Source: an uncultured Acidimicrobiales bacterium
Lineage (GTDB): Bacteria > Actinomycetota > Acidimicrobiia > Acidimicrobiales > SZUA-35
NCBI GenBank assembly: GCA_937958015.1
Contig: CALGOA010000216.1
Coordinates: 1 to 44,140, forward strand
Length of the DNA: 44,140 nt
Direction: 5' to 3'
Shown here piece by piece: positions 1 to 44,140 of the stretch; within the stretch, counting starts at the first letter, position 1, and each line of letters begins with the position of its first letter. The translations under genes were made by a program, and so were the position numbers. Below the pieces are notes generated by a model. The model made no database searches. It had not been told where the DNA came from and was given only the letters and a program-made list of their open reading frames with translations.

Positions 1-255
1 TCCGAAGGCCTGGATCACCGTCCACGTGCCTGCCGCCCCCAGCGCTCCGTGAGCCATGGGCGCGTGGGGCGCCAACTTCCCGGCCCCGTACCCGGCAGCG
101 GCAAATCCGAACATGGTGAGTCCGAAGAAACCGAGCTTCGCATAGTTCGACGAGTCGTCATCGAGAACCCACAACGAGACGAGCGTAAGTGGAACCAGGA
201 CGGTCAGGCCCGCAACCGCTGAGGTCCTCACGATGGTCCAGTCGATCGTTGGCAT
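1..255 (-). CDS. membrane protein, partial (C-terminus beyond window edge)
   Basis: Reverse-strand reading from ATG at 255 gives MPTIDWTIVRTSAVAGLTVLVPLTLVSLWVLDDDSSNYAKLGFFGLTMFGFAAAGYGAGKLAPHAP..., open to the window edge, hydrophobic. Confidence 0.65.
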   Translation of the reverse strand, partial: MPTIDWTIVRTSAVAGLTVLVPLTLVSLWVLDDDSSNYAKLGFFGLTMFGFAAAGYGAGKLAPHAPMAHGALGAAGTWTVIQAFG

Positions 256-323
256 ACAACTCGATCGTACTGCTCCTCGCGGAGCCTGGGCCAAGCGCAG
301 CGAGGGGGATCTAGAGTGGCGAC

Positions 324-830
324 GTGGGGTCGGTGATCTTCCTTCGTGGCATGAATCTGGGGAAGCGACGAATCACCAACGACGAACTGGCGGCAGCGCT
401 CGAACGTCTCGGGTTTGACCAACCGATGCCATACCAAGCGAGCGGCAACGTGATCTTGCCAGAAGCTACGTCGGTCGACTCCAGGGAAGTCGAACGCGGA
501 CTGGAAACGGAGTTGGGGTATCCGGTCCCGGTCTTCGCCAGGACCGACGACGAGGTGCGGCAACTGGCCGAATCACCGCTGAAGGGTCTGAAAGGTGCCG
601 ATGGTGGGAAACCCCAGATCGTTTTCATGCACGAAGAGACGATGGCCGACCTCACGTCGGTGTTCAGACCCGACGACCGCATCGAGGTGCGGGGGCGCGA
701 GATCCACTGGCTTCCTCCCGGCGGCCTGGCCGAAACGGCGGGGCTGCTGAAAGCGGTCGATGATGCGGTCGGCGGTACCACGATCCGAACCCTGGGCACG
801 ATCGAACGCATCGCCCGCAAACTGACCTGA
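324..830 (+). CDS. DUF1697 family protein
   Basis: 168 aa; N-terminus VIFLRGMNLGKRRITNDELAAALERLGF...ASGNVIL is typical of DUF1697. Confidence 0.85.
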   Translation: MGSVIFLRGMNLGKRRITNDELAAALERLGFDQPMPYQASGNVILPEATSVDSREVERGLETELGYPVPVFARTDDEVRQLAESPLKGLKGADGGKPQIVFMHEETMADLTSVFRPDDRIEVRGREIHWLPPGGLAETAGLLKAVDDAVGGTTIRTLGTIERIARKLT

Positions 831-847
831 TCACGCTGGCGTGGCTG

Positions 848-1017
848 CGCCCGGTGGGCTTCCGGTTGTGGTGCGTTATTGAAACGGAGCGGTGGGCTTC
901 CGCTAGCGGGACGGGCGGCTGAGGCAAGCCTTCGCCCGGTGGGCATCCGGTTCTGGTGCGTTATTGAAACGGGGCGGTGGGCTTCCGGTTGTGGGACGGG
1001 CGCCGGCCGCGGTGTGC
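848..1017. repeat. Two tandem ~85-bp imperfect repeats
   Basis: cgcccggtgggcttccggttgtggtgcgttattgaaacggagcggtgggcttccg at 848 recurs at 933 (cgcccggtgggcatccggttctggtgcgttattgaaacggggcggtgggcttccg). Confidence 0.8.
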
Positions 1018-1097
1018 TTGCTGTGATCACGATGTTCGGGGGCCTGTGAGCTGGGTACCATCGAACGACCGCAGCCAAGGCGGATCGATACCGGGAG

Positions 1098-1523
1098 TTG
1101 AATGTGGCAGAACTCAAGGGCAGCCAAACCGAACAGAACCTGAAGACGGCGCTCGCTCGCGAGAGCAACGCGAACCGTCGCTACCTCTACTTCGCCCAGA
1201 AGGCCGACGTCGAGGGGCAACCCGAGATCGCCGCATTGTTCCGTTCCATCGCCGAGGGTGAGACCGGCCATGCGTTCGGGCACCTCGACTTCCTCACCGA
1301 GATCTGTGATCCCGAAACCGGCGAGCCGGTTGGTGATACCGAAGAGAATCTACGTTCGGCGATCGCAGGCGAAACCTACGAGTTCACCGAGATGTACCCC
1401 AGCTTTGCTCGAACCGCCCGCCAGGAAGGGTTCGCAGAGGTGGGCGAATGGATGGAAGCCCTCGCCCGAGCGGAGAAGAGCCACGCTGGGCGATTCGCCG
1501 AGGGGCTCGACAACCTCACCTGA
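1098..1523 (+). CDS. rubrerythrin / ferritin-like protein
   Basis: 141 aa; SQTEQNLKTALARESNANRRYLYFAQKADVEGQPEIAALFRSIAEGETGHAFGHLDFL with ExxH-type iron-binding motifs. Confidence 0.9.
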   Translation: MNVAELKGSQTEQNLKTALARESNANRRYLYFAQKADVEGQPEIAALFRSIAEGETGHAFGHLDFLTEICDPETGEPVGDTEENLRSAIAGETYEFTEMYPSFARTARQEGFAEVGEWMEALARAEKSHAGRFAEGLDNLT

Positions 1524-1580
1524 GCAGCCGGCTTGGCGCCGTTTCGGTACGGCCGCCCCGGGCTTGCGATAGAAATACGT

Positions 1581-2600
1581 ATGACCATCTCGTGGCCGAG
1601 CCTTCTGAACGCCCTGATCGAGGGAACCGATCTCTCGCGCGAGGAAACCTCCGCAGCAATGGCCCAGGTACTCAGTGGCGAGGCCGACCCTGTCTCGCTT
1701 GCGGCTCTTCTGATGGGGCTACGGGTGAAGGGCGAATCCGACGACGAACTGCTCGGTTTCGCAGACGCAATGTTGGCGGCGGCGGAACCCCTGGACGTTC
1801 CCGTGGGCACGGTCGACATCGTCGGCACCGGCGGATCGAAGCATCGCCGCTCCCATGCGCTCAACGTCAGCTCGATGGCTTCGTTCGTCGCCGCAGCTGC
1901 GGGCGCCACGATCTGCCAACACGGCAACGTTGCCGCCTCCAGCACCAGTGGATCATTCGATTTTCTGAAGGCGATGGGCGTTGAGATCGACATCGGTCCC
2001 GCTGCGGTTGAAGAGCTGGTGAAGACCCAGGGTCTGGCCTTCGCCTGGGCCAAGACATTCCATCCAAGCATGCGCCATGCCGGGCCAGTGCGGACGTCGA
2101 TGGGAGTGCCCACGGTCTTCAATGTGCTTGGTCCACTGGTGCACCCCGGTCGGGTCAAGCGAATCGTGCTCGGGGTTTCCGGTGCCGACCGAGGCGAGCA
2201 GATGGCCAGAATCCTGTTGGGTCGCCATATGAATCGGGCGTGGGTGATCGCAGGGTTCGACGGGTTGGACGAGTTGTCGACCGTGGGGCCGAACGAGGTC
2301 TGGGAGGTCACACCGGGATCGATCAAGCAGCTCACCATCCATCCTGAGGCGGTGGGCATCGAACTGGTGGCGCCCGCTGCCCTCGCCGGCGGTAACGGAG
2401 AAGCCAATGCCGCGATCTTCCGTCGCATGATGGTCGACCCATCAAGCGAACAGGCCGCATCCGACATCGTGTGCCTCAACGCCGCTGCGGCTCTTGTCGT
2501 CGCCGACGTGGAACCCAACCTTGTGACCGCCGTCGCCACCGCCCGCTCGGCACTCGAGTCGGGTGCGGTTTCGGAACGTTTCGAGGCATTCATCGCCTAG
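1581..2600 (+). CDS. trpD: anthranilate phosphoribosyltransferase-like protein (TrpD family)
   Basis: VGTVDIVGTGGSKHRRSHALNVSSMASFVAAAAGATICQHGN, HPSMRHAGPVRTSMGVPTVFNVLGPL, GFDGLDELSTVGPNEVWEV. Some canonical active-site residues differ (see findings). Confidence 0.8.
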   Translation: MTISWPSLLNALIEGTDLSREETSAAMAQVLSGEADPVSLAALLMGLRVKGESDDELLGFADAMLAAAEPLDVPVGTVDIVGTGGSKHRRSHALNVSSMASFVAAAAGATICQHGNVAASSTSGSFDFLKAMGVEIDIGPAAVEELVKTQGLAFAWAKTFHPSMRHAGPVRTSMGVPTVFNVLGPLVHPGRVKRIVLGVSGADRGEQMARILLGRHMNRAWVIAGFDGLDELSTVGPNEVWEVTPGSIKQLTIHPEAVGIELVAPAALAGGNGEANAAIFRRMMVDPSSEQAASDIVCLNAAAALVVADVEPNLVTAVATARSALESGAVSERFEAFIA

Positions 2601-2652
2601 GGCTGTGCCGGCGCCGGTGCCGGTGCTGGCGCCGGTTCGGGCCGGGCCCGGT

Positions 2653-4218
2653 CTATTTGCTGGGGGAGAAGTCGGGGAGGCGGGGAAGCGTGGAGGTGAG
2701 AGCTGCGCTTCCCTTGAGGACTCGGGCGGTTGATCCGTAGCGGTCGATCCAGCCACCGACGAGAAGTTGTTCCTCCATCGAGAGCGACTCGGAATCGATT
2801 CTGACCACACCGGATCGAAACTCCAGCACGATCGACCCCAGGTTCGACACCATGTCGAGCCGGCGCGACCGCTCGACCGTGTTCGCGAACGCGCTGGCAC
2901 GATTTCGGACCGCCGCAGCATCCTCGAACCGTTCGTCGGCCGCCAGAGCGTTCATTCGGTCAGCCAAACGATCCAGCGCGAGATGGGGGTGGGTCGTCAT
3001 CAGCCGGGTCGCATCGGAAACGATGTTTGCGTACTCCCGATGATCGAGGTCGCCGGTGCAGGGGCAGGCCGCCACCCCCAACTGCGCCGCCGTGCACAGA
3101 CCCGAACGTTTGGCGCGCCCGTCCTTGCCGATCTTGGTTGAGCAACGCCGCAACGGTACGACCGACTGGATGGCCTCCACGATCAGATCGGCCGTGCGCC
3201 GGTTCGTGATCGGACCCAGGTACACGCCCTGCCCCTTCTTCGCATGTACGACCGACAGGCGGGGGAACGCTTCACCCGTCGTCAGTTTCACCCACTTCGG
3301 TTTGATCGGGCGGGTGTTGCGACGGTTGAACCGGGGTGTGTGCTTCTGGATCAGGCGCAGTTCGAGCAGTTCGGCCTCCAGCGTGTTGTCGCAGACCTCG
3401 TGTCGAATGGAAGCGGTCTCGCGAAGAAGCTGTGGGATCTTCCGTCGAGTGTCAGAGCTGAAATAGCTTCGCACCCGGGCCCGAAGGTCGGTGGCCTTCC
3501 CCACATACAACACCCGGTCCTCGGCATCGGAGAAGAAATAGACACCGGGCTTTCGTGGGAGGTTCGTGGTGAGCGACAGCTTCTTCCACTGCGGATGCCC
3601 CGCCACGGTTGGTAGGGCGATCAGATCGTCGAGCCCGGTGACCCCCCACGCTGAGGCCCGCTCGATCAGGAAGTGGAGCAGGTCCACGGTGGCCCAGGCA
3701 TCGTCCAGAGCCCGGTGGCAGGGCTGGTGGGGTAGCCGCAGGCGTTTGGCCAACTCGCCCAGATTGAACCGGGGAACCTCGTCGTTGAGAAGACGACGGG
3801 CGAGGGAAAGGGTGTCCAGTTTCTGATTTCCCAGCATCGGACCGCCCCACTGGCGGATCGCGGCGTTGAGGAAACTCATGTCGAATCGAATGTTGTGGCC
3901 AACGATCACCGACCCGCCGATGAACTCCAGAAACGTTGGCAGGACGGCATTGATCGGAGGTGCGTGCATCACCATCATCTCGGTGATACCGGTCACGACG
4001 GTGATCTTGGGCGGGATTCCCATTCCCGGATTCACCATGGTTTGAAAGGTTCCGACCACCTCGCCGCCACACACCTTCACCGCACCGATCTCGGTGATGC
4101 CACAGGAGTTCGGATCACCACCGGTTGTCTCGAGGTCGAGTACGCAGAAGGTGGCCTCGGCCAGCGGGATGCCCAACGCCTCGAGCGATTGTTGGATCGG
4201 GGGTGCGGTGAACAACAT
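2653..4218 (-). CDS. DEDDh 3'-5' exonuclease fused to GIY-YIG (UvrC/Cho-like) nuclease domain
   Basis: FCVLDLETTGGDPNSCGITEIGAVKV and HNIRFDMSFLNAA (DEDDh exonuclease), then LPRKPGVYFFSDAEDRVLYVGKATDLRARVRSYF (GIY-YIG). Start chosen at MLFTAPPI. Confidence 0.9.
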   Translation of the reverse strand: MLFTAPPIQQSLEALGIPLAEATFCVLDLETTGGDPNSCGITEIGAVKVCGGEVVGTFQTMVNPGMGIPPKITVVTGITEMMVMHAPPINAVLPTFLEFIGGSVIVGHNIRFDMSFLNAAIRQWGGPMLGNQKLDTLSLARRLLNDEVPRFNLGELAKRLRLPHQPCHRALDDAWATVDLLHFLIERASAWGVTGLDDLIALPTVAGHPQWKKLSLTTNLPRKPGVYFFSDAEDRVLYVGKATDLRARVRSYFSSDTRRKIPQLLRETASIRHEVCDNTLEAELLELRLIQKHTPRFNRRNTRPIKPKWVKLTTGEAFPRLSVVHAKKGQGVYLGPITNRRTADLIVEAIQSVVPLRRCSTKIGKDGRAKRSGLCTAAQLGVAACPCTGDLDHREYANIVSDATRLMTTHPHLALDRLADRMNALAADERFEDAAAVRNRASAFANTVERSRRLDMVSNLGSIVLEFRSGVVRIDSESLSMEEQLLVGGWIDRYGSTARVLKGSAALTSTLPRLPDFSPSK

Positions 4219-4231
4219 CGGTGAGAGTAGA

Positions 4232-4247
4232 GCGAACAAACGTTCGC
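4232..4247. promoter_or_regulatory. LexA/SOS box, actinobacterial type
   Basis: gCGAACaaacGTTCGc is a perfect palindromic match to CGAAC-N4-GTTCG, about 14 bp upstream of the ATG of the exonuclease/GIY-YIG gene. Confidence 0.8.
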
Positions 4248-4468
4248 GTGTCAAGAACGTGCCCCCGAACGGCGGGCACTTGGGACGCAAACGCGACGGT
4301 TGAGTAGAGTTGCGAGGGTCGGCGAAGCAGTGGTGCGGTCGGTTGGCGGACGTCACGCAATCGAGAGAAAGTGCGGTTGCTACTGAACTTCATCAATGAA
4401 ACGTCGATGTAAGAGGAGAGGCGCAAGGTCTCAACTCGACCAGAGGGATATCGGGAGTTATTCGAGCT

Positions 4469-7400
4469 ATGGATTCTCAGGAGCTGAACAGGGCATGTGA
4501 ATTGGCCTTTCTCGTCGCACGAGAAGGGGAAACACAGGACCCGCCAATCGAGCCGCCGGCTCCCATGAAGATGTTCCTCTACGTGCGTTCGTTCCCCCAG
4601 CGGGCACTGAGCGTGGCCCGTCAGGTGATGGAAGAGGACGAAGGTTTCCGCGGTCGTGTTGCCGCCGCCGCCACCGAGGAGAACGTCGGTGCCGCCGCCC
4701 TGGAGTGGCTGAACCGCAGCGGAGCTATCGCCGCCGACAGTGAAGATGACTCCGGCGACGCCGACGTCGCAGCTGAAGCTACCGATATCGACACCGATGC
4801 CGGAGAGCCCGTGACCAAGGAGGCCATCCGGTCCGAACTCGAGGAACTGAAGAGCCTCGTGGGCCAGCTCTCTGAAGAACGTCAAGCCGTCGACAGTGAG
4901 GTGGAGGGTCTTTCTGGTCGACTCGAAACCTCCGAGATCGACTCTGGCCTTTCGAACCTTGTGCCCGACGCCGAACCTCTCGCTGCGCTTCGCACCGAGA
5001 CGATTCCCGGCCCAGGATCTTCGTCGCTCACCTCCCAGGTCCGGGGCCTGCATTCGGATCTCAAGCAGGCCCGACTCGAGCGTGACCACGCTCAGGAAGC
5101 CAAAGAACTGGCGATCCTCGAGCACGCCGAACTAGCCGAAGAACTGGAGGACCTGCGGGTCCTCGCCGGCGAAGCTCAGGTTCAGCTGCGCGATCTGGAA
5201 TCCCGCATCGACACCGTCTCCTCGGAGAAGGAACTGCTGGCCGGTGAGAAGGAACGTCTCGCCGCCGAGAAGGAATTGCTGGCAACCCAGAAGAGCCAAA
5301 TCGAAGCCGAGCACAGTGCGCTCAGCTCCGACCACGACGCGCTGGCCGCACAGGTCGAGGCATCCAAACTGAAACTGGAAGCAGCCGAAGCGGACCTGGT
5401 TCGCCTGAATGCCAACGTTGAAGCGGCCCGAAGCGACGCCGGCGCATCCGTGGCCGACCTCCAGGCCGCAGTCTCCGCCCGCGCTGCGATGGAAAGCCAC
5501 GTGGATGCTCTGGGTGGAGCGCACGCCAAGGCCCGAGCCGAAATTGAACGCGTTAACGCAGCGTTGGCTGACAAGAACGCCACCGATCGACAGAAGATCG
5601 ACACCCTCCGGGTTGCGCTCGCATCGGTCACCGCCGAGCGTGATGCGCTGCAGGCCAAGCTCGAAACGGTTCGAGCCACCGTCTCCTCTCTGCAGGGTGA
5701 GATGGCGAAACTCGACACCAACGTGAACGACGCCGAGTCGGTTGCGTCCGTGTTGGGTGAACGTATGGCGGAGCTGCAGTCGTCGGTCGACGCCGTTCCC
5801 GGAAACGAGATCGCCACCAGCGATCTGGCCGAGTTCGACGCCCCCGAGGCTCCCATCGCTGTTGCCCCGGCGGTCGTTGCCGACTCATTCGCAACCGCAC
5901 CGACCGAGGAAACACTGATCGAACCCGACATTGAAGCGGTCGTCGTCGACGACGCTTCGGTCGAGGATGCTCCGGTCGTTGACGACGTTGTAGCCGACGT
6001 CGCAGTCGACGTCGCAGTTGAGGATTCAGCTGCGGAAGAGGTCGTCGTTGCAGACGCACCGATCGACGAACCTGCAGCCGAGATCACATCCGAGGACGCC
6101 ACGTCTGAAGAAGCCGAGACCGTTGACTCCGAGACCGTTGATGCGCCGGTCGAGACCGCTGCTGAGGAAGTTGCGGTGGAGGAGGCTCCGGCCCACGAGA
6201 CCGTGACCGAGGCATTCGAACCGATCGTGAGCGACGTTGCGGTCGAAGAGGCCGTCGATAGCCCCGCCGAGATCGTCGAGGACGCAATCGACTCCGACGT
6301 CGACAGCATGGTTCACGTGGAAACGCCCGACGTGGTTGATCCAGCCGAGCCGTTTGCGGTCGGTAGTTACGAGACTGGCGAAACCGCTGGTGTTTCGCCA
6401 CTGGTGCTTTCGGACACGACCGGTGACGACTTCACTGCTGGACTCCTCGATCCAGAGGTTCCCGACACCCCCGAACTTCCCAATGCCGCTCCGATCGAAG
6501 ACGCGACGCCGTCGATCGAGGCAAGCGACGTGCCCGATGCGCTCAAGGGTGCTGTCGAGTCGGGCGGTCCTTCGGCCGCCGATCTGGCCGTCGCAGCCTC
6601 ATTCGAGGCCGTGTCCGAGGAAACGCCTGGCATCCGGTTTGGCGAGGCCCAGGTTGATACCGCTTCCGAGGTGACCGAGGAAGAGGACATCGATGAGGTA
6701 CACGCACTGGTGGCCGAGACGGTCGCCTCGTTCGAGCCCACCGAGTCCGACAACCTTCCGGGGTCGGCTGTTCCGGCCGAAGACGTACAACCCGCCGAAC
6801 CGACCGAGCGAGGCGGGCTCAGCAGCCTGTTCAGCTCGTTCTCCCGCAACTCGGGTGACGATGCTGGCTCCGAAACCGCCGTAGCCGAATCGCAAAGTGA
6901 CGACGGTGGAGGCTCAACCGGTCTCCTGGCTTCAGCTGGTATCGCAGCTGCCGGCGTTGCCGCAGGAGCGGTCGGGGCCGTCACCAGCCGCACCGATGAG
7001 GACGCAGCAGCCGTCGTTGACGACTCCGCAACAGCCGGTGGATCCGTCGCGGTCGAAGAAGCGGTCGTTACTCGCACCCCCGTCGAAGTTCCAAGTGAAG
7101 TCATCGGTGACTCTCTTGCAGTCGCCCGTCACGTCGTTTCCACCGAGGACATCGTGCTGCTCGTCGATGGTGACCCTGTCGCCGCGATGGGTTGGCCCAG
7201 CGTCGATCGTGTCGAGCAACGTCGCAACCTGGTCCACTACCTGAACGTGATGGCCGGCAACACCGGAGCGGCACCCGATGTACTGCTCGACCGAGACCTT
7301 GGCGTCGACCGTCTGCCTGACTCCCGTTCGGTGCGGGTTCGCACGACCAACGAGGGTGGCTCCGTAGCCGCCCAGATCATCGGTCTGATCGACACCTACC

Positions 7401-7519
7401 CTCGCGAGTGGCCGGTTGCGGTCATTACCGACAACAGCGACTTGGCGGCCGAGGCTGCAATGAAGGGCGCCAACGTGCTCGACAACGGTCAGCTCCTCGA
7501 TCTCTTCATCGCTCCCTGA
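4469..7519 (+). CDS. coiled-coil, acidic low-complexity protein with C-terminal NYN/PIN-like (YacP-type) domain
   Basis: 1016 aa. N-terminal VARQVMEEDEGFRGRVAAAATEENVGAAALEWLNR, heptad-rich middle, D/E/A/V-rich region, C-terminal IVLLVDGDPVAAMGWPSVDRVEQRRNLVHYL...VAVITDNSDLAAEAAMKGANVLDNGQLLDLF. Confidence 0.85.
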   Translation: MDSQELNRACELAFLVAREGETQDPPIEPPAPMKMFLYVRSFPQRALSVARQVMEEDEGFRGRVAAAATEENVGAAALEWLNRSGAIAADSEDDSGDADVAAEATDIDTDAGEPVTKEAIRSELEELKSLVGQLSEERQAVDSEVEGLSGRLETSEIDSGLSNLVPDAEPLAALRTETIPGPGSSSLTSQVRGLHSDLKQARLERDHAQEAKELAILEHAELAEELEDLRVLAGEAQVQLRDLESRIDTVSSEKELLAGEKERLAAEKELLATQKSQIEAEHSALSSDHDALAAQVEASKLKLEAAEADLVRLNANVEAARSDAGASVADLQAAVSARAAMESHVDALGGAHAKARAEIERVNAALADKNATDRQKIDTLRVALASVTAERDALQAKLETVRATVSSLQGEMAKLDTNVNDAESVASVLGERMAELQSSVDAVPGNEIATSDLAEFDAPEAPIAVAPAVVADSFATAPTEETLIEPDIEAVVVDDASVEDAPVVDDVVADVAVDVAVEDSAAEEVVVADAPIDEPAAEITSEDATSEEAETVDSETVDAPVETAAEEVAVEEAPAHETVTEAFEPIVSDVAVEEAVDSPAEIVEDAIDSDVDSMVHVETPDVVDPAEPFAVGSYETGETAGVSPLVLSDTTGDDFTAGLLDPEVPDTPELPNAAPIEDATPSIEASDVPDALKGAVESGGPSAADLAVAASFEAVSEETPGIRFGEAQVDTASEVTEEEDIDEVHALVAETVASFEPTESDNLPGSAVPAEDVQPAEPTERGGLSSLFSSFSRNSGDDAGSETAVAESQSDDGGGSTGLLASAGIAAAGVAAGAVGAVTSRTDEDAAAVVDDSATAGGSVAVEEAVVTRTPVEVPSEVIGDSLAVARHVVSTEDIVLLVDGDPVAAMGWPSVDRVEQRRNLVHYLNVMAGNTGAAPDVLLDRDLGVDRLPDSRSVRVRTTNEGGSVAAQIIGLIDTYPREWPVAVITDNSDLAAEAAMKGANVLDNGQLLDLFIAP

Positions 7520-8940
7520 GACCGAACCAACCTGGGCTGAAGTGCGCTACGACTTCTGCTTTGCAGAGCGCCGACCCACACGCCAGCTCCGTAGGAAAGA
7601 TCGTCAACCGCTGCGATAGGAGCGTGGTTGCGATGTGTCATCACTCGTTCGGCCAGCCACAGGACCATCACCAGGCTCGCTCGTCGTCGTAGCCGTCCCG
7701 AGAGCCCTTGGCCCATGAGAAACGCAGTGAGCGGCCATAGGGCCCGCCCTGCGGATCGCACGAACCATCGACCGGCGGTCAGGTTGGTTCGAAGCGCCTC
7801 GGAGGCGCCCAGCGACCCGGCGGTCGGGTAGTTGTCCAGCGCATCCTGAAATCGTCGCGCCATCGTCCGTGAGTCACCGGCGAGGCACGCGGCGGCTGCG
7901 ACGACAGACAACGACGCTGGCAGGGTTCCAAGTCCGGCTATAGCCAGCGCAGTTGCCGTTCGCAGCTCCAGCGGTGCGATGAGATCGCCATGGCGGCGAC
8001 CCAGCGGCCCGGCCGCAGTGCCGTAGCTGAAGCGTTGCCGGGCGAACGACCGCAGGTCCGGGCGGGGCGGATGGGATGCGCTCAGATCCGCATCGAAGAT
8101 AACGGTCTGGCCAGCCCCAGCGGCTCGCCAGACGAGATCGACATCTTCACCGAAACGAAGGTCGGGATCGAAACCCCCTATCGATTGAATCGCCGCCCGA
8201 TCGAGCGCCACCACCGTGCTCGGCACATAGGGGACGCCCTGAGTGGGTCCGACCACACGAGCACCGCTTCGTTGTCCCGAAAGAGCACCGAGGTCGAGAG
8301 CCGAGTTGTCCCGTTCGTACTGCGAGATCGCGGTAGCGGCGGCGCTGGAGATGATTCTTGGCGCCGCCACACTGGCCCCCGAACGGATCCAGTCATACAG
8401 CACATCAAGGGTGTCGACCTCGACAGCGACCCCGGCATCGATGCAGATGGCAACCGGCGCATGGCCGGCCGCAAGTCCGGTGTTTCTCGCGGCGCCCGGG
8501 CCCCTGTTGCCGCCGTGGTCTATCACCCGGATGCGGTCGGATGAGGGCTGGACGAGGTCTCGAAGAGAGCGCCGCTCCGCCGGATCGCTACCGTCATCGA
8601 CGATGATGACTCGGGCATCGCGGTGACGTTCGCCGGACAGCAATGGCTGCAATGCGTCGAGTGTGGCAGCGATACCGGCCGCGTCGTTGAAGTGGGGGAT
8701 CACGATGTCGTAGTGGCGGTCGACGGCTGGTTCGGGGCGGGAAAGGGCGAGGAAACCTCGCTGCTCGAGTCGTGTGCGCAATCGTCCGTCGTCATCGGTC
8801 GGTCGATTGTGGCGCAGTACGGCTCGAGCCGCGTCTGCGCCCCGGGCCGACAACCTCAGGAGCCGGGGCGGCGAACCACCGAAGAGGATGCGGCCATGGT
8901 CGAGCAGCCGTAGGTGGCCGCCGGTTTCAGGCGAGGACAC
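7489..8940 (-). CDS. mftF: mycofactocin-system-type glycosyltransferase (MftF-like, GT2)
   Basis: LRLLDHGRILFGGSPPRLLRLSARG, then GT2 core HYDIVIPHFNDAAGIAATLDAL...VIIVDDGSDP...GNRGPGAARNTGL...GFDPDLRFGEDVDLVWRA. GTG start at 8940 overlaps the end of the VWA gene. Confidence 0.8.
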   Translation of the reverse strand: MSSPETGGHLRLLDHGRILFGGSPPRLLRLSARGADAARAVLRHNRPTDDDGRLRTRLEQRGFLALSRPEPAVDRHYDIVIPHFNDAAGIAATLDALQPLLSGERHRDARVIIVDDGSDPAERRSLRDLVQPSSDRIRVIDHGGNRGPGAARNTGLAAGHAPVAICIDAGVAVEVDTLDVLYDWIRSGASVAAPRIISSAAATAISQYERDNSALDLGALSGQRSGARVVGPTQGVPYVPSTVVALDRAAIQSIGGFDPDLRFGEDVDLVWRAAGAGQTVIFDADLSASHPPRPDLRSFARQRFSYGTAAGPLGRRHGDLIAPLELRTATALAIAGLGTLPASLSVVAAAACLAGDSRTMARRFQDALDNYPTAGSLGASEALRTNLTAGRWFVRSAGRALWPLTAFLMGQGLSGRLRRRASLVMVLWLAERVMTHRNHAPIAAVDDLSYGAGVWVGALQSRSRSALQPRLVRSQGAMKRSRS

Positions 8941-9817
8941 TGCGGAGGGTGCCGACAAGGCTGGACGGGCCATCGAGCAGACCCATTCGGGCGCCTGCGC
9001 TTCGTGACAACACATCGGCATGACGGGCCTCGTCACTGGGGGCCAGGATGATCAGCTCGTCGAGGGCTCGAGCGCCCGGGACCGGGTCCCGTCCGGCCGT
9101 CACCTCAGCGTCCGACAGCAGAACCGTGACCTTCCGCTGAGCGGTCGACCGAGCCAATTGTCGACCGGCGGCTTTCAGCGCCAATGCCACGTCGGTTGTG
9201 CCGTGACCGCGAAGGCTCAGCACGTCACCAACGACGGCATCGATATCCCGCTTCTCATTCAGCGCCTTGATCTCGATCACGCGATCGCTGAAGGTGAGCA
9301 CGGCCAATTCGACCGGTGCCCGATAACTACAGGCTGCCGCGGCGAGCGCGGCGGCCGCCAGTCGTTCACCGTTCATGGAGCCGGATCGGTCGATGAGTAG
9401 ACACACCGACGTAGATGGTCGTTGCCAGCCGGTCGCCGTCAGATCGTCCAGCGAGACCGGTCTCCGATCCGCTCGAGCGCCCACGATGGCGTCCATGCTC
9501 TCGTCGATATCGAGATCGGTACGATCGACCGAGGCAGGCATTCGAACCAGGCGACCAGTGCCGCGGCTACGGGCCGGCCCGATTCGAGCCAGGTCGAGGA
9601 CCAGTCGACTGGCAAGCTGCTTGGCCAGTCGAGCCAGATCCCGATCGGTGGCCTGGGCCATGGCGGCGAGCATCGTCAGAGCTTCGTCTGGGTCTTCTTC
9701 CATTAACTCGTCGAATGCGACTATATCGATCGAACCAACGTCGGGAGAAATGTCGCTGAACCGCTCGTTGCGGTCGAGGTCGCGGCGGCTTTGGGTTCGT
9801 CTCGCCTGATCCACCAT
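8927..9817 (-). CDS. VWA domain protein
   Basis: STSVCLLIDRSGSMNGERL MIDAS motif (DxSxS), ...VTVLLSDAEVTAGRDP; adjacent to a MoxR ATPase. Confidence 0.85.
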   Translation of the reverse strand: MVDQARRTQSRRDLDRNERFSDISPDVGSIDIVAFDELMEEDPDEALTMLAAMAQATDRDLARLAKQLASRLVLDLARIGPARSRGTGRLVRMPASVDRTDLDIDESMDAIVGARADRRPVSLDDLTATGWQRPSTSVCLLIDRSGSMNGERLAAAALAAAACSYRAPVELAVLTFSDRVIEIKALNEKRDIDAVVGDVLSLRGHGTTDVALALKAAGRQLARSTAQRKVTVLLSDAEVTAGRDPVPGARALDELIILAPSDEARHADVLSRSAGARMGLLDGPSSLVGTLRSVLA

Positions 9818-9879
9818 GGCGTTATCGGCATCGTCGCCTTCGAGGATCCGATCGTCCTCGTCGCCCGGGGAGGCGCCCG

Positions 9880-10896
9880 CTACACCCGTTGGTGCGGGAG
9901 GGTGGCCGTCATCGGACGGCCCTTCGCTTTTCCCGAATCGTCACTCTCTCCGGGATCGCCATCGCTCTGTTCCGACTCCTCGGGTTCGGTCAGCGGAAAC
10001 GCCTGATCGAACAGTTCGGTGATGATGTCCTCGGGCGTTCGAGTCACGCCATCTTGCACCTGCACCCGGCCGCTCAGGGCGCAGAGGGCGGCGTCCAGTC
10101 GCACCTCGCGGGTATCGGCACCGGGGCCCCGCAACATTTCCAATTGGGCTGCGAGCAGCACGAGGTCGATGGCGCCTCGAACCGACGAGCCGACGCGAAG
10201 ATCGGGATGGGAACGGGTCGAGCGGACCAGTGCAACACTCCGAGCGACGAGGTCGGGATCGTCGTCGGTGGTGCGCGAGGCGATCGACTGCTCGTCGGAT
10301 TCGGATTGGTAGTCCATCGCCACCCGGCACACCCGGTCGTAGATCGCGCCCGAGATGCGGGCGGTGCCCACCGCGTCGAACGGGTTCATCGCTGCGACGA
10401 ATCGAAAGTCCGGATGGGCCTCGACCCGTCCGAGTCGGGGAATCGTCAGTTCGCCCTCGCTCATCACCGTGACCAGAAGATTCAGTGTTTCCTCGGGGAT
10501 CCGGTTGATCTCCTCGAGGTAGAGCACGTGTCCCTCCATCAGGGCCCGGGTCAGGGGTCCGTCGATCCAGATGTCCCGCACGTACCCGGCTTCCAACACC
10601 TGGGCCGGGTCGAAATGACCGCTCAGTCGGGCGGGGGTGAGATCGGCGTTGCCCTCGCAGAACTCCATGCCCTGACCGGATCCCTCGGCGATCGAGCGCA
10701 GCAGCGTGGACTTGCCGGTTCCCGGCGGACCTTCGAGCAGGAGATGCCGACCCGACATCAGCGCCGCAACAACAACCTCGATCTCGCGCCGGCGACCAAC
10801 TACCGAATCGGCGAGTTGTTCCACCGTGTGTGGGCCGTAGTGCGATCCGTTCCCCGCATGCATGGTGCGACCGTAGTTGGTCACCTGTCGCTCCAT
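9880..10896 (-). CDS. MoxR-family AAA+ ATPase
   Basis: Walker A LLLEGPPGTGKSTLL, Walker B-like VLYLEEINRIPEETLNLLVTVMSEGELTIPRLGR, FRFVAAMNPFDAVGTARIS. Confidence 0.9.
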   Translation of the reverse strand: MERQVTNYGRTMHAGNGSHYGPHTVEQLADSVVGRRREIEVVVAALMSGRHLLLEGPPGTGKSTLLRSIAEGSGQGMEFCEGNADLTPARLSGHFDPAQVLEAGYVRDIWIDGPLTRALMEGHVLYLEEINRIPEETLNLLVTVMSEGELTIPRLGRVEAHPDFRFVAAMNPFDAVGTARISGAIYDRVCRVAMDYQSESDEQSIASRTTDDDPDLVARSVALVRSTRSHPDLRVGSSVRGAIDLVLLAAQLEMLRGPGADTREVRLDAALCALSGRVQVQDGVTRTPEDIITELFDQAFPLTEPEESEQSDGDPGESDDSGKAKGRPMTATLPHQRV

Positions 10897-11567
10897 GAAG
10901 CCGGGATCTGGGCGATGGCGTACTCGGCCAGCTTGCCCAGCAACCGTGCGCCCTCTGCCGCCGATGCTCCAGCGGGGTCGCCGAGCACCCCGTTGGGAGA
11001 GACCGCCTTGATGCCTCGCTCCCGCAATTCATCAATCAGGTCCGAGATTGGTTCGGCCCGGCCTGCGGTCGCCACGTCCATATTCACTCGATCGGCTGCG
11101 AGGTGCAGCATGATCGACGTCTCGGTGCGGCCGGCGTGAGCATCGGACCCTTCGATCATGGGCAGGATCGCAATCACCCGATCCCCTTCTGATCGCAGGA
11201 TTGGGATCGCCGATGCGAGGGCGGACCGGTTGCCGGCGTGTCCGCTGAGAAACACCACCGGACCCGACCATTCCCGGATCGATCGACCCAGTTCAACGAC
11301 GATGGCACTGAGGACGTCGTTGCCGACACTCATCGTTCCGTCGAACCCGGCGTGTTCGCCGCTGGCCCCGAAATTCACGACCGGTGCCACCAACACGGGC
11401 CTCACACCGCGATCGTTCAGACGGGCGGAAAGTTCATCGGCCCAGGCTGCTGCGATTCGGCTGTCGGTGTCCAGGGGAAGGTGGGGTCCGTGCTGCTCGG
11501 TCGCCCCCAACGGGATGACGACGAGTGGCCGTGAAGGCACGTCGGTGGTGAAGGCATCGCCCAGCAT
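10881..11567 (-). CDS. mftE: creatininase family protein, MftE-like
   Basis: LVVIPLGATEQHGPHLPLDTDSRIA...FGASGEHAGFDGTMSVG...VVFLSGHAGNRSAL...GSDAHAGRTETSIMLHL; co-directional with the mftF-like gene. Confidence 0.8.
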   Translation of the reverse strand: MLGDAFTTDVPSRPLVVIPLGATEQHGPHLPLDTDSRIAAAWADELSARLNDRGVRPVLVAPVVNFGASGEHAGFDGTMSVGNDVLSAIVVELGRSIREWSGPVVFLSGHAGNRSALASAIPILRSEGDRVIAILPMIEGSDAHAGRTETSIMLHLAADRVNMDVATAGRAEPISDLIDELRERGIKAVSPNGVLGDPAGASAAEGARLLGKLAEYAIAQIPASWSDR

Positions 11568-11603
11568 CCAACCATTCTCGCCGTATCGCCTCCCAATCGA
11601 TCA

Positions 11604-13031
11604 ATGATGCGATACAAACGTGTGATGGCACTCGGTGGTGTTGAGGTTGGAGCGGGCTCGGTTGGCAACGATGCCGGCGAGGGGGATGGTGCTGTCATCG
11701 ACCTGCGCGCCGCCATGAACGCCCGGTCGTCCGCTCGCGTGATCTCGGTTGAGGATCGCCGCTTCATGCGGGTATCACTCCACGGATCCCGTGCCGGCGA
11801 CACCATCAGCCAGGCCGATTGCACCGTCGTCGAGGCCGGTTTGCGAACCGCTCGTGAGCAGCGACTTCCAGTGATCGGCCACATCGTGGCGGCCGGTCCC
11901 GACGTTTCCGAAGGTCTGGCCCCGTCGGTTGCGTGGAGTCGGATCGCCAAGGAGATCGTGCGCTGCAGCGGCGTCATTCCGGTGATGCTCGTCGTCGATG
12001 GGCCCGTCCTTTCGGGTCCCTCATTTCTGCTGGGCCTCGCCGACGTCGTGGTGTTCACCGAAGATGCTTACTCCTACCTGTCCGGTCCTCGCATGGTGCG
12101 TGACTTCACCGGAACCCAGATCAGCGGAGATGAGCTTGGCGGCGCCGGGGTCCATCAGCGCAGCAGTGGACTGGCGTCGGCAGTGGTCGAAACCGCAGCC
12201 GACGGCGAGGACTACCTACTCGAGGTTCTGTCGTATCTCCCCGACGATGTCGACAGCCTCCCGGCCTCAATCGAAACCGACGACCCGATCGACCGGCCTA
12301 CCGCCGAGGCGGGTGAACTTCTTCCGACGACGGCGACGGGCAGTTATGACGTTCGCGACATCATCACCGAAGTGGTCGACGACGGCGTGTTCACCGAACT
12401 TCGGGCCCAGTGGGCACCAAACATCGTGACCGGCTTTGCCTCGATCGGCGGCTCGCCCGTGGGCATCGTGGCCAATCAGACCCAATCGATGGCGGGCAGT
12501 ATCGACATCTCCGCCAGTCAGAAGGGTGCCCGTTTCGTCGGGTTCTGCGATGCGTTCAACGTCCCGCTCCTCACGATGGTGGACACCAGCGGTTTCCTCC
12601 CCGGCAAGGATCTCGAATGGCGGGGGATGATCCGTCACGGTGCTCAACTGGCCTTTGCCTACGCCCGGGCAACCGTGCCCCGGATCGGCCTGATTCTGCG
12701 GAAGTCCTACGGCGGCGCGTACATCGTTATGGACTCGGTCAACATGGGCAACGACGTGATGCTCGCCTGGCCCACGGCCGAAGTGGCGGTCATGGGCGCC
12801 AAGGGCGCGGTCGAGATTCTTCACCGTGGAGCTTCTGAAGAAGAAAAAGCGGAGCAGGTCGCCACGTATGAGGCGACCTACCTCACCCCGTATCCAGCCG
12901 CTGAGCGGGGGAGTATCACCGCCGTCGTCGAGCCCGAGTTCACCCGGTTCGAAGTGGCCAGCGCCCTACAGATGCTGGGCAGCAAGCGGGAGAAGCTCCG
13001 CCCCCGGCGTCACGACAACATTCCGCTGTAG
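11604..13031 (+). CDS. acyl-CoA carboxylase carboxyltransferase subunit
   Basis: 475 aa; GIVANQTQSMAGSIDISASQKGARFVGFCDAFNVPLLTMVDTSGFLPGKDLEWRGMIRHGAQLAFAYA, LRKSYGGAYIVMDS. Confidence 0.9.
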   Translation: MMRYKRVMALGGVEVGAGSVGNDAGEGDGAVIDLRAAMNARSSARVISVEDRRFMRVSLHGSRAGDTISQADCTVVEAGLRTAREQRLPVIGHIVAAGPDVSEGLAPSVAWSRIAKEIVRCSGVIPVMLVVDGPVLSGPSFLLGLADVVVFTEDAYSYLSGPRMVRDFTGTQISGDELGGAGVHQRSSGLASAVVETAADGEDYLLEVLSYLPDDVDSLPASIETDDPIDRPTAEAGELLPTTATGSYDVRDIITEVVDDGVFTELRAQWAPNIVTGFASIGGSPVGIVANQTQSMAGSIDISASQKGARFVGFCDAFNVPLLTMVDTSGFLPGKDLEWRGMIRHGAQLAFAYARATVPRIGLILRKSYGGAYIVMDSVNMGNDVMLAWPTAEVAVMGAKGAVEILHRGASEEEKAEQVATYEATYLTPYPAAERGSITAVVEPEFTRFEVASALQMLGSKREKLRPRRHDNIPL

Positions 13032-13044
13032 CCCTGGACGCGGC

Positions 13045-13157
13045 GTGAAAAGGAAGAAAGCCGATCGCTCAGCGACCGGCTTTCAGACGCCGATTCTGGA
13101 AAGGGGGAAACCGACTCGGCGTCTTTTAGTTGCATCAAAGGGGGAGATGCACTAGGG
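13045..13157 (-). ncRNA. 6C-type sRNA candidate (two C-loop hairpins plus intrinsic terminator)
   Basis: Minus strand: TGCATC-TCCCCCTTT-GATGCA (13131-13151); AGACGCCGA-GTCGGTTTCCCCCTTTCCAGAA-TCGGCGTCT (13085-13124); GAAAGCCG-GTCGCTGAGCGAT-CGGCTTTC then TTCCTTTT (13048-13084). Confidence 0.72.
13048..13084 (-). terminator. intrinsic terminator of the sRNA candidate
   Basis: Perfect 8-bp GAAAGCCG/CGGCTTTC stem with inner TCGCT/AGCGA extension, then a T-rich tail on the minus strand. Confidence 0.75.
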
Positions 13158-13263
13158 AGATCCTACTTCAACCGTCCATATCTGAACAGTCGCGCGATAT
13201 GTGAAAGCTGTCATATCGGGTACCGCTGTCGGTTGAGGCCCCAAAATGCGCCTCGCGGCGGAC

Positions 13264-14640
13264 TCAGGACGGCAGGGTTCGAGCCAATTCGGCCGCAGTC
13301 GGTTCACGGCGCTCGCGGGCTTCGGGAGGCAGAAGATCGACGATCTTGTCCATCAGCACTGCCGTTTCGGCCTCGATATCGGTTGTCTGCGGGTGATACG
13401 GCACTCCGATCCGTACCTGCACGACCGGTGGATCGGCCAGATTCAGCATGAACGGCAGCTTGCGATTCCTGGGCCACGCCAGTTCTGTAGACCAAAGGCC
13501 GACGGGGACGATCGGGGCTCCCGAATCGAGGGCCAGGTTCACGGCTCCGAATCGGCCCTTCAACTCGGGGTCGAAGAAGTCGTGCCCACGAGGGATCGTT
13601 CCCTGGGGAAACACTGCGACCACTTCACCGGCGCGAAGGGCTCGGGCGGCCTCGCCCATCGGATCTCCACTTCGGTTCTCTCGATCGACGCGAATGGCAC
13701 CCATCGCCTGTGCGATCGGCCCCACCACTGGCGCATCAGTTACTTCCTTCTTTGCGAGGAAACGAACGGGTCGGTCCACCCGGCTCACGGCCTGGCCCAG
13801 AACGAGCGGGTCGATGTAGCTGCGATGGTTCGATGCCAGCAGCACGCCCGAAACGTCGCTGAGGGAGGCGAGTCCCTCTACATCGATGCGGATCCACGGA
13901 AGGAACTCGGGTCGGACTAGCTCGGCCATGACCCGCTGGGGCTCGATTCCCAGCGGTTTGGGCACGCCCGGCGGAGCGGTGAAGTACAGGACGGGCCAAC
14001 CGCTGAGTTTGGTGAATGCCCACAGTCGCGGGTCGGGGTTCACCGCGGTTGGGTAACCCACCATTCTGAGCATTGGCAGGTCGAAGATGCTGTCGGAGTA
14101 GGCGTAGCAGTCTGCGGGTTCGATCAGGTTCGCCCGACACCAGGCGGCGACCGAACGGGACTTGCCCCGATTCCAGACGAACTCCCCATCGACCGTGCCG
14201 TTGTAGGTGGTGCCATCGGTTGAGCGGTACTTCGTGGCCAGAACATCGTCGAGCCCGAGGAGGTCGGCGAAGGGTTTGACGACCTCGTAGGGGGTGGTGG
14301 TTGCCAGCACGACCTTGCGGCCGGCGGCTCGGTGGTCGGCGATCAGTTCCCGGGCGAACGGTTCGACCGCGTCGACCAGGGCAGGTGCCACCCGTTGCCC
14401 CGCCGCGCGCACGGCATCGACCGACCATCCTTTGGTAGCACGAACACCAAGCCGGGTGAGCGCCATCGACGGCAGGGTTTCCCCGATCACGTTGAAGACA
14501 CCGAACAGGATGCTTTCGCCCCGAATCGGCTTCTCGGGCAGGACGCCTTCGGCCCGCATCGCCGCCGAAATCAGCGGCCCGCTCGCCCCCTGGAGCAGGG
14601 TCCGATCAAGATCAAAGAACGCAGCTCCAGCCATACCCAA
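13264..14640 (-). CDS. HAD-IB hydrolase fused to 1-acyl-sn-glycerol-3-phosphate acyltransferase (PlsC)
   Basis: AAFFDLDRTLLQGASGPL (HAD motif I), YSDSIFDLPMLRMVGYPTAVNPD, then VLLASNHRSYIDPLVLG (NHxxxxD) and VVAVFPQGTIPRG. Confidence 0.9.
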   Translation of the reverse strand: MGMAGAAFFDLDRTLLQGASGPLISAAMRAEGVLPEKPIRGESILFGVFNVIGETLPSMALTRLGVRATKGWSVDAVRAAGQRVAPALVDAVEPFARELIADHRAAGRKVVLATTTPYEVVKPFADLLGLDDVLATKYRSTDGTTYNGTVDGEFVWNRGKSRSVAAWCRANLIEPADCYAYSDSIFDLPMLRMVGYPTAVNPDPRLWAFTKLSGWPVLYFTAPPGVPKPLGIEPQRVMAELVRPEFLPWIRIDVEGLASLSDVSGVLLASNHRSYIDPLVLGQAVSRVDRPVRFLAKKEVTDAPVVGPIAQAMGAIRVDRENRSGDPMGEAARALRAGEVVAVFPQGTIPRGHDFFDPELKGRFGAVNLALDSGAPIVPVGLWSTELAWPRNRKLPFMLNLADPPVVQVRIGVPYHPQTTDIEAETAVLMDKIVDLLPPEARERREPTAAELARTLPS

Positions 14641-14661
14641 AACCTATCGGCTGGATGCTTC

Positions 14662-15235
14662 TCGCCTCCAGGGGTGGCGAGGGCCGACTTACGTGCTGGC
14701 TCCGAGAGTGTTGTCCTCATCAGGCAGGTGGGTAGACCGATTGCGTTTGTTTAGGGGCTGGTTCCGTGGGTGTTGTCCTCATCAGGCAGGGTGGGTAGAC
14801 CGATTGTGTCTACTCACGGGCTGGTTCCGAGGGTGTTGTCCTCATCAGGCACCCTGCTATTCCCTCCGGGGGCCGTTCCGCCGGCCACAGAGGCCTCGGC
14901 TTCGCCGTGACACTAACCGCTCGTCTCGCTTCCCGGTTTCACACAGCAACGCGCTCACCCCTCCGGGAGGACAAGGGTGGTGCTGTGGTGGCCTGCCGGC
15001 CCGAGGCGAGGGCTGGATTGTTTGGACCGGTAGGTCTGACGGAGCGCATTGTGGAATGCCCGGAGGCTGCGCCTCCGTGGCGATGGAACGGCCCCCGGAG
15101 GGGCAAGCATCCCTGCCTGATGAGGCGCAATCGGTCTACCCAAAAGCGTGCGTTCACACAGACCCTTGGAGCCTGGCGAGAGTGAACGCAATCGGTTTAT
15201 CCACCTGCCTGATGAGGACAACACCCCTGGAGCCG
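14662..15235. repeat. Large imperfect inverted-repeat element with ~62-63-bp tandem units in its arms
   Basis: Left arm: gctgg(c/t)tccg(a/t)g(a/g)gtgttgtcctcatcaggca at ~14695, ~14757, ~14820. Right arm has inverted copies (cctgatgaggacaacacccctggagcc, 15208-15234). Perfect 18-bp inverted pair CCCTCCGGGGGCCGTTCC (14862-14879) / GGAACGGCCCCCGGAGGG (15085-15102). Confidence 0.8.
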
Positions 15236-15280
15236 CCTCGTTCCGTTGGAGGCGAGCGCAGGCAGGAAGCTGCCTCCGTG

Positions 15281-15390
15281 GAACGTGGCCGGAGCGACCC
15301 GACCTAGTCCGGGATCATGGAGCCCAGTGAACGCTCAGGATCGTGGGCGCGTTCGCCTCGTTCCGTTGGAGGCGAGCGCAGGCAAGAAAG
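15281..15390. repeat. Dispersed intergenic repeat, copy A
   Basis: gaacgtggccggagcgacccgacctagtccgggatcatggagcccagtgaacgctcag...gcgcgttcgcctcg...ggcgagcgcaggca, shared with two copies at 18757-18985. Confidence 0.85.
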
Positions 15391-15486
15391 CGCAGTTTCG
15401 CGGTGGTTCACGCGGACGGTTCACACTTTCAGCAATCACTGAGAGGCGAACTCGGCGGTCGGGGAGGCGGAACCCTGGCTTCTGAG

Positions 15487-15510
15487 GGGTGTGAGCTGCA
15501 GCTCACACCC
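15487..15510. promoter_or_regulatory. 24-bp perfect palindrome, candidate operator
   Basis: GGGTGTGAGCTGCAGCTCACACCC, ending 16 bp before the ATG at 15527. Confidence 0.6.
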
Positions 15511-15526
15511 AGCCTCGGTGATTCTC

Positions 15527-18500
15527 ATGAAACCCCTGCTGGTGGACGATACTTGCAGGGTGGAATCCACGCAGGCACCCGAGATTGTGCTTCGGCCGCG
15601 GCTGCTCAGGTTGCTGGCCCAGCGGTTCGAGACCCGGGTCACGCTGATCGAGGCCGCGGCGGGGTTCGGCAAATCCACGCTCGTGCATCAGGCGATGGCA
15701 GAGAATTCCCTGATCAGCGATGGTCTCGACGTGTTTGTCACGTGTGCGCCCACCATGTCCGACGGGAACCGACTGCTCACCGAGATTCTGAAGAAGATCG
15801 CTACGGCCAGCGGTGGATCCGAGGGCGCAACCTCCATTTCGGAGGCGATTCTTGCCGAGGCCCCACATCGGGTCTGTATCGTTCTCGACGACTTGGACCG
15901 GCTCGCACCCGGGTCACCGGCGCTCCAAATGGTCAACGACCTGGCCCGGGATATGCCGAGAAACGGGCACCTGTTGATCTCGACTCGCCCTCCGGTCCAG
16001 CTGCAACTGGCCCGTCTTGCAGCCTCGGGCAACGTGATCCGGCTCACTGAAGCCGAACTCGGATTTGACGACGATGAACTATCACATCTGCTTGGTCCCG
16101 GGCTGGCGGGCGTGATCGACCCGGCCACGTTGCGATGGCCGGTGATGGCGGGATTGACCCGTTCGGTGGGTCGTGCCGAGTCCGAGTCCTATCTCTGGGA
16201 GGAAGTGCTGCGCCCGATGGATCCCACGCAACGTCTTGATCTCGCTCGCCTCAGCCTGTTCGATGCGGTGGATCAGGAACTGGCGTCTTCCATCGGGATC
16301 GATTCGCCGCTGTCATCGCTGCTCGCCACGGTTCCCCTGGCGCCGGTTCGTGACGGTGTGGCTCGACTCCACGCCCTGTGGCGCCCGGTGTTGGCCCCGC
16401 TCCTCGACGATGAGGACCGCAATCGCACGTTGCTCGCCGGCGCAGCGCACCTGCGATCGAGCGGAAAAACCGTCGAGGCGGCGCAGCGATATGCCGAGGC
16501 CGGCAGTGTCGAGGGGATAACGGGTGTCGCCGCCGATATCACCGGGCATCTGCTGTCGTCGACCCGACTGGCGGATGTGCTGGCGATCGACCGGCTCCTC
16601 CCTGAGAAGCTGCGACAGACCAGCCTTGGACGTTACGTACGTTCGATCGGTCGGATGTCTACAAGCCTCACCGACGCTATGGCCGACCTCGAAACGCTGG
16701 CGATGGACGCAGCGGCTGAGGGCGAAACCGACCTTGCGATCAGGTCGTTGTGGCGATCGATCCAGATCGACGGCCTCCTTACGGGATTCCCCGCCGGGCC
16801 ACACCTGGCCGGCGAGGTCGAAGCGATCGCAGCCTCGGGCAACACCTTCGCCCAGGCGGTCGACGCCCGGCATCGCGCCGTGGTGGCATTGAGCGAGGGA
16901 CGAGCCGACGAGGCGCTTCGGATAGGGCGCACCGAGTTCGGCGGATTCGGATCCGACGCAGGTGTGCTGTTTGGAAACCTTGGCATCGACTCATTGGATC
17001 CTGAGGCGGTCCTGATGATGTCCGCAACGCTTGAGAACATGGAGGGCGCTCCGGATGAAGACGACCTCACCGAGGATGGTGCGGTCGACCTGTTCGGTGC
17101 TCAGGCCCTTTGGTTCAGTGGACTCGTCGACCCGGTCGAGGTTGCGCCGGTCGCACTGTCGCTCACCAATCTCGTCGAGAACCAACAGATGCGCCAGCAG
17201 GACCTGATGATGAACTGCGCGGTCGCCAACGTGCTCTTCGCGGCTGGCGAGGAGGTTGATGCCGAGCGGTTGGTCGCCCGCGCCGCCGAACTTGGATCTC
17301 AGTTCGAAGGCACCCATCTCGAGGCGTTCGGCCGGGTCGCCTCCGCCGCATTGCTTTCGTATCAGGGCAACGAAGACGCCGCCGAGGGAGAGCTGCTGGA
17401 AGCGTTGGCGGTCGCACCGATCTATCGCTGGCCTCACCGTCCATTCCTTACCGCTATTGCGGCGCTGTCATCGCTCACTTCGAATCCGTTGACCGACGTG
17501 CCCGTCGATCAGATGGGTGCTCCGTTTCAGCTTGCCGTGCAGGCCGGGGAGGCGCTGAAGTCATGGCGCAAGGGCGACCCCGATCCCGCTGCGGCGTTGC
17601 CGTGGCACCAATCGCTGCTGCTGCGAGCGCACGTGTGGCCAAACCAGTTGGCCGAGTTGGCGATCGCAGCTCTGAGCGCTGGCGAGCCGCCGTCGGAGTC
17701 GATCGGTCCTGTGATCGCCAGCCTGCCCGACGCTTCCACACGCCTCCGTCGGATCATCGACCGCCAACAGCAGATCGGTGATCATGTTCGGTCGTTCGTT
17801 GCCCATCACACCGACCCCACGCACACCGCCCTTGAGATTTCCACCCTCGGGCAGTTCAAACTGTCGATCAACGGGGAACCGCTGGAGTCTCCCGAGTGGC
17901 TTCGGCGCGAACGGGTCCGTGAACTGATGGCCGTGCTGGTGCAGCACCGCCGGATCATGCGAGTCGATGCGGCGCAGCTCCTCTGGCCGGACGCCCCGTC
18001 GGACAAGGCGTCGGCCAACCTGCGAACGAACCTTCGCCACCTACAGAACTGTCTGGAACCCGATCGGCGATCCGAAGGAACCTGGTTCGTGCGTTCCGAC
18101 AGCATGTGGCTGGAGCTTCCGGCGCAACGGTTCAGCCTGGACGCCAACCAGTTCGAACGGTGCGTTGCCGACGCCCGTCGTCACGAGGCGCAGGGGCTGC
18201 CGTCGCTGGCGCTCGAGTGTTATCAGATTGCGCTGGAGCACTACCAGGGCGACTACTTCGCCGAGTTCGTCGACAGCAACTGGCTCGAGTTCGATCGCAT
18301 TCGGTTGCGGTCGCTCGCGGCGCAGGCGTCGGCCCGGGTTGCTGAGTTGTTGCTGGCCCGGGGTGAACCGGAGGCGTCGGTATTGGCTGCCGATCGGGCG
18401 GTGCGGATGGAACCCCTGTTTGAGCGGGCCCATCGTGCCCGGGTCCGAGGATTGTTGGGACAGGAGGATAGGTCGGCGGCGCGGAGCGCGATGGAAGTGA

Positions 18501-18589
18501 CCTACCGGCTCCTGGCCGAGATGAAACTCACGCCCGAACCCGACACGGTGAAACTCGCCTCCAGCCTCGGCCTTACCTACGACACCTAA
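15527..18589 (+). CDS. MalT/STAND-like ATPase with C-terminal winged-helix plus BTAD (SARP-like) transcriptional regulator
   Basis: FETRVTLIEAAAGFGKSTLVHQA (P-loop), VCIVLDDLDRL; C-terminal LEISTLGQFKLSINGEPL...RRERVRELMAVLVQHRRIMRVDAAQLLWPDAPSDKASANLRTNLRHLQNCL, then BTAD helices. Confidence 0.85.
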   Translation: MKPLLVDDTCRVESTQAPEIVLRPRLLRLLAQRFETRVTLIEAAAGFGKSTLVHQAMAENSLISDGLDVFVTCAPTMSDGNRLLTEILKKIATASGGSEGATSISEAILAEAPHRVCIVLDDLDRLAPGSPALQMVNDLARDMPRNGHLLISTRPPVQLQLARLAASGNVIRLTEAELGFDDDELSHLLGPGLAGVIDPATLRWPVMAGLTRSVGRAESESYLWEEVLRPMDPTQRLDLARLSLFDAVDQELASSIGIDSPLSSLLATVPLAPVRDGVARLHALWRPVLAPLLDDEDRNRTLLAGAAHLRSSGKTVEAAQRYAEAGSVEGITGVAADITGHLLSSTRLADVLAIDRLLPEKLRQTSLGRYVRSIGRMSTSLTDAMADLETLAMDAAAEGETDLAIRSLWRSIQIDGLLTGFPAGPHLAGEVEAIAASGNTFAQAVDARHRAVVALSEGRADEALRIGRTEFGGFGSDAGVLFGNLGIDSLDPEAVLMMSATLENMEGAPDEDDLTEDGAVDLFGAQALWFSGLVDPVEVAPVALSLTNLVENQQMRQQDLMMNCAVANVLFAAGEEVDAERLVARAAELGSQFEGTHLEAFGRVASAALLSYQGNEDAAEGELLEALAVAPIYRWPHRPFLTAIAALSSLTSNPLTDVPVDQMGAPFQLAVQAGEALKSWRKGDPDPAAALPWHQSLLLRAHVWPNQLAELAIAALSAGEPPSESIGPVIASLPDASTRLRRIIDRQQQIGDHVRSFVAHHTDPTHTALEISTLGQFKLSINGEPLESPEWLRRERVRELMAVLVQHRRIMRVDAAQLLWPDAPSDKASANLRTNLRHLQNCLEPDRRSEGTWFVRSDSMWLELPAQRFSLDANQFERCVADARRHEAQGLPSLALECYQIALEHYQGDYFAEFVDSNWLEFDRIRLRSLAAQASARVAELLLARGEPEASVLAADRAVRMEPLFERAHRARVRGLLGQEDRSAARSAMEVTYRLLAEMKLTPEPDTVKLASSLGLTYDT

Positions 18590-18631
18590 AGCGGTACGTG
18601 AACCCGCCCGAACCGCTCCAAACGGCGCCGA

Positions 18632-18669
18632 ACCCCCCTGAACCGCTCAATTCGAGCAGTTCAGGGGGT
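18632..18669 (+). terminator. hairpin after the SARP-like gene, possible terminator
   Basis: CCCCCTGAACcGCTC-aattc-GAGCaGTTCAGGGGG, strong stem about 40 bp after the stop codon; no T-tract. Confidence 0.5.
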
Positions 18670-18756
18670 CTGAACGGAAGCAAGAGCGTTTCGGGAGGAT
18701 TCACGGTTGCCGCCACGCCAGCAAGGCAGCACGCAGAGCGTGTGCCAGCTCCGTGC

Positions 18757-18985
18757 CAACGTGGCCGGAGCGACCCGACCTAGTCCGGGATCATGGAGCC
18801 CAGTGAACGCTCAGAATGGTGAGCGCGTTCGCCGCGCACCGCCCGAGGCGAGCGAAGGCAGGAAGCCTGCCTCCGTGGAACGTGGCCGGAGCGACCCGAC
18901 CTAGCCCGGGATCATGGAGCCCAGTGAACGCTCAGAATCAGGGACGCGTTCGCCTCGCTCCGTTGGAGGCGAGCGAAGGCAGGAA
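18757..18985. repeat. Dispersed intergenic repeat, copies B1 and B2 in tandem
   Basis: aacgtggccggagcgacccgacctag(t/c)ccgggatcatggagcccagtgaacgctcagaat occurs twice, same orientation as copy A. Confidence 0.85.
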
Positions 18986-19000
18986 GAACAGGAAGCTCAG

Positions 19001-21292
19001 CTACGCCAGGTTGCGGCGGATGACGTTCAGGGCGCTACCGGCTTTGAACCACTCGATCTGCTCGGGGCTGAAGGTGTGGTTGCCTTCGAAGGTCCACGAC
19101 TCGCCTGAGGGCGGAGTTACCTGAACGGTGACGGGCACTCCGGGGGTGAGTTCGGCCAGGCCGGTGACGGCGATGCGGTCGTCCTCACCGATCTTGTCGT
19201 AGTCGGCCGGATCGGCGAACGTGAGCGGCACCATGCCCTGCTTCTTCAGGTTCGTCTCGTGAATCCGAGCGAAGGAGCGGGCGATGGCGACGAGACCGAG
19301 ACGGAAACGAGGCTCCATCGCGGCGTGCTCACGGCTGGAACCCTCGCCCATGTTTTCATCGCCGATGACGACCCAGGGCTGGTTGGCCTCGTGATAGTTC
19401 TTCGCCATGGCGGGGAAGGTTTCGATCTCGCCGCTGAGTTGGTTCTTTCCGTAACCAACCTCGTAGTCGGTTCCGTCAGCCTTCGTGAACGCATTGACCG
19501 CACCGAGGTACAGGTTTCCGGAGATGTTCTCGAGATGGCCTCGATACTTCAGCCAGGGACCGGCCATCGAGATGTGGTCGGTCGTGAACTTGCCCTGAGC
19601 CTTCACGAGGATTGGCAGGTCGGTGTAGTCGTTTCCGTCCCATGCCGGGAAGGGGGTGAGAAGCTGCAGTCGGTCCGAGCTCGGCGAGACAGCGACGTTG
19701 ATGCCGGACCCGTCGCCTGGGGGAGCGACGAAGGTCTCTTCGCCCTCGTCGAACCCCTGTGGGGGGAGTTCGATACCAACCGGCACCGAGAGCTGCACTT
19801 CCTCGCCGGCGTCGTTGGTCAGCGTGTCGTTGATCGGGTCGAAGTCAAGTCGACCCGCCAGCGCCAGCGCCATGACCGTCTCGGGTGAGGTCACGAACGC
19901 CAGGGTGGCGGCATCGCCATCGTTGCGTTTGGGGAAGTTTCGGTTGTAGCTGGTGACGATGGTGTTGGTCTCGCCCGGTTGACGTTCACCCGAGCGGTCC
20001 CACTGTCCGATGCAGGGACCACATGCGTTGGCCAGTACCTGCGCACCCATTGCCTCGAAGTCCGCGAGCAGGCCGTCGCGTTCGATAGTGGCCCGCACCA
20101 TCTCCGAGCCAGGGGTAACCAGCAGTTGGGTCTTGACCTTCAGGCCCTTGGCTGCAGCCTCGCGGGCGATCGAGGCGGCCCGGGTGATGTCTTCATACGA
20201 GCTGTTGGTGCAGCTACCGATGAGGGCGGCGCTGATCTCGAGCGGCCATCCCTCGCGTTCGGCTTCGGCGCCGAGGTCCTTCACCTCACGGGCGAGGTCG
20301 GGGGTGTGGGGGCCGTTGATGTGGGGGGTGAGTTCGTCGAGGTTGATCTCGATGACCTGGTCGTAGAAATCGGCGGGGTTGGCCAGCACCTCGTCGTCGG
20401 CTCGCAGGTGATGGGCAACGGCGTTTGCGGCATCGGCGGTGGCTTCGCGGCCGGTGCTCTTGAGGTAACGAGCGATGGCGTCGTCGTATCCAAAGATGCT
20501 GGTGGTCGCCCCGATTTCGGCGCCCATGTTGCAGATCGTGGCCTTGCCGGTGGCGCTGATGTTGTTGGCGCCGGGGCCGAAGTACTCGACGATGGCGCCG
20601 GTGCCGCCCTTGACCGTCAGGATCTCGGCGACCTTCAGGATGACGTCTTTGGGTGCGGTCCACCCGCTCAGAGAACCGGTCAGCCTCACACCGATTAGCT
20701 TCGGCCAACGAACGTTCCACGGGAACCCGGTCATGACGTCGACCGCGTCTGCACCGCCAACACCGATGGCGATCATTCCGAGCCCGCCACCGTTTGGCGT
20801 GTGGCTATCGGTTCCGATCATCATGCCACCCGGGAAGGCGTAGTTCTCGAGCACGACCTGGTGAATGATGCCCGAGCCGGGCTTCCAGAAGCCGCCGCCG
20901 TACTTGGCGCTGATCGACTCGAGGAAGTCGTAGACCTCTTCGTTGGTGTCAACCGCCCGGAGGAGGTCCTGCTTTGCTTCGACCTTGGCCTGAATCAGGT
21001 GGTCGCAGTGAGTTGTGGTTGGGACCTGCACCTCGGTGAGGCCGGCGGTGTCGAACTGCAGCCAGGCCATCTGTGCGGTGGCGTCCTGCATGGCGACCCG
21101 ATCGGGGCGGAAGTCGACGTAGCTGACACCCCGCTCAACCTCGGCGTCGGGTCGATCGAGGTGGTTGGCGAGGATTTTCTCGGACAGAGTGAGTGGACGG
21201 CCCATGCGGTCGCGCATGCCTCCCACTCGTTCATCCAGCGTGGCGTAGACCTTGTTGATGAGTTCGATGGGGGTCTCGGGACCGACGGCCAT
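19001..21292 (-). CDS. acn: aconitate hydratase, mitochondrial type
   Basis: 763 aa; [97 protein letters not shown]. Confidence 0.95.
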
Positions 21293-21327
21293 GGTGCAAC
21301 ACTCCTGTGCGTTCTGCGGGTGACGTG

Positions 21328-21344
21328 ATACAACTATAATACAA
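21328..21344. promoter_or_regulatory. Candidate GntR operator/promoter between divergent acn and gntR-like genes
   Basis: ATACAActataATACAA direct repeat with 11-bp period, overlapping a TATAAT hexamer (21335-21340). Confidence 0.45.
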
Positions 21345-21367
21345 GTTCATCTGAAGGGAAAGACCGA

Positions 21368-22075
21368 GTGCGCCAGATCCGTTATCACCAGATCGCCGAT
21401 TCGTTGCGCGAACGGCTGGTCGTTGGCGAGTTTGAAGCTGGACGTCTTCTGCCCAGCGAAGCTCAGATCGGCGAACGATACGAGGCCAGCAGGGTCACCG
21501 TGCGAAAGGCGCTGGAGGTGCTGCGGGGCGAGGGGCTGGTGGAGTCTCGACAGGGATTTGGCTGGATGGTTGCTGCGGTTCCGGTGTCCCAGCCCCTCAG
21601 TGGGCTGACCACCATCGAAGCCCAACTCGCCGCATCGGGCCGAACCGCCGAACGTCGGATTCTCGGTTTTTCGTTCGTCACAACCGACGGGCCTCGCCAA
21701 GCGGCGGCCAAGTTGGGGGACCGTGTTCTGGAAGTGCAGCGACTGAATCTGGCCGACGGTCAACCGTTCGCTCGCGTAACCGTGTGGTGTCGAGAGGATC
21801 TTGGCGCCACGCTGTCCAAGGCACAGGTCGCCAACGCCAGCTTCTATGACCTGATCGACAGCGACATCGGGGGCGCCACCCAGACCATCGGCGCGGATGT
21901 GGTGAGCGACGACGACGCCACCCTTCTGGGCGTGCCAGCACGCTCTGCGGTGTTGATGGTCGAGCGGACCACCTTTGACACCTCCGGCGCGGCGGTGCTG
22001 GTGGCGGAACATGTCTTTCCCTCCCATCTCACCCGTTTCGTAGTGGACCTGCCCGGTGGCATGCTTCCCGCGTAA
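21368..22075 (+). CDS. GntR family (HutC/UTRA) transcriptional regulator
   Basis: RYHQIADSLRERLVVGEFEAGRLLPSEAQIGERYEASRVTVRKALEVLRGEGLVESRQGFGWMV, then a UTRA-like ligand domain. Confidence 0.9.
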   Translation: MRQIRYHQIADSLRERLVVGEFEAGRLLPSEAQIGERYEASRVTVRKALEVLRGEGLVESRQGFGWMVAAVPVSQPLSGLTTIEAQLAASGRTAERRILGFSFVTTDGPRQAAAKLGDRVLEVQRLNLADGQPFARVTVWCREDLGATLSKAQVANASFYDLIDSDIGGATQTIGADVVSDDDATLLGVPARSAVLMVERTTFDTSGAAVLVAEHVFPSHLTRFVVDLPGGMLPA

Positions 22076-22143
22076 CTGCACCGGCGTCGGCCGGTGATTG
22101 TGGTTCGAGTGGGTTAACCACGGGCCGAATCGGCCGATGGAGG

Positions 22144-22644
22144 GTGGTGTTCCGGTCTGTTCCCGCCCTCGTGCTGCTGTCGTTTGTCCTCGTACTCGCC
22201 GGTTGCTCCCAGGAGACCCCCAGCGAGGTGGTTTCACCCGAGATCTCGGTCGGTGACCTGGTTGCCGAGGGGCACTCGCCCGAAGTCGCTGATTGTGTGC
22301 TCGGCCTTGCCGATGGAACCGCAGCCGATGGCCCCTCCGACGCGCTGATCGACTCGTGTTCGCGGGCCGAGGCAATGCTGAACGAACCCGAGTCAAAGCC
22401 GGTCGAGTTGGCCTTTGCCGGGCCGACCGCCTACGGCGATGATCCCGTGCTCGACGGGCTCTGGGACCGCTGCGAAGCTGGCGAAGGCATGGCCTGTGAT
22501 GAACTGTGGGAACGGGCCCCGGTCGACAGTGACTACGAACGATTCGGCGTCACCTGCGGCGAACGTCAGAACGTCTTGAACTGCTCGGAACTGGTGCCCG
22601 AAGGATCCGACACGGATGAGGGCGAAGTCTCCGACGAGGAGTAG
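22144..22644 (+). CDS. small secreted lipoprotein
   Basis: Signal sequence plus lipobox VLVLAGCSQ; Cys-containing C-terminal LWDRCEAGEGMACDELWERAPVDSDYERFGVTCGERQ. Confidence 0.75.
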   Translation: MVFRSVPALVLLSFVLVLAGCSQETPSEVVSPEISVGDLVAEGHSPEVADCVLGLADGTAADGPSDALIDSCSRAEAMLNEPESKPVELAFAGPTAYGDDPVLDGLWDRCEAGEGMACDELWERAPVDSDYERFGVTCGERQNVLNCSELVPEGSDTDEGEVSDEE

Positions 22645-23858
22645 CTAGCTAGCTGACTGGTGGTCTGCTCGGACAGCCAGGCTCGAACCTGGTCGCTGTC
22701 CTCTCCCAGTGCCGGTGGCCTCTTGCGACCACGAAGAGGAGTGTCGCTAAGTGTCATTGGAGCGCGAGGTCCGGCGATGCCCTCCACGTCCCAGACCGGC
22801 TGCAGACCGAGTTCGTCGGCGGCGGCGAAGGCTTCGGTGATCGTATTGATCGGTCCGGCTGGCACCCGGGCTGCGAGCAACAGTTCAGTCCATTCGGCCG
22901 CCGGCCTCGTGAGCAGATAGGGAGCCAGGAGTTCACCCATCACTCGAATGTTCGCAACTCGATCCCGGTTCGTTGCGAACCGTTCATCGGCCGCCAGTTC
23001 GGGGGCTTGGATAACTTCGCAAATGCGTTGCCACTGTCGATCGTTTCCGGTGGCGATGATGAAGGGTCCGTCGGATGCGGTGAAGACCTCATAGGGCGCA
23101 ACCGAGGCGTGGCGATTGCCGGCCCGGGTGGGACTGCTGCCGGTCAGCAGTGACGCTGAGCTGGCGTTGACCATGCCTGCGAGTAGCGACTGCATGAGCG
23201 AGACGTCCACGACCTGACCTCGGCCGCCGTTGGTGTGGCGGGCGTGTAGTGCGGCGAGAATTCCGGCCAGCGAGTGAAGTCCGGCGAGAACGTCGACCAT
23301 CGCCACCCCCACCCGATAGGGGTCACCGTCGGCAGGACCTGTGAGGCTCATCAGCCCGCCCATGCCCTGGACCAGAAAGTCGAAGCCGGGCATGGCCGCC
23401 CCGGCGCCTTCGGTGCCGAACCCACTTATGGTGCAGTACACAGCCTTCGGGTTCGCCTCGAGAAGCGACGTGGAGTCGAGCCCGAAACTCGCCATCACAC
23501 CGGGCCGGAAGTTCTCGATAACAACGTCGGCGCGGTGGGCCAGGCGAGTGGCGATGGCGAGGTCCTCGGCGTCGGTCATGTCAAGCGTGATGCTCTTCTT
23601 GTTTCGGTTGATCGAGGCGTAGTAGGTGGACATCCCGTCATCGAGGAAGGGTGGCCAGTGTCGGGTGTCGTCGCCGCCGTCGGGCCGTTCCACCTTGATC
23701 ACCTCCGCCCCCATGTCGGCCAGATGCATCGTGCACAGAGGCCCAGCCAGCACTCTCGAGAAGTCCGCAACGACGATCCCAGCAAGTGGACCCGGACCAC
23801 CGTGGTCGTCTCCGCCGTCGTTTGCCTGCGCTTCGGTCTCGCCATTCACACTGGGCAA
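22566..23858 (-). CDS. CaiB/BaiF family (class III) CoA transferase
   Basis: PLAGIVVADFSRVLAGPLCTMHLADMGAEVIKVERPDGGDDTRHWPP, NRNKKSITLDM, VVIENFRPGVMASFGLD. Confidence 0.93.
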   Translation of the reverse strand: MPSVNGETEAQANDGGDDHGGPGPLAGIVVADFSRVLAGPLCTMHLADMGAEVIKVERPDGGDDTRHWPPFLDDGMSTYYASINRNKKSITLDMTDAEDLAIATRLAHRADVVIENFRPGVMASFGLDSTSLLEANPKAVYCTISGFGTEGAGAAMPGFDFLVQGMGGLMSLTGPADGDPYRVGVAMVDVLAGLHSLAGILAALHARHTNGGRGQVVDVSLMQSLLAGMVNASSASLLTGSSPTRAGNRHASVAPYEVFTASDGPFIIATGNDRQWQRICEVIQAPELAADERFATNRDRVANIRVMGELLAPYLLTRPAAEWTELLLAARVPAGPINTITEAFAAADELGLQPVWDVEGIAGPRAPMTLSDTPLRGRKRPPALGEDSDQVRAWLSEQTTSQLASYSSSETSPSSVSDPSGTSSEQFKTF

Positions 23859-23904
23859 CCTAGATGGTCGGCTGCCAACTCAACGATCCCTGAGCCCAAT
23901 CCGG

Positions 23905-25038
23905 TCAGATGGCCTTTGTGCCGAATCGGCGTTTGATCTCGTCGACTGCTGCGTCCACTTCCGGTGGGCGACCGGGTTCGAACAGCAGTGACTGTTGCAC
24001 GTTGTTTGGCGCCGTCAGATTGCTGATCGAGATCCCGACCTTCGTGCAGGCCCCGCTGCGCACAAACTCGAGTTCCTGATTGAACAACTTCTTGGCGGCT
24101 CGCCCGATGGCGGCCGAGGACCATGTGGCCTCGGGCAGGGTGGTCGACCGGCTGAACGAACGAAAGTTATTGTCCCGCAGATTCAACGTGACGGTGCGGC
24201 CCATGAGGTCCTTCGAGCGCATCGAGCCCGAAATGCTTTCCACCAACTCCAACAGCACCATGCGGGCGTCGTCACCGGTCATGACGCCCGACGGCACTGC
24301 ACGCTGTGAGCCGATCGACTTGCGCTTCCGGTTGGTCTCGATCCGGCGGGGATCGCAGTTGTTGGCCAGCGCCTGAAGGTGGTGGGTGTGGGCCACGCCG
24401 ATTGAGGCGGCGAGTCGTTCCGGGTCTGCGGTGGCCAACTCGCCGACCGTCGCAATGGCCAGTTGGCCCAGCTTCTCCGTGGTCTTCTTGCCGACCCCCC
24501 AGAGTTTGTTGACCGGGAGAGGCCACAGGAAGTCCAGTTCGCCACCTTCGGGGATCACGAGCAGTCCATCCGGTTTTCCCGCCTGGCTTGCCACCTTTGC
24601 GCAGTGTTTGGTGGTGGCGACACCGACGGTGATGGGGAGGCCGACCTCGTCACGGATTCGGCGCCGGAGGGTCCCGGCGATCTTGGGTGCGGGTCCCACG
24701 ATCTTTCGTAGCCCGGTCACATCGATGAACGCCTCGTCGATCGATACGCCCTCAACCAGAGGAGACGTGTCATGAAAGATCTCGAAGACCTTGCGGCTGG
24801 CTTCCACATAAGCGTCCATTCGGGCATCGACCACCAGGGCCTCGGGGCAGAGTCGAAGGGCTGCGGCGGTTCCCATCGCGGTTCGAACACCCTTGGCTTT
24901 CGCTTCATAACTGGACGCCAGCACGATGCCGCGGCCCACGATCATCGGGCGATTGCGAAGCGTCGGGTCGTCGCGTTGTTCGACCGACGCGTAGAACGAG
25001 TCCAGGTCGGCGTGGAGGATCGAAGCGGGCACAAACAT
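23905..25038 (-). CDS. dinB: DNA polymerase IV (Y-family)
   Basis: ILHADLDSFYASVEQRDDPTLRNRPMIVG, VEGVSIDEAFIDVTGL, PITVGVATTKHCAKVASQAGKPDGLLV. Confidence 0.93.
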   Translation of the reverse strand: MFVPASILHADLDSFYASVEQRDDPTLRNRPMIVGRGIVLASSYEAKAKGVRTAMGTAAALRLCPEALVVDARMDAYVEASRKVFEIFHDTSPLVEGVSIDEAFIDVTGLRKIVGPAPKIAGTLRRRIRDEVGLPITVGVATTKHCAKVASQAGKPDGLLVIPEGGELDFLWPLPVNKLWGVGKKTTEKLGQLAIATVGELATADPERLAASIGVAHTHHLQALANNCDPRRIETNRKRKSIGSQRAVPSGVMTGDDARMVLLELVESISGSMRSKDLMGRTVTLNLRDNNFRSFSRSTTLPEATWSSAAIGRAAKKLFNQELEFVRSGACTKVGISISNLTAPNNVQQSLLFEPGRPPEVDAAVDEIKRRFGTKAI

Positions 25039-25046
25039 ATGTTCGC
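25031..25046. promoter_or_regulatory. LexA/SOS box overlapping the dinB start codon
   Basis: Minus strand gCGAACatATGTTTGt; 9 of 10 match to CGAAC-N4-GTTCG; the assigned ATG lies inside it. Confidence 0.65.
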
Positions 25047-25242
25047 TTCTCGTCGCAGCCCGGTCAAGCCCTGATACGGATGGGTAAGGGCCCAAAAAGT
25101 GGGCTCGGGGCCATCCGAATACGAACGGGTGATCAAATCTCGGCAAACAATCGCTGATCGGTTTGCTTCTGGGGTTTTTACCTGAGCATGCTGTGTCAGG
25201 GCGGAGCAGCCCTTTCAAACATCACATGTGGGAGTTGATCAG

Positions 25243-27459
25243 ATGAGAGCAAAGAGGCTTTTAGCCGCCTTCTTGACCATCACACTATTGGGCGTCACCG
25301 CCGCGGTTGGCGGAGTCTCGCCGGCGGCGGGTCAGGTTGCCGAGACAGCCGAAAGTGCGTCGGTGCCGCCATCGGCCCGGGTGAGTTCAGGTGAGATTCT
25401 GCGCCTGTACCGCACCATTCTCGGCCGCGACGCCGAACAGGCCGGACTCGAGTACTGGATGCAAGCCGTCGCCGACGGAGCAACCTACGGCGATCTGACC
25501 TTTGCGTTTATCGCCAGCCAAGAGTGGAAGAACGCCGTAGGCGACGGCCTCTCCGACGAGGAATTCGTCGAGCGACTGTACGTGCAGGCGCTGGGTCGCC
25601 CGTCGGACCCCGAGGGTCTGGACTACTGGGTGAACGACATTCTCGGTTCCGGCGCCTCCCAGCGCAGCATCATCCGCTGGTTCGCCGAATCTCAAGAACA
25701 GAAGAACGCCACCGTTTCCGAAGAGTCGTTGAAGCTGGACATTCTCCACATCAACGATCACCACAGCCATCTCGAGAATGACGACATCGGCCTCGAACTC
25801 GCCGGAGCCGAGACCGACGTCGACCTGGGCGGTTTCCCCCGACTCGTCGCCAAGTTCAAAGAACTCGAGGCTGAACTCGAAGGCGAAAACGTCGTCAAGC
25901 TGCACGCAGGCGATGCGATCACCGGAACCCTTTACTACAGCCTCTTCAAGGGTGAGGTCGACGCGGCGCTCATGAACGAGATCTGCTTCGATGCCTTCGC
26001 ACTTGGCAATCACGAGTTCGACGATGGCGATGCCGGCCTGGCCGGGTTCCTCGACTTCCTGAACGATTCCACCGACTGCGACACCCCGGTGATTGCAGCC
26101 AACGTCGTTCCCGGAGAAACGTCACCGCTGGCCGAGGGATACCTCCAGCCCCGGATCGAACTCGACTACGACGGTGAACGAGTCGGCTACGTCGGCATCG
26201 ACATCGCCAACAAGACCAAGAACTCCTCCAGCCCCGACGCTGACACCGAGTTCCTCGACGAGGTCGAGACCGCTCAGGCTCAGATCGACGAGCTCCGCGC
26301 CGAAGGCGTGAACAAGATCGTTCTTGTCACCCACTACCAGTACGAGAACGATCTTGCGCTGGCATCGATGGTGAGCGGCGTCGACGTGATCATCGGCGGC
26401 GACAGCCACACGCTCCTCGGAGACGAATTCGAACAGTACGGGCTCAACCCGCAGGGTCCCTACCCGACGATGACGACCGACAGTGTCGGCGCACCGGTGT
26501 GTATCGCACAGGCCTGGGAGTACAGCCGGATCGTTGGACAGATCAGCGTCACCTGGGATCAGTACGGCTTCGTGACGTCCTGCGAGGGCACCCCGCACCT
26601 GCTCATCGGCGACAACTTCACCCGTGAGGTTGACGACGAAGACGTGGCCCTCGAAGGAGAGGACCTCGCAGCGGTTCTCGCGGCGGTCGAGGCCGCTCCC
26701 GAACTGTCGATCGTCACCCCCGATGCTGGCGCCCAGGCCATCCTGGACGGCTTCACTGACCAGATCGCAGCCGAGACGGGTCGAGTGATCGGCACCGTCT
26801 CCGAAGACCTGTGTCTGGAGCGAATCCCCGGTCAGGGCCGTTCGCTCATCTGTGATGTCGAGGACACCCAGGACATGGGTGGCGACATCCAGCAGCTGGT
26901 GGCCGAGGCATTCCGGGCCCGGAGCTTCGAGAGCGACATCTCGATCCAGAACGCCGGTGGCGTCCGGATCGACGTGCCGGCCGGCGATCTGACGATCGCT
27001 ACCGCCTACGAGGTTCTTCCCTTCTCCAACACGCTGGTGAATCTGGAGATGACCGGTGCCGAAATCAAGGCAGTGTTGGAGGACGGACTCGACTTCGCCC
27101 TCCAGCCCGACGGGTCAACCGGTGCGTACCCCTATGCCGCCGGTCTGCGGTGGAACGCTGACGCAACCGAGGACAAGGGTGCCAGAATCACCAACCTGGA
27201 GTACCAGGCCAAGGGCACCACCGAGTGGGTCGCCTTCGATGAGGCCGCAACCTACACGGTTGTCACCAACGACTTCATCGCAGCCGGCCGAGACGGCTAC
27301 ATCACCTTTGGAGAGATTGAAGAGGGCCGGATCACCGACACCTTCATCAACTACGCCCAGGGTCTGATCGACTACATCGAGATCGACCTCGAGGGTGTCG
27401 TCGCCAAGCCTGCAGCTGAGAACTACTCAACGCAAAGCTACGCCCCGCTGCCGGGTTAA
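25243..27459 (+). CDS. secreted DUF4214-like domain plus 5'-nucleotidase (UshA-type metallophosphoesterase)
   Basis: Signal peptide; GEILRLYRTILGRDAEQAGLEYWMQ...VERLYVQALGRPSDPEGLDYWV (DUF4214 type); LDILHINDHHSHLE, ALGNHEFDDG, GGDSHTLL, N-A-G-G-V-R. Confidence 0.9.
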   Translation: MRAKRLLAAFLTITLLGVTAAVGGVSPAAGQVAETAESASVPPSARVSSGEILRLYRTILGRDAEQAGLEYWMQAVADGATYGDLTFAFIASQEWKNAVGDGLSDEEFVERLYVQALGRPSDPEGLDYWVNDILGSGASQRSIIRWFAESQEQKNATVSEESLKLDILHINDHHSHLENDDIGLELAGAETDVDLGGFPRLVAKFKELEAELEGENVVKLHAGDAITGTLYYSLFKGEVDAALMNEICFDAFALGNHEFDDGDAGLAGFLDFLNDSTDCDTPVIAANVVPGETSPLAEGYLQPRIELDYDGERVGYVGIDIANKTKNSSSPDADTEFLDEVETAQAQIDELRAEGVNKIVLVTHYQYENDLALASMVSGVDVIIGGDSHTLLGDEFEQYGLNPQGPYPTMTTDSVGAPVCIAQAWEYSRIVGQISVTWDQYGFVTSCEGTPHLLIGDNFTREVDDEDVALEGEDLAAVLAAVEAAPELSIVTPDAGAQAILDGFTDQIAAETGRVIGTVSEDLCLERIPGQGRSLICDVEDTQDMGGDIQQLVAEAFRARSFESDISIQNAGGVRIDVPAGDLTIATAYEVLPFSNTLVNLEMTGAEIKAVLEDGLDFALQPDGSTGAYPYAAGLRWNADATEDKGARITNLEYQAKGTTEWVAFDEAATYTVVTNDFIAAGRDGYITFGEIEEGRITDTFINYAQGLIDYIEIDLEGVVAKPAAENYSTQSYAPLPG

Positions 27460-27504
27460 CAGGACTACCGCCTCGCACCCACGAGTGTGAGGATTGCGAA
27501 ATCG

Positions 27505-27545
27505 ACGGGTTCGGCTCCCTTGGAGCCGGACCCGTTGCGGTTTTT
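27505..27545 (+). terminator. intrinsic terminator after the 5'-nucleotidase gene
   Basis: ACGGGTTCGGCTCC-ctt-GGAGCCGGACCCGT stem followed by tgcggTTTTT. Confidence 0.85.
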
Positions 27546-27615
27546 CGGCCGGCGTCTCGCCGCGCCCCGTTGTTTTCGTCCCTGACGCCTTTCGTGCACC
27601 GGCCAGTGCGTGGGC

Positions 27616-29004
27616 TCAGTTGGTGGCGACGAAGACCGTGGACGACGCTGCGAGCGAAGCGGACAACGTGGTTCCGGCCGGCACTGAGACCGCCACGGAG
27701 TCGGGATAGTCGACTCGGTGGGCGATCGATCCGCTCGTGGCGTTGACGGTGACGGCGTCGGCCGCGACTCCGCCGAGTCCCTCGAGCACCACCACACCGT
27801 CGGTGGGAACCGGCGATCCCACTTCGTGAGGGACCCCGAGTTGGTCCGACAGGGCAACCGCGGTGGGGACACTGAGGAATCCGGTAGCCAGTCGAACATG
27901 AAGCGTGCGCTGGACGAACAGGAATGCGACGGCGTCGGCATCGGTCATCGACTGCGCCACCGCAGGATCCGCAATCGTGTTCGACGTCCTGCCGGCAACG
28001 CGCACGTTGTCGACCCGGGTAAACCAGGGCCGCAGGTAGCTGTGGCCCAGGCCGCTGAGGTAGTGGGTGGGGTCACTAGCGGGGAAGTACCCGCCGAACG
28101 AATCGTGCACCATCAGCACATGAGTGTCGGCGGCGCCGGGTGTTGTGGACTGCGCCAGCGGACGACCCTCGATGCTCGTGTCGACATAGGCGATGGTGCT
28201 CGGTTCGGGCTGGTCGATGGTGATGAGGTTCACCGACTCGGTGTTGTCGTACCCCACGAGCCCGTCCAGGTCTCCGGGTCGGTCCACGGCCTCAGACGAG
28301 AGACCCCGCTCCTCCCACACGTCAGGGTCAATGGCATCGACCACGAGTTCCATTCCCGCCATCGCTCCGGCAGGACTCCAATGGGTGTCGATCTGCAGGG
28401 CGTGATCGGCGGTGTTTACCGCAGTGCCAAGGTCGATCACGCCGGGTTGGTTCGCCAGTCGGTCGACGACGAGTTCGTTTGCCGCATGGCACGGCGCCTC
28501 TATGTCGCCCATCAGTTCCGGGGCGATACCCGAACGATCGGGGGCGATGGCAAACACCATCGTCTTGCCTGCGGACTCGAGCAGATGGTGGAGCGATGCG
28601 ATCTCCGCTGACCATTCGGCTTCAAGTTCGGGCTCGACGCAGGCCTGATCGGTCGCATCGGAGATGAACAGCCAGTTGTCCTCACCCAGCAGTACGCGAT
28701 CGCTTTCCGCCACGGCTTGGGCGTAGTTGTCATCGATGATCCGAGTGGTGCTTCGTTCGAACTCGAAGGCCAGTTCACGGCCAGGAACGTTCTCGATCAC
28801 CATCGATTCGATGTCGCGGATCGACCGGTTCTGGGTCGGCGGTGCGAACGCCGACCCGTCGGGGGCGTTCTCGATTTCCTCAGGCCCGGAGTCGCTATCG
28901 GAGGCGATGCCCACGAACGTCACTGCGGCCGGAATGAAAATAAAGGCGACGAGGGCCAACATATTGGTGATCGGCCACGTGCGTGGTTGAGAGGGCGTCG
29001 ACAT
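27616..29004 (-). CDS. AlgX/AlgJ-like SGNH-type membrane-anchored protein (glycan O-acetylation partner of MBOAT)
   Basis: N-terminal TM segment; LLGEDNWLFISD, DTHWSPAGAMAGMELV, HVLMVHDSFGGYFP; start overlaps the MBOAT stop (TGATG). Confidence 0.8.
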   Translation of the reverse strand: MSTPSQPRTWPITNMLALVAFIFIPAAVTFVGIASDSDSGPEEIENAPDGSAFAPPTQNRSIRDIESMVIENVPGRELAFEFERSTTRIIDDNYAQAVAESDRVLLGEDNWLFISDATDQACVEPELEAEWSAEIASLHHLLESAGKTMVFAIAPDRSGIAPELMGDIEAPCHAANELVVDRLANQPGVIDLGTAVNTADHALQIDTHWSPAGAMAGMELVVDAIDPDVWEERGLSSEAVDRPGDLDGLVGYDNTESVNLITIDQPEPSTIAYVDTSIEGRPLAQSTTPGAADTHVLMVHDSFGGYFPASDPTHYLSGLGHSYLRPWFTRVDNVRVAGRTSNTIADPAVAQSMTDADAVAFLFVQRTLHVRLATGFLSVPTAVALSDQLGVPHEVGSPVPTDGVVVLEGLGGVAADAVTVNATSGSIAHRVDYPDSVAVSVPAGTTLSASLAASSTVFVATN

Positions 29005-30422
29005 CAGAATTGGAAGTAGAGGAACGGCGTATACACCTGGGACAACACTCGCACCCCGACCAGCGGCACCGCCACCAGGTAGAGGGCGAGCCGCACGGTG
29101 TCGCCCTGCCAACCGCGGACCGGTAGGAGGCGCACGGGACGGTAGACGTCGGGCAGCGCCGAGATGATCAGCCCGCCGAACAACGCGGTGGCCGCCAGGG
29201 GAGTGAAGGCGTTCGCCACCGAGGTGGGGACGGCCAGACTGGGGGTGAATGCTGCGACGAACAGGTTGCCGGCGGTGGTGAGGTCGGGTGATGCGAACAG
29301 GATCCAGCCGAACACGACCACCAGCAGGGTCCAGACCCGAAGTAGCGGGTGGCGGGATTCAGCCGACACCCCGAACCTGCGTTCCACCAGAAGGGCTGCG
29401 CCATGCCAAGCCCCCCAGAGCACAAACGTCCATGCCGCCCCGTGCCAGAAGCCGGTGACCAGGAAGACGATGATCAGGTTGCGATAGGTCTTCCAGCGAC
29501 CGTTCCGACTACCGCCCAGCGGGATGTACAGGTAATCGCGAAACCACGTTGAGAGGGTCATGTGCCAGCGACGCCAAAAGTCGGTGATGGTCGATGCGAA
29601 GTACGGACGATTGAAATTCTCGGGGAAGGTGAAGCCCAACATCTGCCCGAGGCCGATGGCCATGTCCGAGTACCCGGAGAAGTCGAAGTAGATCTGCACG
29701 GCGTAGCCGAAACCGGCGATCCAAGCCGTCAGCATCGTCGGGTTCTCCGCGGCATAGGCCGCCTCGACCAGCGGTGCGACGGCGTCAGCGATCAGAATCT
29801 TCTTGGCGATGCCCCAACAGAATCGGGCAAACCCGTTTCCGAGTTCTTCGAAACCGACCGACCGCAAACCCAGCTGCTCCTTCACGTCGCGGGCCCGAAC
29901 GATCGGCCCTGCGATCAGCTGCGGAAAGAGGCTGACGTACAGAAGGAGTCGTAAGGGGTCGCTCACCGGCTCCAGCCGACCGGCTGCTACGTCGAAGGTG
30001 TAGCTCATCGACTGGAACGTGAAGAACGAGATTCCGATGGGGAGCACGATCGTGGGCACGACCACCGATCCGCCACCGAACATCCCCGACAGGTTGTTGA
30101 CGGTTTCGGCGAAGAATCCGGCGTATTTGAACCAGCCCAACAGGCCGACGTTGGCGATGATCGAGGCGGCAACACACCCCTTCACAATCCCCATTCGGCC
30201 GCGACGGCGAGCGATATTGGCGAGGTCGGCCGCCATGTAGTCGATGATGACCGACACGGTCAGGAGAAGAACCAGCTCCTCGCTGCCCCACCAGTAGAAA
30301 AACAGGCTCGAAACGAGCAGGAAGATGTTCGCCAGTGTGACTGAAGCCCTGAGCAGTGGCGCGTGCACAAGAAGCACGATCGGGAGGAACAGCCACAAGA
30401 AGGCGACTGAAGGGAACAGCAC
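29004..30422 (-). CDS. MBOAT family O-acyltransferase (AlgI-like)
   Basis: Multi-TM; QIYFDFSGYSDMAIGLGQMLGFTFPENFNRPYFASTITDFWRRWHMTLSTWFRDYLYIPLGGSRNG, TGFWHGAAWTFVLWGAWHG. Confidence 0.95.
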   Translation of the reverse strand: MLFPSVAFLWLFLPIVLLVHAPLLRASVTLANIFLLVSSLFFYWWGSEELVLLLTVSVIIDYMAADLANIARRRGRMGIVKGCVAASIIANVGLLGWFKYAGFFAETVNNLSGMFGGGSVVVPTIVLPIGISFFTFQSMSYTFDVAAGRLEPVSDPLRLLLYVSLFPQLIAGPIVRARDVKEQLGLRSVGFEELGNGFARFCWGIAKKILIADAVAPLVEAAYAAENPTMLTAWIAGFGYAVQIYFDFSGYSDMAIGLGQMLGFTFPENFNRPYFASTITDFWRRWHMTLSTWFRDYLYIPLGGSRNGRWKTYRNLIIVFLVTGFWHGAAWTFVLWGAWHGAALLVERRFGVSAESRHPLLRVWTLLVVVFGWILFASPDLTTAGNLFVAAFTPSLAVPTSVANAFTPLAATALFGGLIISALPDVYRPVRLLPVRGWQGDTVRLALYLVAVPLVGVRVLSQVYTPFLYFQF

Positions 30423-30504
30423 CGATCGATCCTAAACCGCTGCGGCCGAGGGGAGGGGGAGCGCCCCGCAAGTGCGAGCCGGTGTCATGTTGCGGGAAAC
30501 GCCG

Positions 30505-31392
30505 CTACGACGGTGGCCAGGACCGCTTCTGGGTTGGCTTCGAACCCGGTTTGGGGCCGAGTGCCCAACGGCGACGCCACGCCCCAGCTTCGGGACCGGT
30601 GAGCTCGGAGATCTCGCCGGCGTGAGCCTTTTTGCGCGACTCCCACCAGCCAGAGGAGAACTCCTCGGCCAGTTCGCTCACTCTGGTTTCGATCCGTTTG
30701 GCGAAGGTCCGAGCGTCCTCATCGTCGCCGGAGCGCATCGGGGCGCCGAAAACAACCGCACAACGCGAGCGCGACGGCCAGTTCGTGCCCTTCGGGAGGA
30801 TGCTGCCGGTGCCGTCGATGTAGGTGGGCACAACCGGTACGCCGGTCTTCTTGGCGACGAACGCCGCGCCAGGTCGATGTTCCCTGCTCCACCCGTCGGG
30901 TGAGCGTCCACCTTCTGGATAGATCAGTAGCGAGTTGCAGCCGTCGATGGCCTCGATCGCATTCTCGATGCTGAGCTTTGAGAGCTTCTGGCGTTCGATA
31001 GGGATCGCGCCGATGAAGAGTGCAGAGAGCGCCCCTGCGACCCGGTTAGGGAAGAAGTAATCAGCCCCTGCCGCCACGGCAAGGTTTCGTCGCAGATGCG
31101 AAGGAATGGTGGCGAGGAGTAACGAGGTGTCGGCGTGGCTGTGATGATTGGCTGCGAAGACCACGGGACCCTCGACGTCGTGGAGTCGGTCCGAACCGAT
31201 CACCCGCGGCGATCCGTAGATCTGAATCGCCGGTTTCATGAATCCCCAGACACCGATCTCGCGCGCCACCTTGGCAGGACGGGAACGGGCCCATTTGGTG
31301 TCGTACTGCACCCCGACGGTGGGCTCTGGAACAGGTTTCTCTACCCCCTTGGGGGTGGACGGAGGTGTAGTAATGAAGCGAAGCCAACCCAT
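30505..31392 (-). CDS. 1-acyl-sn-glycerol-3-phosphate acyltransferase-like protein (PlsC family)
   Basis: VVFAANHHSHADTSLLLATIP (NHxxxxD), SLLIYPEGGRSPDG. Confidence 0.88.
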   Translation of the reverse strand: MGWLRFITTPPSTPKGVEKPVPEPTVGVQYDTKWARSRPAKVAREIGVWGFMKPAIQIYGSPRVIGSDRLHDVEGPVVFAANHHSHADTSLLLATIPSHLRRNLAVAAGADYFFPNRVAGALSALFIGAIPIERQKLSKLSIENAIEAIDGCNSLLIYPEGGRSPDGWSREHRPGAAFVAKKTGVPVVPTYIDGTGSILPKGTNWPSRSRCAVVFGAPMRSGDDEDARTFAKRIETRVSELAEEFSSGWWESRKKAHAGEISELTGPEAGAWRRRWALGPKPGSKPTQKRSWPPS

Positions 31393-31406
31393 ACGTGCCT
31401 ATCGGT

Positions 31407-33017
31407 CTACTGAACGTCTGCCATGAAGATAGGCGGATTGTGAATATGGGTAAGGGTTGGTGCCGGACCCACGACATCCGACGCCATTTCGAGAGCGTCG
31501 TTGAGGGTTGAAGCCGGCTTGAAGCCGAGACGGCGCACCGCTTTGGGGTCGCCTCCGACCACGATCACGCCGCCCAGGTACTGCATGGCGTGGGACGCCC
31601 AGTACCACATATAGAACGGATGGACACCGTGATAGGCGTAGCTGGTTCGGTACAGGTGCCGGTACCACTCGTCCTCGGCGTACTGCTTCTCGTACTTCTT
31701 CTCGATTTCGATCGGATCGGTGGTGTCGGCCAGAACCTGCTCGAAGAAGTCGATGTAGCTGGGGTGGTGAACCGGATGAAACTCCCACGGGGTGGGGTGG
31801 CTCATGATCAGCACACCACCCTCGCGGACGACGGGTTTACCCCGGTAGAGGTTGAAGAAATATCCCAACCCCTGCACCGTCACCAGAATGGGGTTCATGA
31901 TGCTGTTCACGTTGTAGGGCGTGAGGTAGGGGAGTCCCATCGTCACGATGTCGGTCTGCCCCTCCACGGGCACCATGTGCTGTTTGTAGACCATCTCGGT
32001 GGTGCGTTTGTGTACGGCTTCAACATCGCCGGCCTGGACCGAGGTCATCTCGTACGGCGCCTTCCAATTCTGGAACGCCTTCCGTTTGGCGGTTGACGGC
32101 ATCAGCTTCAAACCGGCCTGCATGCCGGCAAAGCTGGCTCGATCGCGCGCCGACCATTCCCACTCGCGCTTCTGCAGCATCGACATGGGGCCTTCCTTAC
32201 CGAAGACGTTGGTGTTCACCGTGGTCTCGATCTGGAAGATGCGCGGTCCGCTCTTCTTGATGACTTCACCCTGACGCCAGTTGGAGCGGTGCAGCTCGGA
32301 GTTGTCCTGATCCATGAAGCTCTTGCTGTGACGCATCGTCTTCACGTTGTGGTGGGCTCGCACGCCCTGATACCCCGACAGTCCGGTCGCCGTACTCTTC
32401 CAACCGCCGTCCATGCTGACCAGGTTGATGTTGACGTACACCACCAGATCGCTCTCGGCGGCCCGCTTGGACATCTGCACGACCTCGTCGTGTTTGGTCG
32501 TGCCCAGAATCACCATGCCATCGGGATCCTCGGCATCGTGGTTGTACAGCTGGCCATAGGGGGCGAACGCTTCGTACACCCGGTCGCCGACGGCGTGGCG
32601 CAGTTCGTTTTCGGTCATGCGTCGATGCAGACACAACGCCGCAATGATGTGAACGTCGTCGACGCCGGCGGCAGCGGCGTGGTCGAGAACCTGTTCGATG
32701 ATCCGCTGACGAATGTCGGGCCGTTGCATTGGAGGCAGCGGCAGGGAGATGTCGTCGAAAGCGATCGTGAGCTTCATGCCCTTCTTCATCAGCGAAGGGA
32801 GCGGGTCGTCGTCGATCGGGTTCAGCAGCGCGTCCTCGATCGCCGCCTCGGGGTCCTTGATGCCGTGCAGAGGTTCACCCGGGTAGATCACCCGCGATCG
32901 TCCGATCGGCAGCTTCTCCATCCGGAAGCCCTCGCCATGGTGGAACAGGATCGGAGGGGTCTGACGATCCACCTCCAAGACGAACCCGGGCCTCGGGTTG
33001 GGTTTGTTTTTACTCAT
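31407..33017 (-). CDS. LarA-like (DUF2088, lactate racemase superfamily) protein
   Basis: LTIAFDDISLPLPPMQRPDIRQRIIEQVLDHAAAAGVDDVHIIAALCLHRRMTENELRHAVG and VNINLVSMDGGWKSTATGLSGYQGVRAHHN. Confidence 0.78.
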   Translation of the reverse strand: MSKNKPNPRPGFVLEVDRQTPPILFHHGEGFRMEKLPIGRSRVIYPGEPLHGIKDPEAAIEDALLNPIDDDPLPSLMKKGMKLTIAFDDISLPLPPMQRPDIRQRIIEQVLDHAAAAGVDDVHIIAALCLHRRMTENELRHAVGDRVYEAFAPYGQLYNHDAEDPDGMVILGTTKHDEVVQMSKRAAESDLVVYVNINLVSMDGGWKSTATGLSGYQGVRAHHNVKTMRHSKSFMDQDNSELHRSNWRQGEVIKKSGPRIFQIETTVNTNVFGKEGPMSMLQKREWEWSARDRASFAGMQAGLKLMPSTAKRKAFQNWKAPYEMTSVQAGDVEAVHKRTTEMVYKQHMVPVEGQTDIVTMGLPYLTPYNVNSIMNPILVTVQGLGYFFNLYRGKPVVREGGVLIMSHPTPWEFHPVHHPSYIDFFEQVLADTTDPIEIEKKYEKQYAEDEWYRHLYRTSYAYHGVHPFYMWYWASHAMQYLGGVIVVGGDPKAVRRLGFKPASTLNDALEMASDVVGPAPTLTHIHNPPIFMADVQ

Positions 33018-33023
33018 GCTCGA

Positions 33024-35384
33024 TCATTTTCTGCTCTTCTTTGCGGCGGGAAGCGGGCCAAGGGGAAGGAGGCGGTCGGTGCCGCCGCCCGCTTTGTTCC
33101 AGTTCTCGATCAGCCAGCCCCGCTTGGATGCGATCGACGCCAGGCGGGTCTCGGGATTGACCGCCACGGGATATCCGACGGCATCGAGGAGGGGCAGATC
33201 CGAAGACGAGTCGGCGTAGGCGACGGACTCGCCGAGGTCGAGACCGTGTTCGTCGGCGTAGTCGCGCAGTTCCTGGGCTCGAACCTCGCCCGTCGGCGGA
33301 ACGGTGAGTAGCTCGCCGGTGTATCGATCGTCGCGCACGCTCATCTCGGTGCAGATGACGTCGTCGAAGAGCGGTCGGAGCGGGTCGACGACGATGTTCA
33401 GGGCACCGGTGATGAGCACGGTCCGGTGGCCGAGCGCTCGGTGTTCTCGAACCCTGCGAACCGCGGCCGGGAACGCCTTGGTGAGGATGTGGTCGGCGAG
33501 AAGTTCGCTGCCGAGCTTGTCCATCTGGGCCACTGACGCTCCGTCGTAACGTCGGTAGAAGTGACGCAGGAAGTCGGTGCGGTCACGAGCGTCCAGCGCC
33601 AGAAGCCCCGGCGCCTCGCCGAAGGTCTTCACCGCAAATCGCACCCGGTCGGCAGGGCCCATATGCCGGGTTGCCAACCATGCATAACTGAAGACCACAT
33701 TGGAGGCGATGATCGTGTTCTCAAGGTCGAACGCCGCCAGGTGGCGATCGGTGGAGAGCACCTTCGTGCGCATCCGCTTGACTCGATCGTCGGGATCGCT
33801 GCGGGTGGGCGTGGTTTTGACCCGGGCGTGGTGCACAACCGACGGGAGGTGAATCTGGGTCACATAGTGTTCCCAGTCGATGATGGCCGGGTCACAGCCG
33901 AGGCTGTCGGCGTCGGCTTTGGTAAGTCCGTCGTGTAGTCCGACCAGATTCTCGACGCCGTAGAGCGCTTCGCACTCGGCGTAGGCGCCGTAGATCTTCA
34001 CGTACCCCATGGCCCGCTCGACCTGATCCTTCTGGTCCTCCACCTGGGCGTTGAGCATGGCCTGCTTGCCGCGCAGGGGTAGCCGCTTCAACGTTCTGTC
34101 GGCGCGATCCAGGCTCTTCTGGGCCCGAGTCAGCTGCCGCTCGACAGCTCCGCGACCGGGAAAGGAGAACTTCGCAACTGCGATGGGTTGACCCTTGCGG
34201 TCATAGAGCGGGTTTTCGGTGAACCAACCGTTGACCAGATCGACGAGCTGGCGGTAGTGCAGCGGGTTGCGGGTGCCAGAGGCGACCTGGGTGATGTCGA
34301 CGGTGTCGGGATCGACCACGCCTCGGGCGGCGACATCGATGATTGCTGCGACGACGAGGTCGACGGGGATGACGTCGACGACACCCTCGGGAACGCCGGG
34401 GAATTCCTTCAGCAGACCCTGGGCGTAGCTGATCAGGATCGGCTCGGCCATCCGGAAACCCTTGATCCATCCCGGAACCGGCTCGGCCCAGGCGGACTCG
34501 ATGATCGAGGGGCGGACGATGCTGACCGGGACGTTGCCCCGGCTCTCGACCAGCGCCCGTTCGCCGAGGGCCTTGGTGTAGGCATACGCGTCGGGCCAGC
34601 CGAGCGATGCGGCCCGGGCCCGACCCGCTTCGACCAACTGCTCGCTCACCCAGCGCTGACGAAGTTGTTCGGTCTTGGCCGAGAGAAGCGGCGTGCCGGC
34701 AGCGCCCAGTTCGTGGCGGGCCCGGGCCCGGAACTCCTCCAGTCGGGATGCGGCGCGGGACTCGGCATCAAAGTCGGCCCGAGTGCGTCGGGCCGCCTTT
34801 ACCTCGGAGCGCCAATTCACATCGATGTGGAACGGGGAGTCACTGAGCAGCTGCTCGGGAGCGTGACCCCGACGGTTTCCGGCCACGTAGCAGGTGGACA
34901 CGCCGACGAAATGCGGGGTGACCCCGAGGTCCTGCAGCGTCTGCACAATTCTGGTGGCGCCGAGCAGATTGACCTCGACCGCCAGATCGATCGCCGCGTC
35001 GAAGCTGACGGTGGCGGCGCTGTGGATGACGGTGTCGCACGACGACATGAGGGCTCGACCCTCATCGTCGAGGGCGAGGCCATCGGTGCCGACGTCGCCG
35101 GCGATCACCTGAACGCGAGCATCGACCTGCGCCCAGAACGGCTCCGCCCCGGCCTTCCGGTCGCCGTCACCCAGTTCGGTCATCCAGCGGTGGAAGACGT
35201 CGTTGCGGAAGATCTCGCGACGGGCCCGTTCGGCTGGGGTGGAACGTTTTCCCGGCCGGACCAGAAGAACCAATTCGCAGTCGGGGACCGACCGCATCAG
35301 GCGCTCGACCAGTGCCGTCCCGAGGAAGCCGGTAGAGCCGGTTATGGCGATTCGCTTTCCGGCCAACCTCTTCGAAACTGACAA
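33024..35384 (-). CDS. fatty acyl-CoA reductase-like (extended SDR / NAD-binding_4) fused to C-terminal HAD-IB domain
   Basis: KRIAITGSTGFLGTALVERLMRSVPDCELVLLVRPGKRSTPAERAR, YTKALGERALVE, VSIVRPSIIESAW; C-terminal AAFDLENTIIASNVVFSYAW...YADSSSDLPLLDAVGYPVAVNPE. Start uncertain (TTG at 35384 or further upstream, ORF open to 35504). Confidence 0.85.
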   Translation of the reverse strand: MSVSKRLAGKRIAITGSTGFLGTALVERLMRSVPDCELVLLVRPGKRSTPAERARREIFRNDVFHRWMTELGDGDRKAGAEPFWAQVDARVQVIAGDVGTDGLALDDEGRALMSSCDTVIHSAATVSFDAAIDLAVEVNLLGATRIVQTLQDLGVTPHFVGVSTCYVAGNRRGHAPEQLLSDSPFHIDVNWRSEVKAARRTRADFDAESRAASRLEEFRARARHELGAAGTPLLSAKTEQLRQRWVSEQLVEAGRARAASLGWPDAYAYTKALGERALVESRGNVPVSIVRPSIIESAWAEPVPGWIKGFRMAEPILISYAQGLLKEFPGVPEGVVDVIPVDLVVAAIIDVAARGVVDPDTVDITQVASGTRNPLHYRQLVDLVNGWFTENPLYDRKGQPIAVAKFSFPGRGAVERQLTRAQKSLDRADRTLKRLPLRGKQAMLNAQVEDQKDQVERAMGYVKIYGAYAECEALYGVENLVGLHDGLTKADADSLGCDPAIIDWEHYVTQIHLPSVVHHARVKTTPTRSDPDDRVKRMRTKVLSTDRHLAAFDLENTIIASNVVFSYAWLATRHMGPADRVRFAVKTFGEAPGLLALDARDRTDFLRHFYRRYDGASVAQMDKLGSELLADHILTKAFPAAVRRVREHRALGHRTVLITGALNIVVDPLRPLFDDVICTEMSVRDDRYTGELLTVPPTGEVRAQELRDYADEHGLDLGESVAYADSSSDLPLLDAVGYPVAVNPETRLASIASKRGWLIENWNKAGGGTDRLLPLGPLPAAKKSRK

Positions 35385-35532
35385 TTCGTGCTCCCGATCA
35401 TGGCCCGCCCCGCCCCATCCGGTGCGGGAGCCCGCTACAGCATAGGGAATCATCGGCCGCCACCAGCACACCTGAGCTGGTGGCTGGGTCTCCCTCCTGC
35501 TCACGGTCCGGCGCGGCTACGGTTTCAGCACA

Positions 35533-37785
35533 ATGGAACAGCATTCCCGTTCTCGCTCGATCCGCCCGCAGGCGCCCCGACGTACCGCTGCGTTGTCGGC
35601 GTTCCTTCTGGCCGTGCTCGTCGCCGTGTTCGGGGTTGGCATGTCGATCAGCCCCAGCGGAGCCCAAACCACCGACTGTACGGTCGGCCTGGTCGACACG
35701 ACCGGACAGATCGATGCCGGCGCCGTCGAGGATGCCATTGACAGGTATCTCGAAGTGATTCCGGAAGCGCAGGTGTTCGTTCGGTCCAGCGACGATGGGT
35801 CGAATCTAGATCAGCTCCGAGAGCAAATCCTTGCCGACTGTCCGGGTGCTATCGGAGAGTATCTCTTCGTCGCAATCGACAGTGCCAACCCGCCTCAAAG
35901 TTCCGTGTTTGGTAGCCGGCTGAGCACCTCGTTGGCCGAAGAAGTTAGAACCGGTGCAATGCGCGAGAACCTCCGAGGCGGCGATCTGACAGGTGGCCTC
36001 GTCGCTGCGATCGGAGACGCTTCGATTGTGGCCGAGACATTCGGTGAGGAGGTCGTGATTGACCGGGAACCCGCCGCACCGGTGGAGGATTCGGGAAACC
36101 TCGGCTCGCTGATTCTGGCCGGTTCGGTCGTTGGGCTCGCCGGTGTCGGGGGCGGCGTGATGGTCCGCAACCGGCGGAAACAACTGGCGGAGATGCGCCA
36201 GACGTTCTCCACCCAGATCGCCCAGCCCCGGATCCGAATGGGAGCGGCGCGCGAACGCGATGCCCGCTTGAGCGAGCAGGGCGAACGATTCTCTCGCACC
36301 GTCGAGGGGCGCACCCTCGACCAACTACGACACCTCCAGCACGGGGTTGCCACCGCGGGAAACGACGCGGAACGTCAGGCCACGCTGCTGACCAAAGCAA
36401 CGCCGAAGGGCATCGAGAGCGCGTCGAGCGAGGAACTGGAGGTGGGCGCAACACGCCTGGCCGAGTTCACCGAATCGCTGGATCGTTATCAACTGAGTCT
36501 CGACAATCTCACCGCGTTTGGCGAACTGCTGGACCGGCTTCGGGTGGCGCTTCCCACGAAACGAGCCCTACTGCTCGAAGAGTTGGCCGACGCCGACGAT
36601 TTGGCGGGCCAGAGGACCCGTTCGGGATGGAAGATCGACGAGGTGATTCAGCAACTGGCATCATCGAGACGAACCGTCACCGGTGTCTCGTTCGACGAGC
36701 TGAAGCTCGACCTGTTGGAACTTTCAGACCAGCTCGAGGGGGCCGAGGCCGAACTGTTCGCCGCCCGACACGAGGCCGAAGTGGTCGTGGACCGACCGGA
36801 CGGGCTCGCCAACTGGGCGAACGAATTAGCCGCGGCAGAATCCGACGAACGAGCCCGAATCACCGAGACCGATCAACGGTTCGCTCAGGTCGTCGTGCCG
36901 CACGCCAACGAATCGTGGGACTGGGCGACCGAACACACTGCGGTTGCCTCGGCTCGGCTGGACCGATCGGTTGAGCGGCGAGACGGCGGCGTCGAGATGA
37001 TCCCCACGCAGGATTGGGATGGCATCGCCGCCGAGTTGGAGGCTGCGGGTCTGGAACTAAACGAGGCCGACGCGTTGCTGGACGCACTCGACACGCTGAT
37101 GGTCGACCTCGAACAGGCGAAGATCGAGAGCCCGGGAATGATGCGGGCTGCGGTTCAGGAGCTTTCACAGCTCACCGCATTCATCGCGTCCAAAGCCACC
37201 GACCTAGCGCCCAAGTATCACCTGCAGCCCCGCAAGGTTCAGGAGGTGCTGGAGGAAATGGGACGCGAGCTGACGTTGCCCCGCCCCAACTACCTGCGGG
37301 TGGCGCGAACTCTGGATCGGATCGACCGGCAGATGGATCAGATGTTGCTCGAAAGCCAGGAGGAGGCCAAACGAATCGAGGCGCTGCGTCGGGAGCTGGC
37401 CCGCGAGGTGGCTCGGGCGACCCGAGCCATTCGTCGAGCCGAGCAGACCCTCGGCTGGACCGTCTTCAGCACCCGGAAGGGTCGGTTGGAGCGTCTCGCC
37501 GGCGACCTCACCCGGCTCAGCGGATCCTGGGAGGAACAGATCCGCGAAGCCAACGAGATCGCCGACACCGCAGTGTCGATTCGCGAGGAGATCATCCATG
37601 AACGGCGACGTCGCAACACCGGCGTGATCATCGTTGGAGGCAGCCGGGGTGGCGGCGGTTGGGGTTCCAGCTCCGGTGGTGGCGGATTTGGTGGCTTCGG
37701 CGGCGGCGGTGGCGGTTTCGGCGGCGGCAGCTTCGGCGGTGGCGGCGGAAGTTTCGGCGGCGGAGGTTCCACCGGCGGCTGGTAG
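35533..37785 (+). CDS. TPM-domain secreted/membrane protein with long helical region and Gly-rich C-terminus
   Basis: Signal peptide; TVGLVDTTGQIDAGAVEDAIDRYLEV...; TM LILAGSVVGLAGVGGGVMV; tail GGGGFGGFGGGGGGFGGGSFGGGGGSFGGGGSTGGW. Confidence 0.8.
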   Translation: MEQHSRSRSIRPQAPRRTAALSAFLLAVLVAVFGVGMSISPSGAQTTDCTVGLVDTTGQIDAGAVEDAIDRYLEVIPEAQVFVRSSDDGSNLDQLREQILADCPGAIGEYLFVAIDSANPPQSSVFGSRLSTSLAEEVRTGAMRENLRGGDLTGGLVAAIGDASIVAETFGEEVVIDREPAAPVEDSGNLGSLILAGSVVGLAGVGGGVMVRNRRKQLAEMRQTFSTQIAQPRIRMGAARERDARLSEQGERFSRTVEGRTLDQLRHLQHGVATAGNDAERQATLLTKATPKGIESASSEELEVGATRLAEFTESLDRYQLSLDNLTAFGELLDRLRVALPTKRALLLEELADADDLAGQRTRSGWKIDEVIQQLASSRRTVTGVSFDELKLDLLELSDQLEGAEAELFAARHEAEVVVDRPDGLANWANELAAAESDERARITETDQRFAQVVVPHANESWDWATEHTAVASARLDRSVERRDGGVEMIPTQDWDGIAAELEAAGLELNEADALLDALDTLMVDLEQAKIESPGMMRAAVQELSQLTAFIASKATDLAPKYHLQPRKVQEVLEEMGRELTLPRPNYLRVARTLDRIDRQMDQMLLESQEEAKRIEALRRELAREVARATRAIRRAEQTLGWTVFSTRKGRLERLAGDLTRLSGSWEEQIREANEIADTAVSIREEIIHERRRRNTGVIIVGGSRGGGGWGSSSGGGGFGGFGGGGGGFGGGSFGGGGGSFGGGGSTGGW

Positions 37786-37813
37786 CCGTTCTGTATCCGC
37801 AGGGTCGCAGCGG

Positions 37814-38899
37814 CTAGCGCCGTTTGGACATTCGCCGTTCGTGGCGATCCAGCGCCAGCTCGATCAGGCGGTCGATGAGCGCCGGGTAGGACAGTCCGGT
37901 AGCTTCCCACATCTTCGGGTACATCGAGATCGGCGTGAAGCCCGGGATCGTGTTGATCTCGTTCAACAGGAAGCCGCGACCGTTGGGTTCGTACAGGAAG
38001 TCGACCCGGCCCATGCCCTCAACCCGCAGTGCCGTGTAGGCCGCTTCGGCGAGCTGTTCCATCTGGGCAACCTCGTGCCGGGACAACTCGGCCGGGATTA
38101 TCAGTTTTGCGGCGCCATCGTGGTACTTGTCGTTGTAGTCGTAGAAGTCGGCGGCTGGCACGATCTCGCCCGGCACGCTGAAGTCGAGGTCCACGTTCCC
38201 GAGCACCGACATTTCGATTTCGCGGCCGGTGATGGTTTCCTCGACCACGACCCATTCGTCGTAACTGAAGGCTTCGGCCAGCGCCTTTTCCAGTTCTGCG
38301 GCACCGGTCGCTTTGGAAACTCCAACCGAGGATCCCATGTTGGCCGGTTTGACGAAGACGGTTTCACCCAGCCGTTCCAGGATGCCCCCAAGTGCACTGG
38401 GGTCGCCCGACCAGCGCGGTTCATGGATCGTCTCCCACCGGGCCTGAGGCACACCGGCGGCGGCGAGGGCCTGCTTGGCGGCGCTCTTGTCCATCGCCAG
38501 CGCCGAGCCGAGCACACCCGCTCCGGCGTATGGCACACCGGCCAACTCGAGCAGGCCCTGCACGGTTCCGTCCTCTCCCATCGGCCCGTGCATCAGAGGC
38601 AACACGACGGTGCCGGGATCGCCGAGAATGGCAGAAGGCGAGCTCGATTCCCCGAGTATCTCCAAGGCGGCGGGATCGTGACCGGGGGAGGGAAGTTGAG
38701 GCAACCGGTGCCAGATGCCGGATCGGTCGATTCCGATGGCCTCCACCCGATATCGATTGCGGTCGATGGCGGCAAGTACGTGGGCTGCGGTGACCCGGGA
38801 AACCTCGTGTTCTGGTGACTGACCACCAAAAAGGACCACTACTCGGCGTTGGCTGTCACTGGCTGTCACTGGCTGGGCGGAGCTGCTCACATCGGAAAC
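37814..38899 (-). CDS. ddl: D-alanine--D-alanine ligase
   Basis: VVVLFGGQSPEHEVSRVTAAHVLAAID, VFVKPANMGSSVGVSKA, GRVDFLYEPNGRGFLLNEINTIPGFTPISMYPKMWEATGLSY. Likely GTG start near 38899 (ORF to 38971). Confidence 0.93.
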   Translation of the reverse strand, partial: VSDVSSSAQPVTASDSQRRVVVLFGGQSPEHEVSRVTAAHVLAAIDRNRYRVEAIGIDRSGIWHRLPQLPSPGHDPAALEILGESSSPSAILGDPGTVVLPLMHGPMGEDGTVQGLLELAGVPYAGAGVLGSALAMDKSAAKQALAAAGVPQARWETIHEPRWSGDPSALGGILERLGETVFVKPANMGSSVGVSKATGAAELEKALAEAFSYDEWVVVEETITGREIEMSVLGNVDLDFSVPGEIVPAADFYDYNDKYHDGAAKLIIPAELSRHEVAQMEQLAEAAYTALRVEGMGRVDFLYEPNGRGFLLNEINTIPGFTPISMYPKMWEATGLSYPALIDRLIELALDRHERRMSKRR

Positions 38900-38925
38900 C
38901 GTACATCCCCCGCTAGACCGGAGGG

Positions 38926-40260
38926 GTGCGATGGTCACTGCAGGAAATCGGCTCGGTCCTTTCCGACCCACACCTGCCAGCAGACATCTCCATAACCGGG
39001 GTGTCGATCGACTCGCGCGCGATCACTCCGGGCCAACTCTTTGTGCCGATCATCGCCGAACGGGACGGCCACGAATTCGTGTCGGCTGCGATCGACAACG
39101 GAGCCGCCGCCTACCTGCGGTCCCAGGATCAGCCCATCGACGATCGGGTTCCATCGATTCTCGTCGCCGACACCTCGATGGCGCTGCTGGAGCTTGGGCG
39201 TGCCGCTCGAAACCGACTTCATGCCCACGTGGTGGGCGTGACCGGCAGCGTCGGAAAGACGTCGGTCAAGGACATGATCAGGGCGGTGACCTCCACCCAC
39301 GTGGTGACCCACGCCAACACCGCGTCGTTCAACAACGAACTGGGGGTGCCGCTCACGCTGCTCGAAGCTCCCGAGGACGCTCGGGTCGTTGTCGTGGAGA
39401 TGGGAGCCCGGAATGTCGGTCACATCGAGCTGCTCTGTGGGATCGCCCGGCCGATGATCGGAGTGATAACCCGGGTGGCCGCCGTGCACACCGAGATCTT
39501 CGGTTCGATCGAGCAGGTCGCCCAGGCAAAAGGTGAACTGGCCGAAGCACTCCCAGCCGAGGGCACGCTGGTTTTGAACGCAGATGATCCGCTCGTCCTG
39601 GCAATGGCCCGTCGATCCGGAACCCATCGCACCCTTTCCTACGGGGCCGAGACGGGCGACGTTCGGTTCTCCAACGTGGTGGTGGGCGACGATCTGAAAC
39701 CCAGTTTCGATTTGACAACGCCGATCGGAACCGCTTCCGTTCAGCTCGGGGTCGCCGGTGCCCATATGGCGCAGAACGCTGCCGCCGCAGCGGCGGTTGG
39801 GGTGGCGGTTGGCGTGCCGCTGGACCGAATCGTGCAAGGACTGTCCGCTCCGACCCTTTCGCCGCACCGAATGGATGTGCAGCGGACCGCCGCCGGTGCG
39901 GTCATCATCAACGACGCGTACAACGCCAACCCCACCTCCATGGCGGCCGCGATCGACGCGTTGGTCTCGCTCGCAGCCGATCGGCGGGTTGCCGTTCTGG
40001 GTGTGATGGGCGAATTGGGCGAGACCGAGGCGGAGGATCACCGAGGCGTTGCCCAACTGGCGATTGCCGCCGGAATCGACGTCATCGCCGTCGACGCTCC
40101 GATGTATGGCGACGGGGTCGAACACGTCGATTCGATCGATTCGGCTGTGCACGCACTCGGGGACTTGGGCCACACTGATGCCGTGTTGGTAAAAGGTTCC
40201 CGGGTCGCCGGTCTGGAACGCCTCGCCGAACGACTGCTGGTCGACGGCGCCTCGTCGTGA
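38926..40260 (+). CDS. murF: UDP-N-acetylmuramoyl-tripeptide--D-alanyl-D-alanine ligase
   Basis: GVSIDSRAITPGQLFVPI, VVGVTGSVGKTSVKDMI, NTASFNNELGVPLTLLEAPEDARVVVVEMGARNVGHI, INDAYNANPTSMAAAIDAL. Confidence 0.95.
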   Translation: MRWSLQEIGSVLSDPHLPADISITGVSIDSRAITPGQLFVPIIAERDGHEFVSAAIDNGAAAYLRSQDQPIDDRVPSILVADTSMALLELGRAARNRLHAHVVGVTGSVGKTSVKDMIRAVTSTHVVTHANTASFNNELGVPLTLLEAPEDARVVVVEMGARNVGHIELLCGIARPMIGVITRVAAVHTEIFGSIEQVAQAKGELAEALPAEGTLVLNADDPLVLAMARRSGTHRTLSYGAETGDVRFSNVVVGDDLKPSFDLTTPIGTASVQLGVAGAHMAQNAAAAAAVGVAVGVPLDRIVQGLSAPTLSPHRMDVQRTAAGAVIINDAYNANPTSMAAAIDALVSLAADRRVAVLGVMGELGETEAEDHRGVAQLAIAAGIDVIAVDAPMYGDGVEHVDSIDSAVHALGDLGHTDAVLVKGSRVAGLERLAERLLVDGASS

Positions 40261-41150
40261 CCGCAGTGCAACCCCAGGGCAACATCTGGGTGCTGGGGGC
40301 GCGACCGAAGACCCTTCCGGCTGCGATCGTGCCGGTCATGGTCGGGACCGCAGCCGCGGTTGGTGAAGGCGAGGCTCTTTCGGCATGGCGAGCCGTTGCC
40401 GCCGCCGTCGTGGCGCTCGCTCTCCAGGTGGCTACCAACTACGTCAACGACTACGCCGACGGCAAACGTGGCACCGACGACAATCGGGTCGGTCCGGTGC
40501 GGTTGGTGGGGTCGGGCCTGGCCACCGCCACCCAGGTCCAAACCGCTGCCGCGTTGGCCTTCCTGGTTTCCGGGGCCGCAGGGGTGACCCTTGCGATCGC
40601 CGTTGGACCCGAACTGTTGCTGGTCGGGGCTGTTTCGATGCTGGCCGGCTGGGGGTATACCGGCGGACCCAGGCCCTACGGGTATCTCGGTTTGGGCGAG
40701 GTCTTCGTCTTCGTGTTCTTCGGAGTGGTCGCCACGGTCGGATCCACGTATGTCCAGCTCGGTCGGATCACGTCGCTCTCGGTGATCTGTTCCATCGGCG
40801 TCGGATTCCTCGCTGTCGCATTGCTGGTCATCAACAACCTCAGGGACCGTCCACTCGATGCCGAAGCTGGCAAGAAGACCTTGGCGGTACGGCTCGGTGA
40901 CGTGCGGACTCGACAGTTCTACCTGGCCCTGATGGCGGGCACCGGCGCCGCCGTCGTCGGGGCAGCAGTCCTGCGGTGGCCTGCGGTTTTGGGGCTTCTG
41001 GGCCTCACGGCTGCAGTCCGTCCAGTTCGTGAGGTTTTGGATGGTTTCATCGGCGAGAGCCTGATTCCGGTGCTCGCCGATACCGGTCGGGTGCAGATGG
41101 CGGTGGGCATCATGCTGAGCGTCGGTTTGGTGCTCGGCGGAATCAGTTGA
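40257..41150 (+). CDS. menA: 1,4-dihydroxy-2-naphthoate polyprenyltransferase
   Basis: WVLGARPKTLPAAIVPVMVGTAAA, ATNYVNDYADGKRGTDDNRVGPVRLVGSGLA (UbiA Asp-rich motif); 4-nt overlap with murF. Confidence 0.92.
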   Translation: MTAVQPQGNIWVLGARPKTLPAAIVPVMVGTAAAVGEGEALSAWRAVAAAVVALALQVATNYVNDYADGKRGTDDNRVGPVRLVGSGLATATQVQTAAALAFLVSGAAGVTLAIAVGPELLLVGAVSMLAGWGYTGGPRPYGYLGLGEVFVFVFFGVVATVGSTYVQLGRITSLSVICSIGVGFLAVALLVINNLRDRPLDAEAGKKTLAVRLGDVRTRQFYLALMAGTGAAVVGAAVLRWPAVLGLLGLTAAVRPVREVLDGFIGESLIPVLADTGRVQMAVGIMLSVGLVLGGIS

Positions 41151-41194
41151 GGAAATCCCTCAATAGGGGGTAGTTCGGAGCCGATTGGACTGCG

Positions 41195-42103
41195 ATGGCC
41201 GGTTCATCCCCTCTCCCCACGAGTTCCAAGCGCCGTTCGGCCGCGCCTGCTCCTGCTCCGTCCCGAATCCGGAACAAGCGGCAGCAGCAGATCGTCGAGA
41301 TGGTGGAGGGATACGAGTCGATCGTGACCTACGGAGCTGCGCTGGCGGCGATCCAGTACGTGTGGGCCGGTATCGGTGCCCTGGTGATAGGCCTGGGCGG
41401 TGGCATCGTGTTTCTCGGAGAGAGCGACACCTCGGCATCACTTCTGCGGACCTATCAGGCGGTCGGGTACGGCATCGCTCTGCTCACCGTGCTGACCCTG
41501 TTGGGGTCGGTGGTCTTCGGCGCTCAGGCGATGTTCAACGTGACCAAGCTGGGTCGCACGCCAGCGATCGGCCAGGTCGGAATCGTCGGTCGGCATATTC
41601 CAGCGCTCGCTGCCGGCATCGGACTGATCGTTGCCGCCGACAGCCTGCCGGACTTCGAAAACGCGCTGCGAACATTGGGCGGTGTCCTGGTGATCTGGGG
41701 TCTACTCGTCCCGGCGGGATTGGCCCTCGGAGTCCTTCAGATGTTGTGGCGCACCTCGGCGTTGGGTGATTCGGCGACCGAACCATCCAACCGTGACTTC
41801 TCGGGCTGGTTCGTCGGAATGATCATCTACGTCTACGGAGCCGTTGCGGTCGAATCGATGACCGACCTCACCATGGCCGCCACTGGTTTCCTGATTCTGA
41901 TGGTCGGTGTGGGCATCACCCTTGCTGCGGTGATGGCACTGCGCTTTCTGCCGGTTCTGGCCGAACGCCAGGAGGCGCGGGTGGCTGCGATCCTCTTCAG
42001 CTTCAACGATGACGAGCCCGCTGCGGCCCAACCGGTGACAGCCCAGCAGATCGAAGAGGCCTGGGAAGCGTCAAGCGACTACTTCTCCGTCGACGGCCAC
42101 TAA
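41195..42103 (+). CDS. multi-pass membrane protein of unknown function
   Basis: 302 aa with several hydrophobic segments (YGAALAAIQYVWAGIGALVIGLGGGIVFL etc.); no recognised family. Confidence 0.7.
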   Translation: MAGSSPLPTSSKRRSAAPAPAPSRIRNKRQQQIVEMVEGYESIVTYGAALAAIQYVWAGIGALVIGLGGGIVFLGESDTSASLLRTYQAVGYGIALLTVLTLLGSVVFGAQAMFNVTKLGRTPAIGQVGIVGRHIPALAAGIGLIVAADSLPDFENALRTLGGVLVIWGLLVPAGLALGVLQMLWRTSALGDSATEPSNRDFSGWFVGMIIYVYGAVAVESMTDLTMAATGFLILMVGVGITLAAVMALRFLPVLAERQEARVAAILFSFNDDEPAAAQPVTAQQIEEAWEASSDYFSVDGH

Positions 42104-42200
42104 CCAGCACATTCCTTCGGGCCAGCACGTTCCACCCAAAAATCGTCGGGCCAGCACAATTGATGTGCTGGCGGAACGCCTTTTGGGGCGAATGTGCTGG
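42104..42200. repeat. Nested inverted-repeat element built on CCAGCAC(A/G)
   Basis: CCAGCACATTC (42104) / GAATGTGCTGG (42190-42200) outer 11-bp perfect stem; CCAGCACA-attga-TGTGCTGG inner stem (42151-42171); second CCAGCACGTTCC unit at 42122. Confidence 0.8.
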
Positions 42201-42223
42201 AGTGACTACAGAAGCGACCGTGG

Positions 42224-42886
42224 TCACGGGTTGGTGAGGCACACGATCGTGTCGGCGCTGAGGGAAATCTCGCGGGTTGTCAGCGGCGCTGGGCACGTGC
42301 CATCGGGGAAACGTGCGCCGATCACCCGACCGTCATTGACGTTTTCACAGGGCACCTCGAGAAGCGACGGTCCCTCGATGACCCGCACGCACGAGTTGGC
42401 GGTGACACCGATGGGAGGACCGGGTAATACCACCGGTTCCACCGCTGTGCCCTGGTTGGCGTACGCGGTGAATACAAAGATCAAGGCGAGCAATCCGAGG
42501 AAACCGAGCCACGGGACCATGTTCATCATCCGAGAGTGGTGAGTGCTGATCGCCTGTTCCTGCCGCTCCCGACGGGCCGCCAGATGTTCGGGATCCAGAA
42601 GTCGGGGATCGATTCGAGTGACGCCGTCGTCGACGGTGACCCGGCCGGTTCCGGTGAGTCCATCACTCAGTTCGAGGTTGTAGCGGGATCGCCGTTCGGC
42701 GTTGCCCAGCACCCGGAACGCCTCGTTCACCTCACGCATGGCGTTCTCGGCCTGAGCCGACTCGGCCTCACCCTTGCCGACGAACCGATCGGGATGCCAG
42801 GCCCGCGCCTGTTCGTGATAGGCGCGACGGATTACCTCAGGTGTCGCCGTCTTCGAGACGCCCAGAACGTCGTAGTGCGTTGGCAT
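42224..42886 (-). CDS. J-domain (DnaJ-like) protein with C-terminal TM and extracytoplasmic region
   Basis: MPTHYDVLGVSKTATPEVIRRAYHEQARAWHPDRF (HPD), then TM WLGFLGLLALIFVFTAYA. Confidence 0.9.
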   Translation of the reverse strand: MPTHYDVLGVSKTATPEVIRRAYHEQARAWHPDRFVGKGEAESAQAENAMREVNEAFRVLGNAERRSRYNLELSDGLTGTGRVTVDDGVTRIDPRLLDPEHLAARRERQEQAISTHHSRMMNMVPWLGFLGLLALIFVFTAYANQGTAVEPVVLPGPPIGVTANSCVRVIEGPSLLEVPCENVNDGRVIGARFPDGTCPAPLTTREISLSADTIVCLTNP

Positions 42887-43140
42887 GCAGGCCACAGGGT
42901 AGGCGGGCACCGTGGGTGCCGGAACACCGCGCCCAAGCCAAACATGTCCTTGCCGGTGCGTTTCGGTCAGCGGCGTATCAAGGGGTGCGATTGGTTTTCC
43001 GCTCGAGGGGGACAGACCATAGGTCAAGGCCTCTGTCGGTCGCTAGTGCTGCTCTTGATTCGGCAAATTGCTGATGGGGACTACACTGCGGGCTTTCTAG
43101 CCCTTGTCAACACCGTCAGATGTAGCTGCCATCAGGAATT

Positions 43141-43217
43141 TGGTGGACCGTACTGGACTTGAACCAGTGACCTCTCGCGTGTGAGGCGAGCGCTCTAGCC
43201 AACTGAGCTAACGGTCC
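43141..43217 (-). tRNA. tRNA-Val (anticodon CAC), CCA encoded
   Basis: GGACCGTTAGCTCAGTTGGCTAGAGCGCTCGCCTCACACGCGAGAGGTCACTGGTTCAAGTCCAGTACGGTCCACCA: perfect acceptor, D, anticodon and T stems; anticodon loop CTCACAC. Confidence 0.95.
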
Positions 43218-43361
43218 GAATGGAGCCGTCAGCATAACGTGACCCGAGGTCGCCTGCGTCGCCGATTTCCTCGGCTGTCGACGCAAGGTGGGGTCGGTTT
43301 ACCCAGCGAACGACGGTCGGTTTGGCCCTCATCTCCGCTTTCCAAATGCCGATGAAAAGGT

Positions 43362-43601
43362 ATGTCTCCGACCACGTCGACTACCTCGATTGCCTCAGCA
43401 ACCGTTGTTCCCCCCTCCGCTGACACGGTCGTAGCCACACTTCCATCCATGCAACCTCGCTATCGACGGGTCGGCATGCGGCTTAGCTGCCTGCCGTGCG
43501 AGGTGGCATGGACGGGAAGTAGCGAATCCAGCTGTTGGGTATGTGAAGGCCCCGGGATCCCCGGACCACCTCCCAGCATCTATCCCGACACCGCGCAGTA
43601 G
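43362..43601 (+). CDS. small putative zinc-ribbon protein
   Basis: 79 aa; YRRVGMRLSCLPCEVAWTGSSESSCWVCEGPG contains CxxC-X12-CxxC; start could be internal (ATG at 43449). Confidence 0.5.
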   Translation: MSPTTSTTSIASATVVPPSADTVVATLPSMQPRYRRVGMRLSCLPCEVAWTGSSESSCWVCEGPGIPGPPPSIYPDTAQ

Positions 43602-43616
43602 ACGAGCCCTCGCCCC

Positions 43617-43797
43617 GAAGTCTGTGGCAGCTGAGGCGCTCGATTCTGCAACGCTGCGCTGCCACTGTTGGCCAGCCGAAGTCTGTGGCAGGAGAGGCGC
43701 TCGATTCTGCAACGCTGCGCTGCCACGGGTGGTCAGCCGAAGACTGTGGCAGCTGAGGCGCTCGATTCTGCGACGCTGCGCTGCCACAGATGTGGTT
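43617..43797. repeat. Three tandem 61-bp repeats, each able to form a hairpin
   Basis: gaag(t/a)ctgtggcagctgaggcgctcgattctgcaacgctgcgctgccac starts at 43617, 43678 and 43739; first and third units contain GTGGCAGC...GCTGCCAC. Confidence 0.9.
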
Positions 43798-44140
43798 AGG
43801 CCGGTGGCGCCCACGGTGCAGGCTCGCGGTTGCGGAAGGCAGCGATGCCAGCTTTGGCTTCGGGTCCGTCGAATAGTGACTGCGAGAGCACCGTCATCTC
43901 AGCGAACGCCTCCGCCTCCGCCATCGCCGGGACGGTGTTGATGATCCTTTTGCTGGCTACCACCCCCGCCGGACCGCCGAGCAGAATCTTCGCCACCACG
44001 CCGTTCACGTGATCCACCAAACCATCGGGTTCGACCGCAGCGTTGATCAACCCCATGTCTGCAGCTTGAGCCGGCGGAAACCGTTCTCCGGTCAGGAAGG
44101 TTTCCATTGCGTCGGCCCGATTCAGTTTGGGTAAACAGAC
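43796..44140 (-). CDS. enoyl-CoA hydratase/isomerase family protein, C-terminal fragment (runs off window)
   Basis: LNRADAMETFLTGERFPPAQAADMGLINAAVEPDGLVDHVNGVVAKILLGGPAGVVASKRIIN...FDGPEAKAGIAAFRNREPAPW; frame open at the window edge. Confidence 0.85.
   Translation of the reverse strand, partial: VCLPKLNRADAMETFLTGERFPPAQAADMGLINAAVEPDGLVDHVNGVVAKILLGGPAGVVASKRIINTVPAMAEAEAFAEMTVLSQSLFDGPEAKAGIAAFRNREPAPWAPPA

Follow-up and report, generated by a model that had tools for sequence, protein, structure and literature searches.

Small RNAs of the 6C/B11 type are conserved in actinobacteria and have strong phenotypes, and the question raised by the locus described here is whether an intergenic region of an Acidimicrobiales bacterium holds a gene of this kind and, if so, how its product would act. 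The window is the whole stretch of DNA that was analysed (44,140 nt), and the region of interest is a 232-nt gap between the gene for a HAD-IB/PlsC fusion protein (HAD-PlsC) and the gene for a carboxyltransferase (Table 1). Direct reading of the minus strand from 13151 to 13046 finds two C-loop stems (UCCCCCUUU and UUUCCCCCUUU), with five Cs in each of the two hairpin loops, followed by a separate strong terminator. HAD-PlsC ends about 110 nt upstream of this RNA on the same strand.

Table 1. Features of the C-loop RNA locus and its neighbours, in positions of the window
Feature	Positions	Strand	Details
HAD-IB/PlsC fusion, 458 aa	13264..14640	-	Pfam HAD and Acyltransferase; NCBIfam TIGR01490 above cut-off
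Conserved upstream element TATGACAGCTTTCACA (TATGAnnnnnTTCACA)	13200..13215	-	Putative activator site (fixed spacing, rarity)
-35 candidate TGTTCA, then GAT	13183..13188	-	Direct reading; 17 nt to TAGGAT
-10 candidate TAGGAT	13160..13165	-	Transcription start expected near 13153
Hairpin 1	13131..13151	-	TGCATC TCCCCCTTT GATGCA, loop UCCCCCUUU; perfect 6-bp stem
Hairpin 2	13086..13123	-	GACGCCGA..GG TTTCCCCCTTT CC..TCGGCGTC; loop UUUCCCCCUUU, 3' arm CC...UCGGCGUC
Intrinsic terminator	13046..13084	-	13-bp GC-rich stem 13084-13056, T-rich tail TTCCTTTTCA
Carboxyltransferase (biotin-dependent carboxylase type)	11604..13031	+	PF01039, E 5e-106; convergent with the RNA

The fold of positions 13045-13157 reaches -50 kcal/mol (z = -7.86), a stability equalled by none of 200 shuffles, and the pattern CCCCCTTT-N(10-40)-TTTCCCCC has a single match in the window, while 100 shuffles gave none. 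The initial annotation had described two perfect C-loop stems and a strong terminator with a T-rich tail; both hairpins are present and stem 1 is perfect, but stem 2 has small internal bulges near its loop, while the terminator was borne out, its 13-bp stem being the top terminator-like site of 12950-13300. The window gave no match to phage or plasmid sequences, and the search of the whole window with Rfam at gathering scores returned only a tRNA. Weak Rfam matches to mir-8356 and ctRNA_pGA1 lay far below the cut-off and were discarded as chance.

The spacing of promoter and terminator predicts a transcript of about 105-110 nt. The promoter that had been suggested, TGTTCA-17-TAGGAT, is present at 13188-13160 and its -10 falls within a layout conserved in congeners, where the corresponding hexamers are TAAGGT, TAATGT and TAGTAT, 7-10 nt 5' of stem 1, although a generic sigma-70 scan did not score it. 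The sequence upstream of the RNA has diverged among the four congeners except for the -10 and the 16-nt element TATGAnnnnnTTCACA, which ends 34, 34, 33 and 33 nt upstream of this hexamer in the four genus genomes, the window's own included. The genomes carry 1, 1, 2 and 1 copies of it, one always at the RNA locus, and the reversed control gave 0. From this fixed spacing and near-uniqueness per genome we infer that TATGAnnnnnTTCACA is a specific activator site. A CRP/GlxR operator was considered for the element, which has a TCACA half-site and a likeness to the CRP-type palindrome, and was rejected, because a count of only one or two copies per genome is evidence against a global CRP regulon.

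A BLAST search identified the RNA in three congeners (G001, G002 and G003). The core of stem-loop 2, GACGCCGAGTCGGTTTCCCCCTTTCC, is invariant in the four congeners and beyond its own genome was found in only 3 of 84,980 species, all of them Acidimicrobiales MAGs; hairpin 1 is identical in G001 and G003, and the loop of G002 has one extra U. Across these genomes there is little or no variation in the loops and stem 2, whereas the length of the spacer between the hairpins, the terminator sequence, the flanks and the gene order vary, the terminator stem being rebuilt from different bases in each congener. The differences in spacer length are not multiples of three, which is evidence against coding; and because the two C-loop stems barely vary, covariation within the genus is nil. 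The RNA is missing from a fifth congener (G004), which also lacks an orthologue of HAD-PlsC and is 81% complete. The genus genomes are fragmented assemblies throughout, and the three named records are MAGs. A covariance model of the genus (R1) recovered the four congeners only, its other matches in the family being coding or C-poor, and the exact loop-pair pattern, searched in 395 genomes of the class, returned the window's own locus and three unrelated ones.

Loci outside the genus were found by anchoring on HAD-PlsC orthologues and not on the RNA sequence, and in many Acidimicrobiales families these orthologues have tandem C-loop hairpins just upstream of the gene. A strict scan of up to 500 nt upstream, in which both loops had to contain at least five Cs and the stems at least 5 perfect base pairs, was positive for 19 of 38 orthologues; dinucleotide shuffles were positive in 12 of 1900 cases (0.6%) and background pieces in 2 of 495. 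This perfect-stem scanner was used instead of a loose constrained-fold scanner, which proved unspecific, and a reversed-sequence control was set aside because a reversed hairpin remains a hairpin and the control is therefore not independent. By eye we recognized others whose stems are bulged or whose loops have C4 runs (L072, L075, L077, L079, L081, L090 and L127), which increase the proportion. The loop core CGGUCCCCCUC does not vary among five sister genomes of the window's family, in which 12 of 17 base pairs have changed on both sides and 100% of cells are paired, as compared with 24-50% in slid controls. Intermediate forms, with the final C-loop hairpin doubling as the terminator, occur in families other than that of the window, and family f7 has three C-loop hairpins, the last one with this double role.

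In the checked loci a divergent LysR-type gene lies upstream of the C-loop RNA (8 of 8 proteins scanned), and its product is possibly a dedicated regulator of the order's RNA. Reading by eye, we found the arrangement -35/GAT/17 nt/-10 upstream of the C-loop RNAs of relatives, and HAD-PlsC seems in the order's loci to be leaderless with a -10 of its own, so that the C-loop RNA would not simply be the HAD-PlsC leader. As to the layout of individual loci, the LysR-type gene adjoins the RNA in L080, L084, L088, L128, L132 and L134, a conserved TTGnnC-GAT promoter sequence lies between the two, and in several families the stretch from the RNA to the start codon of HAD-PlsC contains G5-G6 tracts (L086, about 1470-1490, L091, L078 and L127); these tracts could pair with the C-loops.

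The tandem C-loop hairpins linked to HAD-PlsC that mark the order's group are also those of the window RNA, which in its genus lies downstream of HAD-PlsC or inverted, not upstream, and the best reading is that its position changed within the genus. A covariance model of the sister genera (R2) found near members only, its weak order-wide matches being C-poor or coding-like, and had no match on L001-L004; since R1 and R2 miss each other's members, it is layout and gene neighbourhood that tie the window RNA to those found across the order. Very probably it belongs to a group of Acidimicrobiales C-loop RNAs that Rfam does not recognize.

Directly upstream of HAD-PlsC, at 14665-14851, a 62-nt repeat (minus strand CCTGATGAGGACAACACC...) is present in three tandem copies that gave no Rfam match; they occupy the place where relatives carry the C-loop RNA, and a partial inverted copy lies near 15170-15230. 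Two 35-nt direct repeats, 97% identical and with an inverted repeat CGCCTC...GAGGCG, are found at 15234-15268 and 15354-15388.

Membership of 6C (RF01066), as suggested by the initial annotation, was not upheld by the covariance search: the Rfam 6C model gave no match on the window at its gathering score (47 bits), none at E <= 10 on 301 bases of the locus, none at E <= 5 on 15 sister loci and none on HAD loci of other classes; in a whole-genome search with this model, 150 of 817 candidates were scored. The model is insensitive. It placed Corynebacterium glutamicum, where a 6C RNA of about 100 nt is established (PMC4046766), below its own cut-off, and therefore the negative result on the window is not the whole story. 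A third covariance model, made from 6C loci, was dropped with its alignment out of register. All seven of the 6C loci that we fetched have tandem C-loops, and a divergent HAD-IB gene adjoins six of them, all in Actinomycetia; the one such HAD-IB protein tested passes the TIGR01490 cut-off, like the window's HAD-PlsC, in agreement with the earlier statement that HAD-type genes sit near 6C RNAs. The window RNA thus has the customary HAD-IB neighbour, in an orientation unlike that of 6C. The Rho-independent terminator of B11 is its second C-loop hairpin (PMC12395582), and in 6C loci hairpin 2 often runs straight into U-rich sequence, whereas the window RNA uses a third, C-free stem. Of the proposed 6C layout, then, the two C-loop hairpins and a terminator stand, but the terminator is separate and RF01066 does not match; "divergent 6C-like RNA" is a fair description, but "6C RNA" is not demonstrated.

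The window RNA could nevertheless descend from an ancestor that Actinomycetia and Acidimicrobiia share, and so be a true, though diverged, member of RF01066; this is compatible with our best explanation, and we give it slightly less than even weight. The two C-loop hairpins, the size close to that of 6C, the HAD-IB neighbour with its shared TIGR01490 assignment and the intermediate forms with a fused terminator argue for such descent, while the silence of the Rfam model on the window and the sister loci argues against it, as does the orientation of RNA and HAD gene, which diverge in 6C and share a strand in most Acidimicrobiales. Moreover, other classes have single-domain HAD-IB genes without an adjoining C-loop RNA, save for two unconvincing, unrelated-looking scanner matches, so there is no unbroken chain of linkage. 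A common origin of the 6C and the Acidimicrobiales C-loop RNAs is plausible but unproven, the alternative being two C-loop RNA lineages that coincidence or a common function has tied to one HAD subfamily; among the papers searched, none mentions both 6C RNA and Acidimicrobiia. The best reading is a 6C-like, Rfam-invisible C-loop small RNA outside formal 6C membership.

For its function we infer transcription, an activator, mRNA pairing and repression, and in the explanation as a whole, an autonomous C-loop small RNA that silences through G-tracts at ribosome-binding sites, we have considerable confidence. The gene would occupy 13160-13046 of the minus strand, and its small RNA would be about 105-110 nt long. 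Transcription would begin at a promoter of the sigma-70 type, aided by a protein that binds TATGAnnnnnTTCACA some 50 nt 5' of the start, and would end at the third stem. The two stems would present single-stranded UCCCCCUUU loops, each of which would pair with G-tracts of the AAAGGGGGA kind in or close to mRNA ribosome-binding sites and block ribosome entry, as for mycobacterial 6C/B11 and Xanthomonas sX13. The C-rich loops of 6C/B11 pair with guanine tracts adjoining ribosome-binding sites (PMC12395582), and at the G6 tract of eccB4 either loop suffices (PMC10470900); sX13 works through C-rich loops that include UCCCCCU (PMC3771888), the very string found in the loops of the window RNA. Action on G-tracts at ribosome-binding sites is, in our judgement, probable.

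The search for targets returned no consistent excess of the 8-mer AAGGGGGA before ATG or GTG over its reversed form in four genomes (11 v 8, 12 v 7, 16 v 23 and 12 v 7). Only a longer 9-mer leaned towards an excess: it occurred before ATG 10 times against 3 for the reversed form, and the RNA locus is among those 10. Candidate targets, named from sequence reading, include CoxS-like, NuoD-like, cytochrome oxidase subunit III-like and sugar-transporter permease genes, and none is common to three or more congeners. This lack of clear enrichment would suit an RNA whose C-loops engage a protein or another RNA, as a sponge or decoy, instead of mRNA ribosome-binding sites, but several experimentally studied bacterial RNAs with such loops bind mRNA G-tracts and we consider a sponge or decoy unlikely. 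Separately, the CoxS-like (2Fe-2S small subunit) genes at position 1501 of L178 (G001) and L181 (G000) share AAGGGGGATCATG, a perfect match to 8 nt of the loops of the window RNA; its conservation is weak evidence, because the two proteins are 93% identical.

That the RNA is a gene of its own, as the silencing explanation supposes, is supported by its place in the genus. The genomes G000 and G001 have it downstream of HAD-PlsC, about 110 nt away on the same strand, as if the hairpins and terminator were the 3' end of the HAD-PlsC mRNA and only ended transcription or protected the message; in G002 and G003, however, it is inverted, with a PfkB-type kinase gene on one side, the carboxyltransferase gene on the other, and is separated from HAD-PlsC by a gene. 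The promoter and upstream element, moreover, lie between HAD-PlsC and the RNA in G000 and G001 and move with the RNA in G002 and G003, and the loops are better conserved than the terminator. With position and orientation that shift among congeners, the RNA looks like an independent transcription unit and not the 3' UTR of one gene, and a mere mRNA end is very improbable. A cis-acting leader, riboswitch or attenuator, as a structured RNA with a terminator at its end might suggest, hardly deserves consideration, as no minus-strand gene follows (the carboxyltransferase gene is convergent, and it is 1.5 kb to the next gene on the minus strand, which starts at 11567) and Rfam gave no match. Structure and autonomy are both observed; the minus strand from 13151 to 13046 is very probably a real small-RNA gene, and we are highly confident that it is a genuine autonomous one of the C-loop kind.

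A broader interpretation, which we put forward tentatively, is that C-loop small RNAs are old in Actinomycetota, common to Actinomycetia (as 6C) and Acidimicrobiales and tied to HAD-IB through the split of the classes, while loop number, C-run length and terminator fusion drifted until Rfam sees only one branch; the Acidimicrobiales RNA may have a dedicated regulator, either the divergent LysR-type gene or a factor that binds TATGAnnnnnTTCACA. A covarying Acidimicrobiales group that keeps to one gene neighbour and has no entry in Rfam would extend the 6C type of RNA to a second class, and suggests that the link of HAD-IB genes to C-loop RNAs is not accidental. It also offers a natural series (two C-loops with a free terminator, two with a fused terminator, and three) for testing which parts are essential.

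Compared with the upstream RNAs of the order (for example L070, L073, L084 and L132), the window RNA shares the C-loop hairpins, two or three in number, the HAD-PlsC neighbourhood and the arrangement -35/GAT/17 nt/-10, and with those of its own family the separate C-free terminator. The order's RNAs differ in lying upstream of HAD-PlsC, often beside a divergent LysR gene, and in stems unrelated in sequence; their loops are CGGUCCCCCUCGU in the sister genera, or C5-C8. With the 6C/B11 RNAs of mycobacteria, Corynebacterium and Streptomyces it has in common the tandem hairpins with C-rich loops, the length of about 100 nt, the intergenic position, the HAD-IB neighbour and the proposed action on G-tracts near ribosome-binding sites. 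It differs from them in its loops, which have five Cs with U-run flanks where 6C loops have six to eight Cs, in its loop-closing sequences and in its location on the same strand as, and downstream of, a fused HAD-PlsC gene, where 6C is divergent from HAD-IB. Xanthomonas sX13, which needs no Hfq and is a repressor of mRNAs whose G-rich motifs lie close to the start codon (PMC3771888), has three loops, an unrelated sequence and another phylum and genomic place; what it shares with the window RNA, namely stable stems, apical C-rich loops and the UCCCCCU motif, is a likeness of working principle only.
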